64,000 nucleotides of DNA from positions 1 to 64,000 of the forward strand of contig CASFXV010000002.1 in NCBI GenBank assembly GCA_949298795.1. The letters run 5' to 3'. The notes under the pieces are model-generated. The model ran no database searches. It had not been told where the DNA came from and was given only the letters and a program-made list of their open reading frames with translations. Shown here piece after piece: positions 1-64,000 of the stretch (position 1 is the first letter of the stretch; each line of letters opens with the position of its first letter). Both the position numbers and the translations under genes were made by a program. The stretch comes from an uncultured bacterium. Lineage in GTDB: Bacteria; Elusimicrobiota; Elusimicrobia; Elusimicrobiales; Elusimicrobiaceae.

Positions 1-1507
1 GGTTTGGAGGTAATATCGTAAATGACGCGGTTTACGCCGTCCACCTCGCTCACAATGCGTGAGGAAATGCGCTCCAGCACGTCATAGGGAATGCGGGCCC
101 AGTCGCAAGTCATGGCGTCGGTAGAGGTTACGGCGCGCAGCCCCACGGTGTGAAAATAGGTGCGCTCGTCCCCCATGACTCCAACGCTTTTAATATTGGG
201 CAGAAAAGCAAAATACTGCCAAATGGCGCTTTCCAGCCCGGCGCGGGCGATTTCCTGGCGAAGTACGGCGTCCGCCTCGCGGATAATATGCAGTTTTTCG
301 GGGGTAATCTCACCCAAACACCTAACGGCCAGGCCAGGCCCGGGGAACGGTTGGCGCCACACCAAGCGGTGTTCCAGACCCAGTTCTTCCCCCAGGGCGC
401 GCACTTCGTCTTTAAACAAAGAGCGCAAAGGCTCCAAAAGTTTAAATTTTAAATCTTTAGGAAGGCCGCCCACGTTGTGGTGGCTTTTAATCACGCTGGC
501 GTTACCCGCGCCGCTTTCTATTACGTCCGGGTAAATGGTGCCTTGGAGCAAAAAGTCCATATGCCCCAATTTTTGGGCTTCTTCATCAAACACGGCAATA
601 AATTCCCGGCCGATGATTTTGCGTTTTTCTTCCGGCTCCGTTACGCCGCGCAAAGCGTTTAAAAAGCGTTCCTGCGCGTTTACGCGTATTAAGTTTAAGC
701 CAAAGCGGCCTTTAAAAACGCGTTCCACTTCGTCGCCCTCGTCTTTGCGCAAAAGGCCGTGGTCCACAAATACGCAGGTTAACTGGTTCCCCACCGCCTG
801 ATGCACCAGCATGGCGGCAACGGAAGAATCCACCCCGCCCGAAAGCGCGCACAATACTTTTTTATCCCCCACCAGCTCTTTAACGCGGGCGATTTCTTCT
901 TTAGCAAAGTTACCCATGCTCCAGTCCCCTTGCACGCCGCACACCTGGTATAAAAAGCGGTGCAATAGAGCGCTGCCAAACGGGGTATGCAGCACCTCCG
1001 GGTGAAACTGAACGGCATACAAACGGCGGGAAGCATCTTCCATCGCGGCTACGGGGCACAAATCCGTTACCGCCGTAACCCGAAAGCCGTCCGGCAGTTT
1101 TTCTATATAGTCCCGGTGGCTCATCCAGCAGGTGTTTTGCGCTTCCAGCCCGGCAAACAGCGGGCTGGAGACGTCCAGCTTAATCTGCACTTTGCCGTAT
1201 TCTTTAAAATCCGGGCTTTTTACTTTTCCGCCCAGCAAATGCGCGGTAAGCTGCGCCCCGTAACAAATGCCCAGTACGGGTATGCCCAGCTCAAAAATTT
1301 CTTTAGATACGCTGGGAGCCCCCTCTTCATACACGCTGGCGGGGCCGCCCGTAAAAATGATTCCTTTGGGGTTTCTTTCTTTGGCCGCCTGCACTATTTG
1401 CGTAAAGGGGACTACCTCGCAATATACGTGGTCCTCCCGCACGCGGCGGGCGATAAGCTGGTTATATTGGCCGCCAAAATCGGCCACTAAAATCAGTTCA
1501 TTGGACA

Positions 1508-1508
<1 letters not shown>
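1..1508 (-). CDS. guaA: GMP synthase (glutamine-hydrolysing), 3' end cut by window edge
   Basis: Converts XMP to GMP using ATP and glutamine, the last step of GMP synthesis in the cytoplasm. Reading the minus strand from the ATG at 1508 gives [20 protein letters not shown], the typical start of the class I glutamine amidotransferase domain. The nucleophile motif CYGAQ lies near 1250, and the ATP pyrophosphatase P-loop SGGVDSS near 820. The last visible residues, [12 protein letters not shown], align with the extreme C-terminus of the E. coli enzyme, so only about seven residues are missing. The start codon overlaps the guaB stop (TAATG), which implies translational coupling in a guaBA operon. 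Confidence 0.97.
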
Positions 1509-2974
<1,466 letters not shown>

Positions 2975-2993
2975 TCAGTTAACCTTTCTTTTT

Positions 2994-3022
2994 ATTATAG
3001 CGGTTTTCAAGCCGGGGCGCAA
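2994..3022 (-). promoter_or_regulatory. Candidate sigma-70 promoter of guaBA
   Basis: On the minus strand a perfect TATAAT (2999-2994) lies 17 bases downstream of TTGCGC (3022-3017), with guaB starting 23 bases further on. The -35 box touches the edge of the nrdB terminator hairpin, so the two signals are packed back to back. The call rests on motif matching only. Confidence 0.5.
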
Positions 3023-3055
3023 AAAGGGCCGGGGCTAAACCCCGGCCCCAAAAAG
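3021..3055 (-). terminator. Rho-independent terminator of nrdAB
   Basis: A 9-bp perfect G+C stem (GGGCCGGGG / CCCCGGCCC, arms 3026-3034 and 3040-3048) has a 5-base loop. On the minus strand it is followed by a T5 run and lies just past the nrdB stop. Confidence 0.85.
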
Positions 3056-3065
3056 AACAGGAAAA

Positions 3066-4112
3066 CTAAATCTCGTCCCACCCCTCCACGGCGGAGCTTT
3101 GGTTATAGGCGGAAATATTCACCTCAAAAAAGTTGCCTTTTACGCTTCCTTCGCCGGCGGTATCGGCAATTTTTTCCAAATGCGGGTAGGGGTTTTTGTC
3201 AAAGCCTTTAAACAAGGGCTCCAGGCCTATTTCCTGTAAACGCTGGTTGGTGATAAATTTGGTGTAGGCCTCCGTGCTTTGGCGGGTGATGCCCAGTACG
3301 CCGTCCCCAATAATGTGGTTGCTCCAGGCTATTTCCCGCGCGGCCGCCTCGGCAAACATAGCGTAGACTTCCTTCTCGTCAAAAAAATCCGGGCGGGTGC
3401 GCCAAATTTCCTTAATCATGTTGGAGAAAATAACACAGTGGACCAATTCGTCCCGGTTGATGTATTTTATCTCGTCCGCCGTGCCCATCATCAAACTGCG
3501 CGCGGCCAAATTGTAAAAAAAGTTGAATCCGTTGTAAAAATAAATGCCTTCCAGCAAGAAGTTGGCTATTAACACGCGGGCAAAGTTATGCGGGGTTTTG
3601 TCGTCCAAAAAGCGCTGGTAAATTTCGGCAATGTATTGGTTGCGCTCCAGCAGGACGGGGTCCTCGCGCCATTTTTCATACACGGCGTTGCGTTTTTCCT
3701 CCGGGATAATGCTTTCAATAATATAGGCGTAACTTTGGGAATGCACCGCCTCCTGATAGGTTTGAATGGCTAAAATAAGGTTTAGTTCCGGCGCGGTGAT
3801 GTATTCACTGATGTTAGGCAGGTTGTTGGTTTGTATGCTGTCCAAAAACACCAGGAAAGACAAAATGCCGTCATAGGCTTTTTGTTCGGCCGGGGTTAAC
3901 TCCGTATAGCTGCGCTTGTCGTCAAACAAAGAAACTTTTTCCGGTATCCAAAAGTTTTCCATCATCACGCGGTACAGTTTATTGGCCCACGTGTATTTAA
4001 CATTATTTAAGTTAAATAAATTGGTCACGTTCCCGCCGATGATTTGGCGCACGGCAACGTCGTCATTTCCGTGTACGTTAAAAATGGGTTTTTGTTTCAT
4101 GTGTTGGGTCAT
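3066..4112 (-). CDS. nrdB: Ribonucleoside-diphosphate reductase, class Ia beta subunit
   Basis: Holds the di-iron centre and tyrosyl radical that drive nucleotide reduction by NrdA. All metal ligands are visible: Asp91, Glu121, His124, Glu188, Glu222 and His225. Tyr128 sits at the radical position (E-x2-H-x3-Y spacing), so this is a Tyr-radical enzyme rather than a Phe-substituted class Ic type. The length of 348 is close to the family norm. It follows nrdA by 13 bases in one operon and is closed by the hairpin at 3021-3055. A di-iron, oxygen-activated reductase in a putative anaerobe suggests use during oxygen exposure, or another reductase elsewhere in the genome. Confidence 0.95.
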   Translation of the reverse strand: MTQHMKQKPIFNVHGNDDVAVRQIIGGNVTNLFNLNNVKYTWANKLYRVMMENFWIPEKVSLFDDKRSYTELTPAEQKAYDGILSFLVFLDSIQTNNLPNISEYITAPELNLILAIQTYQEAVHSQSYAYIIESIIPEEKRNAVYEKWREDPVLLERNQYIAEIYQRFLDDKTPHNFARVLIANFLLEGIYFYNGFNFFYNLAARSLMMGTADEIKYINRDELVHCVIFSNMIKEIWRTRPDFFDEKEVYAMFAEAAAREIAWSNHIIGDGVLGITRQSTEAYTKFITNQRLQEIGLEPLFKGFDKNPYPHLEKIADTAGEGSVKGNFFEVNISAYNQSSAVEGWDEI

Positions 4113-4125
4113 GGTAAAAGTCCTC

Positions 4126-6381
4126 TTATCCGGCGCAGCTGACGCATTCTTCCTTCTTGGCGCTGGTGCCGTCTTTTTGAATACTGCGGGTGTAATATAA
4201 CGTTTTTAAGCCTTTTTGCCAGGCGTCCATAATGGTTTGGTAAATGTCCTTGGCGCGGATGTCCCGGTTCAAATTATAAATTAACTCAACGGACATCCCG
4301 GTATCTATCCATTTATTGATATGAGCCATAATATCCACCACTACGCGCTGGTCAATATTGCGGTTTTCCTGATAGTACCAAAATTTCTGTGCGATGAACG
4401 GCGGGCAATTGGGTATGCTGCCTTTGCCGTGCGTTTCCACAAAAAATTTGCTGTATACCGGCAGCACGCTGGCCGTACAGCCCTGTATTAAAGAAGAACT
4501 GGTGTTAGGCGCTATGGCCGTTATTTGGGAATTGCGCACCCCGTATTGTTTTAGCTCGTCAAAAATCAGCCGCCAGCGTTCTTTGAGGGAAGCGTTCTGC
4601 TCAAACCAATCTTGGCTGTGGCCCAAAATAACGCCGCGGCTCCAGTCCGAGCCCTCATAAGCGCCGTAGGCTCCTTTGGTTTTGGCAATATCAATGCTGG
4701 CCTGTATGCAATAAGCGGCGAATTTTTCAAACAACGCGTCCGCCGCCGGGGCGGATTTGGTATAAGCAATGTCACGCTTGGCCAGCCAGTCTGCCAGGCC
4801 CATCGCCCCCACCCCAATGGTGCGGTAGCGGCGGTTATGCAGCACGCCTTCCAGCACGGGCACCTCGGTAAAGTCTATCGCGTTATCCAACAGCCGCACA
4901 GACGTGCGGCACACGCTTTCCAGCTCTTCATCACTTTCAATATTGGCTAAATTGACGGACACCAAATTGCATACGTGAATGAGCCCGCCGTGCTCCTCGC
5001 GCAAAATTTTATCCCCTTCCAGCTTTCGCGCGCCAAACTGCGTGGGGCGCACGTTGCTGTGGGACTCCGTACACAAATTGGTGCCCACAATCAGCCCGTC
5101 GTGTTTGTTGGGGTTGAACCGGTTGAGCGTGTCTTTAAACGCCAGGTACGGCATGCCCGTTTCCACCTGGGACTTCATCATCTTTTTAAAAAGTTCCTTG
5201 GCGGACACAAATTTACACATTTCCAGCTTGCCGGACTGAGCGTCCGCCTCCAGCTTGGCGTAAAATTCGTTAAACGCGGGGCCCCACAGCCCGCTCATTT
5301 CCGTCCAGTACACGGTGCGGATTTCATGGGGGTCCACCAACAGCCAATCTTCATTGGCGCGCACTTTTTGCATGAACAAATCCGGTATGACCACCTGGGG
5401 GAAAATATCATACGCTTTCATGCGTTGGTCTCCGTTTTCGGTGCGCAGTTCCAAAAAAGCCTCTATATCCATATGCCACACGTCCAGCGATACGGTAACC
5501 GCCCCCTTGCGTTTGCCCTGCTGGTTAACAGCCACCGCCGTATCATTAATGATGCGTATCCAGGGGATTACCCCGCCCGAAGCGTTTTTAATGCCTTTAA
5601 TGCGCGCCCCTTTGCAGCGCACGCGGGAAAGGTTTACCCCCACCCCGCCGCCGAATTTGGAAATGGCGGAAATTTGGTCTATGACGTAAAAAATAGAGTC
5701 CCGGCTGTCGTCCATTTGGGCGATAAAGCAGGAGCTTAAATTGCCGTTGGGGCGGCGCAAATTCATCAGAAGCGGCGTACCCAGCGAAATTTTACGGTCC
5801 GCCAATTTCTCGTATGTATCTTTTACCAACGCCATGCGTTCTTCGGGCGGCTCGTTCTGATGGGTTAATAAGGCAATGGTTAAAAACATATCCTGCGGCA
5901 ATTCTACTATTTTATCGTTATATTCACACAGATAACGCTTAATAAGTAAATTGGCGCCGGCGTAATCATACACCATATCAAAAGCCGGGTTGATAAAAGA
6001 GGCCGCTTGGGCAATTTCCTGCGCGCTGTATTTGTCCGTTACTTGGGAGGTATACACGCCGCAGGCGGTATTTTCGGCCAGCGTGCGGGGATAATTATAA
6101 ATATACCCGCGGGCGCGGCAGAGGCGGTATAAATCCAACATTTTTAAACGGCCGGCCACGTTTTTCCAATCCGGCTCCTGCAAAGACGTCATTTGCAAGG
6201 CCAGAAGCATTAAATGCTGCATGATTTGCGCGTCCGTGGCCGAGGCGTTGATAAACGGAAGTATTTTCTCCCGCAGTTTGGAAGGCTGCACGTGCAAGCC
6301 TTCCGTGGCGGCGGACAAAATTTGTTCTATCCGCCCGCCGGTAAGCGGGGCGGAAAAAAGAGAGAAGAAATTGTTATTCAT
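4126..6381 (-). CDS. nrdA: Ribonucleoside-diphosphate reductase, class Ia alpha subunit
   Basis: Catalytic subunit that reduces NDPs to dNDPs. The active-site Cys437 and Glu439 lie in NLCTES. The redox pair is Cys218 (NLSSCF) with Cys471 (IHVCNL). The radical-transfer Tyr pair is in KTLYY, and the C-terminal shuttle is C746-x2-C749. The N-terminus is odd: residues 1-90 resemble the second half of an ATP-cone (RIEQILSAATEGL onward), but the nucleotide-binding KRDG-type motif expected before it is absent. The ATG has an AGGA ribosome site, and a TATAAT lies at 6416-6411 on the minus strand. nrdB follows in the same transcript. Confidence 0.95.
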   Translation of the reverse strand: MNNNFFSLFSAPLTGGRIEQILSAATEGLHVQPSKLREKILPFINASATDAQIMQHLMLLALQMTSLQEPDWKNVAGRLKMLDLYRLCRARGYIYNYPRTLAENTACGVYTSQVTDKYSAQEIAQAASFINPAFDMVYDYAGANLLIKRYLCEYNDKIVELPQDMFLTIALLTHQNEPPEERMALVKDTYEKLADRKISLGTPLLMNLRRPNGNLSSCFIAQMDDSRDSIFYVIDQISAISKFGGGVGVNLSRVRCKGARIKGIKNASGGVIPWIRIINDTAVAVNQQGKRKGAVTVSLDVWHMDIEAFLELRTENGDQRMKAYDIFPQVVIPDLFMQKVRANEDWLLVDPHEIRTVYWTEMSGLWGPAFNEFYAKLEADAQSGKLEMCKFVSAKELFKKMMKSQVETGMPYLAFKDTLNRFNPNKHDGLIVGTNLCTESHSNVRPTQFGARKLEGDKILREEHGGLIHVCNLVSVNLANIESDEELESVCRTSVRLLDNAIDFTEVPVLEGVLHNRRYRTIGVGAMGLADWLAKRDIAYTKSAPAADALFEKFAAYCIQASIDIAKTKGAYGAYEGSDWSRGVILGHSQDWFEQNASLKERWRLIFDELKQYGVRNSQITAIAPNTSSSLIQGCTASVLPVYSKFFVETHGKGSIPNCPPFIAQKFWYYQENRNIDQRVVVDIMAHINKWIDTGMSVELIYNLNRDIRAKDIYQTIMDAWQKGLKTLYYTRSIQKDGTSAKKEECVSCAG

Positions 6382-6476
6382 AATTTTTCCTAATAAGAGG
6401 ATAGACTTTTATTATAGCTAAATAAAACCCAAAAATAAAAAATTTTAAGGGTTAGTATTTCCCCGCTATACAACGG

Positions 6477-6506
6477 TTGGGAGCGCCGAGGATAAAAAGA
6501 TATAAT
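6477..6506 (+). promoter_or_regulatory. Candidate promoter of the Omp85-like gene
   Basis: TTGGGA, an 18-base spacer, then TATAAT (6501-6506). The ATG of the next gene is only 11 bases past the -10 box and has no Shine-Dalgarno match, so the mRNA would have a leader of about five bases at most. Confidence 0.5.
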
Positions 6507-6517
6507 TTAAATAAGTT

Positions 6518-7840
6518 ATGAAAAAGTTTTTCTTTCTTCTTTTCCTGTTGTGCACTTTCCCTTTGTGCGCCCAAAACCAAGACGGAAAAATCATCTCCCG
6601 GGTGCAAGCCCAAACCACCCGCATGAACCCCAAGGTGCTTTTGGAGCGTTTCCCCTTAAAACCGGGGGACCGTTTTACCGCCCAAGCGTATGACCGGGCC
6701 CAAGACGAACTGCACAACATGCGCGTTTTTAAAAAGCTGGATTTTACCCTTACCCCCCGCCCGGACGACAAACTGGACATCAACATATCCGCCGAAGACG
6801 GCTACTTTATCTTTCCGCTGGCGTTTGCCTCAGGCGGCGGAAAAAGCGTGGCGGCTTTGTCTTTGGCGGCGGGGAATTTATTTAAACAAGGGGAAATGTC
6901 TTTCTTCTTTGGCGGGGTCAGCCAAGACGGCTTCACCGTAAACGCCGGCACCGCCCTTGGCAAACACAGTTTTTACGCCGGTTACAGCAAAATTAATACG
7001 GACCAGCGCTTCTATAAAAATGATTGGAGCAATACCTTTGGCGTCTTTTCCACCTCAGACGACGAAGGTGAATACACCCAAGACCTGCTGGCCCAAGTGC
7101 ACACCCGCAAAGAAAGTTTTACCTTCAGCTACACGCGCGAGTTAACGCCGGACCTAAGCCTCTTTTTGCGCCCGGAACTGGCGCGCTACCAATACGCGGA
7201 TATTTCCTTAATCCGGCTGGACCCGGGAGCCCACAACGCCCTAACCGCCGGCCTGCAAATAAGCGACAATATCCGCAAAGGCGCCAACATGGGGGCCCTG
7301 TCTGGCTACGGGCTGACGGACAAGAAAAAAAGCCTGACGGACCTTCCCAAAACACGCTTTGGCCACGCCGGTAAATTGTTTTATACGGACGGCGGTTCCT
7401 GGTCCGCCAGCGATTATCGCATTTCCAAACTGGGCATACAGGCCACCTGGCTGGCTGAATTTAAAACCCGGCATTTGCTGGCGTTGGAAATAAAAGCCCA
7501 AGACGCGTTTCAGGCGCATTTCAGCGATGAAATTTTATCTACCGATTTGCTAAGCGGCCAAGGCCGCTATGACCGCCAACTCCGCGGGCAGCGCGGCGCC
7601 GGAGCCAGCGCAGGGTTTGTGTACTATCTGCTTCGCAACAATACGGGGCTTTTGTCTTTGGCCCCCTTTTATGAAACGGCCTACGTCTACCGCGCAGGAC
7701 GTTACCTCAACCACAGCGGGGCCGGAGCTACGCTTTCTTACAAACTGTGGCGTTTCCCCTTCCCGGTGGGGATTAACTACACCCATAACTTAACGGACGG
7801 CAGCCACCAAACCGCTTTTGTGTTTGGCGGCGCGTTTTAA
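6518..7840 (+). CDS. Omp85-superfamily outer-membrane barrel with one POTRA domain
   Basis: A 440-residue exported protein. The signal peptide (KKFFFLLFLLCTFPLCA) is followed by a single POTRA-like domain (residues ~25-95, with the LKPGD then VFKKLDF pattern typical of BamA/TamA POTRAs), then a beta-barrel of alternating aromatic strands ending in ...FVFGGAF with C-terminal Phe. LRGQRG near residue 360 matches the loop-6 (V/I)RG(Y/F) signature of the superfamily. It is much shorter than BamA, which has five POTRAs, so it is likelier a TamA- or FhaC-like translocation or assembly factor than BamA. No partner gene is adjacent. The substrate is unknown. Confidence 0.7.
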   Translation: MKKFFFLLFLLCTFPLCAQNQDGKIISRVQAQTTRMNPKVLLERFPLKPGDRFTAQAYDRAQDELHNMRVFKKLDFTLTPRPDDKLDINISAEDGYFIFPLAFASGGGKSVAALSLAAGNLFKQGEMSFFFGGVSQDGFTVNAGTALGKHSFYAGYSKINTDQRFYKNDWSNTFGVFSTSDDEGEYTQDLLAQVHTRKESFTFSYTRELTPDLSLFLRPELARYQYADISLIRLDPGAHNALTAGLQISDNIRKGANMGALSGYGLTDKKKSLTDLPKTRFGHAGKLFYTDGGSWSASDYRISKLGIQATWLAEFKTRHLLALEIKAQDAFQAHFSDEILSTDLLSGQGRYDRQLRGQRGAGASAGFVYYLLRNNTGLLSLAPFYETAYVYRAGRYLNHSGAGATLSYKLWRFPFPVGINYTHNLTDGSHQTAFVFGGAF

Positions 7841-7961
7841 GCCAAATTTACAATAAAACTTCTTTTTCCTTCCCCGGCTTAGGAACTATACGCCGAAAAC
7901 TATTTTTTTATTATAATAAAGAGGTAGGAGTGTTACTTCATCATATTTAAAAGGAGAAGCT

Positions 7962-10331
7962 ATGTGGTATGGAATTGCGGCCCTGAGACCGTTTGAACAA
8001 TATGCCTTGTTTGGCGTTTTGTTTATTGCGGTGTTAGGGCTTTTGTACGCTTGGTTCCTGCGCAGACAAGTACTGCACGAGGACGCCGGCACCCCCGAAA
8101 TGCAAAAAGTATGGGGCGCCATACGGGAAGGCGCTAACGCCTACCTGAAAAGACAATTAAAAACCATATTGCCGCTGATCGGGTTGCTGACGGTTTGTTT
8201 GTTCCTGTCCGTATACATTGTGCCCGTATCGGCCGATTCTATGGAACGCTTTGCCGGGTTATCCCCCGAAAAAGTCAAACTGATTGCCGCTTTCGGCCGC
8301 GCTGGGGCTTTTATTTTAGGCGCGGTGTTTTCTTTATTAGTGGGCCAGTTTGGTATGCGTATTGCGGTGGACGCTAACGTGCGTGTGGCGGCCGCTTCCA
8401 AACGCAGCTTTGGGGACGCATTAAAAATTGCTTACCGCGCGGGCACCGTAACCGGTATGTTGACCGACGGACTGGGCTTGTTTGGCGGCACCATTATTTT
8501 TATCATCTTCGGCATCGCCGCGCCGGACGCCTTGCTGGGCTTTGGTTTTGGCGGCACGCTGCTGGCGCTGTTTATGCGCGTAGGCGGCGGCATTTACACC
8601 AAAGCGGCTGACGTAGGGGCAGACCTCGTAGGCAAAGTGGAAGCAGGCATTCCGGAAGACGATCCCCGCAACCCCGCCGTAGTGGCTGACTTAGTGGGCG
8701 ACAACGTGGGTGACTGCGCCGGTATGGCCGCAGATATTTTTGAATCTTACGAAGTGACCATCGTTTCCGGCTTAATCTTAGGTATTTCTTTATGGAGAAT
8801 TACCGGCCACCACGAATGGATTGTTTACCCGCTTTTGGTGCGCGGCATTGGGGTATTGTGCTCCATCATCGGCACCTACGCGGTGAAAGATTCCAAACGC
8901 TCTGCCGGCAACGCCATGAAGGCTATCTTTAAAGGCTATACCATTTCCGCCGTTATCTCCGTGGCTATTTTCGGCGTACTGGCTTACTATTATATGACCG
9001 AAGTGCCCGGCGGCTGGTGGAGACCTTTTGCCGCCACCACCATCGGCATTATTTTAGCCATTACCATAGACCGCTTGACCGAATATTTCACCGGTACGGA
9101 TAAAAAACCCGTGCAGGAAATTAAAAAATCCACCGCCACCGGGTCCGCTACCACCATTCTTTCCGGTATTGCGGTAGGGTTTGAATCGGCCGTGTGGAGC
9201 ACCTTGGTCATTGCGGGCGCCATTTTCCTGTCTGTAATGATTTTCGGCACCATTGACGGCTTGGCCGCGGCGGAGAAATTCACCTTTATCCTCTACGGCG
9301 TAGCCATGACGGGTATTGGTATGTTAACCCTGACCGGCAACAACGTGGCGATGGACTCCTTCGGCCCGATTGCCGACAACGCCAACGGCATTGGTGAAAT
9401 GGCCTGGCACGGCAAAGAAGACGAAGAAACCAAAAAAGCCCGCCAAATCATGGCGGATTTGGACGGCGTGGGCAACACCACCAAAGCCATTACCAAAGGG
9501 GTGGCTATCGGTTCGGCCGTTATTGCGGCGGTGGCTTTGTTTGCCTCTTATATGGTGGACGTAAGCAACGTACAAAAATTGCTTAACGACGCTTGGGCCC
9601 AAGCCGGGGAAGGCAAAGCCCTTACGCTTTTATCCCAGGTGGGAATCGTCGTGTCAGACCCCACGGTGTTTGTGGGCATGCTCATCGGCGGCGCGCTGCC
9701 GTGGCTGTTCTCTTCCTTTGCCATTAACGCGGTAAGCCGCGCGGCGGCGCTGATTGTGGAAGAAGTACGCCGCCAGTTTAAAGGCGGGGTATTGGAAGGA
9801 AAAGCCAAACCCGATTATACCAACGCCGTAAACATTTCCACCGTGGCCGCGCAAAAAGAATTAATTGTACTGGCCGTGCTGGGCATTGTGTCCCCCATTG
9901 TGGTGGGGCTTGCCTTTGGGGTGGAAGCCTTGGGCGGTTTCCTGGCGGGTATTATCATATCCGGGCAGTTGCTGGCGGTGTTTATGTCCAACGCCGGCGG
10001 CGCGTGGGATAACGCCAAAAAAGTGGTGGAAGACGAACCCAGCGATATTGCCGCCAACACCGGCAAAGGGTCCGAACGCCACAAAGCCAGCGTGGTGGGC
10101 GACACCGTGGGTGACCCCTTAAAAGACACCGCCGGCCCCGCCGTAAACCCGCTGATTAAAGTAGTAAACATGGTGGCCGTTATCGTGGCGCCCATTGTGG
10201 TAAACTACCACAATGATTTCACCCCGCTTGGCAAAGTGGGTTGGTTAGTGGTTATTGTGCTGTTAGCGGTACTGAGCTGGGCCATTTTATCCAGCAAAAA
10301 ACCCGCGCAGGACTTAACTGCCAAAAAATAA
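7962..10331 (+). CDS. hppA: Membrane-bound proton-translocating pyrophosphatase, K+-independent type
   Basis: Couples hydrolysis of pyrophosphate to ion pumping across the inner membrane (about 16 helices). The length of 789 is slightly above the usual 650-770. The substrate-binding segment is complete: KAADVGADLVGKVE, then EDDPRNPAVVADLVGDNVGD, with the later DTVGDPLKDTAGP. The motif GNTTKAIT has Lys508 and Thr511 where K+-dependent enzymes have Ala and Gly, which is the established signature of K+-independent H+-pumping forms. It has a strong ribosome site (AAAAGGAG), is monocistronic and ends at a strong terminator. It would recover energy from pyrophosphate made in biosynthesis. Confidence 0.96.
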   Translation: MWYGIAALRPFEQYALFGVLFIAVLGLLYAWFLRRQVLHEDAGTPEMQKVWGAIREGANAYLKRQLKTILPLIGLLTVCLFLSVYIVPVSADSMERFAGLSPEKVKLIAAFGRAGAFILGAVFSLLVGQFGMRIAVDANVRVAAASKRSFGDALKIAYRAGTVTGMLTDGLGLFGGTIIFIIFGIAAPDALLGFGFGGTLLALFMRVGGGIYTKAADVGADLVGKVEAGIPEDDPRNPAVVADLVGDNVGDCAGMAADIFESYEVTIVSGLILGISLWRITGHHEWIVYPLLVRGIGVLCSIIGTYAVKDSKRSAGNAMKAIFKGYTISAVISVAIFGVLAYYYMTEVPGGWWRPFAATTIGIILAITIDRLTEYFTGTDKKPVQEIKKSTATGSATTILSGIAVGFESAVWSTLVIAGAIFLSVMIFGTIDGLAAAEKFTFILYGVAMTGIGMLTLTGNNVAMDSFGPIADNANGIGEMAWHGKEDEETKKARQIMADLDGVGNTTKAITKGVAIGSAVIAAVALFASYMVDVSNVQKLLNDAWAQAGEGKALTLLSQVGIVVSDPTVFVGMLIGGALPWLFSSFAINAVSRAAALIVEEVRRQFKGGVLEGKAKPDYTNAVNISTVAAQKELIVLAVLGIVSPIVVGLAFGVEALGGFLAGIIISGQLLAVFMSNAGGAWDNAKKVVEDEPSDIAANTGKGSERHKASVVGDTVGDPLKDTAGPAVNPLIKVVNMVAVIVAPIVVNYHNDFTPLGKVGWLVVIVLLAVLSWAILSSKKPAQDLTAKK

Positions 10332-10345
10332 GTTTAACAACAAAC

Positions 10346-10376
10346 AAAAACCCCGCTTAACAAGCGGGGTTTTTTA
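10346..10376. terminator. Bidirectional terminator between hppA and a lipoprotein gene
   Basis: Perfect stem AACCCCGCTT / AAGCGGGGTT (10349-10358, 10362-10371) with a 3-base loop. It is flanked by A-rich and T-rich runs on either side, so it can serve both converging genes. Confidence 0.88.
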
Positions 10377-10394
10377 TTTTTACAATATGCAGAT

Positions 10395-10802
10395 TTAACG
10401 GGGCGGACAATCATACACCAGGGCGCTGTATTCCACGTTATTGACTACAAAGGGGCTGTTATAATCATAAGAGATATCCGTGTTATGCCAGCTGGCGCCT
10501 TTCACCCAAACGGTATTTCCCCCCATAGTAGCGGCATTATTGCGCAAATCCGCCGCTACCTGAGCGGACAAATCCGTCTCTCCGCGCAGCCAACCCGAAG
10601 CAGTCGGGTTGGCGTCCCCCAAAATACCCCCTTTAAACACGCAATTTTCAGCGGGTTTCTGCATAACCAGACGAACGTTGGCGCCGGCTTGCGTAACGGA
10701 AGCTTGCGTTAAAGAAGCGGCTTCTTCTTGGGCTGCCTGTTCCAACCCGGCGCACGCACCGGCAAACACGACCAGCAAAGACAAGTAAAAAATTTTTTTC
10801 AT
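10395..10802 (-). CDS. DUF4156-like lipoprotein
   Basis: Small lipoprotein of 135 residues from the ATG at 10802, chosen because GGAGGAAT sits directly upstream; a longer reading has no ribosome site. Signal MKKIFYLSLLVVFAGAC gives a lipidated Cys17. The mature part has the pattern of DUF4156 proteins: VRLV near the start, a Cys in NCVFKG, then a helix rich in LRNNAATMGGNTV and a final Cys in VYDC. The function of this family is unknown. It converges on hppA and shares its terminator. Confidence 0.65.
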   Translation of the reverse strand: MKKIFYLSLLVVFAGACAGLEQAAQEEAASLTQASVTQAGANVRLVMQKPAENCVFKGGILGDANPTASGWLRGETDLSAQVAADLRNNAATMGGNTVWVKGASWHNTDISYDYNSPFVVNNVEYSALVYDCPPR

Positions 10803-10873
10803 ATTCCTCCTTTTTCTGCCAAAATTATAGCAAATACCCAAATGTTTTTGATAATATGGATAAAAGAGGTCAA

Positions 10874-11749
10874 ATGATGGGGATTATTATTTTCACGTCT
10901 TTCCTGGTACTGGTAACGGGGCTTATCCTGCTGGGCAATACCCGGTCCGCCCGCATGCGCCGCTACGCCAAGCGCAACCACGCCCAATTTGACCGGCACC
11001 GCAGTTCCCTAACCACCCCGCTAAGCGCCGGGAAGCTGGAAATATTAAAAGAATATTTTCCCTTATTTCGCCACGTGATGACGTTTGTGGACAACTTGGC
11101 CTTTATGCGCTTGGCCGACGCGGAAATCTATAAAGACGAAAGCCCTAACGCCAAACCCGTTTGTGTAACCTTGTTTACGGCTGAATTTAGAAACCGCAGT
11201 TTTCCCATATTAAAAATAGCGCCGCTGGGCTCCCCTTTTTACGCTTCCCAATACATGACGGTAAAAACCAATATCCCGGAAATTGACCGCAATTACCACA
11301 TCAGCGCGCCCAACCAGGCGGCCGGCCTGCTTTTTACCCCCTATTTAAAAGGACTGTTAAAAACCCGGGATAACATTTACTTGGAAGTAAATGACAATGC
11401 TTTTTTATACCACGAAAACCGCCTGCAAACAATAGAAGATTTGGAAAATTTCCACTGCCGGGCCGCCCAGCTTTTGGCGGAGTTTGGCAATACCATGATT
11501 AATTTAGACAAACCCGGCGCAGCCACCATAAACGCCGCCGTAAAGGCGGCCCCAAAGCCCAAGGCGCCGTTCTCTGACGAAGAATTTAACGCCAAAGCCC
11601 AGGCCATGCTTTCCGTTATGTGCCCCAAAGAAATTGCCCGCACCCACGGCAGCGCCAGTTTGCGCGGTTTTTGGGGCATTATTTTGCTGGTGCTGCTGTT
11701 AGCTATCCCGGTGGTAGGATGGCTTTTATTAAAAAATTTCCCCCATTAA
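10874..11749 (+). CDS. Conserved hypothetical membrane protein with helices at both ends
   Basis: 291 residues from the ATG at 10874, preferred over 10856 because AGAGG lies just upstream and a GATAAT box ends at 10855. One helix is near the N-terminus (MMGIIIFTSFLVLVTGLILL) and one at the C-terminus (FWGIILLVLLLAIPVVGWLLL). The ~230-residue soluble middle resembles no family I recognise. It contains FDRHRSSL and FHCRAAQLLAEF and is probably cytoplasmic or membrane-peripheral. It is monocistronic and closed by a terminator. Confidence 0.6.
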   Translation: MMGIIIFTSFLVLVTGLILLGNTRSARMRRYAKRNHAQFDRHRSSLTTPLSAGKLEILKEYFPLFRHVMTFVDNLAFMRLADAEIYKDESPNAKPVCVTLFTAEFRNRSFPILKIAPLGSPFYASQYMTVKTNIPEIDRNYHISAPNQAAGLLFTPYLKGLLKTRDNIYLEVNDNAFLYHENRLQTIEDLENFHCRAAQLLAEFGNTMINLDKPGAATINAAVKAAPKPKAPFSDEEFNAKAQAMLSVMCPKEIARTHGSASLRGFWGIILLVLLLAIPVVGWLLLKNFPH

Positions 11750-11750
11750 A

Positions 11751-11775
11751 AAACCCCGGGTTAGCCGGGGTTTTT
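11751..11775. terminator. Bidirectional rho-independent terminator
   Basis: Stem AAACCCCGG / CCGGGGTTT with a 5-base loop and flanking A and T runs, between two converging genes. Confidence 0.85.
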
Positions 11776-11792
11776 AATAACAAAGAGCCAGA

Positions 11793-13859
11793 TTATTTTT
11801 TCTCACCTTCCGGGATGTTAACCCCCAAACTTTTTAAGAAAGCCCGGTTATTATACGGGCGGCCCAAAAATTTCTCCACCATCTCATTTTCATCATACAC
11901 GGTGCCGGGCGTATAAATATACGCGCGAAGCTTGGCGCCCAACTCCTGGTTAAACAGGCCCTGCTCTTCAAACTGGGAAAAAATATCCTGTGCTATTACC
12001 AAAGACCAGGCGTACACATAATACCCCACGTCGTAGGGGTCAGTCAAAGACATAATATGCCCAAAACTGGCTTGCGGGTAGGTGTCTTCGGTCATTTCTA
12101 TGCCGGTAATGTCTTTCATCATTTTGGCATAAAGTTTGGTGGTATTTACCCGGCGGTTTTTGGCATGGGCTTCCAAATCAAACTGGCCCAAAAAGTTTTG
12201 CCGCAAAAAAGCGGTGGCTTCCCCCGCGTGGCGGGCCTTAACCATAGCGGTTATCAGTTCGTCCGGTATGGGCTGGCCGGTTTGATAGTGGGCGGATATT
12301 TGCTTAAGCACCTGCGGCTGCCAGGCCCAGTTTTCCAGCAATTGGGAATGGGTTTCTATATAATCCCAGGCTACATTGTCCCCCGTTAAGCTGGCGTATT
12401 TGGACGTGGCTAAAGACATTTGCAGCACGTGCCCAAATTCATGAAATAAGGTTTCCACCTCTCCGTGCCCCAGCAAAGAAGGAACCCCGTTTGCCGCCGG
12501 GGAAAAATTGGCCGCTATCACCACCGAAGGGATTTGATAGCTTCCGTCCGGCAGTTGGAAACGGTCCACAAAAGACCAGGTGGCCGCGTGGGTGTATTTG
12601 CCGTCGCGCGGGTATAAATCCATATAAAAATAAGAAATGATTTCCCGGGTGGAAGCGTCTTTAACCAGCCAGGCTTGCACGTCCGGGTGCCAAACGGGCA
12701 GGTCCGCCTTTTCAAAAGTCAGGCCGAAAATCCCGCCAAAAATTTCAAACATGCCGTCTATTACTTTTTGTGCGGGGAAATATTCTTTTATTTTTTCATC
12801 ATCCACTTGGTAATAGGCTTTTTTATATTGGTTTGCCCAATACCCCAGTTCCCAGCCGGTAAGCTGGCGGCTGTCCGTTCCCTGCACTTTGTTTTTAAGG
12901 GCCAGATATTCCTGCATTTCCGCCTGGGCCAGCGGGGTGATTTGCGTTTGTAAATCCTGCAAGAAAGCACGCAAATTGTCCTGCGTTTTTGCCATGCGTA
13001 CGGGAAGCACAAAATCCGGATATTGTTTATACCCCGGCAAAGCCGCCTGTTTGCGGCGCAAGACCAAGGTGTCTTCCAACAGTTTTACGTTTTCTTTTCC
13101 GCCGCGGCGGGCGAACTTGGTTTGCAGTTCTTTACGGGCGGCGTCGTCCTGCGCGTTGGCCATAAAGGGGTTATAGTCCGGGTATTTCAGCGTGACAATG
13201 TAGCGCCCGTCCTCCGTGCGGGACAAACGGTTTACATACGTTTCCCCCATGCCTTTTAATTGTTCCGGCGTAAGGATAATTTCATCCTTATAATTATTTA
13301 AATTTACGTTATAGCGGGTGATTTTTTCCAAACGCTCATCATTTAGTTTTAAGTATTTTTTTAATTTGGCGTCGCTTAAAGACATGCCGGCCCGCTCATA
13401 GCGCTCCAGCCATTTGGCAAGCAGGCGGGCTTCTTCGTGTTCTAATGTTGGATTGGTTTGGGCGTATTCTTTTAACGCACGGTATACGTCCCGGCGGGAA
13501 AAGATTTCCGCTTTCTTTTTGCTGCCTATGGTTTCCAACCGGGCCGCGGCTTCACGCACATCAGCATCTTTATGAAAATAAGCCAACAAAGACAAATTTT
13601 TAGGCACAAACCAATACTGCGTATAGGCATTTTCCAACGCCAGTACGGTATTATTAAAATTCCGCCGGGAAACAGGCACCGCCGTTAACGCGGCCAAATT
13701 CTTTTCCAATTCTTCAGAAGCGGACGCCTCCAAAGAAGCGATTTCCTGCGGGGTATAGTCAAAGCGAAGATGCCCCTCACGAAACATATCACCATAAGCG
13801 CCGGCAAAAGCGGCGCAAGGCAGTGCAACGGCTGCCAAACCTGTAAAAAATTTATTCAT
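11793..13859 (-). CDS. Exported M3-family zinc oligopeptidase
   Basis: Metallopeptidase cleaving short peptides (thimet oligopeptidase / peptidyl-dipeptidase family). The zinc motif His473-Glu474-x2-His477 lies in LFHEFGHVLQM, with the downstream Glu in DYIETHSQLLE, the standard M3 arrangement. Unlike most bacterial M3 enzymes it begins with a clear signal peptide (KFFTGLAAVALPCAAFAGA), so it should act in the periplasm. The length of 688 fits the family. The ATG is preceded by TATAAT plus exactly six bases and no ribosome site, implying a leaderless mRNA. It is divergent from ispH, with 64 bases between the start codons. Confidence 0.9.
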   Translation of the reverse strand: MNKFFTGLAAVALPCAAFAGAYGDMFREGHLRFDYTPQEIASLEASASEELEKNLAALTAVPVSRRNFNNTVLALENAYTQYWFVPKNLSLLAYFHKDADVREAAARLETIGSKKKAEIFSRRDVYRALKEYAQTNPTLEHEEARLLAKWLERYERAGMSLSDAKLKKYLKLNDERLEKITRYNVNLNNYKDEIILTPEQLKGMGETYVNRLSRTEDGRYIVTLKYPDYNPFMANAQDDAARKELQTKFARRGGKENVKLLEDTLVLRRKQAALPGYKQYPDFVLPVRMAKTQDNLRAFLQDLQTQITPLAQAEMQEYLALKNKVQGTDSRQLTGWELGYWANQYKKAYYQVDDEKIKEYFPAQKVIDGMFEIFGGIFGLTFEKADLPVWHPDVQAWLVKDASTREIISYFYMDLYPRDGKYTHAATWSFVDRFQLPDGSYQIPSVVIAANFSPAANGVPSLLGHGEVETLFHEFGHVLQMSLATSKYASLTGDNVAWDYIETHSQLLENWAWQPQVLKQISAHYQTGQPIPDELITAMVKARHAGEATAFLRQNFLGQFDLEAHAKNRRVNTTKLYAKMMKDITGIEMTEDTYPQASFGHIMSLTDPYDVGYYVYAWSLVIAQDIFSQFEEQGLFNQELGAKLRAYIYTPGTVYDENEMVEKFLGRPYNNRAFLKSLGVNIPEGEKK

Positions 13860-13865
13860 ATTGTT

Positions 13866-13917
13866 ATTATAGAAAATATGGAACCGTTCCCTGCCTAAAC
13901 GCGTAATTTCCTATAAT
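13866..13917. promoter_or_regulatory. Paired divergent leaderless promoters (M3 peptidase and ispH)
   Basis: On the minus strand TATAAT (13871-13866) is followed by AACAAT and the peptidase ATG. On the plus strand TATAAT (13912-13917) is followed by ATATAT and the ispH ATG. Transcription normally begins about seven bases after the -10 box, which is the A of each ATG. Neither gene has a Shine-Dalgarno sequence. The -35 regions are poor matches. Confidence 0.65.
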
Positions 13918-13923
13918 ATATAT

Positions 13924-15615
13924 ATGGATAAAGAACAAGACGTTATCGTAGCCAAAAGCGCGGGGTTCTGCCCCGGCGTAAAACGCGCCATAGATAAAGT
14001 GCTGGAGCTGGAAGCCGCCGGCAAAAAACCCATTTACACCATTGGTCCGCTGATACACAACAAACAAGTAACCGATATGCTGGCCGCCAAGCAGATTACT
14101 TCCATAGACAAGCCGCAGGAAGCGCAAGACAAATCCGGCGTATTGGTTATCCGCGCGCACGGCATTACGCCGCAGTTTCAACAAGAAATTGAATCCTGCG
14201 GCATGGAAGTGGTGGACGCCACCTGCCCGCTGGTAAAACGGGCGCATGACGTTATCTCCCAATACGCCAAACAAGGCTATGATACCGTAATTGTGGGGGA
14301 TGGAGGACACGCGGAAGTAATCGGCCTGTTGGGTTATACCCAAGGGCGCGGCACCGTGGTATCCGGCCCGGAAGAAGCCCAAAAACTTCCCCCTTTTAAG
14401 AAAGTAAACGTAGTATCCCAAACCACGCAAAAAGAAAGTGTTTTTTATCAGACCGCCCAAATTATTAAAGACAAAGCGGACGAATGCCAAATATCCAACA
14501 CCATCTGCCAACCCACCAAAGACCGCCAAAAAGAAACGGTGGAACTGGCCAAAAATGCGGATTTGGTCATTGTGGTGGGCGGCAAACACAGCGCAAACAC
14601 CGCGCGCCTGGCCCTGCTGTGCCGCGGCCTAGCCCCGCAGGTGCTGCACATAGAAACCGAAAGCGAACTGCAGCCCGAACAAGTGCTGCGCGCCAAACAA
14701 ATATTTATTACAGCCGGGGCCTCCACCCCCAACTGGGTGATAGACAAAGTGGCTAATTGGGTGCGCCAAACCCGCCAGACACACAACCGTTTTTCTTTGC
14801 CCACTTTCTTTTATAACGGGTGGAAGTTCTTTGTAAAATACTCTTTTTACACCGCGTTCGCGGCAATGGCTTTGGCTTATGTTTGTATGAAGTTGCAAGG
14901 GGTGCGCACGGACTGGAAGTTATTATGGTTTGCGTGGTTGTTTGTGTTTGGGTTAACTTCCGTTAACCACGCGGCGGAGCAAGCCCCCACCCGCGTAAGG
15001 AATTTGTCTTACACCTTGGGTTTTACCGCCTGTGCGGGGGCGTTGGTATTATCGGCCTTTACCGGCTGGCAGGTGTTGCTGTTGGCGGCCATCTTTTTAG
15101 CGGCGGGGATTTTTTACCCGTTTAGGCATATACTGCACTCCAAGATAGCCTCTTTCCCCGGCACTAAAGACGTTGCCACCGCGCTGGGCTGGGCGTTTGC
15201 CTGCGCCTGGCTGCCCGCCTATGCCCATGGGGTGCCTTTTCATAAAGCGGCGTATTTGGCCGTATTCTATGCGGGGCTGTTGGTGTTTACGCGCTCAGTC
15301 ACGCTGGGGTTTTCTTCCGCCAATAAAGATTTAATGGTAGGCAAGGAAAGCTTCTACAAAGCATTTGGCATGACCGCCACCAAATGGGCCGTTACGTTTA
15401 TTTTAACCGCGCTTACCGGCGCACTGGTTGCTTTATGGTTTATGCCGTGGAAACCGCTGCTGACGGGTATGCTTCTTATTGGGAACGTATACACGGTTTT
15501 TATTGTAATATATTATTATAGCCATGTGACGGCCCGCAATATCAAGCAAGAAACTTTAATTGACGGCCAATTCTTTATTTTATGGCTGTTTTGTTACCTG
15601 ACCAAATTATTCTAA
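13924..15615 (+). CDS. ispH: IspH (HMBPP reductase) fused to a UbiA-like membrane domain
   Basis: Residues 1-285 are a complete 4-hydroxy-3-methylbut-2-enyl diphosphate reductase, the last step of the MEP isoprenoid pathway. It has the three cluster cysteines Cys16 (FCPGV), Cys101 (ATCPLV) and Cys195 (NTICQPT), His45, His79 and His129, and the catalytic Glu131. Residues ~300-563 form seven or eight membrane helices that resemble UbiA-type prenyltransferases, with helix spacing and a loop reading NKDLMVGKES where UbiA has DxxxD. The Asp-rich Mg2+ motifs are degenerate (SVNHAAEQ in place of NDxxD). The fusion would tether isoprenoid precursor formation to the membrane, or pair it with prenyl transfer; this is inference. 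First gene of ispH-pfkA-rlmB. Confidence 0.88.
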   Translation: MDKEQDVIVAKSAGFCPGVKRAIDKVLELEAAGKKPIYTIGPLIHNKQVTDMLAAKQITSIDKPQEAQDKSGVLVIRAHGITPQFQQEIESCGMEVVDATCPLVKRAHDVISQYAKQGYDTVIVGDGGHAEVIGLLGYTQGRGTVVSGPEEAQKLPPFKKVNVVSQTTQKESVFYQTAQIIKDKADECQISNTICQPTKDRQKETVELAKNADLVIVVGGKHSANTARLALLCRGLAPQVLHIETESELQPEQVLRAKQIFITAGASTPNWVIDKVANWVRQTRQTHNRFSLPTFFYNGWKFFVKYSFYTAFAAMALAYVCMKLQGVRTDWKLLWFAWLFVFGLTSVNHAAEQAPTRVRNLSYTLGFTACAGALVLSAFTGWQVLLLAAIFLAAGIFYPFRHILHSKIASFPGTKDVATALGWAFACAWLPAYAHGVPFHKAAYLAVFYAGLLVFTRSVTLGFSSANKDLMVGKESFYKAFGMTATKWAVTFILTALTGALVALWFMPWKPLLTGMLLIGNVYTVFIVIYYYSHVTARNIKQETLIDGQFFILWLFCYLTKLF

Positions 15616-15633
15616 CAGGTACAAGGGGTAAAA

Positions 15634-16734
15634 ATGACGATTAAAAAAATTGGTATTCTGACCGCCGGCGGAGATTGCCCCGGCTTAAACGCCGTGGTGC
15701 GCGCCGTAAGCAAAAACGCCCTGCAGCACGGCATTGAAGTATTGGGCTTTAAAAACGGTTTTGACGGCTTGGTACGCAATGAGTTTGTGCATATTACCAA
15801 CGATTTGGTATCCGGCATTTTAACCTTAGGCGGCACCATTTTGGGAAGCAGCAACATCGCCAATCCTTTTAAGTATACGCTGGCGCCGTTTGGCTCGGCC
15901 GAAAACCCGGCGGATTTATCCGGCGCGGCCTTGCATAATTTTAAAGAAAACCAGCTGGACGCGCTGATCACCATCGGCGGGGACGGCACGCTGCATATGT
16001 CCCAGCAATTTGTAGATTTGGGTATGCCCATTGTGGCCGTACCCAAAACCATTGATAATGACCTCTCCGCCACGGACCAAACATTCGGGTTTGATTCCGC
16101 CCTTTCTATTGCCACCGAAGCCATAGACCGCCTGCACACCACGGCCCAAAGCCACCACCGCGTGATGATTGTGGAAACCATGGGCCGCTACGCCGGGTGG
16201 ATAGCGCTTCGCTCCGCCATTGCAGGCGGCGGGGACGTGGTGCTTATACCGGAAATCCCGTATAATGACGACGTAATCGCCAACTATATTTTAGAACGCC
16301 GCAGCCGCGGCAAGACATTCAGCATTGTGGTAGCGGCGGAAGGTGCCAAAAACGAAGCGGGCGAACAAGCCGTCACCCGCACCGTAGCCGGCAGTACGGA
16401 CCCGGTGCGCTTGGGCGGAATCGCATACAAATTAAGCCAAATGATTGAAGAAAAAACCAAAATTGAATCCCGCGCCTGCGTACTGGGGCACACCCAACGC
16501 GGGGGCACCCCCACCGCTTTTGACCGCTGGCTTTCCACCCTGTACGGCACCAAAGCGCTGGATATGGTACTGGAAGGGAAATTTGGTTATATGGCCAGCC
16601 TGCGGGCGTTCCAAATGCAGGAAGTAAAAATTGCGGATGCGATTTCCAAATTAAAACGCGTTGACCCCTACGGGGCAGAAGTAAAAGCCGCGCTGGAAGT
16701 GGGCATGAGCTTTGGCTCGGCTGACATCGGCTAA
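15634..16734 (+). CDS. pfkA: 6-phosphofructokinase with mixed phosphoryl-donor signature
   Basis: Phosphorylates fructose 6-phosphate, the committed step of glycolysis. The group A fold is clear: GGDCPGLNAVVR, TIGGDGTLHM, PKTIDNDL, GRYAGWIA and GHTQRGG. Gly at the GGDG position (104 in E. coli numbering) points to ATP as donor, while Lys in PKTIDND (position 124) is the residue usually seen in pyrophosphate-dependent enzymes. This Gly/Lys pair is known from some ATP-dependent actinobacterial-type enzymes, so ATP is favoured but pyrophosphate is not excluded. It lies 18 bases after ispH, with AAGGGG upstream of the ATG. Confidence 0.93.
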   Translation: MTIKKIGILTAGGDCPGLNAVVRAVSKNALQHGIEVLGFKNGFDGLVRNEFVHITNDLVSGILTLGGTILGSSNIANPFKYTLAPFGSAENPADLSGAALHNFKENQLDALITIGGDGTLHMSQQFVDLGMPIVAVPKTIDNDLSATDQTFGFDSALSIATEAIDRLHTTAQSHHRVMIVETMGRYAGWIALRSAIAGGGDVVLIPEIPYNDDVIANYILERRSRGKTFSIVVAAEGAKNEAGEQAVTRTVAGSTDPVRLGGIAYKLSQMIEEKTKIESRACVLGHTQRGGTPTAFDRWLSTLYGTKALDMVLEGKFGYMASLRAFQMQEVKIADAISKLKRVDPYGAEVKAALEVGMSFGSADIG

Positions 16735-16743
16735 GGAGAAAAA

Positions 16744-17493
16744 ATGAACGAAGCTTTAGACATTATTTACGGCATTCACCCGGTTATGGAAGCGCTGCGC
16801 AGCAAAAAGCGCAACGTCACCCAGCTGTTTGTGACCGACGGGAAAGCCGGGCACCGCCAAGTGGAAGAAATCATCCGTTTAGCCAAACGCAATAACGTAA
16901 AAGTGGACCGCATAGAACCCCGCGTATTGGATAAGCTGACCCACGGCGCCAACCACCAAGGCGTGCTGGCTAAAATCCAGCCCATTAAATTAATGAAACT
17001 TTCCACCGCGCTGTATGAATCAGACGGAAATAAAAAAGACCTTTGGCTGGCCGTAGATGAAATGACGGACCCGCAAAACCTGGGGGCCATTATCCGCAGT
17101 GCGGCGTGTTTGGGCTTTTCCACCATTATTTTGCCCCAGCGGCGCACGGTGGGCATTACACCGGCGGTATACCGTGTGGCCTGCGGCGCGATTGAAAACA
17201 TTAATATTGTGGAAGTAGCCAACTTAAACACCGCGCTCATTGACTTGAAAGAAGAAGGTTTTTGGGTATATGGGGCGGATATGGAAGGGCAGTCCATCAC
17301 GGAAACGGACTACGCCTCCCCCGCCGTGCTGGTAATTGGAAGCGAAGGATTTGGCATACGGGAAAAAACGGCCGAAAATTGCGACCAAATCATCTCCATT
17401 CCGCAAAAAGGCGGAGTGGAAAGCTTAAACGCTTCCGCCGCGGCCAGTATTATCATGTACGACATGATGGCTAAAGTACAGCTAAAAAAATAA
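16744..17493 (+). CDS. rlmB: 23S rRNA (guanosine-2'-O-)-methyltransferase RlmB / SpoU family
   Basis: 2'-O-ribose methyltransferase of the trefoil-knot (SPOUT) class. It has an N-terminal L30e-like RNA-binding domain (residues 1-80, IYGIHPVMEALRSKKR) and a C-terminal SPOUT domain with the three motifs DPQNLGAIIRSA, VIGSEGFGIR and IPQKGGVESLNASAAASI. The length of 249 matches RlmB. A strong AAGGAG site and 9-base spacing place it in the ispH-pfkA operon. A terminator follows. Confidence 0.93.
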   Translation: MNEALDIIYGIHPVMEALRSKKRNVTQLFVTDGKAGHRQVEEIIRLAKRNNVKVDRIEPRVLDKLTHGANHQGVLAKIQPIKLMKLSTALYESDGNKKDLWLAVDEMTDPQNLGAIIRSAACLGFSTIILPQRRTVGITPAVYRVACGAIENINIVEVANLNTALIDLKEEGFWVYGADMEGQSITETDYASPAVLVIGSEGFGIREKTAENCDQIISIPQKGGVESLNASAAASIIMYDMMAKVQLKK

Positions 17494-17512
17494 TACCGCT
17501 AGAACTTTATTC

Positions 17513-17542
17513 AATCCCCGTTTAGGCAAACGGGGATTTTTT
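17513..17542 (+). terminator. Terminator of ispH-pfkA-rlmB
   Basis: An 11-bp stem (AATCCCCGTTT / AAACGGGGATT), loop AGGC, followed by a T run. Confidence 0.88.
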
Positions 17543-17548
17543 ATTTAT

Positions 17549-17768
17549 GTCTTTTTCGGGCCGCCACGCCGCCCCATAATAAACCCACCGACCAAATAAA
17601 ACAAAATGCACGGAGGACGAACACGCCCCCGTTCTAACCCTTATTTATTCTATTTGCCAAAGCCCTTGCCCTGCGCGTAAAACAGGGCACCAAGCACCGC
17701 GCATAAAAGACAAGTTTGTACAAGTACCAAGCGTCTCCGGCTGGCAGAAAGGGCGTTTGTTTGCTTTC
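17549..17768 (-). other. Intergenic stretch with a possible decayed membrane-protein gene
   Basis: The 334 bases between rlmB and the phosphatase-like gene hold two terminators and no intact gene. On the minus strand one frame reads ...NALSASRRRLVLVQTCLLCA then VLGALFYAQGKGFGK-stop. After a second stop the same frame continues with PPCILFYLVGGFIMGRRGG. Both pieces look like membrane helices with charged flanks, but neither has a start codon or ribosome site. A 44-codon overlapping frame starting at 17768 also lacks a usable ribosome site. A gene relic is possible but not proven. Confidence 0.25.
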
Positions 17769-17772
17769 CATA

Positions 17773-17802
17773 AAAAAGCGGAGGATTTAAATCCTCCGCT
17801 TT
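17773..17802 (-). terminator. 30-base perfect palindrome acting as terminator of the phosphatase-like gene
   Basis: Two 15-base arms match with no loop (left arm AAAAGCGGAGGATTT) and end in A/T runs on both sides. It lies 25 bases past the stop of the minus-strand gene at 17828. Confidence 0.8.
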
Positions 17803-17827
17803 TAACCGTATTTGTATTCAAAAAAGA

Positions 17828-19051
17828 TTAACGCAAATAAAGATCTATGGTGTCTATTTGGTTATCAGTTTGGTCAAACACTTTAAGGGTTAATTTACGG
17901 TCCACAATTTCCCCCAAAGCATAATGATAGGCCGCCACATAGCGTGCGGTGGAAGAATCCCCCGTTATGCGTTTTTGCGGTTCCTGGCCGGCGGCCCCCA
18001 AGGTAACATACGTTACCCCGCGCACATTGGGCTCCCCGCGAAACATGGGGAAGGTACGCTCATAATTGGGGGAATTGCCTTGCAAAACCAAATTTACCTT
18101 ATAATTTTCAAACAGTTTAATTAATTTGGAAGCGGCCTCATTATTAGGCGTAATCGGCCCCGTGGAATATAATGGGGCGTTAATCACCACAATTTTCCAT
18201 TTTCCTTCCACATTGGAAGTAAGCGCCGTTTTCAGCCATTTCATTTGGGCGGAATCCTCTTCCAAGCTGGGCGCCCATACAGCGCCGTATATGGCATTGG
18301 CATCCAAAAAGATAAAACGGGCGTTGGCGGTGTCAAACGTATAATATTTGGGAGTGCCGGGGCCCCAGCTCATGCTGTGAAAATTAGAATAGTTGGCCCG
18401 CAGAAAAGATTTACTGCTTTGTTCCGCGCGGTCCGGCCCGTATTCATTCGGCCCCAAGGCAACCAGCAAAGGCTTGCGGGCCAACACATCTTTAAACGGG
18501 GTAAAAAATTCCCGGTCGGCGTCGGCATTTAAACCGCTGTGCGTGATGTTTCCGGTATGAATGAAAAAATCAGCCTGTCTTTCTTTCATGCGGGCCGCCA
18601 AGGCGCGGCGGGCTTCAGCGGCAAAATCCGGCGGGACAATGCCGTCTTCCCCCTCAACCGGCTGAGGGGCGCCCGTATTGCCCAGCGCCAAGAATTTGAC
18701 CTCTTTGCGCTCCGGAGAGAATAACGTGCGAAAACTTCCCTCCAGCGGGGCTTGTACCCCGTCTTGGGCTTGGTTGTATACATACAAGCGGTAGCAATAA
18801 TCCTGATTAGGCACTAAACCATACAAAATGGCTTTGTGGGAGGTGGAAGACGGGGTAATCGTCATCAGTTGGTTGCAGCGCGGGACGGGGCCGTATTCCA
18901 GCCAAGAAGGCGTATCCTCATCCGTCTGCCAACGCAAGACCATGGTGCTTTGGGTAGGGTCTTCTATATACGGGCCGCGCACAATCTGCGCCGCGGCGGC
19001 AGGCAACAAGGCCGCACATACTGCAAAAAAGGTAAAAACGGTGTTTCTCAT
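17828..19051 (-). CDS. Exported purple-acid-phosphatase-like protein lacking metal ligands
   Basis: 407 residues. A signal peptide (to AAAAQ) is followed by a fibronectin-III-like domain (residues ~23-110) and a calcineurin-like phosphoesterase domain, the order found in purple acid phosphatases. Every block of the catalytic signature can be aligned, but the metal-binding residues are replaced: GD-x-G is LGNTG (Asn125), GDI is HTGNIT (Asn168), GNHE is GPNE (200-203), the H-x-P block is INAPLY (Asn291), and GHxHxYER is GNSPNYER (Asn326, Pro328). The fold should survive without hydrolysis, which suggests a binding or structural role in the periplasm. No ribosome site is clear. It is a single-gene unit. 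Confidence 0.8.
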   Translation of the reverse strand: MRNTVFTFFAVCAALLPAAAAQIVRGPYIEDPTQSTMVLRWQTDEDTPSWLEYGPVPRCNQLMTITPSSTSHKAILYGLVPNQDYCYRLYVYNQAQDGVQAPLEGSFRTLFSPERKEVKFLALGNTGAPQPVEGEDGIVPPDFAAEARRALAARMKERQADFFIHTGNITHSGLNADADREFFTPFKDVLARKPLLVALGPNEYGPDRAEQSSKSFLRANYSNFHSMSWGPGTPKYYTFDTANARFIFLDANAIYGAVWAPSLEEDSAQMKWLKTALTSNVEGKWKIVVINAPLYSTGPITPNNEAASKLIKLFENYKVNLVLQGNSPNYERTFPMFRGEPNVRGVTYVTLGAAGQEPQKRITGDSSTARYVAAYHYALGEIVDRKLTLKVFDQTDNQIDTIDLYLR

Positions 19052-19153
19052 ATCTTTATTTATTTTACTAAAATATACCCGGCTATAGGCCAGTTAATAA
19101 AAGTATATTAAAAAACCCGCGCGGGCTAACTTAAATTTTGCTAAATTAATAGT

Positions 19154-20050
19154 ATGAGAAAATTATTTTTACTTTTAACCTTAACCGCTTTTCCCTCTTT
19201 TATGGGACAGGCAAAAACGTTGGACGCAAGAGCGTCTTATTTATGGTCTTCCGATAAGAACCAAGCCATGGCTTCCTTATCCGTAGCGCCCACTTATAAT
19301 ACACGGGCCAGCCTAGTGGCGCGCTATGTGAAAGACATGCAGGATTATTCTTTCGGCCGTTTAAAAGACCCTATTTATTCCGTCTATCTTCCGCTGATCT
19401 TTCAGCTTGAATTATTAGATATTGAACTGACCCCGTTTTATTATTTTAAACACAATGCCGATAACCCTGCCTATCAAGACGCCTATGCCTACGGCGGCAC
19501 TTTTGCATTAACCATGTTAATGGAAAATGACCAAGTAAACGACATTTACACCCGCGCGCGTTTGGGCGCCACTTACGCGCACCAACAAGGCACCTTATTT
19601 ACTAAGGACGCCGCACCGGAAAACACAGACTATGCCCAAGTGGCATATTTCTTACAGTTAAGCCACAGCATGTTCCAAACCTACCGGTTGGAAGCCACCG
19701 GGGCGGCCTTTCAATATCCGGACGGGATTACCGGCGTTACCGCTTTTCGCGGGGTATTAAACCAACAAGATTTAGTGGCCCTGCAAACCCTGGACATTAC
19801 GCGCGATTTGCGCAAATACGCTTTAGGCGGGCGCTTTGTACGTATGTGGGCGGAGTCAGGCTCTACATTATATATCGGCTATTCTTTTACCGAAAATTAC
19901 ACGGCCGACCCGGACCATTCTTTTATTATCGGCAATTCGTTCCCTCTTGTGAAAAACGTATTTTTTGACATGGCCTACAACCATATAGAAACAACCAGCC
20001 ACAAAAATAAAAGAGACATCTTTTATTTAGGGTTTGGAACCTCATTCTAG
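19154..20050 (+). CDS. Predicted outer-membrane beta-barrel protein, unknown function
   Basis: 298 residues with signal peptide RKLFLLLTLTAFPSFMGQA. The rest is rich in alternating aromatic and polar residues (RASLVARYVKDM, LTPFYYFKHN, FYLGFGTSF) and ends in Phe, as expected for a barrel inserted by BamA. I do not recognise the family. The ATG follows TAAATT plus six bases with no ribosome site, like the other leaderless starts in this window. The next gene, a sensor kinase, starts 9 bases downstream, so they are probably co-transcribed. Confidence 0.6.
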   Translation: MRKLFLLLTLTAFPSFMGQAKTLDARASYLWSSDKNQAMASLSVAPTYNTRASLVARYVKDMQDYSFGRLKDPIYSVYLPLIFQLELLDIELTPFYYFKHNADNPAYQDAYAYGGTFALTMLMENDQVNDIYTRARLGATYAHQQGTLFTKDAAPENTDYAQVAYFLQLSHSMFQTYRLEATGAAFQYPDGITGVTAFRGVLNQQDLVALQTLDITRDLRKYALGGRFVRMWAESGSTLYIGYSFTENYTADPDHSFIIGNSFPLVKNVFFDMAYNHIETTSHKNKRDIFYLGFGTSF

Positions 20051-20059
20051 GATAATATT

Positions 20060-20818
20060 ATGAGTGAAAAAGATTTTAAAGAAAAAGACGCTTCCAACAA
20101 AATTTTATCGCTGGTATCGCATAAATTAAAAACCCCGTTGTCTATTATTAACGGGTATTCAGAAGCTATTTTGTCCCAAGCGGGAAAAGAAAAGTTTTCT
20201 CCTTTTACGTCCAAAGCTTTGGAAGAAATCAACAAACAAGGCGGCAAAATGGCGGAATTGGTGGATAAGTTGTTAAACTATAACAAAATATCCGCCATGA
20301 AACCCGCTGACTTAAAGAAAACGGACATCAATTTAAAAACCTTGGTAAAAGAATGCGCTTCCCGCGCTATCGCCAAAGATGACGATTCCGCCGCCCCGGC
20401 GCCCGCTGCCTCCGAGCCGGCCGCCAAACGCGGAACCTATATAGAAATTGACTGCTCGGAACGTTTAAGCGTACACGCGGACAAAGAAATATTAAAAGCC
20501 ATGCTGGAAGAAATGCTGGATAATGCCATTAAATTTAATAATAAAATGGAAAAAATCATCAAGCTTCAATGCGCTAACCACGGAGATACGGTTTCCATCT
20601 CCGTGCGCGATTACGGCGCCGGCATACGCCCGCAGGACGTAAACCGTATTTTTGACCCCTTTTACCAAGTAGATGATTATTTTACCGGCCAAATAAACGG
20701 CTGGGGGTTAGGCCTGCCCATGCTGAAAAACGGGGCGGAATTGCATGGAGGGACGGTAAATGTCGTGTCAGACCGGGGCCTAGGTTCTATTTTCACCGTT
20801 ACGCTGCCCATACAATGA
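20060..20818 (+). CDS. Soluble histidine kinase without a sensor domain
   Basis: 252 residues. A HisKA domain at the very N-terminus has the phospho-acceptor His21 in SHKLKTPLS. A linker rich in Ala and Pro (around residue 115) leads to a HATPase_c domain: N box EMLDNAIKFNN, G1 DYGAGIRP, F box FDPFYQVD, G2 GWGLGLPM. There is no transmembrane or PAS region, so input must come from a partner. No response-regulator gene is adjacent. The next gene overlaps by 4 bases and encodes a helical protein that could be that partner. Confidence 0.85.
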   Translation: MSEKDFKEKDASNKILSLVSHKLKTPLSIINGYSEAILSQAGKEKFSPFTSKALEEINKQGGKMAELVDKLLNYNKISAMKPADLKKTDINLKTLVKECASRAIAKDDDSAAPAPAASEPAAKRGTYIEIDCSERLSVHADKEILKAMLEEMLDNAIKFNNKMEKIIKLQCANHGDTVSISVRDYGAGIRPQDVNRIFDPFYQVDDYFTGQINGWGLGLPMLKNGAELHGGTVNVVSDRGLGSIFTVTLPIQ

Positions 20819-21327
20819 ACTCTTTAGACTGTATACAAGAAGCCACCACTCAATGTGAAGCGCTGCGCGGCCAGCTGACTGCTGATGCCCGCCTGCTGGC
20901 GGAATTTTACCGCCGGCTGGAACAAATATCGGCCCAACTCCATAAAAATATGGACGTGCGGGACCAGTCCTTTGCACAAGAATTTAATGACTTTTGCCAA
21001 AACTTGCGCACAAATACGGACAAGCAAGAAGCGGCCTGGGCTCAAATACGCGCCCAAGCCCGCTCTTGGACTAAGGACGATTACGGCGCAGACATGGCCC
21101 TGCCGGCAAAAGGATTTAACAATAAAGCCAAAACGCTTTCCCGCATGTGTGACGAATTTACTACGGAATACCACCGCTTTTACCGTTTATATCAAGGTTA
21201 TACGGCACAAAAGTTAAATGTATGGCTGTTAACTTCCTGCGCAAACGCCGTTAATAATATTACGGATAAGGTGCTGTTTTTGGCGCGGGAAATTGCCAAA
21301 AACGCAGAACGCTACCGGAGGCTATAA
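20815..21327 (+). CDS. Hypothetical helical protein coupled to the histidine kinase
   Basis: 170 residues, almost entirely helical and coiled-coil-like, with heptad-style segments such as LLAEFYRRLEQISAQLH and KTLSRMCDEFTTEYHRFYRLY. No signal peptide and no family I recognise. Its ATG overlaps the kinase stop (ATGA), and the next gene begins directly after its stop, so the three are translated together. It is a candidate regulator or output partner of the kinase, by position only. Confidence 0.6.
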   Translation: MNSLDCIQEATTQCEALRGQLTADARLLAEFYRRLEQISAQLHKNMDVRDQSFAQEFNDFCQNLRTNTDKQEAAWAQIRAQARSWTKDDYGADMALPAKGFNNKAKTLSRMCDEFTTEYHRFYRLYQGYTAQKLNVWLLTSCANAVNNITDKVLFLAREIAKNAERYRRL

Positions 21328-22350
21328 ATGTTTAATAAAGAAAAACCTCTTTACTACTACCAAAAAACCAGCACCATTTGCCTGACCATTATTGCCGCAG
21401 GCATTGTTACCGCCATGCTGGTATATACCAAAGCGGTGCTTATTCCGTTGGTTATATCTATCTTCTTATACACCATTCTAATACAAATGACCAACCTGCT
21501 GCGCCATAAGCTCTCTTTCCCCAAGTGGCTGGCGGTAAGCTTTTCTATATTGGTTTTTTTGGCATTGTTTGCCGCCATTATTTTGTTTACCGTTAATTCT
21601 ATCGGAGATTTTTTAAAAGGGGCGGAAGTATATAAAGAAAACTTGCTGGGCACCGCGCAGGATCTTTTAACCCGTCTTCAACACCACGGCATAGAAATTG
21701 ACCAAAATTCCGTTATCACCGCGCTAAGAGACTTGCCTTTATTTAATTGGCTCAAAAACTTTGGGGGCAAGTTATTCTCCGTAGTATCCAACGCCACGTT
21801 GATACTGTTGTTTATGATTTTCTTTTTGCTGGGCAGCAAAAAAACCCCGCCCATTACCAATGAAACAATTAAAGAAATGCTCTCTAACGTGTCAGTTTAC
21901 CTATCCGTAAAGTTAATCACGTCTCTTTCTACCGGGATTATTATTGCCATTATCTTGCTGGCTTTTAAAGTGAAACTGGCCCTGTTGTTTGCCTTATTTG
22001 CGTTTCTGCTTAATTTTATCCCTAGTGTGGGTTCCATTATCGGCGTGCTCTTGCCCGTACCGGTATTATTTTTACAGTTTGGTTTTGGCGGACATTTATT
22101 TTTAATAGTGGGATTGTTAACCGCTACGGAGTTTATCATCGGCAACTTGGTGGAACCCCGCTTTTTGGGGGACGGAATGGATTTGCACCCCGCCGTGGTG
22201 ATAGCTTCCTTAATCTTTTGGAGCTTGGTATGGGGCGTGCCGGGCGCGTTTTTATCCGTACCTATTACGGCTTCGGTCAAGATTATATTGGGGAAAATAA
22301 AACACACCCGCCCCGTGGCGGAACTGCTGGCGGGAAGGCTGCCCCACTAA
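21328..22350 (+). CDS. AI-2E family (PerM/YdiK-type) membrane protein
   Basis: 340-residue polytopic protein of the AI-2E transporter family. There are paired N-terminal helices (ICLTIIAAGIVTAMLVYTK, VLIPLVISIFLYTILI), a periplasmic amphipathic segment (~90-150), and a C-terminal bundle with the characteristic LNFIPSVGSIIG and the block ending VEPRFLGDGMDLHP. Members export or conduct small molecules or ions, including Na+(Li+)/H+ antiport in some. The substrate here is unknown. GGAGG in the end of the previous gene serves as ribosome site. A terminator follows. Confidence 0.85.
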   Translation: MFNKEKPLYYYQKTSTICLTIIAAGIVTAMLVYTKAVLIPLVISIFLYTILIQMTNLLRHKLSFPKWLAVSFSILVFLALFAAIILFTVNSIGDFLKGAEVYKENLLGTAQDLLTRLQHHGIEIDQNSVITALRDLPLFNWLKNFGGKLFSVVSNATLILLFMIFFLLGSKKTPPITNETIKEMLSNVSVYLSVKLITSLSTGIIIAIILLAFKVKLALLFALFAFLLNFIPSVGSIIGVLLPVPVLFLQFGFGGHLFLIVGLLTATEFIIGNLVEPRFLGDGMDLHPAVVIASLIFWSLVWGVPGAFLSVPITASVKIILGKIKHTRPVAELLAGRLPH

Positions 22351-22355
22351 AATTT

Positions 22356-22381
22356 TCCCCGGCGTCCGCCGGGGATTTTTT
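22356..22381 (+). terminator. Terminator of the kinase / AI-2E operon
   Basis: Stem CCCCGGCG / CGCCGGGG extended by an A-T pair, 2-base loop, then T6. Confidence 0.85.
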
Positions 22382-22521
22382 ATTTAATTATCTCTACACG
22401 CTATGAAATAAATAAACATGTTTGGAAAGGGCGCCTTTTCAGCAAAAAACCCTCTTGAAAAAGGAGATTTTTCCCACAATCAAAACAAACCACCCGCCTG
22501 CTTTCCATATCCCCTGAAAGA

Positions 22522-22555
22522 AGAAGCCCCCACGTTGAAAAACGTGGGGGCTTCT
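22522..22555 (-). terminator. Hairpin terminator of the exported-protein operon
   Basis: A 15-bp perfect stem (AGAAGCCCCCACGTT / AACGTGGGGGCTTCT) with a GAAA loop, 13 bases past the end of the minus-strand gene at 22569. The T run after the stem on the minus strand is weak. Confidence 0.7.
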
Positions 22556-22568
22556 GGTTGAAATTAGC

Positions 22569-23162
22569 TTATTGGGGCATTTCTTCCCTTACTTTATTAA
22601 ACAAATTACTGGAAGTGGCACGGGTTAAAAACGCTTCCCATTCTTCGGGCGACATTTCAAAGTCATCCATTACAATAGAAGAAATCTCACGGGAAGATTC
22701 TTTCCCTAATGCCTTATTTTCTTTTATGTATTCCCGTTCCAACTCTACATAACGGCTGGCTACGGCATAATCAATATCTTCCTGCGTATAAGGAGAGTCC
22801 TCCCCCAATATGGCAGAAGTTTCTGCCTCGTCAGTATTTTTATTGTCAGTGCTTGTATCCGGCTCAGCCTCAGCGGGCTGCAGCAGCATAATAGAATCTT
22901 CTTGTTCTTGAGCCGAATCCGTTTCCGGAGACAAAATAACTTCTTGAGCGGAGGGAATATCTTGCACATTTTGGTCCCCCGCGGGGATCAACAGCTCTTC
23001 CTGTGCAGGAGGCATGGAAGGATTAATCTGCGGGTTTTCCACCGGCGGCGTATTAACCACCCGCCCAGCCAATAAATTAGAACAGGCGCTGGGGTTTACA
23101 ATAAAATAAATACTCAAAATGATGAAAACCAAAACGGCAGCTTTTAGAAGAATTTTTACCAT
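22569..23162 (-). CDS. Hypothetical single-pass exported protein, acidic
   Basis: 197 residues from the ATG at 23162 (GGAGG upstream; the earlier in-frame Met has none). One N-terminal helix (ILLKAAVLVFIILSIYFIV) is followed by a long low-complexity Pro/Glu/Gln/Asp linker (residues ~30-125) and a short helical C-terminal domain (YTQEDIDYAVASRYVELERE). It is probably anchored in the inner membrane with the rest in the periplasm. No known domain. Last gene of the operon that begins near 27810. Confidence 0.55.
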   Translation of the reverse strand: MVKILLKAAVLVFIILSIYFIVNPSACSNLLAGRVVNTPPVENPQINPSMPPAQEELLIPAGDQNVQDIPSAQEVILSPETDSAQEQEDSIMLLQPAEAEPDTSTDNKNTDEAETSAILGEDSPYTQEDIDYAVASRYVELEREYIKENKALGKESSREISSIVMDDFEMSPEEWEAFLTRATSSNLFNKVREEMPQ

Positions 23163-23208
23163 TGTATTCTGCCTCCTATGCAAATAGAATACAATATTTT
23201 GGAGTTTA

Positions 23209-23784
23209 TTAGAAATTATTATTTCCTGTCTGAACGGCGTCCGCTGCGTCCCCCTGCAATACCTGCACGCTTTGTACGTATTGCGGATTGGAAAAAATCT
23301 GGCCTACCACCTCTGCAAACTGGGGGGTTTGCATATGTTTGTTTATCAGCTGCCGCACTTGCGGGTATTTTTGTATAACAGCGGTTAAATTCGGGCCGCT
23401 TAAGTCCAGCAGGGTGGTGGCCTCCCCCTGAGTTAGTTGGGCCAGCTCTTGGTTAAAAGATTGGAGGGCCTCATTATTTTGGTAATCAGAAAAAATGGAC
23501 TGCAGCGTTAAATCCGCCTGTTGGGTTTCTTTCTCCGGGGAAAGGGGGGTTCCCCCAAAAAAGATTTCTTGCTGCGTTTCGGGGCTATACGGAACAGGCC
23601 GGGAAGCCGGCTGAGCCTGCGGCATGCCTAACGTAATGGGTACATTTTGAAAAGTAAAATCAGAGGATTGTTCCTCTTCTTTTTGCAATTTATATTTCTC
23701 ATACGCGCGGTAGCCATTAATCGCCCCGGCAGAGGCGATTATGGCTATCATCGCGCAAATATAAAACCAACTGGTTTTAGACAT
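23209..23784 (-). CDS. Hypothetical membrane-anchored protein
   Basis: 191 residues. The N-terminal helix WFYICAMIAIIASAGAINGY is followed by a charged linker and a helical region with ALQSFNQELAQLTQGEATTL and PQVRQLINKHMQTPQFAEVV. No family recognised. Its ATG begins directly after the TAA of the FKBP gene (TAAATG), so it is translationally coupled. It resembles the next gene in layout (one helix, polar linker, helical domain) but I see no sequence similarity. Confidence 0.55.
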   Translation of the reverse strand: MSKTSWFYICAMIAIIASAGAINGYRAYEKYKLQKEEEQSSDFTFQNVPITLGMPQAQPASRPVPYSPETQQEIFFGGTPLSPEKETQQADLTLQSIFSDYQNNEALQSFNQELAQLTQGEATTLLDLSGPNLTAVIQKYPQVRQLINKHMQTPQFAEVVGQIFSNPQYVQSVQVLQGDAADAVQTGNNNF

Positions 23785-24513
23785 TTATAATACTTCCACC
23801 AATTCCACATTAAACACCAAAGTGGAATTGGGGGCAATCGGCCCTAAGGGGCGGTTGCCGTAGGCGGTGTCCGCCGGGCAGACAATTTTCGCTTTGGCGC
23901 CCGGTTTCATATATTGAATGGCTTTCGTCCAGCAGGGGACTACGTCCGTCAATTTAAACGTGGCGGCTTCCCCGCGGTCGTAAGAGCTGTCAAACTTGGT
24001 GCCGTCAATCAGCGTGCCCTCGTAATTTACTTTTACGGTAGAATCCGCCTTGGGGGATTTGCCTTTCCCTTTGCGGGAAAGCTTTATCATTGCTCCGTTG
24101 TCTAAGGTTTTCACGCCTTTTTCTTTTTTAAAGTTGTCCATGTATTCCTGTTGGGCGGCCTGACGTTTTTGGCTGATGATTTCCGCGTCTTTTTGGTACT
24201 TTTCTATAATTTGGGGTTTATAGTCTTCCAATTCGGTCTGGGAGGATTTATTTAACAAACTGTCACGCATACCCTGGGAAAGGGCTTTATAGTCGTCTTC
24301 GTTATCCAAAATAAGCTGTTTCTTTAAATTATCCCCCAACAAAAAACCCAAGGAATACAACATTTTATTGCGTTCGGCCGGGTCCTGCGGCTGGGCGGCT
24401 TCGGCCGGTGCTTGCTGGTCCGACGCGGGAAGCACCTGCGCCCCCTGCGGAGCATCCTGCGCCATTAACACGGCCGGGGCAAACAATAAAGTTAAAGCAA
24501 TTAATTTTTTCAT
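23785..24513 (-). CDS. Periplasmic FKBP-type peptidyl-prolyl isomerase (FkpA/Mip-like)
   Basis: 242 residues. Signal peptide KKLIALTLLFAPAVLMA is followed by a helical dimerisation region (~45-130, ending in KRQAAQQEYMDNFKKEKGVK) and a C-terminal FKBP domain (VKVNYEGTLIDGTKFDSSYDR, ..PGAKAKIVCPADTAYGNR, ..NSTLVFNVELVEV). The active-site Tyr, Phe and Asp of YxGxLxDGxxFDSS are present. It assists folding of envelope proteins. GGAG precedes the ATG. Its place in an operon of lipoproteins fits a role in envelope assembly. Confidence 0.92.
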   Translation of the reverse strand: MKKLIALTLLFAPAVLMAQDAPQGAQVLPASDQQAPAEAAQPQDPAERNKMLYSLGFLLGDNLKKQLILDNEDDYKALSQGMRDSLLNKSSQTELEDYKPQIIEKYQKDAEIISQKRQAAQQEYMDNFKKEKGVKTLDNGAMIKLSRKGKGKSPKADSTVKVNYEGTLIDGTKFDSSYDRGEAATFKLTDVVPCWTKAIQYMKPGAKAKIVCPADTAYGNRPLGPIAPNSTLVFNVELVEVL

Positions 24514-24522
24514 TTTATTCTC

Positions 24523-25455
24523 CTATCTTATTTTTAAATATTCATACATACGCTGCGAAATCTGCTGGGCGGCCTTATCCCCCACGCCTTCCATACTGCG
24601 GCGCAGCGAGTCCGGCCGGCGGGAAGTACCCGCCCGGTCCTGCACGTGGAAACGGGCAAAAGTAACGCCTAACGTTTCGTCCACCATGCTTACGGACGCC
24701 CCGCTGGAACACCACTCCAAACCTTTTACCCGGTCAGAAGAATAGTCGTCCACCGTGGTTTCCACCAATACGGTTAAAGGGGCGTCTTCAACATCGCCCT
24801 GGGCCACCCCTAAGCCCAGTTGGTTTAAAGAATCGGTAATTTTGCTAAGCAAAACCATGTGCTGCGGGCCTTGGGTTTGAATAGACACTTTTACCGCTCC
24901 CATCGCATTTTTTAACGCCTCTTTGTATTGGGCAAATTCCGCTTGGCGGTAACCTTCCTGCCCCGCGTTAATAAAAGCGTAAAGGTCCTGGTATTCGTTG
25001 CGCTGCGCCACCAACGGCTGCATATTAAAAGCCAGTTTCAGCGCGGCAAACGGCTCCGGCCCGGAAGAAAGGCTTTTGGCAAAACCGGCCAGCTTGGCGT
25101 CCAGCGCGTCCATGGGCACAGCCAACATCTTTTGGGCGGTTTCCCGGTCCAATACGGCTAAAGCAAAATAATTTTTAGGTGAGGAATTTTTTTCTTTCCA
25201 AACTTTTTCCACTTTTGCATTAGCCAAAATATCATCCAAAATCTGCGGATCAGACACTTCCACCGCGTTTTCAAACGCTTTTCTCATATTCTTAAGCGCG
25301 GCGGCAGAGGCGGTCTCTTTGTCTCCCCCTTCCCCGGCTACTACATAGTAGCGGGTTTGGTCAAACAAAGACACTTGGTAACTAACTGTATTTTTATTTA
25401 CATGGGCGCAAGCAGCCAGCAAACCCGCCGCCAACACCATAAACCATTTTTTCAT
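24523..25455 (-). CDS. LPP20-like lipoprotein
   Basis: 310 residues from the ATG at 25455, chosen for GGGAG upstream and the lipoprotein signal KKWFMVLAAGLLAAC that follows; the longer reading puts cysteine-rich nonsense before it. The mature protein has the LPP20-type start (Y-V-V-A-G-E-G, then SAAALKNMRKAFENAV) with a second duplicated-looking domain (VLVETTVDDYSSDR). Such proteins often sit beside LpoB and COG3014 genes, as here. An outer-membrane periplasmic role is likely; the exact function is unknown. Confidence 0.6.
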   Translation of the reverse strand: MKKWFMVLAAGLLAACAHVNKNTVSYQVSLFDQTRYYVVAGEGGDKETASAAALKNMRKAFENAVEVSDPQILDDILANAKVEKVWKEKNSSPKNYFALAVLDRETAQKMLAVPMDALDAKLAGFAKSLSSGPEPFAALKLAFNMQPLVAQRNEYQDLYAFINAGQEGYRQAEFAQYKEALKNAMGAVKVSIQTQGPQHMVLLSKITDSLNQLGLGVAQGDVEDAPLTVLVETTVDDYSSDRVKGLEWCSSGASVSMVDETLGVTFARFHVQDRAGTSRRPDSLRRSMEGVGDKAAQQISQRMYEYLKIR

Positions 25456-25468
25456 CTGTTCTCCCCTT

Positions 25469-26767
25469 TTATTTGGCCGTACGGTGGTGAAGGAAGACCC
25501 TCTCCCCCGCGCGCACACGCACCGGACCGAAATTATGTTCACCTATTATATTACCATATCCGTCTTGAAACCAGAGTTTTATTTCATGCGTTCCGGGCGC
25601 AACAAATATCCGGGACAAACGCACCTCCGCCGGTAAAGTAAACCATTGGCGGGTATCCGCCGTTTCCGTAAGCGCTCCCAACAAATTAACAAACATTCCG
25701 GCTAATTCCCCTACGGTATCATCTTGGGCGGCCTGGGCGGCGGCGTGGCGCGCCTGCACCACCGCCGTTTGTTTTATCACCGCCCGCGTAGCCAAACGAA
25801 ACAGCATAGCCGGGGTGCGTTCTCTCAAATAATTTTTGGCCAAAGCAGAAGTATCCTGCACTTTTTGCGTAGCTTGCGCAAACAATCCGTCCGCCGTTAC
25901 AAAAGAGCTCTTGGTTTGATAAGGCTGATCTTCAAACACCGGGAAAGACAGCGTAACGCTCCGGCCCGTAAGCCCGGCCACAACGGCGTTTTGCACTTGC
26001 GGGCTTACACTTTCCCCCTCCACCGGAGAAGACGCCCATATGAGCAGCTTATCCCACCCCACCTGCATGGTTTGGTTCTTCAGCAAAGGCAGTAACCCGT
26101 TATAATGGAAAATTAAAATTTCACCCATTTGGCTCGCGTTGGCCGGAACGGGAAAATCTGGCACGGGCCAGCCGTTTTTTTGGTATGCATTCAACGCGTT
26201 TTGGCGGGAAATGCGGGCGTCATCGCGCCGGCCGCCGCTTTCAAAAACCAGGCTGGAAAAATACTGCACAAAAGCGTCGTCATTGTATCCGCCGGTTTTG
26301 GCTCCGCGCAGCTGCGCCAAATAAAACACCGCTTTGCGCGCCTCCACCAGCGCCCCCTGCAAATCATTTTGCTGTAAAAAATTCATGCCCCGGTAAAAAA
26401 AAGTGAGGGCTTTTTCATAAGGGGCGGCGTAGTAGGGGGTTGTTAAGTCATTAATCAAAAGCGTGCCCAAGGCGCCAGTAACGCTTTTGGCGTAAAGCTG
26501 TTCTATGATGTTTTGGGCGGAAGAGAAGGCGGCGTCACTCTTGGCGGGCTGCTGGGCATCATGCAAAAGAGCCGCCTTGTCCAAAAAGTACAAAGCGGCG
26601 TCTTTCTCTTTATAAAGCTTATTTTTATTTTCTTCCAACTGGCTGACCGCCGGAGCAAAATCCTGCGCGGCAACCAAGCGGTTTATGTCTTTTTTATAAC
26701 GCAAAGAGGGGCCGGCGCACGCCGAGCATAACAGAGCCAACCCAATTGCAACAGCCCGCACCCTCAT
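25469..26767 (-). CDS. COG3014-like lipoprotein
   Basis: 432 residues from the ATG at 26767, five bases past the lpoB-like stop. Lipoprotein signal RVRAVAIGLALLCSAC, then a TPR-like helical region (LVAAQDFAPAVSQLEENKN, ALTFFYRGMNFLQQNDLQGALVEARKAVFYLAQLR), and a C-terminal beta-rich domain (ARIFVAPGTHEIKLW-type, here RIFVAPGTHEIKLWFQDGYG). This matches the uncharacterised lipoprotein group COG3014, which is recurrently next to lpoB. Probably part of an outer-membrane lipoprotein complex. Confidence 0.65.
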   Translation of the reverse strand: MRVRAVAIGLALLCSACAGPSLRYKKDINRLVAAQDFAPAVSQLEENKNKLYKEKDAALYFLDKAALLHDAQQPAKSDAAFSSAQNIIEQLYAKSVTGALGTLLINDLTTPYYAAPYEKALTFFYRGMNFLQQNDLQGALVEARKAVFYLAQLRGAKTGGYNDDAFVQYFSSLVFESGGRRDDARISRQNALNAYQKNGWPVPDFPVPANASQMGEILIFHYNGLLPLLKNQTMQVGWDKLLIWASSPVEGESVSPQVQNAVVAGLTGRSVTLSFPVFEDQPYQTKSSFVTADGLFAQATQKVQDTSALAKNYLRERTPAMLFRLATRAVIKQTAVVQARHAAAQAAQDDTVGELAGMFVNLLGALTETADTRQWFTLPAEVRLSRIFVAPGTHEIKLWFQDGYGNIIGEHNFGPVRVRAGERVFLHHRTAK

Positions 26768-26772
26768 AGTTT

Positions 26773-27363
26773 TTACCAAGAAACTTTACTGCGTTTGACA
26801 TATTTTTTAATTTGCTTCTGCCCGTTCCAAACAATTTGGTTGGTTTCCAAGTTAATCAGTTTCATATTTACCTGGTAAAACACCAAAGCGTTTTTTCCGG
26901 CTTGGTCCACCACGGAGTTTAACGTCCCGCTAAGCATAAAATCCGCCCCTATTTCTTTGCCAAACGCTTTACGGGTTTCTTCAGAGGCAAATTCGTCCTG
27001 TTCCAAACGCTCGGCGCGCACTTCCCCGCGTTCTTCTTTAGAAGCCACAAATTCCACTTTGCCTGAATTAATTAACGCGCGCTGCATTTCTTCCACAAAC
27101 ACGTCCGTATTGATATGTTCCATGCTGTTATTGGTTACCGTGCCCACAATCACCACGGGTTCTTTGCCCAGCTTAAGAAGCGTCTTGTTATACCAACCGG
27201 CGTTTAAGCAGTCGTCAATCATCTCGGCGGCCACCATTTGGGCGTCCGTATCATTCCAGCCGCCGCTTACGTCTTTTATCAAATTCGTTTCCACCCGCTT
27301 TACGCTGGGCGCACAGCCAAAAGCCAATGTACAAGCCAATAAAACAAACATCCATTTTTTCAT
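26773..27363 (-). CDS. LpoB-like penicillin-binding-protein activator lipoprotein
   Basis: 196 residues. Signal KKWMFVLLACTLAFGC gives lipidated Cys17. The mature part follows the LpoB pattern: DVSGGWNDTDAQMVAAEMI, PVVIVGTVTNNSMEHINTDVF, RALINSGKVEFVAS and ADFMLSGTLNSV. LpoB proteins reach from the outer membrane to stimulate peptidoglycan synthase PBP1b in enterobacteria; whether it does so here is inferred. TAGGAGAAAT is a strong ribosome site. It is followed closely by the COG3014-like and LPP20-like genes. Confidence 0.75.
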   Translation of the reverse strand: MKKWMFVLLACTLAFGCAPSVKRVETNLIKDVSGGWNDTDAQMVAAEMIDDCLNAGWYNKTLLKLGKEPVVIVGTVTNNSMEHINTDVFVEEMQRALINSGKVEFVASKEERGEVRAERLEQDEFASEETRKAFGKEIGADFMLSGTLNSVVDQAGKNALVFYQVNMKLINLETNQIVWNGQKQIKKYVKRSKVSW

Positions 27364-27384
27364 ATCATTTCTCCTAAAATGAGA

Positions 27385-27810
27385 TTATAAGCCCAATTTA
27401 TCACAAATTTTAGCCCCGGCTACGGACTTGGTTTCGTGGGAGCAATCCGCCTTTGCGCTGGCTACGTCCACCGTCAGCCATTTGGCGATATTATTATGCC
27501 GCGCGTAAATCAAACCGTCCTGCAAGTAAAAATCATAATACGCGCACTCCAGCGTATTTACGCCTTCTTTGGTCACTTGCGGGCAGGTAAGCGGAAGGCC
27601 GAAGTCCGTCCAGCTTTGGGCATATTGGCCGTCGTGCTCGGCGGCGTAGTCTTTTTGCATTTGAGCCAGGCGGAAAGCCATTTCCAAAGCTTCTTTGGCG
27701 TGGGAAATTTCTTTATGTTTGGCATATTGCGGCCAGCCCAAGGCAAAGCCAAAACCAATAATAATTACCAACACAAAAACAATTCCGTGCACCATTCCTT
27801 GCTGATTCAT
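27385..27810 (-). CDS. Type IV pilin-like (pseudopilin-like) protein
   Basis: 141 residues from the ATG at 27810 (AAGGAG upstream). A short leader with Gly5 precedes the hydrophobic helix MVHGIVFVLVIIIGFGFALG, then an amphipathic alpha1-like extension (ISHAKEALEMAFRLAQMQKDYAAEHDGQY) and a small C-terminal domain with four cysteines that could form disulfides. The layout is that of type IV pilins, but the conserved Glu at position +5 of the mature helix is missing. It is either a divergent pseudopilin or an anchored protein that looks like one. Possible first gene of the lipoprotein operon. Confidence 0.55.
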   Translation of the reverse strand: MNQQGMVHGIVFVLVIIIGFGFALGWPQYAKHKEISHAKEALEMAFRLAQMQKDYAAEHDGQYAQSWTDFGLPLTCPQVTKEGVNTLECAYYDFYLQDGLIYARHNNIAKWLTVDVASAKADCSHETKSVAGAKICDKLGL

Positions 27811-27845
27811 TAAATTCTCCTTTTTTCTATATTGTACCAACAAAA

Positions 27846-28793
27846 CTAGTTATACGGAAACAAGTTGCGGTGTACCCCGCGCAGACGCGTAATATAAAAA
27901 AGCTTTCCCCTCCGCCAGCCTTTGGTAAGTACGGGGGCCAAAATAATCAGGCTAACAGCCCCAATCACTAACACCAGCCCCCAAGCCAAACCATGCGTAA
28001 AAGGCTCATGAAACACCAGCACCCCTATCAGCATGGCGGTCAGCGGCTCAAACGCTCCCAAAACGGAAGAAAAAGTGGACCCTATATTCTTAATAGCGTA
28101 CACCAAAGACAAGTTAGACAATACCGTAGGCACCAAAGCCAGCAACAACAAATTAACCTGGCTGCTTCCGCCCGGAACCGGCTGGAGCCCCCCCTGCCAA
28201 ACGGCAAACAGCAAAAAAGTAACCGTATCAAATAAAAAGATATAAAAAGTAAGCTTTAACGCCCCCATGTGTTTCACGCAGGACTGGTTTACCCCCACAA
28301 TATACAACCCGTAAGACAAGGCGGACATCATTTCTATCAGCACCCCTTTCACTTGTACTCCTTCAGACGACCCAACCCCCGACAATAACGCCACCCCCGC
28401 CAAAGCCATTACAATGGCGGTGTAAGTAAAAAAGGAAGGGTTCTCCCCAAAAAACAAAGCCATAATCACCGCCACAAACACAGGATACAGAAAAATAATG
28501 GTGGTAGCCGCCCCGCTGGGCAAATAATTATACCCCCAAAACAAAAACAGTGCGGAGCCTGTATACAATACGCTCAGCCATGCCAAAGTAAGCAATTCTT
28601 TAGGGGTAACGGTAAAAGACTTGCGGGCCAAAAACAATATGCCGCCCAACAGCACCGCCGCCAAAAAGAAGCGGTAAAACAAAATGGAAGGAAACGTCAT
28701 TCCCTCCGCTATAATGGGCAGCGTAAAAAGCGGTATCATGCCAAAAGTGGCAGAAGTTAAAATGCCGCAAAAAATTCCTTTCCAATAGTGCAT
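27846..28793 (-). CDS. EamA/DMT-family transporter
   Basis: 315 residues from the ATG at 28793. This start is favoured because TACAAT plus six bases precedes it, the leaderless layout seen elsewhere here. There are ten predicted helices in two EamA repeats (WKGIFCGILTSATFGMIPLF, ending GENPSFFTYTAIVMALAGVAL; then GVLIEMMSALSYGLYIVGVN, ending VFHEPFTHGLAWGLVLVIGAVSL, with the family's late Glu near the end of each repeat). It exports or imports metabolites or amino acids; the substrate cannot be told. Its end lies 35 bases before the pilin-like gene. Confidence 0.85.
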   Translation of the reverse strand: MHYWKGIFCGILTSATFGMIPLFTLPIIAEGMTFPSILFYRFFLAAVLLGGILFLARKSFTVTPKELLTLAWLSVLYTGSALFLFWGYNYLPSGAATTIIFLYPVFVAVIMALFFGENPSFFTYTAIVMALAGVALLSGVGSSEGVQVKGVLIEMMSALSYGLYIVGVNQSCVKHMGALKLTFYIFLFDTVTFLLFAVWQGGLQPVPGGSSQVNLLLLALVPTVLSNLSLVYAIKNIGSTFSSVLGAFEPLTAMLIGVLVFHEPFTHGLAWGLVLVIGAVSLIILAPVLTKGWRRGKLFYITRLRGVHRNLFPYN

Positions 28794-28799
28794 ATAGGT

Positions 28800-28805
28800 A
28801 TTGTA
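28800..28805 (-). promoter_or_regulatory. Leaderless -10 box of the DMT transporter
   Basis: TACAAT on the minus strand, six bases (ACCTAT) before the ATG at 28793, with no ribosome site between. Confidence 0.5.
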
Positions 28806-28848
28806 TCTAAATAAAAGAAAGCAATAAAGAACGCGCACACCACAAAAT

Positions 28849-28878
28849 ACCCAGGCCCGGTTTTTGCCGGGCCTGGGT
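28849..28878 (-). terminator. Terminator of the hydrogenase operon
   Basis: A 12-bp perfect stem (ACCCAGGCCCGG / CCGGGCCTGGGT) with a 6-base loop, about 45 bases past the hydA stop. Confidence 0.8.
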
Positions 28879-28923
28879 TTCCATTAAATACTTTGCCGCT
28901 GGAACGGCCGAAAAGACGTCCGT

Positions 28924-30672
28924 TTATTTTTTAGAGTCTTCCTCTCCCACGCGGAATTTTTTAGACTCATAATGCGTATGCAGCAGCTTATGCGCCACCG
29001 GCCCGCCTATTTTGTCTAAAATACGCCCATACAGCGCAGTCACCCCGCTGTTATCCTGGGATTTATAGGCCAGTTCCGTATCTTCCTGATACAGGCCTTC
29101 CGCACGCACTTTGCGCGGGGCCCAGCCGTCAAACTGGGGCTGACCGGCACCGGCTACGCAGCCGCCTTGGCAGGACATGACTTCAATAAAGTCATAATGG
29201 TCTTTGCCGGATTTGATGTCTTCCAGCAGTTTGCGCGCATTTTTCAGCCCGCTTACCACCGCAGTACGGATTTTAATGTCCCCAATGGTAACCGTTTTTT
29301 CTTTAAATACTTTTGGTTCGCGCAGGCTGGTAAACTTTACGCTGCGGGCGTTGGCCGGGTCCAGCTCGGCCACGACGTAGCGCAAGGCGGCTTCCATCAC
29401 GCCGCCGGAAGCGCCAAATATCACACCGGCACCCGTTTTAGTGCCAAAGGGCATATCAAACCATTCGTTTTCCAGATTTACAAAGTCTATGCCGGCTTCT
29501 TTAATCATACGGGCCAAAGCGACGGTAGTGACTACATAATCGGTATCGGGGTTGCCGTCCACATAAAACTCCCCGCGTTTGGCTTCGGACTTTTTGGCCG
29601 AGCACGGCATCACCGCCACTACCACCAAGTCTTCCCGTTTGCCGCCGCGGTCTTCAAAATCCGCCTTTAAAATGGGGCCCATCATTTGCATGGGGGAACG
29701 CGCCGTGGACAGATTGGGAATAAATTCCGGGGCGAATTTTTCCACATAATTTACCCACGCCGGGCAGCAGCTGGTAAACTGCGGTAAATTGGTTCCTTTT
29801 TTGAAGCGTTCCAAAAATTCGGTGGCTTCTTCCAAAATGGTTAAATCCGCCGCAAAAGCGGTATCATACACATAATCAAACCCCAACATGCGCAGGGCCG
29901 CCGCTATTTTCCCGTCTACGTTTTGCCCCTGGGGCAGGCCAAAAATTTCGCCCAATCCCACGCGCACGGCCGGCGCGATATGCACCGCCACCTTTTTGGC
30001 CGGGTTGTTGATGGCTTTAAACACTTCTTCAATTTCAGAAGAATTGGGCATTAAAGCCCCCGTGGGGCATACCCGCGCGCACTGGCCGCAGGATACGCAT
30101 TCGTGGCTTTGGCCCAGCTCTTTATTAAACGCGGTGGCTATTTTGGAGCGGAACCCGCGGAAAGCAAAATCAATGGCGCCAATTCCCTGCACCTCGTTGC
30201 AAATGCGCACGCAATTGCCGCATAAAATGCATTTGCTGTGGTCACGCACCAAAGCGGGAGAGGTGGCATCTTTATGGCTGTCTAACTTTTTGGATTTAAA
30301 ACGTATTTCCGTTACGTCCAAATCTTTAGCCAGCTTTTGCAGTTTGCAGTTGTTGGATTTGCTGCAAAGGGTGCAATCGTGATTGCCGGAAGAGAGCAAA
30401 AGCTCCAAATTAATGCGGCGCAGTTTGCGGATTTCGTCGCTGTTTACGCGCACCTTCATGCCGTCTTTCGGGGCTACCGTGCAGGAAGCCACAATGCCCA
30501 TTCCTTCCACTTCCACCAAACACAGGCGGCAAGCCCCGTAGGCAGCCAGCTCCGGGTGGTAGCAGAACGTAACAATATTAAAATGCGCCTTGCGGATGAG
30601 CTCCAGCAGGTTTTTCTCCCCCTCTATGGGGACTCTCTTGCCTTCAATAATAACAAATTGCTCTTTTTCCAT
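28924..30672 (-). CDS. hydA: [FeFe] hydrogenase catalytic subunit of a trimeric HydABC complex
   Basis: Makes H2 at the H-cluster. An N-terminal [2Fe-2S] domain (Cys37, 48, 51, 64) is followed by a His-ligated [4Fe-4S] (His98, Cys100, 103, 109), two ferredoxin-type [4Fe-4S] clusters (Cys148/151/154/158 and Cys192/195/198/202), and the H-cluster motifs TSCCPAW (300-306; proton-relay Cys302, ligand Cys303), MPCSAKK (Cys357) and MSCQGGC (Cys501, Cys505). The length of 582 lacks the extra C-terminal [2Fe-2S] domain of Thermotoga HydA. With hydB and hydC it fits the electron-bifurcating type (ferredoxin plus NADH to H2); bifurcation is inferred from the family. Cytoplasmic. Confidence 0.95.
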   Translation of the reverse strand: MEKEQFVIIEGKRVPIEGEKNLLELIRKAHFNIVTFCYHPELAAYGACRLCLVEVEGMGIVASCTVAPKDGMKVRVNSDEIRKLRRINLELLLSSGNHDCTLCSKSNNCKLQKLAKDLDVTEIRFKSKKLDSHKDATSPALVRDHSKCILCGNCVRICNEVQGIGAIDFAFRGFRSKIATAFNKELGQSHECVSCGQCARVCPTGALMPNSSEIEEVFKAINNPAKKVAVHIAPAVRVGLGEIFGLPQGQNVDGKIAAALRMLGFDYVYDTAFAADLTILEEATEFLERFKKGTNLPQFTSCCPAWVNYVEKFAPEFIPNLSTARSPMQMMGPILKADFEDRGGKREDLVVVAVMPCSAKKSEAKRGEFYVDGNPDTDYVVTTVALARMIKEAGIDFVNLENEWFDMPFGTKTGAGVIFGASGGVMEAALRYVVAELDPANARSVKFTSLREPKVFKEKTVTIGDIKIRTAVVSGLKNARKLLEDIKSGKDHYDFIEVMSCQGGCVAGAGQPQFDGWAPRKVRAEGLYQEDTELAYKSQDNSGVTALYGRILDKIGGPVAHKLLHTHYESKKFRVGEEDSKK

Positions 30673-30687
30673 ATGTATGCTCCGTGG

Positions 30688-32571
30688 TTATGCGCCTACA
30701 ATCACCGCGCTAAATTTACAGGTGGCCTTGCAGCCGCCGCATTTAATGCATTTTTTAGGGTCAATATGATGGGGTTTGCCCACTTCGCCCGAGATAGCCT
30801 GCACCGGGCACGCCCGCTTGCACATACCGCAGCCTTTGCATTTATCGGCCACAATTTCAAACCGGGCCAACGCTTTGCATACCCCGGCCGGGCAGCGTTT
30901 TTCAACCACATGGGCTAAATATTCATCTCTAAAATGTTTCAGCGTAGAAAGCACCGGGTTGGGCGCCGTTTTGCCTAACGCGCATAAGGAAGATTTTTGA
31001 ACGGCTTTGGCTAAATCCTCCAAATTTTCCAAGGTTTTTAACGTGGCCCTGCCTTCTACAATATCATTCAGCATGGTAAGCATTTGCTCCGTGCCTTCCC
31101 GGCAGGGAACGCATTTGCCGCAGGATTCCCGTTGGGTAAATTCCAAAAAGAAACGGGCTACGTTTACCATGCAGGTTTTGTCATTCATGACCACCAGCCC
31201 GCCGGAACCCACCATGGCGCCGGCTGATTTAAGAGAGTCAAAATCAAGAGGCAGGTCCAAATGTTCACGGGTTAAGCACCCGCCGGAAGGACCTCCGATT
31301 TGGGCCGCTTTAAAAGCGTCTTTATTCACCGTGCCGTCGTCATTGGTGGTGCCGCCGGCCACATCGTCAATCACTTGGCGCAGGGTGGTGCCCATAGGCA
31401 CTTCCACCAGCCCCGTATTGGCAATATGCCCCGTAACGGCAAATGTTTTGGTGCCCGGGCTGCCTAAGGTGCCAATTTTACGGAACTTTTCCGCCCCCAT
31501 TTCCAGCACTTTGGGTACGGTGGCTAACGTTTCCACATTGTTAATAACCGTAGGCTTGCCGAACAAGCCGCTTTGGCTGGGGAAAGGCGGTTTGATTTTG
31601 GGCATACCGCGTTTGCCTTCCACTGAGGCGATAAGAGCGGTCTCTTCCCCGCAGACAAAGGCGCCGGCCCCTTCCATCACGTTAATTTTAAAATCTTTTC
31701 CGGAACCAAAAATATTTTTACCTAACAGGCCCAGTTTTTCCGCCTGTTCTATGGCTTTGCGGATACGGGCAATAGCCAGCGGGTACTCCATACGCACGTA
31801 TACGTACCCTTCATCGGCCCCAATGGCGCGCGCGGCAATCATCATGCCTTCCAATACGGCGTTGGGGTTGCCTTCCATAACGCTGCGGTCCATAAAAGCG
31901 CCGGGGTCTCCCTCGTCCGCGTTGCAAATGACGTATTTTTTAGGCCCGGGCTCCACGCGGGTTAAATCCCACTTTTTCCCGGTGGGGAAACCGCCGCCGC
32001 CGCGCCCGCGCAAGCCGGAGGCGATCATTTCCTGGCAGACTTCTTCGTCCGTCATTTGGGTATAGGCGCGTTTGGCCTGGGCGTAACCGCCGTGGGCGAT
32101 GTATTCGTTAATATCTTCCGGGTTGATGCGGCCGCAGTCATGCAGCAAAATGCGTTCCTGCTTGGCGTAAAAAGGAATTTCCGCCACGGTTTTGGCTTTT
32201 TGGTCATTGGCGGGGTTATGGTACAAAAGACGGTCTATCACTTCCCCTTTTAAAAGGGTTTTCTCCACAATTTCGGGCACGTCTTCCGGCTTTACTTTGG
32301 TATAAAAAATGTCCCCCACGCTGACCAGCGGCCCCTGCGCGCAAAAGCCGCGGCAGCCGCTCATGCTGAGGTAATTTTCATGGCAGTCTTTGGTAATTTG
32401 CAGGCAAAAACCAATATGATGTTTTTCCATTTCTTTTTGGAAAGCTTCATATACTTTTAACGAGCCGCCCGCAATACAGCCCGTACCGCCGCAAATAACC
32501 ACGCGGCCGGTTATTTTTTTGTACGCTTCGTTATAATCTTTTGCAATTTGTTCAATCGTTTTATTAGGCAT
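30688..32571 (-). CDS. hydB: HydB, NuoF-like flavin subunit of the [FeFe] hydrogenase
   Basis: NADH- and FMN-binding subunit. Order of domains: N-terminal thioredoxin-like [2Fe-2S] (GGTGCIAGGS then SGCRGFC), NuoF core with NADH/FMN glycine loop GRGGGGFPTGKKW and CNADEGDPGAFMDR, SLBB region, a [4Fe-4S] site ESCGKCVPCREGT, and a C-terminal two-cluster ferredoxin (CKGCGMCKRACP, CIKCGGCKATC). The length of 627 is standard for HydB. It overlaps hydC by 8 bases and precedes hydA by 15, so the three are coupled. Confidence 0.95.
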   Translation of the reverse strand: MPNKTIEQIAKDYNEAYKKITGRVVICGGTGCIAGGSLKVYEAFQKEMEKHHIGFCLQITKDCHENYLSMSGCRGFCAQGPLVSVGDIFYTKVKPEDVPEIVEKTLLKGEVIDRLLYHNPANDQKAKTVAEIPFYAKQERILLHDCGRINPEDINEYIAHGGYAQAKRAYTQMTDEEVCQEMIASGLRGRGGGGFPTGKKWDLTRVEPGPKKYVICNADEGDPGAFMDRSVMEGNPNAVLEGMMIAARAIGADEGYVYVRMEYPLAIARIRKAIEQAEKLGLLGKNIFGSGKDFKINVMEGAGAFVCGEETALIASVEGKRGMPKIKPPFPSQSGLFGKPTVINNVETLATVPKVLEMGAEKFRKIGTLGSPGTKTFAVTGHIANTGLVEVPMGTTLRQVIDDVAGGTTNDDGTVNKDAFKAAQIGGPSGGCLTREHLDLPLDFDSLKSAGAMVGSGGLVVMNDKTCMVNVARFFLEFTQRESCGKCVPCREGTEQMLTMLNDIVEGRATLKTLENLEDLAKAVQKSSLCALGKTAPNPVLSTLKHFRDEYLAHVVEKRCPAGVCKALARFEIVADKCKGCGMCKRACPVQAISGEVGKPHHIDPKKCIKCGGCKATCKFSAVIVGA

Positions 32572-33046
32572 TTTGCGCCTCCTGTTTGATTACAGCGTCC
32601 AGCAGTTCCACCGCTTTAGCCGGGGTTACCTGGCCGTGTACTACATCATCAATCACCATAACGGGCGCCAGCCCGCAGGCCCCCAGGCAGGAAACGCATT
32701 CCAACGTAAACAACATGTCTTCCGTAGTATCTTGCCCTTCTTTAAGTTTTAATTTGTCTTTTACCGTATTGATTAAAAAAGAAGACCCTTTCACATGGCA
32801 GGCGGTGCCGTTGCACACTTTTACAATGTGCTTGCCCTTGGGCGTGATGGCAAAATGCGCAAAAAATGTGGCCACGCCAAACACCTTGGCGGGCGATATT
32901 TCCAATTCGTCGGCAATAAAGCGCATGATGTCTTCCGGCAGGTAGCGGTAGGCGTCTTGCACTTTCTGTAAAATGGGAATTAATTTGGACGGATCATAAT
33001 CATACTCTTTGAGTATGTTTGCGGCAGGGGTGAAATGCTCTGTCAT
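32564..33046 (-). CDS. hydC: HydC, NuoE-like [2Fe-2S] subunit of the [FeFe] hydrogenase
   Basis: 160-residue thioredoxin-fold ferredoxin. An N-terminal helical domain (YDPSKLIPILQKVQDAYRYLP) precedes the four cluster ligands in VCNGTACHVKG and CVSCLGACGLAP. It passes electrons within the HydABC complex. First gene of the operon, with AAGGAG upstream of the ATG and a 5' leader of about 105 bases after a near-consensus promoter. Confidence 0.95.
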   Translation of the reverse strand: MTEHFTPAANILKEYDYDPSKLIPILQKVQDAYRYLPEDIMRFIADELEISPAKVFGVATFFAHFAITPKGKHIVKVCNGTACHVKGSSFLINTVKDKLKLKEGQDTTEDMLFTLECVSCLGACGLAPVMVIDDVVHGQVTPAKAVELLDAVIKQEAQNA

Positions 33047-33109
33047 ACAAATAGTCTCCTTAGAACGGCAAACTGCGTTTGTTTAATACCAACAGAAAAG
33101 ACTGAATAA

Positions 33110-33132
33110 CCCGTATGCGGGCAGCATACGGG
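33110..33132 (-). promoter_or_regulatory. Hairpin in the hydCBA leader
   Basis: A 9-bp perfect stem (CCCGTATGC / GCATACGGG) with a 5-base loop lies in the predicted untranslated leader between the promoter and hydC. It has no T run, so it is unlikely to be a terminator. It could be a protein-binding site or an mRNA-stabilising element. Confidence 0.45.
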
Positions 33133-33160
33133 GACCAACAAATAAAACCTCTTAAGTTTA

Positions 33161-33189
33161 ATTATAACCAGTTAGTGACGGGCTGTCAA
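33161..33189 (-). promoter_or_regulatory. Perfect sigma-70 promoter of hydCBA
   Basis: On the minus strand TTGACA (33189-33184), a 17-base spacer and TATAAT (33166-33161) all match consensus exactly. The predicted start is near 33154. It implies strong, probably constitutive expression of the hydrogenase. Confidence 0.85.
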
Positions 33190-33211
33190 CGAAAGCCCGA
33201 CGGGGAATACA

Positions 33212-34339
33212 TCAGCGTTTCCAGCCGTTGAGGCGTTTCCAACTATAGTAATTCTTCAAGGCATTCAACAGCGTTAAATATCCATTGGCGTCCAGCGGGA
33301 AGCCGCCGTCGCGGGTGGATAACATGCCGTCAAAACCCAAATCGTACAGTTCCCGGGCGCGCACTTCGTCCTCCCCATAAGCGGAAAGGGCAATCACCGT
33401 TGTGGTGGAGTTATTTTGGCGCAACTTGGACACCAAAGCATACCCTCCGCCGTCTTCCATTACCAGGTCTGTAATAATCAAATCAAAAGTTTTGCCATCA
33501 GCCAAATCCCGCTGAATATCTTTCAGGCGAAAATAAGTGGATAATTTCGTCCCTTCGGGGAAAAGCCCCTTGCGGTACCAAGCCACTAACGCCCCGCCCA
33601 AATAATCCCGGTCATTAACAAACGCAATTTTTAAACCGGAAGGAATGGACTGAGACAAAGTCTTCGCACGGGAAACATCCGTTAAGCCGGCCAGCCAACG
33701 GTTGCTTTTAAGCCGGGGACTGGAACCGTCCTGCCCGTGTAAAAAGAACTCCTGAAAAACAAATTTTCTATCATTTCGCCTCAAATGAACAGGGGGAAGC
33801 AGCTCCCCCGGAGCCGCAAACGGATTTAAAATGCGACGCGCCTGCAACAAATATTTTCTTGCCGCGTCTAAAGGCTTGTCATGAAAGGCCAAAGCGCTAA
33901 GAGCCAGCTGCTCCTCCACTTGGGAAATACGCAAATCCAGCGCGGCTAACTCTGCCGGGGCCGGCCGCTCTTTTTGAGTTTGTATATAAAAGAGGCGTAC
34001 GTCCAAATCTTTTTTTAATGCCGCAAATTGGCGCATGGAAGAATAATAGTGTTGCTTCACTTTCCGTTTTTGAACCTCATTTAACGGAAAAATAAAAGTG
34101 GCCAATCTGTCAGGAGACGTAGGCTCAAATGAGGCGGCTGGGATCAGTTGCCGTTTTGACCAAGAGGCAACCGCCCGGTTCAGCAGTTCTTTTTCAAATG
34201 CTGCGCCCGTTGTGCGTACAATTACGGTCTTTTCGGCCTGTTTAATACCTTTTTTTAAAAATTGCTGTCCGCACAAAACATTGGGCAGAAGCACGCCCAA
34301 AACCAAGAATATAAACCATTTCTTAGGGAATTTTATCAT
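33212..34339 (-). CDS. Exported protein with C-terminal receiver-like domain, paralogue A
   Basis: 375 residues from the ATG at 34339 (AGAGGT upstream). Signal peptide IKFPKKWFIFLVLGVLLPNVLCG; then a ~215-residue helical module holding the family motif LKKDLDVRLFY; then a CheY-like domain (residues ~237-345). Receiver landmarks are Asn242-Asp243 (acid pair), Asp291 in IITDLVME (phospho-acceptor) and Ser319 in ALSAYGED. The conserved Lys after strand 5 is replaced by Thr342 in GFDGMLST. It ends NYYSWKRLNGWKR. Receiver domains are usually cytoplasmic, so export is exceptional. Third and last gene of the C-B-A unit. Function unknown. Confidence 0.75.
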   Translation of the reverse strand: MIKFPKKWFIFLVLGVLLPNVLCGQQFLKKGIKQAEKTVIVRTTGAAFEKELLNRAVASWSKRQLIPAASFEPTSPDRLATFIFPLNEVQKRKVKQHYYSSMRQFAALKKDLDVRLFYIQTQKERPAPAELAALDLRISQVEEQLALSALAFHDKPLDAARKYLLQARRILNPFAAPGELLPPVHLRRNDRKFVFQEFFLHGQDGSSPRLKSNRWLAGLTDVSRAKTLSQSIPSGLKIAFVNDRDYLGGALVAWYRKGLFPEGTKLSTYFRLKDIQRDLADGKTFDLIITDLVMEDGGGYALVSKLRQNNSTTTVIALSAYGEDEVRARELYDLGFDGMLSTRDGGFPLDANGYLTLLNALKNYYSWKRLNGWKR

Positions 34340-34353
34340 TGCCAAGACCTCTT

Positions 34354-35460
34354 TTAATAGTCCCAATGATGCAAATCACGATAGTAAAAATAATTTTTTA
34401 TTTTTTTAGCCAAAAACAACATGTCCCCAGCGCAAGCGCCAAAAGTGTAATTTATCCCTATCATGCCGTCCATGCCATAAGAATACAAATGGCTGGCCGT
34501 AGAAGGAGATTCCTCAAACATAGTTAAAGCCAGCAACGGAATGTGTATATTATTTTGGCGCAACTGCGAGGCGATTAAAAGGCCGCCTCCGCCCGGGACA
34601 ATAACATCCGACAAAATCAAATCAAAACGTTCTCCTTGCTCTAAAGCATACTCCAACGCACGCGAATGGGAATAAAAAACCCATTGGGTATTTTCCCCAA
34701 AGCCGCCGCGTTTATACCATCGTTCCAAAAGGGCTAACAAACTTTTTTCATCATTTAAAACCGCTACCCGGCGCAGCGGAAGTTTCTCCATAATACGTTT
34801 GGTACGGATATAAGCAAACAGCGTTCTTTCACCCTGTTGACAGGAAAGAGACCAAAAATTATTGGACGGCTCCATTAATAAGAATTCTCTTTCATTATAC
34901 ACACGGTTGCCGCGGGACCACTCCTTAGAGCCAAACATATGCTGAAACATAGGGTCTACCCGGCCGGCAGCCTCGTCTAAATAATCCAGGGCGGATTTTA
35001 AGGCCGCATCGCGGCGAAACGGCCCCGCCTTTAAGGCCCGAATCCGAAAAGACAAATCTCCCAACTGCTTAAAAATTTCGTTCTTTTCTTGTACAGAAAA
35101 AGGCCGGCTTTCCCCCGGCATGGTTTGATAAAAAAGCCGTACGTCCAGCTCTTTTTTAAAAGCCAAAAAGTCTTCCATCACTTGATAATAGCGGGCGGCC
35201 AAATCCCGCTTTTGCATGTTATCAATCTGCGGGAAAAACACGCTCAAATCTCCGTACGGGGTGGGAGTGATTTTATTAAACAGAGGGCTTTCTCTTAAGG
35301 CATGCATTCGTTTTGCGCCGGGAGATAATACCGCCGCCTTTTTTGCCGCAGGAGAAACCGCCTTTTTTACCGCGCCTGCCGCTTGGGGCAGTTTCCCCTG
35401 GGCCCATACGGCCCCGGCTTCCAACAACACAAACAACATAAACGCACTAAAAACTTTCAT
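34354..35460 (-). CDS. Exported protein with C-terminal receiver-like domain, paralogue B
   Basis: 368 residues from the ATG at 35460; a GTG two codons earlier is possible. Signal peptide KVFSAFMLFVLLEAGAVWA, an Ala/Lys-rich linker, the helical module with FKKELDVRLFYQ and VYNEREFLLMEP, then the receiver-like domain with Asn236-Asp237, Asp285 in LILSDVIVPGGGG and Thr313 in LALTMFEES. The Lys site reads GMDGMIGI. It ends NYFYYRDLHHWDY, nearly the same tail as paralogue C. Six bases separate it from C, so they are co-transcribed. No output domain is present. Confidence 0.75.
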   Translation of the reverse strand: MKVFSAFMLFVLLEAGAVWAQGKLPQAAGAVKKAVSPAAKKAAVLSPGAKRMHALRESPLFNKITPTPYGDLSVFFPQIDNMQKRDLAARYYQVMEDFLAFKKELDVRLFYQTMPGESRPFSVQEKNEIFKQLGDLSFRIRALKAGPFRRDAALKSALDYLDEAAGRVDPMFQHMFGSKEWSRGNRVYNEREFLLMEPSNNFWSLSCQQGERTLFAYIRTKRIMEKLPLRRVAVLNDEKSLLALLERWYKRGGFGENTQWVFYSHSRALEYALEQGERFDLILSDVIVPGGGGLLIASQLRQNNIHIPLLALTMFEESPSTASHLYSYGMDGMIGINYTFGACAGDMLFLAKKIKNYFYYRDLHHWDY

Positions 35461-35466
35461 TTGCAC

Positions 35467-36687
35467 TTAACGCATCCATTGATGTAAATCACGGTAATAG
35501 AAATAATTTTTTAAAGCTTTGGGCGCATTGCGGTAACCAAATTCATCGGAAACAATATACCCGTCAAAACCGATTTCAAACAGATCTTCCCCTTTTACGG
35601 TTTCTTCTTTGTAACCGCTTAAACCAATTACCGGGATATTAATGTTGTTTTCCCTTAGTTTATTTACCAACAGCATGCCACTGCCGTTAGGCATGGAGAT
35701 ATCGCTAAAAATCAGGTCATACTTATCCCCTTTTTTCAGGCTGTCCCCTAATTTATAAATGCTGTCAAAAGTGGTGACTTCCGCTCCTTTACCAAAGCTG
35801 CCCCAACGGCCAAAGTTTGCCATAGCGGTTAAAATTTCAGGCAAATCGTTCACGACGGCTATTTTAAGCCCGTCGGGAACGGCAGGCACCGTTTCCACCC
35901 CTTGCGGAGGCACCAACATAAATTCCCGCTTATCATACACCCGGTCTTTGCGCAAATAAACGGGCATTTTTTCCAATACGCCCGCCAATCCGGGCTGCAG
36001 TTCAATCATGCGCTGGGTTAAATATTTAGTGGCTAAATAGAGGGGCATGTCTTCCGGGAAATAATATAAAGATAAGAATTTAAGCCGTACGCGCAATGAC
36101 CCTACGTCTTTTGTCATTTGAGTCCGCTCATGAGGTGGCATAGCCACAGCGCTCACCCCATCCGCCTTAAAATAAAACATCTTTACGTCCACAAACTTTT
36201 TCAGCTCCGCAAACTCATGCATACGCTGGTAATACGTTTTAAGGGCTGCTTCCGGAGACATAATATCAAATTTAACCCCTCCGCCATTGTGGGAAATGCG
36301 CGCCGCTGTCTCTTCGGAAGAGAGCATGGCCGCCATTAGCTGTCTTTCAGAGCTGGGGCGGATATCCGGCGGCATCACTTCATAGGTCTTTTTCAGTAAG
36401 GCTTCATCCATGCTTTGTATGCCTGCCGGCAAGCTGCCTGCAATGACAGCATCTGCCTCCGTGCGGTCTCTTTCCATCATTTTATTTAAATTTTCTTGCG
36501 GATAAGCCAATTTGGCCCTATTAAGCACACGTACCTGAAAGGTTCCAGCCTTAGAAGGTAAATTTTTACTGGCATTTTTTTCAATAATACGTACCAAACC
36601 GCCGCTTTTACTTTGTGCAAAAGCCGGCGCAGTACAAATAAAAAATCCGCACACTAACATACAACCTTGTAAAAAGGTTCTTCTCAT
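35467..36687 (-). CDS. Exported protein with C-terminal receiver-like domain, paralogue C
   Basis: 406 residues. Signal peptide RRTFLQGCMLVCGFFICTAPAFA, then a longer helical module than its siblings (an extra ~60 residues before the shared FAELKKFVDVKMFYF), VYDKREFMLVPP, then the receiver-like domain with Asn280-Asp281, Asp329 in LIFSDISMPNGSG and Ser357 in GLSGYKEE. The Lys site reads GFDGYIVS. It ends NYFYYRDLHQWMR. A GGAGG ribosome site precedes the ATG. It is the first gene of the three-gene unit; an A+T-rich promoter region lies at 36688-36790. Confidence 0.78.
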   Translation of the reverse strand: MRRTFLQGCMLVCGFFICTAPAFAQSKSGGLVRIIEKNASKNLPSKAGTFQVRVLNRAKLAYPQENLNKMMERDRTEADAVIAGSLPAGIQSMDEALLKKTYEVMPPDIRPSSERQLMAAMLSSEETAARISHNGGGVKFDIMSPEAALKTYYQRMHEFAELKKFVDVKMFYFKADGVSAVAMPPHERTQMTKDVGSLRVRLKFLSLYYFPEDMPLYLATKYLTQRMIELQPGLAGVLEKMPVYLRKDRVYDKREFMLVPPQGVETVPAVPDGLKIAVVNDLPEILTAMANFGRWGSFGKGAEVTTFDSIYKLGDSLKKGDKYDLIFSDISMPNGSGMLLVNKLRENNINIPVIGLSGYKEETVKGEDLFEIGFDGYIVSDEFGYRNAPKALKNYFYYRDLHQWMR

Positions 36688-36797
36688 AAATATACCCTCC
36701 AGGCAGGTTTATATTTATAATTTAACCAAAACAAAATTTAAGAACAAGGGCCTTTGGTCCCATTCTTCCATAGGTCTAACAGCCCCTATCCCAAATA

Positions 36798-36822
36798 AAA
36801 ACCGCCCATAAAGGGCGGTTTT
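36798..36822 (-). terminator. Terminator of paralogue D
   Basis: Stem AAAACCGCCC / GGGCGGTTTT with loop ATAAA, between genes D and C. It separates D from the C-B-A transcription unit. Confidence 0.8.
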
Positions 36823-36841
36823 TATCATGGCTTACGGTTTT

Positions 36842-37963
36842 TTACCATTTATAATAATCTTTATAGAAGAAAAACTTTTTCAATCCTTCTTCCAAATGTT
36901 CCGGCCCGTATGACGAAACATTCGTCCAGGAAATAAAACCATCAAAACCTTGGTTAAACAATTGCTGGGCATTGATTTGGTCTACCGTATACGCGCTGCA
37001 AACGATAACTGGCATCGTGTTGCCCGTGGCACGCAAACGGCGCATGCTTTCCAATACACTGCTGTTGGTAACGGTCAAATCTGTAATCAACAATCCATAT
37101 TCAGGGTTTGCGGCAATAGCTTTTACCGCTTCTTCCGCCGTATCAAAGAAGGAAAATTTCCATCCTTTAAATAATCCCTGTTGCTGCCATAACTTATATT
37201 GCTGCAAAACAGACGGGTCATCATTTACTACAGCCACCTGTAATTTTTCTGGCAAAGCCGCCTGCCGGGGAGGCCATGCCATGAAGGCCATTTGGTCAAA
37301 CCACATTTGATCAAACAAAAACTCTTCCCGCTGGAAGCGCCGTCCGACACGTTTTTGGGGCTCTTCATATACGCCTTTCAGCATAGGGTTTATTTCACCC
37401 ATTGCAAAATAAACATAACTCAACGCTTGTTTAAGGGGTTTATCATCCGGATATATTTTTTGCAAACTGCGCAATCTGAGCAATACGGTCTGCACCAAAT
37501 CCCCCAGAGGGCCTTTTTCCCCGAAAGAAAACCTAACCGGACCTTTAACAGATAAGGTATGGCTGTTATAAAACTTCTGAAGCTGTAAAAATTCTTCCAT
37601 CGCTTCCTGATATTTGCGGGAAAACGCAAACTCCTGCCCAGTAAAAGGGTGCCCTAACGCAGGAAGGGCTTGAGGCTGCGTAGGAACCACTTTTTGAAGC
37701 AAATGTTCCATCCGCTTAGAAGCCTCTCCTTGAGGCGTTTGCAAGGCATATTTCAACTGTTTTTCTTTAGCAACACGAATCTTCTGCGCTATTTGGGCTT
37801 CTTGGGCAGCCTTTTCCCCGCTGGAATATAAATGTTCCAAACGCTCCAACAAGCCGCCGGAGGCTGTGGTTTGGGCAGACTGAGCAGCCTTTTGGGCCAA
37901 AACCTTCCCGCCCCGCACTAACGGCTGCGCCTGCAGCATACACGTCAAACAGACGAAAGACAT
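36842..37963 (-). CDS. Receiver-domain family protein, paralogue D, start disrupted
   Basis: 373 residues as an open frame, but the true start was probably the ATG at 37986. That ATG is followed by six A and then stops at once. With one more A it would read MKKIVIVVMSFVCLTCMLQA, a textbook signal peptide joined to this frame. The body matches its siblings: helical module, FQREEFLFDQ, receiver-like domain with Asn247-Asp248-Asp249, Asp295 in LLITDLTVTN, Ser323 in VCSAYTVD and GFDGFISW at the Lys site. It ends FFFYKDYYKW. Either a pseudogene, a slippage-controlled gene, or an assembly error. Confidence 0.68.
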   Translation of the reverse strand: MSFVCLTCMLQAQPLVRGGKVLAQKAAQSAQTTASGGLLERLEHLYSSGEKAAQEAQIAQKIRVAKEKQLKYALQTPQGEASKRMEHLLQKVVPTQPQALPALGHPFTGQEFAFSRKYQEAMEEFLQLQKFYNSHTLSVKGPVRFSFGEKGPLGDLVQTVLLRLRSLQKIYPDDKPLKQALSYVYFAMGEINPMLKGVYEEPQKRVGRRFQREEFLFDQMWFDQMAFMAWPPRQAALPEKLQVAVVNDDPSVLQQYKLWQQQGLFKGWKFSFFDTAEEAVKAIAANPEYGLLITDLTVTNSSVLESMRRLRATGNTMPVIVCSAYTVDQINAQQLFNQGFDGFISWTNVSSYGPEHLEEGLKKFFFYKDYYKW

Positions 37964-37977
37964 TACAACTATTACTA

Positions 37978-37983
37978 TTTTTT
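37978..37983 (-). other. A6 homopolymer that breaks the start of paralogue D
   Basis: Six A (minus strand) directly after the ATG at 37986-37984. A seventh A would restore an uninterrupted signal peptide and reading frame. Confidence 0.6.
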
Positions 37984-38047
37984 CATATGATTTTACTCAT
38001 CGTTTTAGTTAAATATATTTATATTTTCTAACAAACGGAAACAAAAA

Positions 38048-38094
38048 ACCAGTGTCTTTAGGCCCAATATGCATATAGGTCTAAAGGCACCGGT
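38048..38094 (-). terminator. Imperfect hairpin terminator of the DUF1646 gene
   Basis: On the minus strand ACCGGTGCCTTTAG pairs with CTAAAGACACTGGT with one mismatch and one G-U pair, and is followed by six T. It lies 14 bases past the stop at 38108. Confidence 0.7.
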
Positions 38095-38107
38095 CAGAAC
38101 GAAACCT

Positions 38108-39157
38108 TTATAATAAAACGGAAAGCAAAATAAAGTAACCGCCCATCAGCCATAGCCCGGTTGGAACCGCCACTTTGGCCCATTCCCGGCTTTTAATGCC
38201 TAGTTTTTCCGCCGCCACGATGTTGGGCAAATTTCCCTGCACCAGCATACTGCCGCAAGCCGTAAAGCCGATCACCATAAAAAGCAGATCTTTAATGCCG
38301 ATATCCGGCACAATCTCTATGGCGGCCAGGGTGGCGTTGTCTATAATAACGGAAACGGAATTGGCTAAAAACAGAATTTTACCGCCCAAATGGGCAATCG
38401 TACTTTGGGCCAGCGGCCTAAGCCCCGCGCTGATAAGGTTTAACGCCGCCACAAACATGTACACGTGCATGGTGCGCTTTAACATGGAAACATACGTTTC
38501 TTTATCTTCCCGGATGTGCATTTGCATCGTGGTGCCGGCTTCCCGCACGCAATACCCGGCGGCTACCGCCAAAGCGGCAATGGCGGGAACAATCCACCAA
38601 AAGAAATGCCTGGTTAAAAAGAAAAAATCCGCATGATGGGGCGGCCCGGAAAGCGCATTATTAATAATTAAGCTTAACGGCTCCGCCAACGGGGTAAGCA
38701 CGGCCCCCAAGCCAATGGCGTAACAGGCAAAAACCGTTACTTTTACCGTGGTGTTTCTTTCCAACGCCACCACTTTTAATACCTCGGCCAGCACCAGGGC
38801 CGCCACCGTAACGCTGACCAAGCTGGAGCATATCCCCAATATAAATACCAAAAACGCAAAGCTAAACTGCGGTTCCACCCGTTTAAAAAATGCAAATAAA
38901 ACGCGGAAAATATAACGGGAATAATTGCCAAATATAACGCTGACCACAAGCACAATAAACGCCACATTCACCGGGGCGTTTAATGTCTCGTATATAAACT
39001 GGATACTCCACCCACCGCTGATGGTAACCGCCAACGCCCCTACGGAAAGCAAAAAAATTTCCAAATGGCTTTCCACCCATTTAGAAGTTAAAGGCCATAC
39101 CAGCAGGTTCACCACCACAACAGCCAGCAAAATATTTACCCAAAGAGAAGTTTCCAT
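38108..39157 (-). CDS. DUF1646-family putative cation transporter
   Basis: 349 residues, about ten helices, of the ion-transporter (IT) superfamily that includes NhaD and ArsB. Typical blocks are GLGAVLTPLAEPLSLI in the middle and the late SMLVQGNLPNIVAAEKLGI, the two pseudo-symmetric re-entrant regions. The substrate is unproven; Na+/H+ exchange is plausible for this superfamily. The ATG follows TAAAAT plus six bases (AAGTAT) with no ribosome site, another leaderless-type start. Single-gene unit. Confidence 0.75.
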   Translation of the reverse strand: METSLWVNILLAVVVVNLLVWPLTSKWVESHLEIFLLSVGALAVTISGGWSIQFIYETLNAPVNVAFIVLVVSVIFGNYSRYIFRVLFAFFKRVEPQFSFAFLVFILGICSSLVSVTVAALVLAEVLKVVALERNTTVKVTVFACYAIGLGAVLTPLAEPLSLIINNALSGPPHHADFFFLTRHFFWWIVPAIAALAVAAGYCVREAGTTMQMHIREDKETYVSMLKRTMHVYMFVAALNLISAGLRPLAQSTIAHLGGKILFLANSVSVIIDNATLAAIEIVPDIGIKDLLFMVIGFTACGSMLVQGNLPNIVAAEKLGIKSREWAKVAVPTGLWLMGGYFILLSVLL

Positions 39158-39253
39158 ATACTTATTTTACTAAAATACAACTGTTCAATTTAAACTTTAG
39201 TTGTAAACGTATTTAGTACAATAAATTTATCCAATCATAAAGGAGAAAACAAA

Positions 39254-39727
39254 ATGATAAAAAGAACTTGTGTTTTACTTTTTGCGATATGCGCGGCCGC
39301 CGCTGCTTTTGCCGCTGACACCTGCAACTGTGAAAAAGGTGATTTGGTTTGCGCCAGCGCCTGCACCCGCAGCAAACTAAACAGCGCCAAGCAGTCCGCC
39401 AAAGACAAAGTGTCCGCCGTTAAACAGGCGGCGGAAGATAAACAAGCCGCCGTAAAAGCCAGCCAAAAAAATAATGCCAACGCGGCAAAAGACGCCAAAG
39501 CGGCGTTAAATGACAAAAAAGAAGCCGCTCAAGCTAAGCTGGACGACATTAAACAAGCCGCTAAAGATAAAAAAGCGGCCGCCAAGCAAGCTTCTAAAGA
39601 CAAAAAGACTCAAGCCAAAGCGCGTGCCAAACAAAACAAAGAAAACGCCAAGTCCAAAGTGGAAGCCATTAAAAATCAGGCCAAATCCGAAGCCAATGCC
39701 TGGAAATCTTTAGGAAAGAGCAAATAA
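39254..39727 (+). CDS. Exported Lys/Ala-rich coiled-coil protein
   Basis: 157 residues. Signal peptide IKRTCVLLFAICAAAAAFA is followed by a short segment with four Cys (DTCNCEKGDLVCASACTR) and a ~110-residue tail made almost only of Lys, Ala, Asp, Gln and Asn (such as KQAAEDKQAAVKASQKNN). The tail resembles histone-H1-like or surface coiled-coil repeats, very basic and uninterrupted. AAAGGAG precedes the ATG. Its role is unknown; a periplasmic linker or polyanion-binding protein is a guess. The low-complexity composition means homology searches would be misleading. Confidence 0.7.
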   Translation: MIKRTCVLLFAICAAAAAFAADTCNCEKGDLVCASACTRSKLNSAKQSAKDKVSAVKQAAEDKQAAVKASQKNNANAAKDAKAALNDKKEAAQAKLDDIKQAAKDKKAAAKQASKDKKTQAKARAKQNKENAKSKVEAIKNQAKSEANAWKSLGKSK

Positions 39728-39757
39728 TCAAACCGGTTGGATACAAAAAACAAATGA

Positions 39758-40315
39758 TTAAATAATAATTAAACGCAGTGCCATAATTACCAGCAACAGC
39801 CCGGCAATAAACTCAAAGCGTTTGCTGGTGATAATTTTGGAATTTTGCCGCCCCAAATGAAACCCCAGCAACGTAAAACCAAACGTAATGGCCATTAAAA
39901 TTAAAATCTGCGGGAACCAGCCTTTTTGCATGGTATCGGCGGCAAACCCCACCAAAAAGGCGTTTAACCCAAACAAGGCGGATACTTTCACCAACTTGCG
40001 GTTATTATTTACTTCTTCTTCCGTAAAACTGGGGGATTTTTCTACCGATTCCAACATAAATTTAATCCCCAACAGCAATATAAAGGCAAACGCCACCCAA
40101 TTTTGGGCAAGGTAAATCCAGTCATTAAATATAATGGCGCTGATTAAATACCCAAAACCAAAAAGCAACGCATTAAAAGCGGAAAAAAATACGGCCAATT
40201 TAATGGAAAAAATATTCTTTACCTCCGTCTTCATCTTTAGAGAAGACATATTGGCCGAAACCATATTATCCACACAAATGCACAGAAAAATAATTGTAAT
40301 TGCGATAATGCCCAT
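39758..40315 (-). CDS. MntP-like (DUF204) membrane protein
   Basis: 185 residues, six helices. The start CICVDNMVSANMSS corresponds to the SMDAFAVS motif of the MntP manganese exporter, with Asp and Asn retained; the second repeat has LVGFAADTMQ. Probably a manganese or related divalent-cation efflux pump, but more divergent than the neighbouring copy. AAGGAG upstream. No yybP-ykoY riboswitch fits in the short gap. Confidence 0.65.
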   Translation of the reverse strand: MGIIAITIIFLCICVDNMVSANMSSLKMKTEVKNIFSIKLAVFFSAFNALLFGFGYLISAIIFNDWIYLAQNWVAFAFILLLGIKFMLESVEKSPSFTEEEVNNNRKLVKVSALFGLNAFLVGFAADTMQKGWFPQILILMAITFGFTLLGFHLGRQNSKIITSKRFEFIAGLLLVIMALRLIII

Positions 40316-40349
40316 ATATTCTCCTTGCCTTTAAGTAAGTTGCCAAATT

Positions 40350-40937
40350 CTACCAAATGCCCAGGCCTTCCAGCAAGAGTTTAAGCCCAATAAAAACCAA
40401 GGCAACGCCGCCCAAGGCTTCCATTATTTTACCAAACCTCCGCCCCAACTGGGCCCCCAGCCAAAACCCGCAGCAGCTGGTAACCATCACGCACACGGTT
40501 AAAGCCGCTGCCGTAAGTCCAAACGGAGCCGGCGTGAAAGAAAGCCCCACCCCCGCCAGCAAAGCGTCTAAACTGGTGGCTACCGCCAAAGCGATAATGG
40601 TTTTAGGCGTATTTAAACGGCAAAGGCTGGAGGAGGAGGCGCTTTCCTCCCGCTCAAAGGAGCCTTTTATCATCCGCCCGCCGATAAAAGCCAACACGGC
40701 AAAGGAAATCCAGTGGTCAAACCGGTCTATATGCTTGCCCAGCTGGGCCCCGCATAACCAGCCGGAAGAAAACATAATAAAATGCGCCAGCGCAAATGAA
40801 AAGCTAACCCCCAGCACCGTGCGCACGCGCAGGCGGCAATGTTCCGCACATCCGGCAGCAATGGTTACCGCAAAGTTATCCATAGAAAGGCTCAGCGCCA
40901 CCAGCAGGCTAGACCATATTTGCATATACATTATCAT
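40350..40937 (-). CDS. Manganese efflux pump MntP family
   Basis: 195 residues (start could also be Met3 or Met5). It has both family motifs: ALSLSMDNFAVTIAAG in repeat one and ATSLDALLAGVGLSF in repeat two, with the paired Asp residues needed for Mn2+ export in MntP. Six helices. It lies 34 bases upstream of the first MntP-like gene in the same direction, so the two may form a heteromeric or redundant pair. Confidence 0.8.
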   Translation of the reverse strand: MIMYMQIWSSLLVALSLSMDNFAVTIAAGCAEHCRLRVRTVLGVSFSFALAHFIMFSSGWLCGAQLGKHIDRFDHWISFAVLAFIGGRMIKGSFEREESASSSSLCRLNTPKTIIALAVATSLDALLAGVGLSFTPAPFGLTAAALTVCVMVTSCCGFWLGAQLGRRFGKIMEALGGVALVFIGLKLLLEGLGIW

Positions 40938-40981
40938 AACATTTTTTATAAGATAGAATGGAATAAGGGAGCTCTCACTTT

Positions 40982-42193
40982 ATGGAAACATTAAAAGAAC
41001 TGTATAAAATAGGAACCGGCCCTTCCAGCAGCCACACCATGGGCCCCCGCAAAGCGGCGGACGCTTTTAACCGCAACCACCCGCAGGCCAGCTCTTTTAG
41101 AGCCACGCTGTACGGCTCTTTGGCCGCCACGGGCAAAGGCCACTTGACCGATTTTACCGTAAAAGAAGCCTTCTACCCCAAACCGGTGGAAATTGTATGG
41201 GAAGAAAAAACCTTTCTCCCCCGCCACCCCAACGCCATGAAGCTGGAAGCGCTGGACCAAGCCGGCCACGTCACCGCCCAGCAAACCATTTACAGTGTAG
41301 GCGGCGGGGCCATACGCACCGATGAAGATTTTGACAAAGAACCCAAACAAGTCTATCCGCATAAATCCATGAACGAAATTCTGCAATATACTTCTGAAAA
41401 GCGCATGCTTCTGTGGGAATATGTGGAAGAATTTGAGGGTACGGAAATTTGGGGCTACTTAGACACGGTTTGGAAAGCCATGCAGGACACCATGGCCCGC
41501 GGGCTGGAAAAACGCGGCGTACTGCCTGGCTCTTTAAATTTGGAACGCAAAGCCCGCCGGTATTTATATAAAGCGGAAAGCTCCCCCCAATACCTAAGAA
41601 GAATGAATAATTTGTTTTCTTACGCGCTGGCGTGCTCGGAAGAGAACGCCGCCGGCGGCATTGTGGTTACGGCGCCCACCTGCGGTTCCTGCGGGGTGCT
41701 TCCGGCCGTACTGCGCCTTGTCAAAGAAATTTGTGAATTTGAAGACATTACCATTTTGCATGCGCTGGCTACCGCCAGCTTATTTGGCAATATGGCCAAA
41801 ATGAACGCCTCCATATCCGGAGCCGAAGTGGGCTGCCAGGGGGAAGTGGGCGTGGCCTGCGCCATGGCGGCCGCCGCCACCTGCCAGCTGGAAGGGGGCG
41901 ACAACAAACGCATAGAATACGCCGCTGAAATGGGGTTGGAACACCACCTGGGCCTGACGTGTGACCCGGTGGAAGGGCTTGTGCAAATACCCTGTATAGA
42001 GCGCAACGCGCTGGCCGCGTCCCGCGCGCTGGACTGCGCCACCTATTCTTTAATGTCAGACGGGCACAACCGCGTTTCTTATGATGATGTTCTTATCACC
42101 ATGATGCAAACCGGCCTGGATATGGACACTGATTACCGCGAAACCGCACACGGCGGTTTAGCCAAACTATTCCAACGGTTTAAAAACCGTTAA
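40982..42193 (+). CDS. L-serine ammonia-lyase, iron-sulfur type (single chain)
   Basis: Deaminates serine to pyruvate and ammonia with a [4Fe-4S] cluster. The N-terminal beta domain starts with GPSSSHTMGPRKAA; the alpha domain has TAPTCGSCGVLPAVL, GCQGEVGVACAMAAAATCQL and GLTCDPVEGLVQIPC, which carry the cluster cysteines. 403 residues is about 50 fewer than E. coli SdaA; the beta domain is short. It feeds serine into pyruvate fermentation. It heads a three-gene unit with the nitroreductase and carboxypeptidase genes. Confidence 0.92.
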   Translation: METLKELYKIGTGPSSSHTMGPRKAADAFNRNHPQASSFRATLYGSLAATGKGHLTDFTVKEAFYPKPVEIVWEEKTFLPRHPNAMKLEALDQAGHVTAQQTIYSVGGGAIRTDEDFDKEPKQVYPHKSMNEILQYTSEKRMLLWEYVEEFEGTEIWGYLDTVWKAMQDTMARGLEKRGVLPGSLNLERKARRYLYKAESSPQYLRRMNNLFSYALACSEENAAGGIVVTAPTCGSCGVLPAVLRLVKEICEFEDITILHALATASLFGNMAKMNASISGAEVGCQGEVGVACAMAAAATCQLEGGDNKRIEYAAEMGLEHHLGLTCDPVEGLVQIPCIERNALAASRALDCATYSLMSDGHNRVSYDDVLITMMQTGLDMDTDYRETAHGGLAKLFQRFKNR

Positions 42194-42202
42194 GGAGGAA
42201 CC

Positions 42203-42712
42203 ATGAACACATTGGAAGTGATTTCTAAACGGCGCAGCATACGCCAATACAAACCGGGGGAAATTTCTCAACAGAAAATAGAAATTTTATTAAAGGCGGC
42301 CATGTCCGCCCCTACCGCCCGCAACTGCCAGGAATGGGAATTTGTAGTGGTGCGGGATAAAAATATGTTTAAAAAAATGATGGAAATACACCCCTACGCC
42401 CGCATGCTGGAACATGCGGACTGCGCCATCATCGTTTGCGGCAACACCCAGCGAGAACACGCCCCCGGCTATTGGCTGGCGGACTGCGGCGCAGCTACCC
42501 AAAACATTCTGCTGGCCGCCACGGAACTGGGCATTGGCAGCGTGTGGCTGGGCGTATACCCCAATCAGGAACGTATGGACGGTTTAAGCCGCCTGTTAAA
42601 ACTGCCGGAATACGTTAAACCGTTAAATATTGTTTCTTTAGGTATGCCGGCCGAACACCCGGCTGAAGTGGACCGCTTTGATCCGGCTAAAGTACATTAC
42701 GAATTATGGTAA
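42203..42712 (+). CDS. Nitroreductase-family flavoprotein
   Basis: 169 residues. FMN-binding start RRSIRQYKPGEIS, then AMSAPTARNCQEWEFVVV, a central WLADCGAATQNILLAATELGIGSVWLG and a late VSLGMPAE, all usual for compact nitroreductase-fold enzymes. NAD(P)H-dependent reduction of an unknown acceptor. AAGGAGG lies before the ATG, nine bases after the serine dehydratase stop. Confidence 0.88.
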   Translation: MNTLEVISKRRSIRQYKPGEISQQKIEILLKAAMSAPTARNCQEWEFVVVRDKNMFKKMMEIHPYARMLEHADCAIIVCGNTQREHAPGYWLADCGAATQNILLAATELGIGSVWLGVYPNQERMDGLSRLLKLPEYVKPLNIVSLGMPAEHPAEVDRFDPAKVHYELW

Positions 42713-43482
42713 AAAAAACAATTTACGCTGGCACTTTTCTATGCTTGCTGGGCATCACTCTTGGCGGATGCAGCCGACAAAAGGAAACAAGCCAAACGTT
42801 CAAACCGAAGGCTGAATTTTCACCCATATGTGAAGCGTTAATAGCCAATGCGGATAAAGAAGCCCTGCGTGCGGCTTATATCCCTTTGCTTGCCAAACAG
42901 GAGCTGCTGGCATTAGTGGATGAAAAATACGGCCTGCCGCAAGATTATATCCCGCAAGATTTGGTGGGACAAGGCAAAATCCGCCTGCGGGCGGAAACCT
43001 ATCAATGGATGAAAACCATGCAAGAAGCCGCTAAAAAAGACGGGATTAATCTTTTTCCCATATCGGCCTACCGCTCCTATGCCTATCAACAAGGCTTAAA
43101 AGAGCGGACCAAAAATCCGGCCTATGTGGCGTCCCCCGGGCATTCCCAACACCAACTAGGCACAGCTATTGATTTTAATACCGTCAACACCAAAGACGAA
43201 AACATCCCCGCCTTGCAATGGCTTAAAAAACACGCCGGGGAATATGGTTTTAGTTTGTCTTTTCCCAAAGGAAAAGAAGCGGAAACCGGCTACCCTTACG
43301 AAGCCTGGCATTACCGCTACATTTCTAAAGAAGGCGTAGCTTTGCAAGATGCGTTTTTTGGCGGGAATCAACACAAGATGTTATTGTTTTTAAACGCCTG
43401 CCTGTGGACGCCAGAAGAAACATTGGGCCGCATAGAGACGGAACTGGCAGCCGCAACGGACCTTGTCCAAAATAAACAATAA
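42706..43482 (+). CDS. D-alanyl-D-alanine carboxypeptidase, M15B (VanY-like) lipoprotein
   Basis: 258 residues. Lipoprotein signal ending LGGC with lipidated Cys22. The M15B zinc signature is complete: SAYRSY, His149 and Asp156 in SQHQLGTAID, Glu199 and His202 in YEAWHYRY. It trims the terminal D-Ala of peptidoglycan stem peptides in the periplasm. It overlaps the nitroreductase gene by 7 bases, so it is co-translated despite unrelated function. Confidence 0.9.
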   Translation: MVKKTIYAGTFLCLLGITLGGCSRQKETSQTFKPKAEFSPICEALIANADKEALRAAYIPLLAKQELLALVDEKYGLPQDYIPQDLVGQGKIRLRAETYQWMKTMQEAAKKDGINLFPISAYRSYAYQQGLKERTKNPAYVASPGHSQHQLGTAIDFNTVNTKDENIPALQWLKKHAGEYGFSLSFPKGKEAETGYPYEAWHYRYISKEGVALQDAFFGGNQHKMLLFLNACLWTPEETLGRIETELAAATDLVQNKQ

Positions 43483-43621
43483 GGCAAATGACGCCGCTGC
43501 CGGCAGAACCGGTATATTGTATTTTAAAACAACAAATACATAGCGGCTGGACTTTCACCTTATGAAAATAGTAAAATAAAAAATATAGTTTAGGTTTTTC
43601 CCCTAAACATTCCCGATTTAT

Positions 43622-43699
43622 GGTGGATGTAGCTCAGCTGGTTAGAGCGCCGGTCTGTGGAACCGGAGGTCGCGGGTTCAAATCTCGTCATCCACCCCA
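43622..43699 (+). tRNA. tRNA-His (GTG), CCA encoded
   Basis: Full cloverleaf: acceptor GTGGATG / CATCCAC with the extra 5' G typical of tRNA-His at 43622, D arm GCTCAGCTGGTTAGAGC, anticodon arm CCGGT-CTGTGGA-ACCGG (anticodon GTG), T arm CGGGTTCAAATCTCG, and encoded CCA at 43697-43699. The A+T-rich accessory island begins just after it. Confidence 0.97.
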
Positions 43700-43754
43700 T
43701 ATTTACTTCCATCGAACCTTTGGTGGGATTTTTTAATGCCTTTTTAGCTTGTTT

Positions 43755-43782
43755 ATCCCCGACTATCGTCGGGGATTTTTTA
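43755..43782 (+). terminator. Terminator of tRNA-His
   Basis: Stem ATCCCCGAC / GTCGGGGAT, loop TATC, followed by six T. Confidence 0.88.
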
Positions 43783-43846
43783 CTTTGGGACGCTCCAGGG
43801 TAAGCGGATACTTTTGCCTATGGTGCATTTGGGCCCCAAAAGCAAG

Positions 43847-43880
43847 GGAAAAAGGTATCTTTGTATCCTTTTGCCCTTCA
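43847..43880 (-). terminator. Imperfect hairpin after the HNH gene
   Basis: AGGG-A-AAAAGG at the left pairs with CCTTTT-G-CCCT at the right around a short loop. On the minus strand it lies just past the HNH endonuclease stop, so it is a possible terminator. Confidence 0.4.
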
Positions 43881-43896
43881 TTTAACTACCCGAAAT

Positions 43897-44529
43897 TTAA
43901 TTTTGCATGTTCTTCAACCTATTTTTTAAAATATCAACTGCATTTTTAGAAGGGATACGGTGCAACATCCGATGGCAGTTGGAACATACTAAAATCAAAT
44001 CTTCTAATTTCGTTTTATGTAACCCTTTTGCCTCTGCTAATGGAACAATATGGTGGGCTTCTATAAAATTTTTTCCCACATTTCCATAAACCTTTTCAAA
44101 ATTGAAATGGCAGATTTCGCACTCTAATTCGCCTTTTAAAGCGGTCTGTTGTTTCTTTTTATTTACAATACATCTATTCCGTTCATACAATAAATGTGTG
44201 ACCGTAACCTGCTTGCCCTCTTCAGCATTTACAATTTCCTGAAAATACCAGGGGATTGCATATTCCTGCCACACCTGCTTATCTAATTTGCTGACATGGG
44301 ACAACCCTTTTTGGTTTAGAAGACTTGTAAAATTGCCCAATTTCATGGCAATACTAGCCGCAGAAGGATATGTCTCTCTCTTCCTTTCTATTGCCTCTCT
44401 TTTAAATAATTCTGCCAACTCAAGAACTTTAACATTGTTTTTGGATAAATTTTTATTTTCATTTTTCAAAAACAATTTCAAAACAGCAACCGTTTCTTCT
44501 TTATTCCATAAATGTTTAAGCGTTCCCAT
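43897..44529 (-). CDS. HNH endonuclease
   Basis: 210 residues. The N-terminal half is helical (KEETVAVLKLFLKNENKNL, YPSAASIAMKLGNFTSLLNQ), a region also seen in HNH-type restriction-like proteins. The C-terminal half is an HNH nuclease with zinc ribbon: CEICHF, then IEAHHIVPLAE (catalytic His pair) and LILVCSNCHRMLHR. AGAGGT upstream. A+T-rich codon use unlike the core genes. A stand-alone type IV-like restriction nuclease is plausible, by family. Confidence 0.85.
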   Translation of the reverse strand: MGTLKHLWNKEETVAVLKLFLKNENKNLSKNNVKVLELAELFKREAIERKRETYPSAASIAMKLGNFTSLLNQKGLSHVSKLDKQVWQEYAIPWYFQEIVNAEEGKQVTVTHLLYERNRCIVNKKKQQTALKGELECEICHFNFEKVYGNVGKNFIEAHHIVPLAEAKGLHKTKLEDLILVCSNCHRMLHRIPSKNAVDILKNRLKNMQN

Positions 44530-44600
44530 ATCAACTAACCTCTTGTTTTTTCCAAACTATAATTTATCTATACCAAATCTATATCTTCAGCGGGAAATGT

Positions 44601-44606
44601 TATAAT
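44601..44606 (+). promoter_or_regulatory. Leaderless -10 box of the NERD gene
   Basis: TATAAT followed by six bases (GGGCAT) and the ATG at 44613, without a ribosome site. Confidence 0.55.
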
Positions 44607-44612
44607 GGGCAT

Positions 44613-45718
44613 ATGTTGAAAAAAATCATTTTCCCACTTCTGTTTCTTTGTTTTTCTATCACTCTTTGTGCGAGCGCCATCAACACATCAAACTATAAAA
44701 CTTTTATTGGGAAAAAAGTTAAATTTGCCGAAACAATTCCTGACAAACAATATTACAAGATAGGAAGAAAAAAACTTTCAACAAAAAAATATAAGGGCAA
44801 AATATCGCTTCTGTCTAATATTGAGCTAGATAAAAAAGGAAATATTATCGTCTTTTTAACCACCTCTTTTGAAAAGAATAAAGAAAAAACTATAAAAATA
44901 AAAACAAAATCAAAAGAAGTAGTATTACAGAATATTTCCATCCTTCCTCCGCCGAGGCCCAAACAAACCGCATCTTCAAAAGCATATAATTCTTCACATA
45001 GAAAATCTGACAGCTATTCTGGCTATCAGAATGATAAGCGCCCAACTTTTAGCGGTTTTGTATTTGTTATTTTATTTATTGCGTTTATTGTTATTTGGTT
45101 AAAAAGCTTGATAAAAGACCGAACGCTGGTAGCCGAAGTTACAAATACAGACCGAGGTGAAAAATCCGAACGCAACCTTATTCTAAAACTGCGTCATGCG
45201 GGTTTTTCCCCTGAAGAAATATTCCACGATTTATACATTCCTTTAGGAAATAACCATTTTTCGCAAATTGATTTAGTATTAGTAAGCGACGTAGGATTAA
45301 TCGTTTTTGAAATAAAAGATTACAGCGGATGGCTTTTTGGAAATGAAACACAACGTCAATGGACACAGGTGCTAAATTACGGCAGAGAAAAACACCGCTT
45401 TTACAATCCTATTATGCAAAATGCTCAACACATTAGACATTTAAAATCCTATCTGGGTCAAAACATTCCCAGTTTTTCTGTTATTGTATTTTATGGAAAC
45501 TGCGAATTAAAAATATTAGTTTTATGCCACAGAACACATATCTTACGACAAAACGTCATGCTATGCGGGTTATAAATAAAATATTAGCCACAGAGCCGCC
45601 CATTACCTATGCAAAGCATATTATTCCTTTATTGCAAAACGCCGTCTATAATGGTAACAACCCTAATATCCGTCAGCAACACATTAACAATATCTATAAC
45701 ATGAGGGATAAAGATTAA
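44613..45718 (+). pseudogene. NERD-domain membrane protein, frameshifted near the end
   Basis: The open frame (44613-45575) has a signal-like N-terminus, a polar region, a helix (FVFVILFIAFIVIWLKSL) and a nuclease-related NERD domain (GEKSERNLILKLRHAG, QIDLVLVSDVGLIVFEIKDY, YNPIMQNAQHIRHLKSYL). After FYGNCELK it drifts into unrelated sequence, while the correct continuation (NISFMPQNTYLTTKRHAMRV...) runs in another frame to 45718. One extra A in the A5 run at 45509-45513 would join them into ~368 residues. Real frameshift or sequence error. It converges with the recombinase gene and overlaps it by 4 bases. Confidence 0.72.
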
Positions 45719-47148
45719 CTATTAGATCTGAGCAACTGGCTCACGCGGGCGGGGCTCATGCCAAGGGCCACGGCACATTCCCGCTGGGAAAGATTATTTA
45801 CCCTCATATATTCCCGTATCTGCAAGGCAAGCGCTTTATAATACGTCTTTTTGTCTATTTTGGGTGTTTGGGGGTTGGTGTTTACCCGTTTGGTGCGCCG
45901 CACATAATTGGGTTTTACCGCCGCGTGGAATGCAAAACTTACCCCGTTCGGGAGCAAAACCTCTATATTTTCCCCTTGGTATGCGTAAGTAATCCGCCGC
46001 ACCACTTGGGACAGCGTTTCCGTTTGTTGCTCTAATTTCTGCTGTTCCAGTTCCGCCCTATTGATTAATGCTCGTTCTGCCAACTGTTTTAAAACTGCCT
46101 CATTAAACTCTGGCTGGCGTACCGTTCGGGTAGGGCAGGAGGCATACCCCTCCTTCTGGCAACGGTGGCATATATAATAAAAATGTTTTCTTCCCTTCTT
46201 TTTAGCATAGGTTGACACCATATCTGAGCCGCACTCCTTACAGTAGAGGAGGCCCCGTAAGAGCCCTGGTATCCGTTTTCGGGTAAACCCGTGGTTTAGG
46301 CGACGGGAACGCAGTAACTCCTGTACCTTATCATACGTTTCCCGCAAGATAATGCCTTCATGCTCACCTTCGTATATCTTCCCTTTATAAAGTACTTGGC
46401 CGATATAGGTGGGGTTGTGGATAATGCGGTATAAATGGGCGCGGGATATTGGCCGGGCCTGCCATACTCCTCCATGGCGCAGTTTGCGTTCCGGGAAGCC
46501 GATACCTTTTGCATTTAAAACATCCAGCACTTTGGAAACATTTTCCTCCCGCAAAACGCTTTCGAAAATAAACCGTACCTGCTCGTCATACGGCGGGTTT
46601 GGCACCAGCAAATGTCGTTCTCTATCCAACCGATAACCAAACGGGATGAGGCCTCCCACAAATTTACCCTTCATGCGGGAGGCCGCCATTTTGTCCCGTG
46701 TGCGCTCCCCGATGATTTCCCGTTCAAACTGGGCAAAGGACAGCAATATGTTAAGCGTCAAACGGCCCATAGAGGTTTTGGTATTAAAGTTTTGCGTAAC
46801 GGATACAAACGATACGGAATGTTTATCAAAAAATTCCAGAATCTGGGAAAAATCCAGGAGGGAGCGGGACAGGCGGTCCACTTTATACACCACCACACAG
46901 TTTACTAATCCTTGTTTGATATCCCGGATTAACTGCTGGAGGCCGGGCCTGTCCGTATTGGCACCGGTAAAGCCGCCGTCATCATAATGAGTATTAAGAG
47001 GGTGCCACCCCTCCCCGCGTTGACTGGCGATATAGGCCATGCAGGCCTCACGCTGGGCATCCAAGGAGTTAAAGTCCTGCTCCAGCCCCTCACTGGTGGA
47101 TTTGCGCGTATAGACGGCACAATACAGCGGGCGGACAATTTCGCTCAT
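45715..47148 (-). CDS. Large serine recombinase
   Basis: 477 residues. The N-terminal resolvase domain has nucleophile Ser17 in YTRKSTSEG and the DRLSRS, QFEREIIGERTRDK blocks. It is followed by a recombinase domain (IPFGYRLDRERHLL, NPTYIGQVLYKGK), a zinc ribbon (CKECGSDMV... CHRCQKEGYASC), a coiled coil, and a C-terminal helix-turn-helix-like end (LSQRECAVALGMSPARVSQLL). Such enzymes integrate and excise phages or mobile islands. Its ATG overlaps the DUF2924 stop by 4 bases. It appears intact. Confidence 0.93.
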   Translation of the reverse strand: MSEIVRPLYCAVYTRKSTSEGLEQDFNSLDAQREACMAYIASQRGEGWHPLNTHYDDGGFTGANTDRPGLQQLIRDIKQGLVNCVVVYKVDRLSRSLLDFSQILEFFDKHSVSFVSVTQNFNTKTSMGRLTLNILLSFAQFEREIIGERTRDKMAASRMKGKFVGGLIPFGYRLDRERHLLVPNPPYDEQVRFIFESVLREENVSKVLDVLNAKGIGFPERKLRHGGVWQARPISRAHLYRIIHNPTYIGQVLYKGKIYEGEHEGIILRETYDKVQELLRSRRLNHGFTRKRIPGLLRGLLYCKECGSDMVSTYAKKKGRKHFYYICHRCQKEGYASCPTRTVRQPEFNEAVLKQLAERALINRAELEQQKLEQQTETLSQVVRRITYAYQGENIEVLLPNGVSFAFHAAVKPNYVRRTKRVNTNPQTPKIDKKTYYKALALQIREYMRVNNLSQRECAVALGMSPARVSQLLRSNS

Positions 47149-47648
47149 AAGCCAAAGAAGTGATACCCGCTAATATGCTGCCCTGTAATAGCGCAGGCAA
47201 CCGCAGAAAGGCTTTTGTAGTATTTGCCGTTATACTCAAAGCCGATTTCCAATACTTTGACGAATATTTCCCGCCCTTTGTATTTCTTTTCCAATACGGC
47301 CCCTGCCAGCGGCAGGCGGACATCCCGCAAAGATTTTTTGTTCTCTGTGGAGCGCTTTTCGGCCCGGTACTTATTTTTACGCATAAGCTGAGCCAAGGGG
47401 TTTACGGTATTGGCAATTTCACGCAGGTCATTTGTGGAAGGGATGATCGGTTCCTGCGCCGGGGTGGAATCAAGGGCGGGTTGGGTATCTGGAAGGGGTT
47501 TTGCGGGCAAAATGGATTGTCCGGCTTTGGTTTCCGTTCCCAAATCGTGCGGAATGGGATTTTTCTTGTCCTTAGACGAAGGGGTGGTTGCTTTTTTCTT
47601 TAAGGCAGTGGATTTTTGAGAAGCTTTTTTGGTGTTATGTTTGGTCAT
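47145..47648 (-). CDS. DUF2924 protein paired with the serine recombinase
   Basis: 167 residues. A Lys/Thr/Pro-rich N-terminal half leads to a C-terminal DUF2924 domain (RLPLAGAVLEKKYKGREIFVKV, FEYNGKYYKSLSAVACAITG, HFFGL). DUF2924 genes are typically immediately upstream of large serine recombinases and may act as accessory factors. GGGAGGAAGT is the ribosome site and lies within an inverted repeat (47649-47705) that could hide it. Confidence 0.82.
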   Translation of the reverse strand: MTKHNTKKASQKSTALKKKATTPSSKDKKNPIPHDLGTETKAGQSILPAKPLPDTQPALDSTPAQEPIIPSTNDLREIANTVNPLAQLMRKNKYRAEKRSTENKKSLRDVRLPLAGAVLEKKYKGREIFVKVLEIGFEYNGKYYKSLSAVACAITGQHISGYHFFGL

Positions 47649-47705
47649 ACTTCCTCCCTATAGTTTTAACGTACCTACATATACGCTTACTATAGGGAGA
47701 GAAGT
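47649..47705 (-). promoter_or_regulatory. Inverted repeat that can sequester the ribosome site of the DUF2924-recombinase operon
   Basis: Arms 47649-47663 and 47690-47705 match over about 14 bases with a one-base bulge (core CTCCCTATAG / CTATAGGGAG) around a 26-base loop. On the minus-strand transcript the 3' arm is the Shine-Dalgarno, ending one base before the ATG. It could act as an RNA hairpin blocking translation or as a DNA operator. Confidence 0.55.
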
Positions 47706-47755
47706 CAAGCAAAAGTAAAACTAAATGATATAATGGAAAAAATATGGAGGAAAAT

Positions 47756-48744
47756 ATGAAAAAATATGGTTTTTACGTTCGGTCCATGGATCTTTACTTC
47801 CTTTTTTTATTAAAAACAATTGCATTGCTTTGGGTTGGGATAAAATTCAAGAAGATTTGAGGCATAAAAACAAACAATACATTCATAATTTATTATCTAA
47901 AGAGTACCCAGATAAAGAAAGCGCAATAAACATATGGACTTCTTATTTGGATAAATTTATCCACAAAATAGCTATTGGAGATTTAGTTTTAACATATAAC
48001 CCGGAGGATAGAACCTACCTTCTAGGTAAAATTACAGGAGATTATCAATATCTACATAGTAATAAAACTCTTTTCTTAGGTAAATATTGGTCCCATTTGC
48101 GCCCTATAAAATGGGAGAAAAATACTATTTCTCGAGACTCCTTATCTCAAGCTACTAAAAATTCCCTTGGAACCAGTCTTACCTTATCAGAAATTCAATC
48201 TGAACAAGCAGAGGAAATTTTATCTGTATTAAATAAAGACGATCTGAATCCGTCTCCTGTTCCAGAAGATGAAGAAGAAAATTCTAGAGAAATAGAAGAA
48301 TCTTTTGAACGTTTAAAAGATAGAATCATGCAATTAGATGCTGATCAGATGGAAGAATTATTAAAACAAATACTCATTTCCATGGGATATGTTGCCGAAA
48401 GAACACCTAAAGGTGCAGACCGTGCTTTAGATGTATTTGCCTCAAAAGATGGGTTGGGATTGGAAGATCCGAGAATTTTCGTGGAAGTTAAACATCGAAA
48501 AGGGAAAATGGGCTCTAAAGAAATAAGACAATTTCTAGGAAGCAGGAAAGAAGCTGACAAATGCTTATATGTAAGCACCGGTGGTTTCACAAAAGATGCC
48601 CACTATGAAGCAGAGAGATCAAATGTTCCACTTACATTAGTAGATATAGACAAATTAGCTTCAATTATTGAAAGATATTACGATAATTTTTCCGCAGAGG
48701 GACGGACTCTCTTGCCTCTCAAGAAGACTTATTTGCCTCTATAA
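47756..48744 (+). CDS. Mrr-like restriction endonuclease, apparent frameshift near the N-terminus
   Basis: The long frame (47830-48744, 304 residues) ends in an Mrr-type PD-(D/E)XK nuclease (ADRALDVFAS, FVEVKHRKGKM, LYVSTGGFTKDAHYEA). The N-terminal domain reads IALGWDKIQEDL, which in this family is preceded by a start like MKKYGFYVRS. Exactly that is encoded from the ATG at 47756 (GGAGG upstream), but in a frame one base off; one missing base in the T7 or A5 runs at about 47800-47818 explains it. Mrr-like enzymes cut modified DNA (type IV restriction). If the shift is real, the gene is inactive. Confidence 0.72.
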
Positions 48745-48745
48745 T
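48740..48745 (+). promoter_or_regulatory. Leaderless -10 box overlapping the Mrr stop codon
   Basis: TATAAT, then CAAAAT, then the ATG at 48752. It overlaps the stop codon of the upstream gene. Confidence 0.5.
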
Positions 48746-48751
48746 CAAAAT

Positions 48752-49432
48752 ATGAAACAAAGCAATAAAGAGCAATTATTTAATTGCAAAGGTTGGTTAG
48801 CCTGCAATAGAATAGGACATTTGGCGGAAATGCATCATATATTCAATGAAAACTATAACACATTGTTAAATACTATTGATGAAATCCGCCAACAATGTTT
48901 TCCAAAAGAGATATTCTTTGCGCCCCATGACCGTTTCAAAAGACATGCTTTTAACTTTCTGATGTCGGCAACAGCCTTGAGAGACAATTGTCGCAGAATA
49001 ATTAATTATTATAAAGACACAGAAATCCAACGCGAATACGAACAAAAAGTAAAAGTATTTCACTGCAGTTTAGTCAGTTTCGTAGAAGGTTTAAGAAATT
49101 ACAATGCACATGTTCGTATTATCCTACCTGATATTGTCAAAAGCTCAATCAATTCCCAGCAGTGGGATATAATACTAATGACACCTAATTTATTACAAAC
49201 CAATTTTAATTGGTCTACCTTAGCTCGGACATATATGAAGAAGTATGGGCCTGAAATTAATTTCAAGGATCTTTGTCTGCAATATCATACTATGATAGAT
49301 CAATTTTATAACTGGCTATATGCTCGGTTGCTAGCATATCATAAAGAAGATTTTATTGCTAAAGAGCGTTTAATAGATAAGTTAGGCCTACGACAAGAAT
49401 TAAAACAAATTACAAGTTTGTTTCGCAATTAA
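48752..49432 (+). CDS. Hypothetical protein next to the Mrr-like gene
   Basis: 226 residues from the ATG at 48752, chosen because TATAAT plus six bases precedes it; a longer frame from 48668 would overlap Mrr by 77 bases. Mostly helical with many His and Tyr (LAEMHHIFNENYNTLLNTIDE, RRIINYYKDTEIQREYEQKV, DQFYNWLYARLLAYHKED). It has no signal peptide and no domain I recognise. A+T-rich. Position suggests it accompanies the restriction gene or is unrelated island cargo. Confidence 0.5.
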   Translation: MKQSNKEQLFNCKGWLACNRIGHLAEMHHIFNENYNTLLNTIDEIRQQCFPKEIFFAPHDRFKRHAFNFLMSATALRDNCRRIINYYKDTEIQREYEQKVKVFHCSLVSFVEGLRNYNAHVRIILPDIVKSSINSQQWDIILMTPNLLQTNFNWSTLARTYMKKYGPEINFKDLCLQYHTMIDQFYNWLYARLLAYHKEDFIAKERLIDKLGLRQELKQITSLFRN

Positions 49433-49640
49433 CTTGTTTAGTCTCCTTCCGAATCACTATACAGTGAAAATTGCGGTCACTTTTTGCGAGAGAAAGAACG
49501 CGCTGAACCGAAAGGAGGATGTTACTAAAGTTAGTATATGGCATTCAGCCAACATTCACGGAAATATTACACAAAATGTTCTATTAATCGTATTTTCCTT
49601 TTGTTTACTTTTGCCATTTTCAAATAAAATACACCAATTT

Positions 49641-49850
49641 CTATCGATTTTTCTGATTGATAAACAACATGGCTTCGTAGATATGTTTAATATGTGAAGC
49701 TGTTTGGTCTATCCCAGCTAAACTACCAAGTATTAAATTGGCCGACTTTTCAGTCACACCTTCTTGTGCTTGCATAATTTGTTTTTGCAAATCCGTTGAT
49801 AATTCCTTCAAAACTTGCAAACTTTGTGTTAATATCTCTAATTTTCTCAT
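49641..49850 (-). CDS. Small helical protein of the phage-like module
   Basis: 69 residues from the ATG at 49850 (GAGGGAG upstream). A single amphipathic run: LEILTQSLQVLKELSTDLQKQIMQAQ ... ASHIKHIYEAML (both pieces helical). Possible coiled-coil oligomer. It lies 62 bases past the terminase stop on the same strand. The 208 bases between it and the previous gene hold nothing I can support. Confidence 0.4.
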   Translation of the reverse strand: MRKLEILTQSLQVLKELSTDLQKQIMQAQEGVTEKSANLILGSLAGIDQTASHIKHIYEAMLFINQKNR

Positions 49851-49912
49851 AAACTCCCTCGTAAATTCCATTCATCAATTACAATACGCATTACTTCTTA
49901 TATGCAAGTCAA

Positions 49913-51394
49913 CTAAATAAAATCAAATGTTTTGGGTTTCCAATACTCTAATAATTGGGATAATGCGTCCACTTGGTCATCGTGCTTGGTATGCGGGAAA
50001 CCCAGCACTTCGTGCTTAAAGTCAGCCAGCCATGAGGCTTCCCCTTCCGGCAGGAAACAACGCCCCGCCTCTAAAGAAGGCGTTACATTTTTAAGGCGGG
50101 TTTCCTTATCGTCTATAGGTTTAACAGGCAATACTGAGCGGGAGTATTTGCGCTGAATTTCCTGCAAAAACCCTATGCCGCAGCCGGCTTCTTCCACCAG
50201 CACCTTGAAAGATAAGCCATATCTAAGCCGTTTGAACAGAGCGCGTTTTTCCTCCATATAAGCATAGCCGGTTTTAACCAGTTCGGGCAGTTCCAATTTC
50301 CAGCGTTTTACATCCAAAATGTACCAGCCTTTATCGGTACGCAAAGCACAAATGCACACGCTGTAATCATTTTCCTTGCCGCGTTTAATGGCCAAATCCC
50401 AACTAAACATCATTTGCAGAATAGAAAACTCCCCGCTGTAAATGCTCTGTTGCAATGCTTCCCAGCGGTAACGTTTAAACCATTCCCATTTGACGATATT
50501 CCCTCCTGGAGCCAATGGATCCTGCTGGCACTGGCAGGCAAACGCCATACGTCCCATAGAGGTTTTGATACGCTCTATTTCCGCCAATCCTTCCCTGGCC
50601 GGGTGTAACGGCTCACCAGGCAGACGGTCATAGCGAAACTGGCGCGTTATATTCCCTATCCGCCGCGTCCAAACCCAATGCTCGGCTTGCCGGGCCAGCA
50701 ACGGAATAGCCATATGCTTAAACCCGGCCTGACTTTCCAGCAGATAACCGGTCAAATCCTGTTCGTGTGTGCGCTGCATAATAAGAATAATCTTCCCGTT
50801 TTTCTTGTCATTTAACCGGCTGTAAAGTGTATTTCCGTACCACTCGTTCACTTTATTGCGTATTAAGTCCGAATTTGCGTCAGCAGGCTTAATGGGGTCA
50901 TCTATCACCAACCAATTGCCGCCGCGCCCGGTTAAGGTGCCGCCTACCGTCGTGGAATACCGCCCGCCGCCGCGGGTAGTTTCAAAATCCATCACTTCCC
51001 GGCGGGCCGGTGCCAGGCGCGTCCAGGGAAACACTCGCTTATACCAAGGGGTTTCCATCACGCGCCGGCAATCCGCCGCCAGTTTTTTGGATAATTCATC
51101 GGCGTAGCTCACACAAACTACGGCCTCCTGCGGACAATGCCCCAGCACATAAGCCGGCCACGCCACAGAACATATAATGGATTTCATATAGCGCGGCGGG
51201 ATATTGATAATTAATCGGTTATTTTCGCCGCGGAGCATTGCCTCCAACTCGGCACAAATAAGACTGATGTGCCAATTATCCTGGTAAACCGCTCCCGGGC
51301 TGATTTCCAAAAACACCTTACAAACGAATGTTTTAAAATCCTGCCGAAGAAGGGCGTCCAGCTGTTTTCGGTAAAGAATTATCTCTTCATCCAC
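49913..51394 (-). CDS. Phage terminase large subunit
   Basis: 493 residues. The ATPase half has an unusual Walker A (PPRYMKS at 66-72, where PPRHGKS is usual), the Walker B VIDDP around Asp165, and the characteristic STTVGGTLTGRGG before it. The C-terminal nuclease half starts at FSWDLAIKRGKENDYSV (first catalytic Asp) and ends with FPHTKHDDQVDALSQ. It packages phage DNA into heads. It overlaps the DUF5681 gene by 8 bases. No portal or capsid gene follows. Confidence 0.9.
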   Translation of the reverse strand: MDEEIILYRKQLDALLRQDFKTFVCKVFLEISPGAVYQDNWHISLICAELEAMLRGENNRLIINIPPRYMKSIICSVAWPAYVLGHCPQEAVVCVSYADELSKKLAADCRRVMETPWYKRVFPWTRLAPARREVMDFETTRGGGRYSTTVGGTLTGRGGNWLVIDDPIKPADANSDLIRNKVNEWYGNTLYSRLNDKKNGKIILIMQRTHEQDLTGYLLESQAGFKHMAIPLLARQAEHWVWTRRIGNITRQFRYDRLPGEPLHPAREGLAEIERIKTSMGRMAFACQCQQDPLAPGGNIVKWEWFKRYRWEALQQSIYSGEFSILQMMFSWDLAIKRGKENDYSVCICALRTDKGWYILDVKRWKLELPELVKTGYAYMEEKRALFKRLRYGLSFKVLVEEAGCGIGFLQEIQRKYSRSVLPVKPIDDKETRLKNVTPSLEAGRCFLPEGEASWLADFKHEVLGFPHTKHDDQVDALSQLLEYWKPKTFDFI

Positions 51395-51770
51395 GCGCTT
51401 CTTCCCCTAAAAACTCTTTTAAAACAGCGTCAAGCAAGGCTTTGTCATCTTGCTGAAGGACCTCCCGCTGGACGGCCTGCTCCGCCTGCCTGTGTTCCAG
51501 CCGTTCGCATAACTCCAGGATACGTTTAATCGCCCCCTCTTTGCCTTGCAACCCCTCCACAAAAAGTTTGCGGATAATTCCCTCCAGCATTGTCATCTTT
51601 AGCACTTCGCCATTTTTCACAATAGTAATTTTTTCTTTTAATACTTTGCCTACAATGGTGTGCAAATTGGGCTGACCTTTTGGGCGGCCTTTTTTATTGC
51701 CGCTAAAGCCCGGCTTAAACCGATTCTTCTTCGGGGGCTTACCGTATCCGACCTCATAATCATTCGGCAT
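51387..51770 (-). CDS. DUF5681 protein (probable terminase small-subunit-like)
   Basis: 127 residues from the ATG at 51770; the longer open frame upstream is the overlap with the methyltransferase gene. It starts NDYEVGYGKPPKKNRFKPGF then SGNKKGRPKG, the signature of DUF5681, found directly upstream of terminase large subunits. The C-terminal half is helical. Probably a DNA-recognition partner for packaging. It overlaps both neighbours, giving tight coupling. Confidence 0.75.
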   Translation of the reverse strand: MPNDYEVGYGKPPKKNRFKPGFSGNKKGRPKGQPNLHTIVGKVLKEKITIVKNGEVLKMTMLEGIIRKLFVEGLQGKEGAIKRILELCERLEHRQAEQAVQREVLQQDDKALLDAVLKEFLGEEARG

Positions 51771-53097
51771 GTGCAGCCTCCCGCCGTTTTTCGGCCAGCA
51801 ACTCTTGATATGTTTTTCCGCTGGGCAGATGAACGGCCGTCCGGCCGCCCCCGAGTCCCTCATAGCGCCGGATAGCCGTATCCACATATTTGGGCTCCAA
51901 TTCCACCCCATAGCAAATCCGCCCGGCCTTTTCGGCGGCAATAAGCGTACTGCCGGAGCCTAAAAAGCTGTCCAGCACCAATCCGCCGCGGTTGGACGCG
52001 TCCAAAATAGCGTCTTTAATCATTTCTACCGGTTTGACGGTAGGGTGCATAGAGCGTTTTTCGGTATTTTCTTCCCCCGGGGTATTGACGCTGGGATAAC
52101 ACCATACATTGGTGCGGTAACGGCCGTGTATGCCCAGTTCCACATTGTTGATGTGCGGCTCGGTGCCGTGCTTAAACATAAAAACCAGTTCGTGCTGGGA
52201 ACGGTAAAACGAGCCCATCCCCGCATTGTTTTTGCGCCATACACACAGATTTTTAAACTGGTCATACACTTCTCCCGCCGTCACCATCTCTTTAATATGC
52301 CGCCAGTCCATACAAATATAATGCAAAGAGCCGGACTTGCTGAACGCACACAGGCGTTCAAACGCCGTACGCAAAAAATGCGTAAATTGCTCGCTGGTCA
52401 TTTCGCCGGAGGCGAATTTAAATTCATCGTGTTTTACACTCCCGGCCCCGCAGACATGCCCGTTAATTTTTACATTGTACGGAGGATCCGCAAACACCAT
52501 ATCGGCTTTCTTGTCCTCCATCAGTGCCCGCAGGGTTTCTTCCTGCAGAGAATTGCCGCAAATCAGGCGGTGTTCCCCCAACTGCCAAAGGTCCCCCTCC
52601 CGGGCAATGATATCGCCGTCTGCAATAAACGGAATTTGATTGGTTTTGGGGTCCGCCTCGCGCTGTTCCCCCTCCAAAATGAGGTCTATATCCCCCATAT
52701 CATACCCCGTAAGCGTAAGAGGAACATCCAAATGCAGTTCCTCTATGGCCTTAAACTCCGCCTGTAGCAGTTCTATGCTCCAGGTGCCCAATTCCGTCAA
52801 GCGGTTGTCGGCAATACGATAAGCCTTCTTTTGGGCTGGGGATAAGTGTTTTAAGCGAATAACGGGCACTTTTTCCATACGGGCGGCTTGAGCGGCCGCA
52901 AAACGGGCGTGGCCGGCTATAATTTCATTCTGCTCGTCGATTAAAATAGGGTTGATAAAACCAAAATGCTCAATAGAACGCGTAATTTGCGCGATTTGTT
53001 TATGGCTGTGCTGCCGCGGGTTGCCTGGATATTCTTTTAAACTAGACAAAGCGGCATACTCCACCACCAAAGGCGTAATTAATATATGGTCCGTCAT
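51760..53097 (-). CDS. ParB/Srx-domain DNA methyltransferase of the phage module
   Basis: 445 residues. An N-terminal ParB-like nuclease domain (LKEYPGNPRQHSHKQIAQI, IIAGHARFAAA) is fused to a class beta adenine or N4-cytosine methyltransferase: DPPYN at 204-208, HPTVKPVEMIKDAI and FLGSGSTLIAAEKAGR. Phages carry this fusion next to terminase genes; it may protect their DNA. AGGAG before the ATG; a candidate promoter lies about 200 bases upstream (53297-53326), so the leader is long. Confidence 0.9.
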   Translation of the reverse strand: MTDHILITPLVVEYAALSSLKEYPGNPRQHSHKQIAQITRSIEHFGFINPILIDEQNEIIAGHARFAAAQAARMEKVPVIRLKHLSPAQKKAYRIADNRLTELGTWSIELLQAEFKAIEELHLDVPLTLTGYDMGDIDLILEGEQREADPKTNQIPFIADGDIIAREGDLWQLGEHRLICGNSLQEETLRALMEDKKADMVFADPPYNVKINGHVCGAGSVKHDEFKFASGEMTSEQFTHFLRTAFERLCAFSKSGSLHYICMDWRHIKEMVTAGEVYDQFKNLCVWRKNNAGMGSFYRSQHELVFMFKHGTEPHINNVELGIHGRYRTNVWCYPSVNTPGEENTEKRSMHPTVKPVEMIKDAILDASNRGGLVLDSFLGSGSTLIAAEKAGRICYGVELEPKYVDTAIRRYEGLGGGRTAVHLPSGKTYQELLAEKRREAAHAE

Positions 53098-53326
53098 AGA
53101 GAAGAACTCCTAATGGGTGTATTGAGGGAAACCCTCAGGTTTTTATAGCAGTTGGCCTTGCTTCTTCATGTTAAGGCAGGAAAGAGGTGCCGGCACGTTT
53201 GTCCTTGTGCCAAGGGGGTACTGTGACCTTTCCAAAGGTAAGATAATTTAGTTTTTGCACCCGTTTGATATTGCCATCAAACGAATACAAAGGTAATTTA
53301 TAGCATTATTTTGAGACAAAAATCAA
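53098..53326 (-). promoter_or_regulatory. Promoter and hairpin-rich leader of the methyltransferase-terminase operon
   Basis: On the minus strand TTGATT (53326-53321), an 18-base spacer and TATAAA (53302-53297) give a start near 53290, leaving a ~190-base leader. It contains short hairpins: CGTTTGAT / ATCAAACG (53262-53283), ACCTTT / AAAGGT (53226-53239), a GGCAC / GTGCC stem near 53190-53210, and TGAGGG / CCCTCA near 53107-53124. No open frame of note. It could be an attenuating leader. Motif-based only. Confidence 0.4.
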
Positions 53327-53514
53327 ATTTTTGCCTTTTATTATCATAAATAAATATCATTAAAAAATAAGGATTTTCAATAAAATACGACGACAAATTA
53401 TTAGATTTTTATTTTTAAAATTTTTTTCGGAAATGCGGAAGCCATTTATCCATTAAAACCCCCTAATTAATGCTTTTAGAAAACTATTTTTCAACAAATT
53501 GCTACAATGAAAGT

Positions 53515-53759
53515 AACTTTTAAGGAGGACTGACGTTTAACATTATCTTTAACATTTTTACCCTGGCTTAGTGCCGCACCAACGGCACGCTTTTACAAAA
53601 GTAAAAGGAAACCAATACTAAGAAGGCCAATTAGCCGCAAGAAGGCAGGAAGTCATGAGCCTGCCGACTTACGGTCAATGTTATTTGCCATTTTGGTAAG
53701 TAACTACGGCTGTGTTTCTAATGCGTATTGGTTTCCATTGGAAATAACAGCCGTTTTTT
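53515..53759 (+). ncRNA. Candidate structured RNA with its own terminator, upstream of the DUF262 gene
   Basis: About 245 bases with no credible open frame. An extended -10 (TGC-TACAAT, 53500-53508) precedes it. Local hairpins: GTGCCG / CGGCAC (53571-53588), CTTTTAC / GTAAAAG (53590-53607), GGCAGG / CCTGCC (53644-53665), ACTTAC / GTAAGT (53667-53701). A 12-base perfect long-range pairing joins 53607-53618 (GGAAACCAATAC) with 53725-53736. The last element is a terminator stem ACGGCTGT / ACAGCCGT (53706-53754) followed by T6, whose loop holds the long-range partner, so the two can form a pseudoknot or compete. AAGGAGG at 53523 has no start codon near. Matches no RNA family I know. Confidence 0.5.
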
Positions 53760-53845
53760 ATTGCTATCCTGTTTGACTTCCCGGCTGTTCTTAGCGATAA
53801 TACGTTGTCGCCCAATCAATTCGTCATAACTGAGGAAAAAGGAAA

Positions 53846-55642
53846 ATGAATACCCAATTATTTGATAAGGACCAATTAAACATTGAAAAAATTTTTAAAA
53901 AATTTTATGAAGTACCAGACTACCAACGTGAATATGTATGGCGAAAAGCAAATGTATTAGCTTTGCTAAATGATATTTATTGCGCATTCAAAGAAAACGC
54001 GCAAAATGCCTATTTTATTGGGACCACTGTCGTAGCAACTAATCTAAAGAGCTCCACTTTAGAAGTCATTGACGGACAGCAACGTCTAACCACTTTGTTT
54101 ATTTTATTAAGTATATTTACACAAAAAGTTACAAACGATCGGCAACAATTCCTTAATGACCTTATCAAAAATAAAAGCTGGGACTCATTTGGGGATTTAT
54201 CCTCACGTTATCATCTTAATCTCAATTATGCCAATGCACAAAAATTTTTAGAAATAATTAACACGCAACCGAGTAATCTTATCAAGCAATTGCACACTGA
54301 TTACGGAAACCGGCTGCCAGACACTATCAAAAATCTATATAATGCGTATCAACAAATTAATGATTTTTTAGATGAACATTGCTCAACCGCAGAAGAGCTA
54401 TTTGCTTTTATTACATACACACTGCATCAAGTTTTTGTACTGCAAATCACGACCGATATCAACAAAGCTTTACAAATCTTTGAGACCATTAATGAGCGCG
54501 GTGTCGGGTTAAATCCACTAGATTTGATTAAAAACCGTTTGTTCTGTCATATCGATAAAAAAGATTTTAAAACCCTAAAAGACAAATGGCAGGAAATATT
54601 CAAACTGTTTCGCAAAAATGAAACCCACAAATTACGTTTTATCCGTTATTTTCTCATGGCCAATTTCCCGGATAAAATTGATTCCGGCATTTATAAAAAT
54701 GGCATCATAAGAACCGATGATATCTTTGACTTTACCTCTAATCTCGAGGATATATCTAAGCCCCAGGATTTTTTAAAAAATTTATATCAAGCTGCCCTCG
54801 ATTACAATGGTTTTCTGGAAGGGAAACTTAACGGTGAAGATAACGAACAACTGCAGAATATTAATACCTTAAATGGAGGGCTGTCTACATACATTATTGC
54901 CTTGCTGTCCGCCAAAAATTTGCCTCTGCCTATTCTAAAACATTTTATTAAGCAAGTAGAATCTTTTATGTTCTTCTATATCATACCAGGGAATAATACC
55001 AATGCGTTAGAGCGTGAGTGTGCCAGCTGGGCAAAGCAACTATATAGTTTGAGCAAAATACAAAATGAAAAAGAACAACTTTCCTCATATAATAAATTTA
55101 TTACTAGCGCTTTAATAACTCCTACTCAGCAAAGAATGGATAATTTTGATGATTATTTTAGGCGCCTGCAAATGGGAAAAAATAGAACACGTACTCGTTA
55201 TATTTTGAATAAAATTAGTCTTTATGTACAAGAGAAATGGAATGGCTGCCATGTATCCAGCAACTTATTCTCGGGGTTGGATATTGAGCACATTTTACCC
55301 AACCATCCTAAAGAAGGGTTAAGAGAAGCGTTTGGAGTAGAAATATATGAAGAATATAAAAATAGGCTAGGAAATCTTACCTTATTAGAAGCCCCGCTTA
55401 ACAGATCGTTAGGGAATGACTTCTTTGAAATCAAAAAACAAACTTACACCACAAGCAATTGTGTATTTACGAAAAGCATTATTGCCCTCCCAAACACAAC
55501 AGGAGCAACAAGTCAGCATGGGCAATTTTTCCAGCATATCCTCCATTGGGATGCTTGGACAAAGGAATCCATCGAGCAACGCCAAGAATTGCTATTAAAA
55601 TTAACCAAAGAGGTGTGGACTTTAGAAATATATACTAAATAA
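53846..55642 (+). CDS. DUF262/DUF1524 protein (GmrSD-like type IV restriction enzyme)
   Basis: 598 residues. The N-terminal DUF262 (ParB-fold NTPase-like) has VPDYQREYVW and VIDGQQRLTTLF. A helical middle leads to a C-terminal DUF1524 HNH-like nuclease (LDIEHILPNHP with catalytic His, NRLGNLTLLE with Asn). This single-chain form resembles GmrSD, which cleaves modified DNA of phages. A+T-rich, ribosome site AAAGGAAA. It lies 86 bases after the structured RNA and ends at a strong hairpin. Confidence 0.87.
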   Translation: MNTQLFDKDQLNIEKIFKKFYEVPDYQREYVWRKANVLALLNDIYCAFKENAQNAYFIGTTVVATNLKSSTLEVIDGQQRLTTLFILLSIFTQKVTNDRQQFLNDLIKNKSWDSFGDLSSRYHLNLNYANAQKFLEIINTQPSNLIKQLHTDYGNRLPDTIKNLYNAYQQINDFLDEHCSTAEELFAFITYTLHQVFVLQITTDINKALQIFETINERGVGLNPLDLIKNRLFCHIDKKDFKTLKDKWQEIFKLFRKNETHKLRFIRYFLMANFPDKIDSGIYKNGIIRTDDIFDFTSNLEDISKPQDFLKNLYQAALDYNGFLEGKLNGEDNEQLQNINTLNGGLSTYIIALLSAKNLPLPILKHFIKQVESFMFFYIIPGNNTNALERECASWAKQLYSLSKIQNEKEQLSSYNKFITSALITPTQQRMDNFDDYFRRLQMGKNRTRTRYILNKISLYVQEKWNGCHVSSNLFSGLDIEHILPNHPKEGLREAFGVEIYEEYKNRLGNLTLLEAPLNRSLGNDFFEIKKQTYTTSNCVFTKSIIALPNTTGATSQHGQFFQHILHWDAWTKESIEQRQELLLKLTKEVWTLEIYTK

Positions 55643-55656
55643 AATGATATATGATA

Positions 55657-55700
55657 AACAAGAGTTCGTAGAATATACAACGAACTCTTGTTCATATTTT
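55657..55700 (+). terminator. Terminator of the DUF262 gene
   Basis: A 13-bp perfect stem (AACAAGAGTTCGT / ACGAACTCTTGTT) with a 10-base loop and T-rich tail. Confidence 0.85.
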
Positions 55701-55743
55701 TCATATAAGCAAGAAACTTGAGAGAGAGTTTTTTGATTACTGA

Positions 55744-55896
55744 CAGGAAGTTAAGTCTTTCTACTACAAAAATATTCTAGAAAAATTTGAGTCTGATTTT
55801 CAGATGCCGCCAAATTGGTTTCTGCTTCCATATCTTCTATTTTTCCCTATCTCTGACGAATATTTTGCAATTAAAGAAACAGGACAAATATCTTAA
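55744..55896 (+). other. Possible gene remnant in the 378-base gap between two defence-like genes
   Basis: After the terminator, one frame directly behind a stop codon reads 50 codons that look protein-like (FYYKNILEKFESDFQMPPNW, then FLLPYLLFFPISDEYFAIKE) and ends at a stop. There is no start codon or ribosome site, so this is at best the 3' end of a lost gene. The rest of the gap (55900-56020) is extremely A+T-rich and likely holds the promoter of the next gene. Confidence 0.3.
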
Positions 55897-56020
55897 AAAA
55901 AGTTTATGGTATCCTTAGATATACTAAGATTATTTTTATTTAATACAGATTAAAATAATAATATATATTATTTATATATATTTTAGAAATTAATTATTAT
56001 ATTAAGTTGGGGGAAATATT

Positions 56021-57745
56021 ATGTCAAAGGATACAAGACAAGTCGCTATTTATAAAATAAATACCAATACCGGCAATATGCGCAATTTGAGTTCCTTAGC
56101 AGAAAAGATAAAACATAAAAATGGATATAATTTCAGTGAATTATCTATTAAATCTTCTGAATTCCAAAATTATACTGCCATCATGCTTCTCATAAGAAAA
56201 CCTCTTTCCATCAATTGGATTTCTTTTCTAAATAAGATATTAGATACTCCACTGAGTTCAACCAGAGAAATAAATCAATCTGCTCTTCTATTACTAGAAC
56301 ATAAAATAACTCATAATATATACGCTACCACATTTGGTCTTTTAGGATATCATGTCATACACGACTATATAGTGGGAGATTTCGGGATAGACATTCTATC
56401 ACGTTTAGTTTCACCTCGGGCTATTCAATGCAAAAGCACAAAAGCCCAAAGTTTAGTCGGAACTAAACAAGGAGAAACCTCTATTTATAGAGATTTTCAT
56501 TTATTGGAAGAGATGATTGATGATTTCGGAAAAATTTTTCAAGAATTAACTACTGCTATTCCCAATGATAAACTAGAAAAATTTGGAATTAAACAAAAAG
56601 AAAATTCTAATCGCCACAAATTTTGTATAGCTAAAGATTCCTTTAGAATTAATTCTTCAATACAAGCTAAAGATATTGAAAAAATACTAGATGGCTGTGA
56701 ATGGGCCTTCACGCAAAATCCGTCTCCTATTAATGCGGTCAAATTGCTTACCAAGAAGACAGATGAACATATTATTACACAATTAAACAAACTATCCGCT
56801 CAGCAAGTACTTCGAACCTTTCATCGAGAAACTGGCTCTTGGAATTTCGACTTATGCCATAAAGAATATGATAAATACTTAGTTGCGGCCCAAAGTGATA
56901 TTCAAGGAATTTATTCACAAACATATGAAGAAGGGCCTTTAATCAAAATCCAAGATCTATTTGCTTGCATTCAAACAGATAACCCCGATTTAGATTTCAC
57001 AGATGAAAGTATACAGAACTTTATTGAAAAAACCGTGATAAGAACATGCAATGAAGATGGGCAAGAATTGACCAAAGGAACAATCAAAACCCACCTTTTT
57101 GATGAAGAAGAAATTGATGGTAAGAAATTTTTTCTACTTAATGGAAGTTGGTATCAATTAGAAAACTCTTTTTTAACTGATCTAAACAATCGCCTAACTT
57201 ATCTTTTAAAAAGCTATTATCTGACAAATAATGATTTTTTACTTCCATGGAATTCATCTAATGATGAAACCACTTATATCAAATTACATCGACAAATCAA
57301 CAACACCATCATTATTCATCCAAACACGGTAGAACATATAGAATTATGTGATATGATGCATTGGGACAATAATAACTTATACTTATATTTCATCAAGCGA
57401 GGTTTTGGAAATGAAATACGTTCATTATCATCTCAAGTGTTATTATCTGCCACCAAAATCTTTAGGGAAACTAAAAGTGAATTTATCTATTTAAAAAAAG
57501 TTCATCAAAAACTTACGGATCAGGCTCTTACAAGAATATCTGAACAAGAGTTTCTAAACTTATTTAAGAAGAATATTACAGTTGTATTTGCTTTTACGGA
57601 CAGTAAAGATTCTGTGACTCGAAACTTAAGAACGAATCCGGAAGCCTTTAACTCTAATATTGCAAAATATTCAACATTGAAGTTAATTACAGAAATTCGT
57701 AATTTAGATCCAATTACATTAAAAATATACCAAATTCCCAATTAA
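56021..57745 (+). CDS. TIGR04141 / DUF6119 family protein
   Basis: 574 residues. It matches the sporadically distributed TIGR04141 family: an N-terminal RQVAIYKINTNTG start, the central GYHVIHDYIVGDFGIDILSR with RAIQCKSTKAQSLVGTKQG, and a C-terminal FVFAFTDSK-type strand (here VFAFTDSKDS). Members occur in mobile islands next to restriction and defence genes; the function is unproven. The GDFGIDILSR...IQCKS run resembles a decayed PD-(D/E)XK core, which is only an observation. GGGGG before the ATG. Very A+T-rich, clearly acquired. Confidence 0.75.
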   Translation: MSKDTRQVAIYKINTNTGNMRNLSSLAEKIKHKNGYNFSELSIKSSEFQNYTAIMLLIRKPLSINWISFLNKILDTPLSSTREINQSALLLLEHKITHNIYATTFGLLGYHVIHDYIVGDFGIDILSRLVSPRAIQCKSTKAQSLVGTKQGETSIYRDFHLLEEMIDDFGKIFQELTTAIPNDKLEKFGIKQKENSNRHKFCIAKDSFRINSSIQAKDIEKILDGCEWAFTQNPSPINAVKLLTKKTDEHIITQLNKLSAQQVLRTFHRETGSWNFDLCHKEYDKYLVAAQSDIQGIYSQTYEEGPLIKIQDLFACIQTDNPDLDFTDESIQNFIEKTVIRTCNEDGQELTKGTIKTHLFDEEEIDGKKFFLLNGSWYQLENSFLTDLNNRLTYLLKSYYLTNNDFLLPWNSSNDETTYIKLHRQINNTIIIHPNTVEHIELCDMMHWDNNNLYLYFIKRGFGNEIRSLSSQVLLSATKIFRETKSEFIYLKKVHQKLTDQALTRISEQEFLNLFKKNITVVFAFTDSKDSVTRNLRTNPEAFNSNIAKYSTLKLITEIRNLDPITLKIYQIPN

Positions 57746-57814
57746 ATTCCCTGTTAATTTTTTAGGGAATTTGGGCAAATTATACAGGGGCGGCACTATA
57801 CAGAAGGCCGCCCC
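57744..57814 (+). terminator. Tandem hairpins after the TIGR04141 gene
   Basis: First hairpin AAATTCCCT / AGGGAATTT (57744-57772) with a T-rich loop, overlapping the stop codon. Second hairpin GGGGCGGC / GCCGCCCC (57787-57814) followed by TTT. Further copies of TTCCCTGT occur near 57847, 57857 and 57963, so this border is repeat-rich. Confidence 0.65.
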
Positions 57815-57903
57815 TTTCCTTATGTAATAGGGCTAAAAAGCACCAATTCCCTGTATTTTCCCTGTTTATCAGGGAATTTATCTAGTTTTTTGAATACGTT
57901 CTC

Positions 57904-58671
57904 TTATTCTCTTTGTATCCGGATACAAAACAGATATAAACACTCTTTTGGATAAAGAGAGATATTCCCTGTTTCATGCAGGGGAAAAGCTATCTTTTTG
58001 GCGGGATTTGGATAGAAATGAGGTACCGGCAATTGGTTCGCACCCCATATTAAATGCTTAGAACTTTTTGGGTATTTTCCCTTAATTTCTAAGCATTTTT
58101 TATTTCCTTGCGCAAAAATATTGAACGGTTCGCGGTATTTTGGGTAAATTTTGTGTCCGTCCAATACAAAATCGCTGGCTATATGGCGTAAAAGCGGCTT
58201 TTTTTCTGAAAGCGGAGCCGCGCGATAGATAGTACCCATATTACATACCAACTTTAAAATATCTGTGCTTTTTTGCCGTACGGCTTCCGGCTGTATAGTT
58301 TGGGATTGTATTTGCTGTGTAAGCCCGGCAATAGCCGTTTTTAAGCGTTCTTCCGTGCGTTTTATAAACTCCGCCGGATACCCCTTTCCCATCCCTCGTC
58401 ATATAACCGCTCTAATTCCGTTTGCTTTTTGCTGAGTTCCGCTTTCAGCCCGCCCGCCGCCTTGTTTTGGGCTTTTTCCAAGTGTTTTAAGCGTATTTCT
58501 ATGGCTTTTTGTAGCCACCGCCACTATTCCCGGCTTTAAGCTAATAGCATCTATTAAGGCCGCAAACGCCTCATCCAGCTGATGTTCCCGGCACATCTTT
58601 TCTTGTGCGTCAAAAGAATAACCGTCTTTCCCCAGCCCTTTGCTGAACACGCTTAAACAAACAACCGTTTT
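57904..58671 (-). pseudogene. Large serine recombinase, internally deleted and frameshifted
   Basis: Three pieces on the minus strand. The first 30 codons (from about 58671) read KTVVCLSVFSKGLGKDGYSF then DAQEKMCREH, an N-terminal resolvase start in which the usual catalytic RVS is changed to SVF. They are joined directly to a C-terminal part (DEAFAALIDAISLKPG), so the catalytic and DNA-binding domains are gone. The coiled-coil part continues in a second frame (AIEIRLKHLEKAQNKAAGGL) and then a third (PAEFIKRTEERLKTAIAGL ... IYRAAPLSEKKPLLRHIASD). The two shifts fall in an A5 run and an AAA/GGGG run. A relic of an older insertion. Confidence 0.72.
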
Positions 58672-58765
58672 ATGCCTGTTTCTTGTTCCTTTGCCGTTTA
58701 TTTGACGGGCCGGACAGCAGGCTTGAAATAGACCGATTAGCCTGCTTCTTGGATTTAACAGACAT
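58670..58765 (-). CDS. Possible 31-codon leader ORF of the broken recombinase
   Basis: Reads MSVKSKKQANRSISSLLSG then PSNKRQRNKKQA and a stop at the point where the recombinase frame begins (GCATAA; a single extra G would give the ATGA overlap typical of coupled genes). Basic and Ser-rich. No clear ribosome site. Probably a remnant of the element's upstream gene. Confidence 0.3.
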   Translation of the reverse strand: MSVKSKKQANRSISSLLSGPSNKRQRNKKQA

Positions 58766-58911
58766 AAAAACCGCTGTAAGAGATAAAACGTATCGTATCT
58801 GCTTACTTAAATGCCTGACTATAAAATAACCGGCCGGACTGTCTTCTCCTTATTCTCAGCACTCTTTTATGTTGCCTTATACACATTCTCTTACTTATTT
58901 TTACATAATAT

Positions 58912-58944
58912 AGGGCGCCTTGGAATTATATACCAAAACGCCCT
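58912..58944 (-). terminator. Hairpin after the ankyrin-repeat gene
   Basis: AGGGCG and CGCCCT arms, with an inner TTGG / CCAA pairing, 36 bases past the stop. There is no good T run. The rest of the 58,766-58,979 gap shows nothing else. Confidence 0.45.
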
Positions 58945-58979
58945 TCCTTAAATACCTCTGAGTCTAAAAATAGGACAAA

Positions 58980-61016
58980 TTACTCCTGCGCGCCATATGA
59001 TTTCAAAAGTTCCACAATTTCAGCATAACCTTTTTCTTTCGCCAAAGCCAAAGGAGTTTTACCCTCCCCATTTTTTACATTGGTTTTTGCTCCCGCCTTA
59101 AGAAGCTCTTGCACCGCTTCTTTATGACCGGCAGCACAGGCAGTTCCCAGAGAGGTATCTTTATTCTTGTCTTCTAAATTGACAGATGCACCGGCTTGAA
59201 TCAGCACCTTTATCACGGGGCTATGCCCTCGGTAAGCGGCAAATTGCAGGGCGGTAGTTCCCATATCTGCTTGTTTATTTACATCAGCACCTTGCTGTAA
59301 TAAAAATAAAACCACCTCTACATATCCTTTACCTGCCGCTATCATTAGGGGCGTTTCCCCAAAGCGGTTTTGCCCATCAATATCGGCTTTTTGCTCCACT
59401 AAATATTTTACTACAGGCAAATGGCCGTTCAGCGCCGCCAAAAGCAAAGCGGGCCCCACATTCCCAACCGTGTAATTTAAGTCAGCCCCTTTTTCTACAA
59501 GAAATTGAACCGTTTCCACATGTCCCTGTTGAACCGCGAGCAAGAGATAGTCTCCGCCTTCACCCGGCTGGTTTACATCTAAGCCGGCCGAAACTAATTG
59601 TTTTAATACGGCAGTTTGCCCTTCTTGGGCGGCCAGCATAGCATGATGGGGCGTAGGCCTTTTTCCAGCTTCCAGCAATTGGGCCACTACTTCTGTAAAA
59701 CCGTTACTGCATGCAAAGTCCATCATGGGATCTGTTTGGTCATCAGAAGAGATTTTCCCCAATCGCCCGCCCGCCGCATAAATAAGCTGCGCCACGGCTT
59801 CCAAGTCCTTCCTGCCTAAAATCAGCTGTAAGGCCGTTTTCTGGTTAAAATCCCTTCTGTTTACATCGGCTCCTTTTTGAAGCAAAAGTTTTACAAAATC
59901 TTCATTATTCTTTTGATAGGAGGCTTCCGACAATGCCGAGCCATAGGGGAAAGAACTATGGCTATTCACATTTGCCCCAGCTTCTAGGAGTGCGGCCGCT
60001 ACATCCAAGAAACCATTATGGGTAGCCAATACCAGCGGGGAAGCTTTTGCTGTTTCAACATTCACATCAGCCCCGGCTTGTAAAAGCTCTTGTACGAGGG
60101 GCAAATCCCCCCGCTCGGCCGCCACAGTCAGCGCGGTTTGGCCCGATTTATCCGCCGCGTTGACTTCCGCCCCGGCTTTAATAAGTTCTTGCGCCACCGC
60201 TAAATGTCCATTTTGGCTGGCCGCTAACAGCGGCGTTCTCTCCGAGGTGTCGCGGGCATTTACATTCCTTCCCTGTATTAATAATTGTTTTATTTGCTCC
60301 ACGTCTCCTTTTTCCGCAGCTTGTAAAAGGGGTTTCTGCCAGAATGAATGAAGGTACAGATATTTTACATCTAATACGCCATGAAACGCTAAAGCAAGGG
60401 AGATAAGCAAAGCAACCCCTCCACCCAATATACCGGCCGGGGACGTCATTCCCCAAGCAATACTGCTTAAACTCCCTACACAAATGATTATTGCCAGCAC
60501 GGTAGTCCATAAAAAGCGTCCTACAAACTCTCTTCCGCCTAAGTTAAAGATACCCACGCCTATTCCGCCTGCAAACAAAATGCACCATACAACCGTTTGC
60601 CAATAGGAATGGGAAATAGCCGCCACTAATTTTATCCATTTAACCAAGGCAGGGAACAACGAGATCAACATCACCAGGCCCACCACCAGCCCTGTAAGAA
60701 AAATCAGCTGTATTCCGGCAAAACCAACCCCCATAGAGTCGGGGCCGCTTGTCTTGGAAGCCAAATAGACAAATCCAACCCATAAGACAAACAACAACAA
60801 CAATATTCCCACAAGCAGCAAGGTCCACTTCCACGGATATTTAAAGGCAAAAGAAGGCATGGCAGCAACCTTTCCAAAAGCTCCATATAAGTAGAAAAAA
60901 GACAAAATAATGCCCGGAGCCAGCGGAATACGGGTCATCAGCAGCCCGCTGGCAAACATAAAACTGCCCATGGATAATATTTGTGCCCACACAGGCATAT
61001 TGGAAAATGCTTCCAT
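58980..61016 (-). CDS. Membrane protein with C-terminal ankyrin-repeat array
   Basis: 678 residues. The N-terminal ~225 residues form six to eight helices (MPVWAQILSMGSFMFASGLL, WTLLLVGILLLLFVLWVGF, GGGVALLISLALAFHGVLDV). From ~235 on there are about thirteen ankyrin repeats (pattern GQTALTVAAERGDLPLVQEL then LQAGADVN). The repeats should face the cytoplasm or periplasm and bind protein partners. Ankyrin arrays are common in host-associated bacteria, but there is no secretion signal for an effector here. GAGGTG upstream; TATAAT at 61060-61055. Confidence 0.85.
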   Translation of the reverse strand: MEAFSNMPVWAQILSMGSFMFASGLLMTRIPLAPGIILSFFYLYGAFGKVAAMPSFAFKYPWKWTLLLVGILLLLFVLWVGFVYLASKTSGPDSMGVGFAGIQLIFLTGLVVGLVMLISLFPALVKWIKLVAAISHSYWQTVVWCILFAGGIGVGIFNLGGREFVGRFLWTTVLAIIICVGSLSSIAWGMTSPAGILGGGVALLISLALAFHGVLDVKYLYLHSFWQKPLLQAAEKGDVEQIKQLLIQGRNVNARDTSERTPLLAASQNGHLAVAQELIKAGAEVNAADKSGQTALTVAAERGDLPLVQELLQAGADVNVETAKASPLVLATHNGFLDVAAALLEAGANVNSHSSFPYGSALSEASYQKNNEDFVKLLLQKGADVNRRDFNQKTALQLILGRKDLEAVAQLIYAAGGRLGKISSDDQTDPMMDFACSNGFTEVVAQLLEAGKRPTPHHAMLAAQEGQTAVLKQLVSAGLDVNQPGEGGDYLLLAVQQGHVETVQFLVEKGADLNYTVGNVGPALLLAALNGHLPVVKYLVEQKADIDGQNRFGETPLMIAAGKGYVEVVLFLLQQGADVNKQADMGTTALQFAAYRGHSPVIKVLIQAGASVNLEDKNKDTSLGTACAAGHKEAVQELLKAGAKTNVKNGEGKTPLALAKEKGYAEIVELLKSYGAQE

Positions 61017-61487
61017 ATTGTTTTCACCTCAACAGCTTCATAAAATACAATTTCATTATAGCTAATTGCGTGTATAAAATTATAGGCAAGAAGGATTTTT
61101 GTATTTATATTACCATGTTAAACCGCATACCAAAGGCGGGTACATTTTGTAGCTCTAATCTGCACAAGCCCTTGGATGTATTTCTTTAACTTGCCACAAG
61201 CCAAAGGGGCTAAAAGAAATCAACCCGTTTTATAAGCGCCGAGCCCCGCCTATTTACCCGCCCAAAAGACCTGGTCTAAACAGCGACACCTGAGATATAT
61301 TGTAATTAGTAAAACGCTGAAAGTGACCGGTAAAGATTTGCCTTTCTTTTTGGCAAATAAACCGTATATCTGCCCCGGGATATATTTGAATTTAATTGCT
61401 AAAAGTTAATAAAATACCCAAAAGGAAAAAGACCCCTTTGCACGGCAGGCTAAGCGTTATTTAAACAAGCCAAATACTGAGAACAAA
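61017..61487. other. 471-base intergenic region between ankyrin and radical SAM genes
   Basis: Holds the ankyrin promoter on the minus strand (TATAAT, 61060-61055) and, toward the radical SAM gene, one hairpin (61328-61364: CGGT with TTTGCC pairing GGCAAA with ACCG) in what may be its leader. No open frame with a start and ribosome site is convincing. I could not match an NAD-sensing riboswitch despite the NAD genes nearby. Confidence 0.35.
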
Positions 61488-62360
61488 ATGAAAATACAAA
61501 GCTTATCTATTGTAGTTCCAAACAAAAATTGCATTAATAACTGTGCTTTTTGCGTATCAAAAATGCATACGGAAGATTACCCCAACCAAAAAGAAGGCAA
61601 TGACCGCTTCTACGATTTGTATGAAAAGGACTATATTAAACGATTGGAATTTGCCCGTGACAACGGCTGCAATACCGTCATACTTACCGGCAACAGCGAA
61701 CCCCAGCAAAACAGAGAATTTTTAAAAAACTTCGGCACGATCAACAATCACCTTTCTAAGCCGTTTCGCAAAATAGACATACAAACAACCGGCGTATTGA
61801 TAGATGACGAATACCTGCGTTTTATGAGAAACCACGTAGGCATTAACACCATTGCGCTTTCCATATCGGATTTATTTGACGATCAGCAAAACGCCCGCAT
61901 TAACGGAACGCCTGAACAGCTGACCGTTAATATTAAGCATCTTTGCGGCGAAATAAAGAAATATGATTTTAATCTGCGCCTGTCTTTAAATATGACGGAT
62001 GTTTACAATCAAAAAACCGCAAAAGAAATTTTTGACTACGCCAAAGAGCTAGGCGCCAACCAAATCACCTTCCGGGAGTTATATGCCTCCGGTACGGGAA
62101 CCCCGCAGGATAATTGGATAAAAGAACATGCCGTTTCTAAAACGCTGCTGCAAGAGATAAAATCTTTTATTAAAGAAAACGGGCGGCCGCTTCGCATTAT
62201 GGAATACGGGCAAACCTTGTATTCCGTAGAGGGAATGTCTGTAGTGGTAGACGATGATTGCATGTCTACTGCGTTAAAAGAAGAAATGAAATACTTAATT
62301 TTAAGGCCGGACTGCAAACTCTACTCTTTATGGGACGACAAAGGCAGCCTAGTCTTTTAA
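61488..62360 (+). CDS. Radical SAM protein, unknown reaction
   Basis: 290 residues. The [4Fe-4S]/SAM motif is C-x3-C-x2-C in NCINNCAFC near the N-terminus, followed by the TIM-barrel strands (TVILTGNSEPQQN, IDIQTTGVLIDDEYL, LRLSLNMTDVYN, QITFRELYASG). There is no C-terminal SPASM-type cysteine cluster; a late YSVEGMSVVVDDDCM is distinctive. The substrate cannot be told. No ribosome site. Its 3' end overlaps nadR (convergent) by 12 bases, so the two would produce complementary transcript ends. Confidence 0.8.
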   Translation: MKIQSLSIVVPNKNCINNCAFCVSKMHTEDYPNQKEGNDRFYDLYEKDYIKRLEFARDNGCNTVILTGNSEPQQNREFLKNFGTINNHLSKPFRKIDIQTTGVLIDDEYLRFMRNHVGINTIALSISDLFDDQQNARINGTPEQLTVNIKHLCGEIKKYDFNLRLSLNMTDVYNQKTAKEIFDYAKELGANQITFRELYASGTGTPQDNWIKEHAVSKTLLQEIKSFIKENGRPLRIMEYGQTLYSVEGMSVVVDDDCMSTALKEEMKYLILRPDCKLYSLWDDKGSLVF

Positions 62361-63320
62361 ATACTTTTTTACCGTGGCCATACGCTGCGCCAAAGAACCC
62401 TTTAACCGAATAAACGGGATTTTGCGCTTTTCCAAATCGGCAATAATTTGCTGGTGGAAAACGCCTCTTTTCTGTTCTCCGCTCCGGTCCCAGGTGTCAT
62501 CATAAGGGATATCATCTTCACACAGAAAAAACAAATCATAGCGGCTTTGGCACTGCTGGGCCAGACGGGTCATCTCCGGCAAGGCTTTGCCGTGATAATC
62601 CAGCGAAAACATGTACGTGGTAATTGCATTGGTATCCACAAAAAAATATTTATTAGCCTCTTGAAGCAGCATGTCTTCCCTTGCTATATGCGTTTTGGCA
62701 ATCGTAATAAACTCCTTAAGCCCAATACGCCTGTTTATTTGATGCTCGGCCCAATATTCCCGCCCGTATTCGGGCATCCATACGGTATTTAAGTCTTTGG
62801 CTAACGCCTGTGCCAGCGTGGTTTTACCGGTGGACGGGGCGCCCATAAATACAATTTTCTGAATTAAATCCTTATACACCACCGGAGAGAGAAAACGTCT
62901 GTTTTCAAATGTGTTTTGCCGGATTTTAGTGGCCGATACCGGAACCGTGCTTCGTTTTTCATCTACCCTTCTGTCTTGTGCGCCTAATGCACGGCTGACA
63001 TGTTCGCCGTAATATTCGCTGCAGTAGAAATGCGTAATGGGCTGCCCGTTAAGCAATTTTTTAATAAATTCTTCTTCGGCCTTTTCATACGCCGGCAAAG
63101 GCATATTTTCTGAAGGAGAGTTCCGCGCTTCAATTACTTTTACCTGCGGGTAAAGTGTTTTTATCCACCCGGCCCGAACATGCAACGGAACGGAAATCAG
63201 CGGCGTATCATAAATAATGACAAACAATTCATCCACTTCTTTTAAGGCCGTCTCAATCACATATTGATGTCCTTTATGCAGGGGAGCGTATTTGCCTAAC
63301 GTAAGTCCTATTTTTTTCAT
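62349..63320 (-). CDS. nadR: NadR: NMN adenylyltransferase / ribosylnicotinamide kinase
   Basis: 323 residues from the ATG at 63320, which overlaps the pnuC stop (ATGA); a longer frame has no support. The adenylyltransferase domain starts KKIGLTLGKYAPLHKGHQYV and has the ATP motif VSATKIRQN. The kinase domain has the P-loop GAPSTGKTT and EYGREYW. The DNA-binding domain of enterobacterial NadR is absent. Phosphorylates nicotinamide riboside and converts NMN to NAD, working with PnuC. Confidence 0.93.
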   Translation of the reverse strand: MKKIGLTLGKYAPLHKGHQYVIETALKEVDELFVIIYDTPLISVPLHVRAGWIKTLYPQVKVIEARNSPSENMPLPAYEKAEEEFIKKLLNGQPITHFYCSEYYGEHVSRALGAQDRRVDEKRSTVPVSATKIRQNTFENRRFLSPVVYKDLIQKIVFMGAPSTGKTTLAQALAKDLNTVWMPEYGREYWAEHQINRRIGLKEFITIAKTHIAREDMLLQEANKYFFVDTNAITTYMFSLDYHGKALPEMTRLAQQCQSRYDLFFLCEDDIPYDDTWDRSGEQKRGVFHQQIIADLEKRKIPFIRLKGSLAQRMATVKKYLKD

Positions 63321-63997
63321 AATAAATCCCGGTTCTTTTGGGCGCCTAAATGCCATTTCACGGCGCCGTAAAAACTATTAACCAAATATAAAAACCACAT
63401 AAGCACCATCATTCTGCCTTCCGGGCTGCCTTGAAACCAACGTATGCTCCACATCAGCACCGTAAAGACATTAAGCGATATGTACAAAAACCACTGTTCC
63501 TGGAAGCGGTACATCATTAAAAAAGTCGCCGCGATAGACAATACATTGGTCAGCGCGTCTATGTAAGGGGTCTTTTGCGTATCAATGAGGGAAAGAGCCA
63601 GCCCCAACCCAACGGTGCATACAGCGCAAGCCACAAACAACCACACGCGTTTTGTTGCAGACATGCGCCGCATTAACACCACACGGTCTTTCATTTTATT
63701 TTTCCACAAAAACCACCCCGCAATGGAGGTGGGCACAAAGAACAATAAATTAAGGCCCATTTCCCCATATAAACCGTTGGTATAAGCCACGTAAGCGTAA
63801 GCCACGCAATTATACAGCCCTACGGGATACGTGCCAATATTTCCCCGGGCGGCTAAAATCACACACAACAAGCCGGAAAAAGTGACCGTAAACAGAAAAA
63901 AAGATTCCCGGGCGGCCGCCGCCACTACGCTTACCGTAAAGAGTAATATATAGGGATATAGTTTATCCAAATTTTTCCACGTGCTTCTTGTTTGCAT
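63317..63997 (-). CDS. pnuC: PnuC nicotinamide riboside transporter
   Basis: 226 residues, seven or eight helices. Family blocks: ARGNIGTYPVGLYNCVAYAYV, YGEMGLNLLFFVPTSIAGW and DALTNVLSIAATFLMMYRFQEQW, LWSIRW-type (here LMWSIRWFQG). Facilitated uptake of nicotinamide riboside, trapped by NadR phosphorylation. The start codon is only 3 bases from the window edge, so the ribosome site cannot be seen and an upstream start is not excluded. Confidence 0.92.
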   Translation of the reverse strand: MQTRSTWKNLDKLYPYILLFTVSVVAAAARESFFLFTVTFSGLLCVILAARGNIGTYPVGLYNCVAYAYVAYTNGLYGEMGLNLLFFVPTSIAGWFLWKNKMKDRVVLMRRMSATKRVWLFVACAVCTVGLGLALSLIDTQKTPYIDALTNVLSIAATFLMMYRFQEQWFLYISLNVFTVLMWSIRWFQGSPEGRMMVLMWFLYLVNSFYGAVKWHLGAQKNRDLL

Positions 63998-64000
63998 AAT

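Follow-up and report, generated by a model that had tools for sequence, protein, structure and literature searches.

The locus analysed here raises the question of why IspH, the enzyme that completes the synthesis of isoprenoid precursors, should continue in the same polypeptide into a membrane domain resembling the UbiA prenyltransferases, and what such a domain could still be doing there. The gene lies in a stretch of 64,000 nucleotides (the window) from an uncultured member of the Elusimicrobiaceae. A first-pass annotation had described it as a full IspH, with three Fe-S cysteines and the catalytic Glu, followed by seven or eight helices with broken Asp-rich motifs. The IspH part of that description holds in full: Pfam LYTB covers residues 7-280 (E 3.9e-87, 292 bits against a cut-off of 24.5), the NCBIfam model TIGR00216 reaches 272 bits against a cut-off of 187.85, the predicted IspH half superposes on E. 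coli IspH with a Z of 31, and C16, C101, C195 and E131 are invariant in an alignment of 23 members. Since this half is complete by profiles and model and is the only IspH match of the genome (a whole-genome search matched no second one), it is very probably functional. A missed stop between the halves was also looked for, but the reading frame runs through 563 codons (13924-15615, plus strand) without an internal stop, which puts both halves in one chain (Table 1). Moreover, an assembly artefact was ruled out: dozens of genomes assembled independently encode the same full-length fusion, one of them a 1.64-Mb genome of the same family on a single contig.

Table 1. Features of the fusion gene and its conserved downstream neighbours, in window positions.
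Feature	Position	Strand	Basis
ispH-ubiA-like fusion gene, 563 aa	13924..15615	+	Single open frame; sole IspH match of the genome
IspH (LytB) domain, residues 1-285; Fe-S C16, C101, C195; catalytic E131	13924..14778	+	Pfam, TIGR00216, alignment, structure match
Predicted UbiA-fold membrane domain, residues ~292-563; nine long helices preceded by an amphipathic one (292-305)	14797..15612	+	AlphaFold models, structure matches; PF01040 sub-threshold
Motif I remnant, residues 348-352; N348, E352 replacing the first Asp; end of second long helix	14965..14979	+	Count over 70 domains; same place as the AfUbiA motif (PMC4106721)
Y398, proposed counterpart of the Tyr found in the active site of nearly all UbiA proteins (AfUbiA Y139)	15115..15117	+	69/70; lines up with the UbiA Tyr
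Motif II remnant, residues 465-469; S465 replacing the first Asp, invariant D469	15316..15330	+	Count over 70 domains
Phosphofructokinase (pfk) gene, directly downstream; adjacent to ispH in the family whether fused or not; outside the fusion	15634..16734	+	Conserved locus
SpoU-type rRNA methyltransferase gene, second conserved downstream neighbour; outside the fusion	16744..17493	+	Conserved locus

Two further observations concern the IspH part. Asp24 (window 13993-13995) is found in 77 of 79 fused proteins, and Glu takes its place in 17 of 39 unfused ones. On the minus strand, an antisense open frame of 240 aa (window 13867-14589) spans most of this part and is probably a mechanical by-product of codon usage.

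The C-terminal half is less readily named from its sequence. Pfam UbiA (PF01040) matches residues 364-534 with an E of 2.5e-4 and 20.9 bits; scores of 20.9-23.2 bits fall below the gathering score of 34.2, and at E up to 0.01 the profile matches 15 of 23 fusion members, the best at 1.1e-6. No UbiA came up when the domain profile was used for a sequence search of solved structures, and its scores against UbiA alignments of the same phylum, compared profile to profile, were too weak to name a parent UbiA subfamily. The evidence from predicted structure is stronger. AlphaFold models of the whole protein (mean pLDDT 86, pTM 0.68) and of the isolated domain (mean pLDDT 82, pTM 0.84) both show one N-terminal amphipathic helix followed by nine helices of membrane-spanning length, so that the first-pass annotation was right about membrane helices but counted too few of them; the pTM of the full-length model leaves the placement of the two halves relative to each other unsupported. 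The domain-alone model matches the UbiA of Aeropyrum (4od4; Z 18.7, 3.2 Å over 244 residues) and that of Archaeoglobus (4tq3; Z 17.7), with Z 17-18.7 to solved UbiA structures overall, and soluble prenyl synthases sharing this fold class rank behind (Z up to 15.1). A UbiA fold for this half is thus well supported by the model, as the first-pass annotation had supposed, and its proposal that the fusion would hold IspH at the membrane follows from the nine predicted helices.

The two Asp-rich motifs were assigned by position, each closing a long helix (the second for motif I, the sixth for motif II) just as they do in the Archaeoglobus enzyme (AfUbiA), and motif II also by a spacing (Asp, Ser/Thr at +7, Gly at +13) that, judged by eye, recurs in MenA- and UbiA-type proteins from this phylum. 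In 70 Elusimicrobiota copies of the domain, the canonical forms NDXXDXXXD (motif I) and DXXXD (motif II) both occur in 0/70, but "broken" tells only part of the story, since some of the key positions are kept. Motif I retains its Asn in 67/70 and has Glu at the first Asp (AfUbiA D72) in 60/70, and it no longer has its last Asp. No copy has the first Asp of motif II (AfUbiA D198), with S, H, A, Q or N standing in its place in 70/70, and the second (AfUbiA D202) persists as D469 in 70/70. The loop following motif I is also reduced, with about 4 residues in the model against more than 25 in AfUbiA. Around these remnants, a set of residues is conserved almost throughout: N348 (67/70), Y398 (69/70), K415 (69/70), D416 (68/70), R457 (70/70), E475 (69/70), K479 (68/70), E543 (69/70) and D547 (67/70). 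Y398 would correspond, by a weak profile alignment and its helix position, to the near-universal Tyr of helix 4, the residue that the UbiA family conserves most (PMC4106721).

Mutants of AfUbiA and of E. coli MenA help to read these replacements. In AfUbiA, changing N68, D72, R22 or K146 to Ala abolished GPP binding, and D198A and D202A weakened it 45- and 21-fold, respectively; E. coli MenA depends for its activity on the residues equivalent to N68, D72, D198 and D202, and mutating the D198 or D202 equivalent left no or almost no activity (PMC4106721). From this comparison of binding with activity mutants, loss of the first Asp of motif II would be expected to cost more to catalysis than to binding. 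With the Asn and last Asp kept, D72 changed to Glu and D198 lost, the pattern suggests, by analogy, that catalysis is lost or changed while some binding of prenyl diphosphates may remain. Because both defining motifs were examined and found absent, we do not file the domain as a UbiA prenyltransferase, but as a predicted UbiA fold that may still act on prenyl diphosphates.

A survey of IspH fusions, proposed in the first-pass annotation, found the domain in 82 of 294 Elusimicrobiota genomes: two families of the order carry it, and so do three genomes from two further families of the class. Except at contig breaks it shares its reading frame with IspH in every case, and no stand-alone copy was found in the 294 genomes, in plasmids or in viral contigs. 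One scan of assembled contigs yielded records of Elusimicrobiota and of unclassified MAGs only. Within the family of the window the gene order ispH-pfk-spoU is the same for fused and unfused ispH; the unfused genes stop right after the IspH domain, and tblastn found no remnants of the membrane domain beside them. The IspH tree calls for at least seven changes between the fused and unfused states, six of them forced by strongly supported branches. The simplest reading is an old fusion that was repeatedly lost, although lateral replacement of alleles may be an alternative. One genome from another family of the class (G223, locus L038) has two IspH matches, one of which is the fusion, a case of possible lateral transfer. 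Separately, the IspH of most other families of the same class (E ~1e-25 to 1e-44) is more distant than that of other classes of the phylum (E ~1e-44 to 1e-69), which suggests, at the level of sequence, a lateral replacement of ispH in one lineage. Elsewhere in the window, a membrane H+-pyrophosphatase (7962-10331) is encoded about 3.6 kb upstream of the fusion, and two neighbouring genes (10856-11749 and 19154-20050; 297 and 298 aa) have no Pfam match at E up to 1e-5.

Where the domain is present it is not decaying, as judged from dN/dS values of 0.03-0.17 in 16 close pairs, near the 0.03-0.14 of IspH in the same pairs: it is under purifying selection about as strong as that on IspH. The rates of IspH itself were compared with those of the neighbouring pfk. 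In the genus of the window, the mean ratio of IspH to pfk divergence is 1.18 in lineages without the domain versus 1.08 in those with it, and two loss clades of a second genus go in the same direction, the exception being one unfused genome (L214). A faster IspH after loss of the domain is what would be expected if the halves constrain each other, and the comparison, made among related species that are not independent, gives at most a hint of such coupling.

The first-pass annotation had also asked whether another UbiA or polyprenyl enzyme is missing from the genome. A genome search found no other UbiA match and one UppS match. For the trans-prenyl synthase profile PF00348 no match was found in the genome of the window (G000; noted with L244), an absence that most likely reflects a gap in the assembly, since such a match is present in nearly all relatives, including fused genomes and the 99%-identical G063. 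By the same distribution, the domain was rejected as a substitute for the trans-prenyl synthase. Most unfused close relatives in the family are without any UbiA match. Canonical UbiA-type enzymes are encoded separately in most genomes of the order's second family, and the motifs of several resemble those of MenA; for this reason the quinone enzyme of that family is unlikely to be the fused domain. In the rest of the class, none of the 570-600 aa open frames bearing UbiA matches that were checked contained an IspH. A second type of UbiA, with the motif NRAIDARIDAANPRTKDR, was seen in G106, G207 and G110 (unfused IspH) and also in one fused genome (G120), with L188, L201, L237 and L195 as the loci noted for it; a similarly strong match is present in G280 (unfused).

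We tentatively lean towards a reading in which the UbiA fold would tether IspH to the membrane and keep, next to it, a prenyl-diphosphate pocket whose catalysis is altered; for this pocket, binding or sensing is favoured over canonical transfer. A working IspH would be tethered at the cytoplasmic face of the membrane by a domain descended from a prenyltransferase, which would have lost most of the metal-binding Asp residues for prenyl transfer and kept pocket residues, namely N348 of motif I, the family Tyr Y398, D469 of motif II and new invariant charged residues. As these residues are kept, a prenyl diphosphate would most likely still be bound, and the domain, beside IspH, might hold it, hand it off or sense it rather than work as a canonical transferase. 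Clean loss in several lineages shows that IspH is workable without the domain, and this counts against the proposed role. A more specific form of it, a putative prenyl-diphosphate-binding pseudoenzyme fixed to IspH that would read or hold downstream isoprenoids and set the output of the last MEP step, we consider unlikely.

The same pocket residues, with Glu at the first Asp, would also suit an active prenyltransferase of the membrane whose metal site has changed, passing the DMAPP/IPP made by IspH, or a longer prenyl diphosphate, onto some acceptor, along the lines that Rao et al. suggested for the fusions of Desulfobacterales (PMC4746011). This is possible, if on the unlikely side, and the strong purifying selection, the constant company of IspH and the status of the domain as the only UbiA match of the genome all speak for it; judging from sequence, the Glu and the invariant last Asp could hold one metal ion, so that catalysis may persist. 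It has to face, however, the absence of the first Asp of motif II and of the last Asp of motif I, given the positions required in E. coli MenA (PMC4106721), as well as the shortened loop and a domain that is dispensable in many close relatives, most of them with no UbiA match at all. Motif loss and repeated dispensability, together with the nine-helix model, would sit comfortably with a plain membrane anchor, that is, an old UbiA fold that merely keeps IspH near other isoprenoid enzymes; some ten invariant or near-invariant polar and charged residues across an order-level family are nevertheless unexpected of an anchor, and we regard this reading as rather improbable.

IspH requires two external electrons, and the fusion would place it at the membrane, so the domain might let it draw them from a membrane donor, as the first-pass annotation had suggested. 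The genomes give this idea very little room: NQR2, RnfD and RnfE have no match across 90 genomes of the family of the window, by which an Rnf-type donor was rejected, and UbiA folds are not known to bind a redox cofactor. Even harder to credit is a chance or neutral fusion retained by drift; repeated loss would fit it, but the fusion is carried by two families of the order and the dN/dS values disfavour it.

The fusion had been presented in the first-pass annotation as if new, but this type of protein is already published: Rao et al. described in 2015 a set of 47 IspH-UbiA fusions, primarily from sulfate reducers of the Desulfobacterales, named the domain PT_UbiA_5, and proposed membrane localisation with a local supply of IPP/DMAPP, so that the suggestion of channelling is also theirs; the full-length protein could not be expressed in active form (PMC4746011). 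Their text makes no mention of Elusimicrobiota (PMC4746011), and a literature search for the term IspH-UbiA returned only that paper and a single one citing it. What is new here are the degenerate motifs and the natural series of presence and absence. IspH-UbiA fusions have stayed unexplained since 2015, and the Elusimicrobiota offer a natural experiment that the original report lacked, with close relatives that carry or lack the domain at one ispH-pfk locus. With catalytic motifs degenerate and the rest of the pocket kept, the choice between enzyme, sensor and anchor becomes directly testable.

Several known systems help to place this protein. IspH-RPS1 fusions likewise have IspH as the N-terminal half of a long fusion, but their C-terminal half consists of ribosomal S1 repeats, with no membrane domain. 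In eukaryotes, UBIAD1 is a UbiA-type protein physically coupled to an isoprenoid-supply reductase, HMG-CoA reductase; there, in contrast, two chains, the mevalonate pathway and control by protein degradation are involved, which makes it an analogy only. With AfUbiA (4tq3/4tq4) and ApUbiA (4od4/4od5) the domain would share the fold, the nine long helices, motifs I and II placed after helices 2 and 6, the conserved Asn and Tyr and the last Asp of motif II, and it departs from them in its unmatched Asp-rich motifs, short loop after motif I and Pfam score below cut-off. The closest parallel is found in the Desulfobacterales, anaerobes as well, where IspH is also N-terminal and a UbiA-like membrane domain C-terminal in one chain. 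Those fusions, however, carry two DXXXD motifs, intact by the description of the paper, in genomes that have a separate UbiA/MenA (PMC4746011), whereas the Elusimicrobiota domains have lost them in 70/70 and the genome of the window has the fused domain as its one UbiA match.

What the first reader, a model, noticed from the sequence alone, without database searches (positions are those of the whole stretch)
17828..19051. Purple-acid-phosphatase-like protein with all metal ligands replaced
The fibronectin-III plus phosphoesterase architecture and the flanking residues of every signature block are preserved, but the Asp and His ligands are mainly Asn (125, 168, 202, 291, 326) or Pro (201, 328). 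Substituting each ligand while keeping its neighbourhood points to an exported pseudoenzyme that has been kept for binding or scaffolding.
Basis: partly seen in the sequence, partly recalled or inferred. Interest (0 to 1): 0.75.

Follow-up and report, generated by a model that had tools for sequence, protein, structure and literature searches.

The report
Exported phosphatase relative stripped of metals
A secreted bacterial protein with the fold of purple acid phosphatases has lost all the amino acids that hold the catalytic metals, yet evolution keeps it almost unchanged elsewhere, and related bacteria appear to have lost the same metal site several separate times, so the protein must do something other than its expected phosphatase reaction.

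Summary
The ORF at 17828-19051 (-) encodes an exported 407-aa protein with a Fn3-like domain and a purple-acid-phosphatase (PAP) phosphoesterase domain. AlphaFold model: pLDDT 80, pTM 0.83; kidney-bean PAP TM 0.68, lupin PAP 0.70. In correct register it reads N125, N168, P201, N202, N291, N326 and P328 where PAPs carry D, D, N, H, H, H, H.

It is not a decaying gene. All 68 good-quality genomes of the order that were searched carry it, dN/dS is 0.05-0.09, and the residues flanking the lost ligands are more conserved than the rest.

Orthologues in the sister family keep all seven ligands in the same columns, so here they are lost, not displaced. Every sampled member of the window's own family (six genera, including a genome the size of Elusimicrobium minutum's) keeps at most three. 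The tree puts further losses inside the ligand-bearing sister family: at least about three independent losses, probably five or more. There the gene stays translationally coupled to adenine deaminase with or without its ligands.

Best reading: an envelope pseudophosphatase whose ancestor already had a non-catalytic job. Binding or scaffolding is inferred; no partner or ligand is shown. New variant of a known kind.

The parts
17828..19051 (-). Gene of the exported PAP-like pseudophosphatase, 407 aa
   Evidence: ORF; Pfam; AF2 model pLDDT 80.3, pTM 0.83; Foldseek to plant PAPs E 2e-22 to 3e-19
18989..19051 (-). Signal-peptide-like N-terminus, residues 1-21 (MRNTVFTFFAVCAALLPAAAA/Q)
   Evidence: Sequence read directly; hydrophobic N-termini in homologues. 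No signal-peptide program was available
18722..18982 (-). N-terminal Fn3-like beta domain, residues 24-110, with Cys59 and Cys86 conserved in both families
   Evidence: Pur_ac_phosph_N match 31-94; beta strands in the model; conservation
18668..18691 (-). Block I, residues 121-128 LALGNTGA; N125 in place of the first ligand Asp
18527..18565 (-). Block II, residues 163-175 FIHTGNITHSGLN; N168 in place of the bridging Asp, H171 at the PAP Tyr position
18434..18463 (-). Block III, residues 197-206 VALGPNEYGP; P201 and N202 in place of Asn-His of GNH[D/E]
18161..18193 (-). Block IV, residues 287-297 IVVINAPLYST; N291 in place of the ligand His
18050..18091 (-). Block V, residues 321-334 LVLQGNSPNYERTF; N326 and P328 in place of the two His of GHxH
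19052..19153 (.). 102-bp divergent intergenic region between this gene and its conserved neighbour
   Evidence: divergent arrangement kept across most of the family
19154..20050 (+). Divergent neighbour: 298-aa protein with a leader and C-terminal Phe, outer-membrane-barrel-like; candidate partner only
   Evidence: Single copy across the order; adjacent in the family, unlinked in the sister family; no Pfam or PDB match

Best explanation
It is an exported, folded PAP-like pseudophosphatase. The two-domain PAP scaffold and the architecture of the old active-site cleft are kept, but neither metal position has an acidic or histidine ligand left from the standard set, so binuclear-metal phosphatase chemistry is not expected. 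It most likely works in the periplasm or cell envelope by binding: the now neutral, Asn/Pro-lined cleft and surrounding loops hold a partner protein or small ligand. The ancestor was probably bifunctional (phosphatase plus a structural or binding role), which would explain why ligands were lost repeatedly while the gene, its operon position and the flanking residues were kept. Supported by sequence, tree and model: fold, ligand loss, orthology, purifying selection, repeated loss. Inferred: lack of activity, envelope location, binding role, bifunctional ancestor.
For: All seven ligands replaced with neighbours kept. Good-confidence model matching PAPs. Orthologue present in 68 of 68 good-quality genomes searched. 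dN/dS 0.05-0.09 between close species, in the range of the neighbouring genes. Motif-block residues other than ligands are more conserved than the rest in the genus (0.887 vs 0.763, permutation p < 1e-4) and the contrast is weaker in ligand-bearing orthologues (0.828 vs 0.753, p = 0.017). All 31 ligand-bearing sister-family representatives have D, D, N, H, H, H, H in the same columns. Ligand-free lineages are nested among ligand-bearing ones. The 4-bp stop/start overlap with adenine deaminase is kept in ligand-free sister-family members such as L068, L069 and L129. Rate relative to adenine deaminase rises only modestly after loss (3.57 vs 2.97).
Against: No partner, ligand or phenotype is known. 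Motif blocks sit at strand ends of the core, so their conservation may be structural rather than functional. A metal-independent activity or a metal held in an unforeseen way cannot be excluded by sequence. AU tests against a single loss are only marginal (p = 0.049 and 0.047).
Confidence: 0.75

Rival explanations
1. The gene is simply decaying (relaxed selection in a reduced, host-associated genome) and has no function left.
For: The family's genomes are small (mostly about 1.1-1.8 Mb against 2-4.5 Mb in most of the sister family), and ligand columns keep drifting among N, A, S, G and P.
Against: Open frame in every full-length family copy, dN/dS 0.05-0.09, near-universal retention, flanking residues hyperconserved.
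Confidence: 0.05
2. The ligands are displaced, or one metal position survives, and the protein is still a metal-dependent hydrolase.
For: In genus g15 D/N168, H291 and H326 often remain (L111, L114), so a single-metal site is conceivable there. D168 is present in some members of the window's genus.
Against: In the window's protein none of the seven ligand columns keeps an Asp, Glu or His. Sister-family orthologues have the ligands in the same columns. The acidic/His residues conserved only in the family (E52, H72, E114, E315, D384) lie outside the motif blocks.
Confidence: 0.08
3. The cleft has been repurposed for a metal-independent reaction.
For: The cleft neighbourhood is conserved, and several potentially catalytic residues (H165, Y204, Y295, Y330, E331, R332) are kept.
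Against: These residues are also kept in ligand-bearing orthologues, and the replacements at ligand positions differ between lineages, which is unlike a new active site.
Confidence: 0.12

Closest known systems
Plant high-molecular-weight purple acid phosphatases (kidney bean 1kbp, lupin PPD1 3zk4, sweet potato 1xzw)
   Same: Same order of Fn3-like and phosphoesterase domains, TM 0.68-0.70, same five motif blocks in register
   Different: All seven metal ligands and the catalytic histidine replaced; bacterial, smaller
Plasmodium GAP50 (3tgh)
   Same: PAP fold used as a protein anchor, which is the closest precedent for the inferred role (Foldseek 5e-13; PMC8949495)
   Different: Eukaryotic membrane anchor, no Fn3-like domain, and acid phosphatase activity has been reported for it (PMC8949495, PMC4256932)
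Vps29 of the retromer
   Same: Calcineurin-like phosphoesterase fold working as a protein-interaction scaffold (fold match 1.8e-6; role from general knowledge)
   Different: Cytosolic, single domain, only remotely related
Ligand-deficient plant PAP paralogues (Brassica napus: only 35 of 77 have the typical metal ligands, PMC11819708)
   Same: PAP-like proteins lacking metal ligands
   Different: Those are paralogues in large families; here the single orthologue of a whole bacterial family is ligand-free

Membership tests
[quoted passage not shown]
   N125, N168, H171, P201, N202, N291, N326, P328
Purple acid phosphatase (catalytic) | Tyr ligand of GDxxY | tested here: not met
   H171; E/S/Q/D in ligand-bearing sister orthologues
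Purple acid phosphatase (catalytic) | Bound binuclear metal centre and phosphatase activity | not testable with these tools
   Needs purified protein
PAP-like fold superfamily (Fn3-like domain plus calcineurin-like phosphoesterase) | Fold and domain order | tested here: met
   AF2 pLDDT 80, pTM 0.83; Foldseek to 3zk4 2.4e-22, TM 0.70; 1kbp TM 0.68
PAP-like fold superfamily (Fn3-like domain plus calcineurin-like phosphoesterase) | Sequence homology | tested here: met
   Metallophos 7.3e-6, above cut-off; profile of ligand-bearing orthologues to PAPs up to 1.7e-31
Pseudoenzyme | Catalytic residues lost while fold and purifying selection are kept | tested here: met
Pseudoenzyme | Demonstrated lack of activity | not testable with these tools
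   Needs assay

The most novel reading that the evidence does not exclude
An order-wide exported bacterial PAP-like protein has an essential or near-essential non-catalytic envelope function that predates the loss of catalysis, so the metal site has been discarded independently five or more times while the protein was kept: a natural replicate experiment in pseudoenzyme origin.
Probability: 0.4. Interest if true: 0.75.

Novelty: new variant of a known kind. Interest (0 to 1): 0.55.

Why it matters
Pseudoenzymes are usually seen as one-off paralogues. Here the single orthologue has crossed the line from enzyme to non-enzyme apparently several times, with ligand-bearing and ligand-free versions of otherwise similar sequence (L130 and L129 next to ligand-bearing relatives). 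That makes it directly testable what a phosphatase does besides catalysis, and in what order metal ligands are lost. It also warns that 'metallophosphoesterase' annotations in Elusimicrobiaceae do not mean phosphatase activity.

Tried and rejected
A first AF2 model from 11 close homologues was poor (pLDDT 51) and was replaced by a 23-sequence model. Literature searches for a PAP pseudoenzyme in bacteria found nothing relevant. GAP50 structure paper not held. Idea that the divergent outer-membrane-like neighbour explains the loss: rejected as a general cause, because it is unlinked in the sister family and absent from genera g3, g9 and g17, where ligands are also lost. Idea that loss follows loss of adenine deaminase: rejected, because ligand-free sister-family members keep the coupled adenine deaminase. 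A spare catalytic orthologue in the same genomes: none found at orthologue-level scores.

Full report
WHAT IS THERE. The ORF at 17828-19051 (-) encodes 407 aa with a signal-peptide-like start. Pfam gives Metallophos 7.3e-6 (above cut-off) and Pur_ac_phosph_N 1.4e-5 (slightly below cut-off). A sequence search of solved structures finds only purple acid phosphatases (6git, 9.6e-5). The closest records are uncultured Elusimicrobiales bacteria (96% identity).

STRUCTURE. With 11 close homologues AlphaFold2 gave a poor model (pLDDT 51). Adding twelve ligand-bearing PAP-like sequences from public contigs (alignment A5) gave pLDDT 80.3 and pTM 0.83. Foldseek against the PDB puts plant PAPs first: lupin 3zk4 E 2.4e-22, TM 0.69-0.70; kidney bean 1kbp E 3.2e-19, TM 0.68. 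Plasmodium GAP50 (3tgh) follows at 5.2e-13 and Vps29 at 2e-6. Coordinates could not be read, so the pocket geometry itself was not measured. Residues 214-234 are poorly modelled.

THE LIGANDS. In register with PAPs and with ligand-bearing orthologues the protein has N125, N168, H171, P201, N202, N291, N326 and P328 for D, D, Y, N, H, H, H, H. Of highly conserved sister-family columns it keeps 64 of 87 others and 0 of 7 ligands (Fisher p 2e-4). Four other metallophosphoesterase genes in the same genome serve as a control: three of them, as far as they could be read, keep GNH[E] motifs, a UshA-like 516-aa one with a leader among them.

DISTRIBUTION AND HISTORY. All 68 good-quality genomes among 101 relatives have the gene. 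In the window's family (f1; six genera) no sequence keeps more than three of the seven ligands. G118 in this family is a single contig of 1,643,562 bases, which I recall as the size of the E. minutum Pei191 genome. In the sister family f2, 31 representatives have all seven, and more distant families f13-f15 have all seven, with Tyr visible in GDxVY. The likely order of events is: Tyr lost before f1 and f2 split; then N201 and, with few exceptions, D125, H202 and H328 lost across f1; then H291 and H326 lost in the window's genus. Genus g15 still has H291 and, mostly, H326, so it may keep one metal position.

REPEATED LOSS. In a careful tree built without the ligand columns, f1 forms a clade (97/93, with one long-branch member, L123, unplaced), and ligand-free f2 lineages are nested among ligand-bearing ones: L129 beside L043/L044, L130 and L070 in the clade that holds g5, then g7, and g17+g3+g9. 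Forcing one loss costs 54 log-likelihood units (p-AU 0.049), and one loss within f2 costs 38 (p-AU 0.047); both are marginal, and long branches are involved. Genome classification helps independently: L129/L064 and L130 belong to genus g5, whose other sampled members are ligand-bearing. I therefore claim at least about three losses (f1, early f2 genera, g5), probably five or more. The replacements also differ: N125/N168 is commonest in f1, E125/G168 in g7, g10 and L130, G125 with D168 kept in L129.

SELECTION. dN/dS to four close species is 0.05-0.09, comparable with neighbouring genes. Within the genus the motif-block residues other than ligands are more conserved than the rest (0.887 vs 0.763, p < 1e-4), more clearly so than in ligand-bearing orthologues (0.828 vs 0.753, p 0.017). 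Part of this can be structural. Relative to adenine deaminase, ligand-free lineages are only about 20% more diverged.

CONTEXT. In f2 the gene follows adenine deaminase (TIGR01178), usually with a 4-bp stop/start overlap, in ligand-bearing and several ligand-free lineages alike. In f1 adenine deaminase is mostly absent (found in 4 of the window-genus genomes), and the gene is divergent from a single-copy 280-300-aa protein with leader and C-terminal Phe, followed by a histidine kinase, a small protein and a permease. That neighbour is present but unlinked in most of f2, so proximity alone does not establish partnership.

INTERPRETATION. The repeated losses with the operon kept suggest that the protein already had a non-catalytic role before the metals went; this is an inference. 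GAP50 shows that a PAP fold can serve as an anchor (PMC8949495), although phosphatase activity has been reported for it. Ligand-deficient PAP-like paralogues are known in plants (PMC11819708). I found no description of a bacterial case in the library searched, which is not proof that none exists.

Noticed in passing
L041:3879-6841 and about 30 other sister-family loci: Adenine deaminase and the PAP-like gene form a two-gene unit, usually overlapping by 4 bp, across family f2 including ligand-free members; suggests a purine-related origin of the phosphatase.
   Followed up: partly
window 19154-20050 (+): Order-wide single-copy 280-300-aa protein with leader and C-terminal Phe (outer-membrane-barrel-like), no Pfam or PDB match; absent from f2 genera g3, g9 and g17.
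   Followed up: partly
window 13924-15615 (+): 563-aa ORF that looks like IspH (HMBPP reductase) fused to a UbiA-like membrane prenyltransferase; in L005 the cognate ORF is only 299 aa and followed by a separate 461-aa ORF.
   Followed up: no
L076 (genus g4), block V: Single ligand change (first His of GHxH to Tyr, QGYNHNYERT) in an otherwise ligand-bearing member: a possible first step of loss.
   Followed up: no
L133:4042-5103 and L134:4635-5699: Second, divergent metallophosphoesterase directly upstream of the PAP-like gene in family f13.
   Followed up: no
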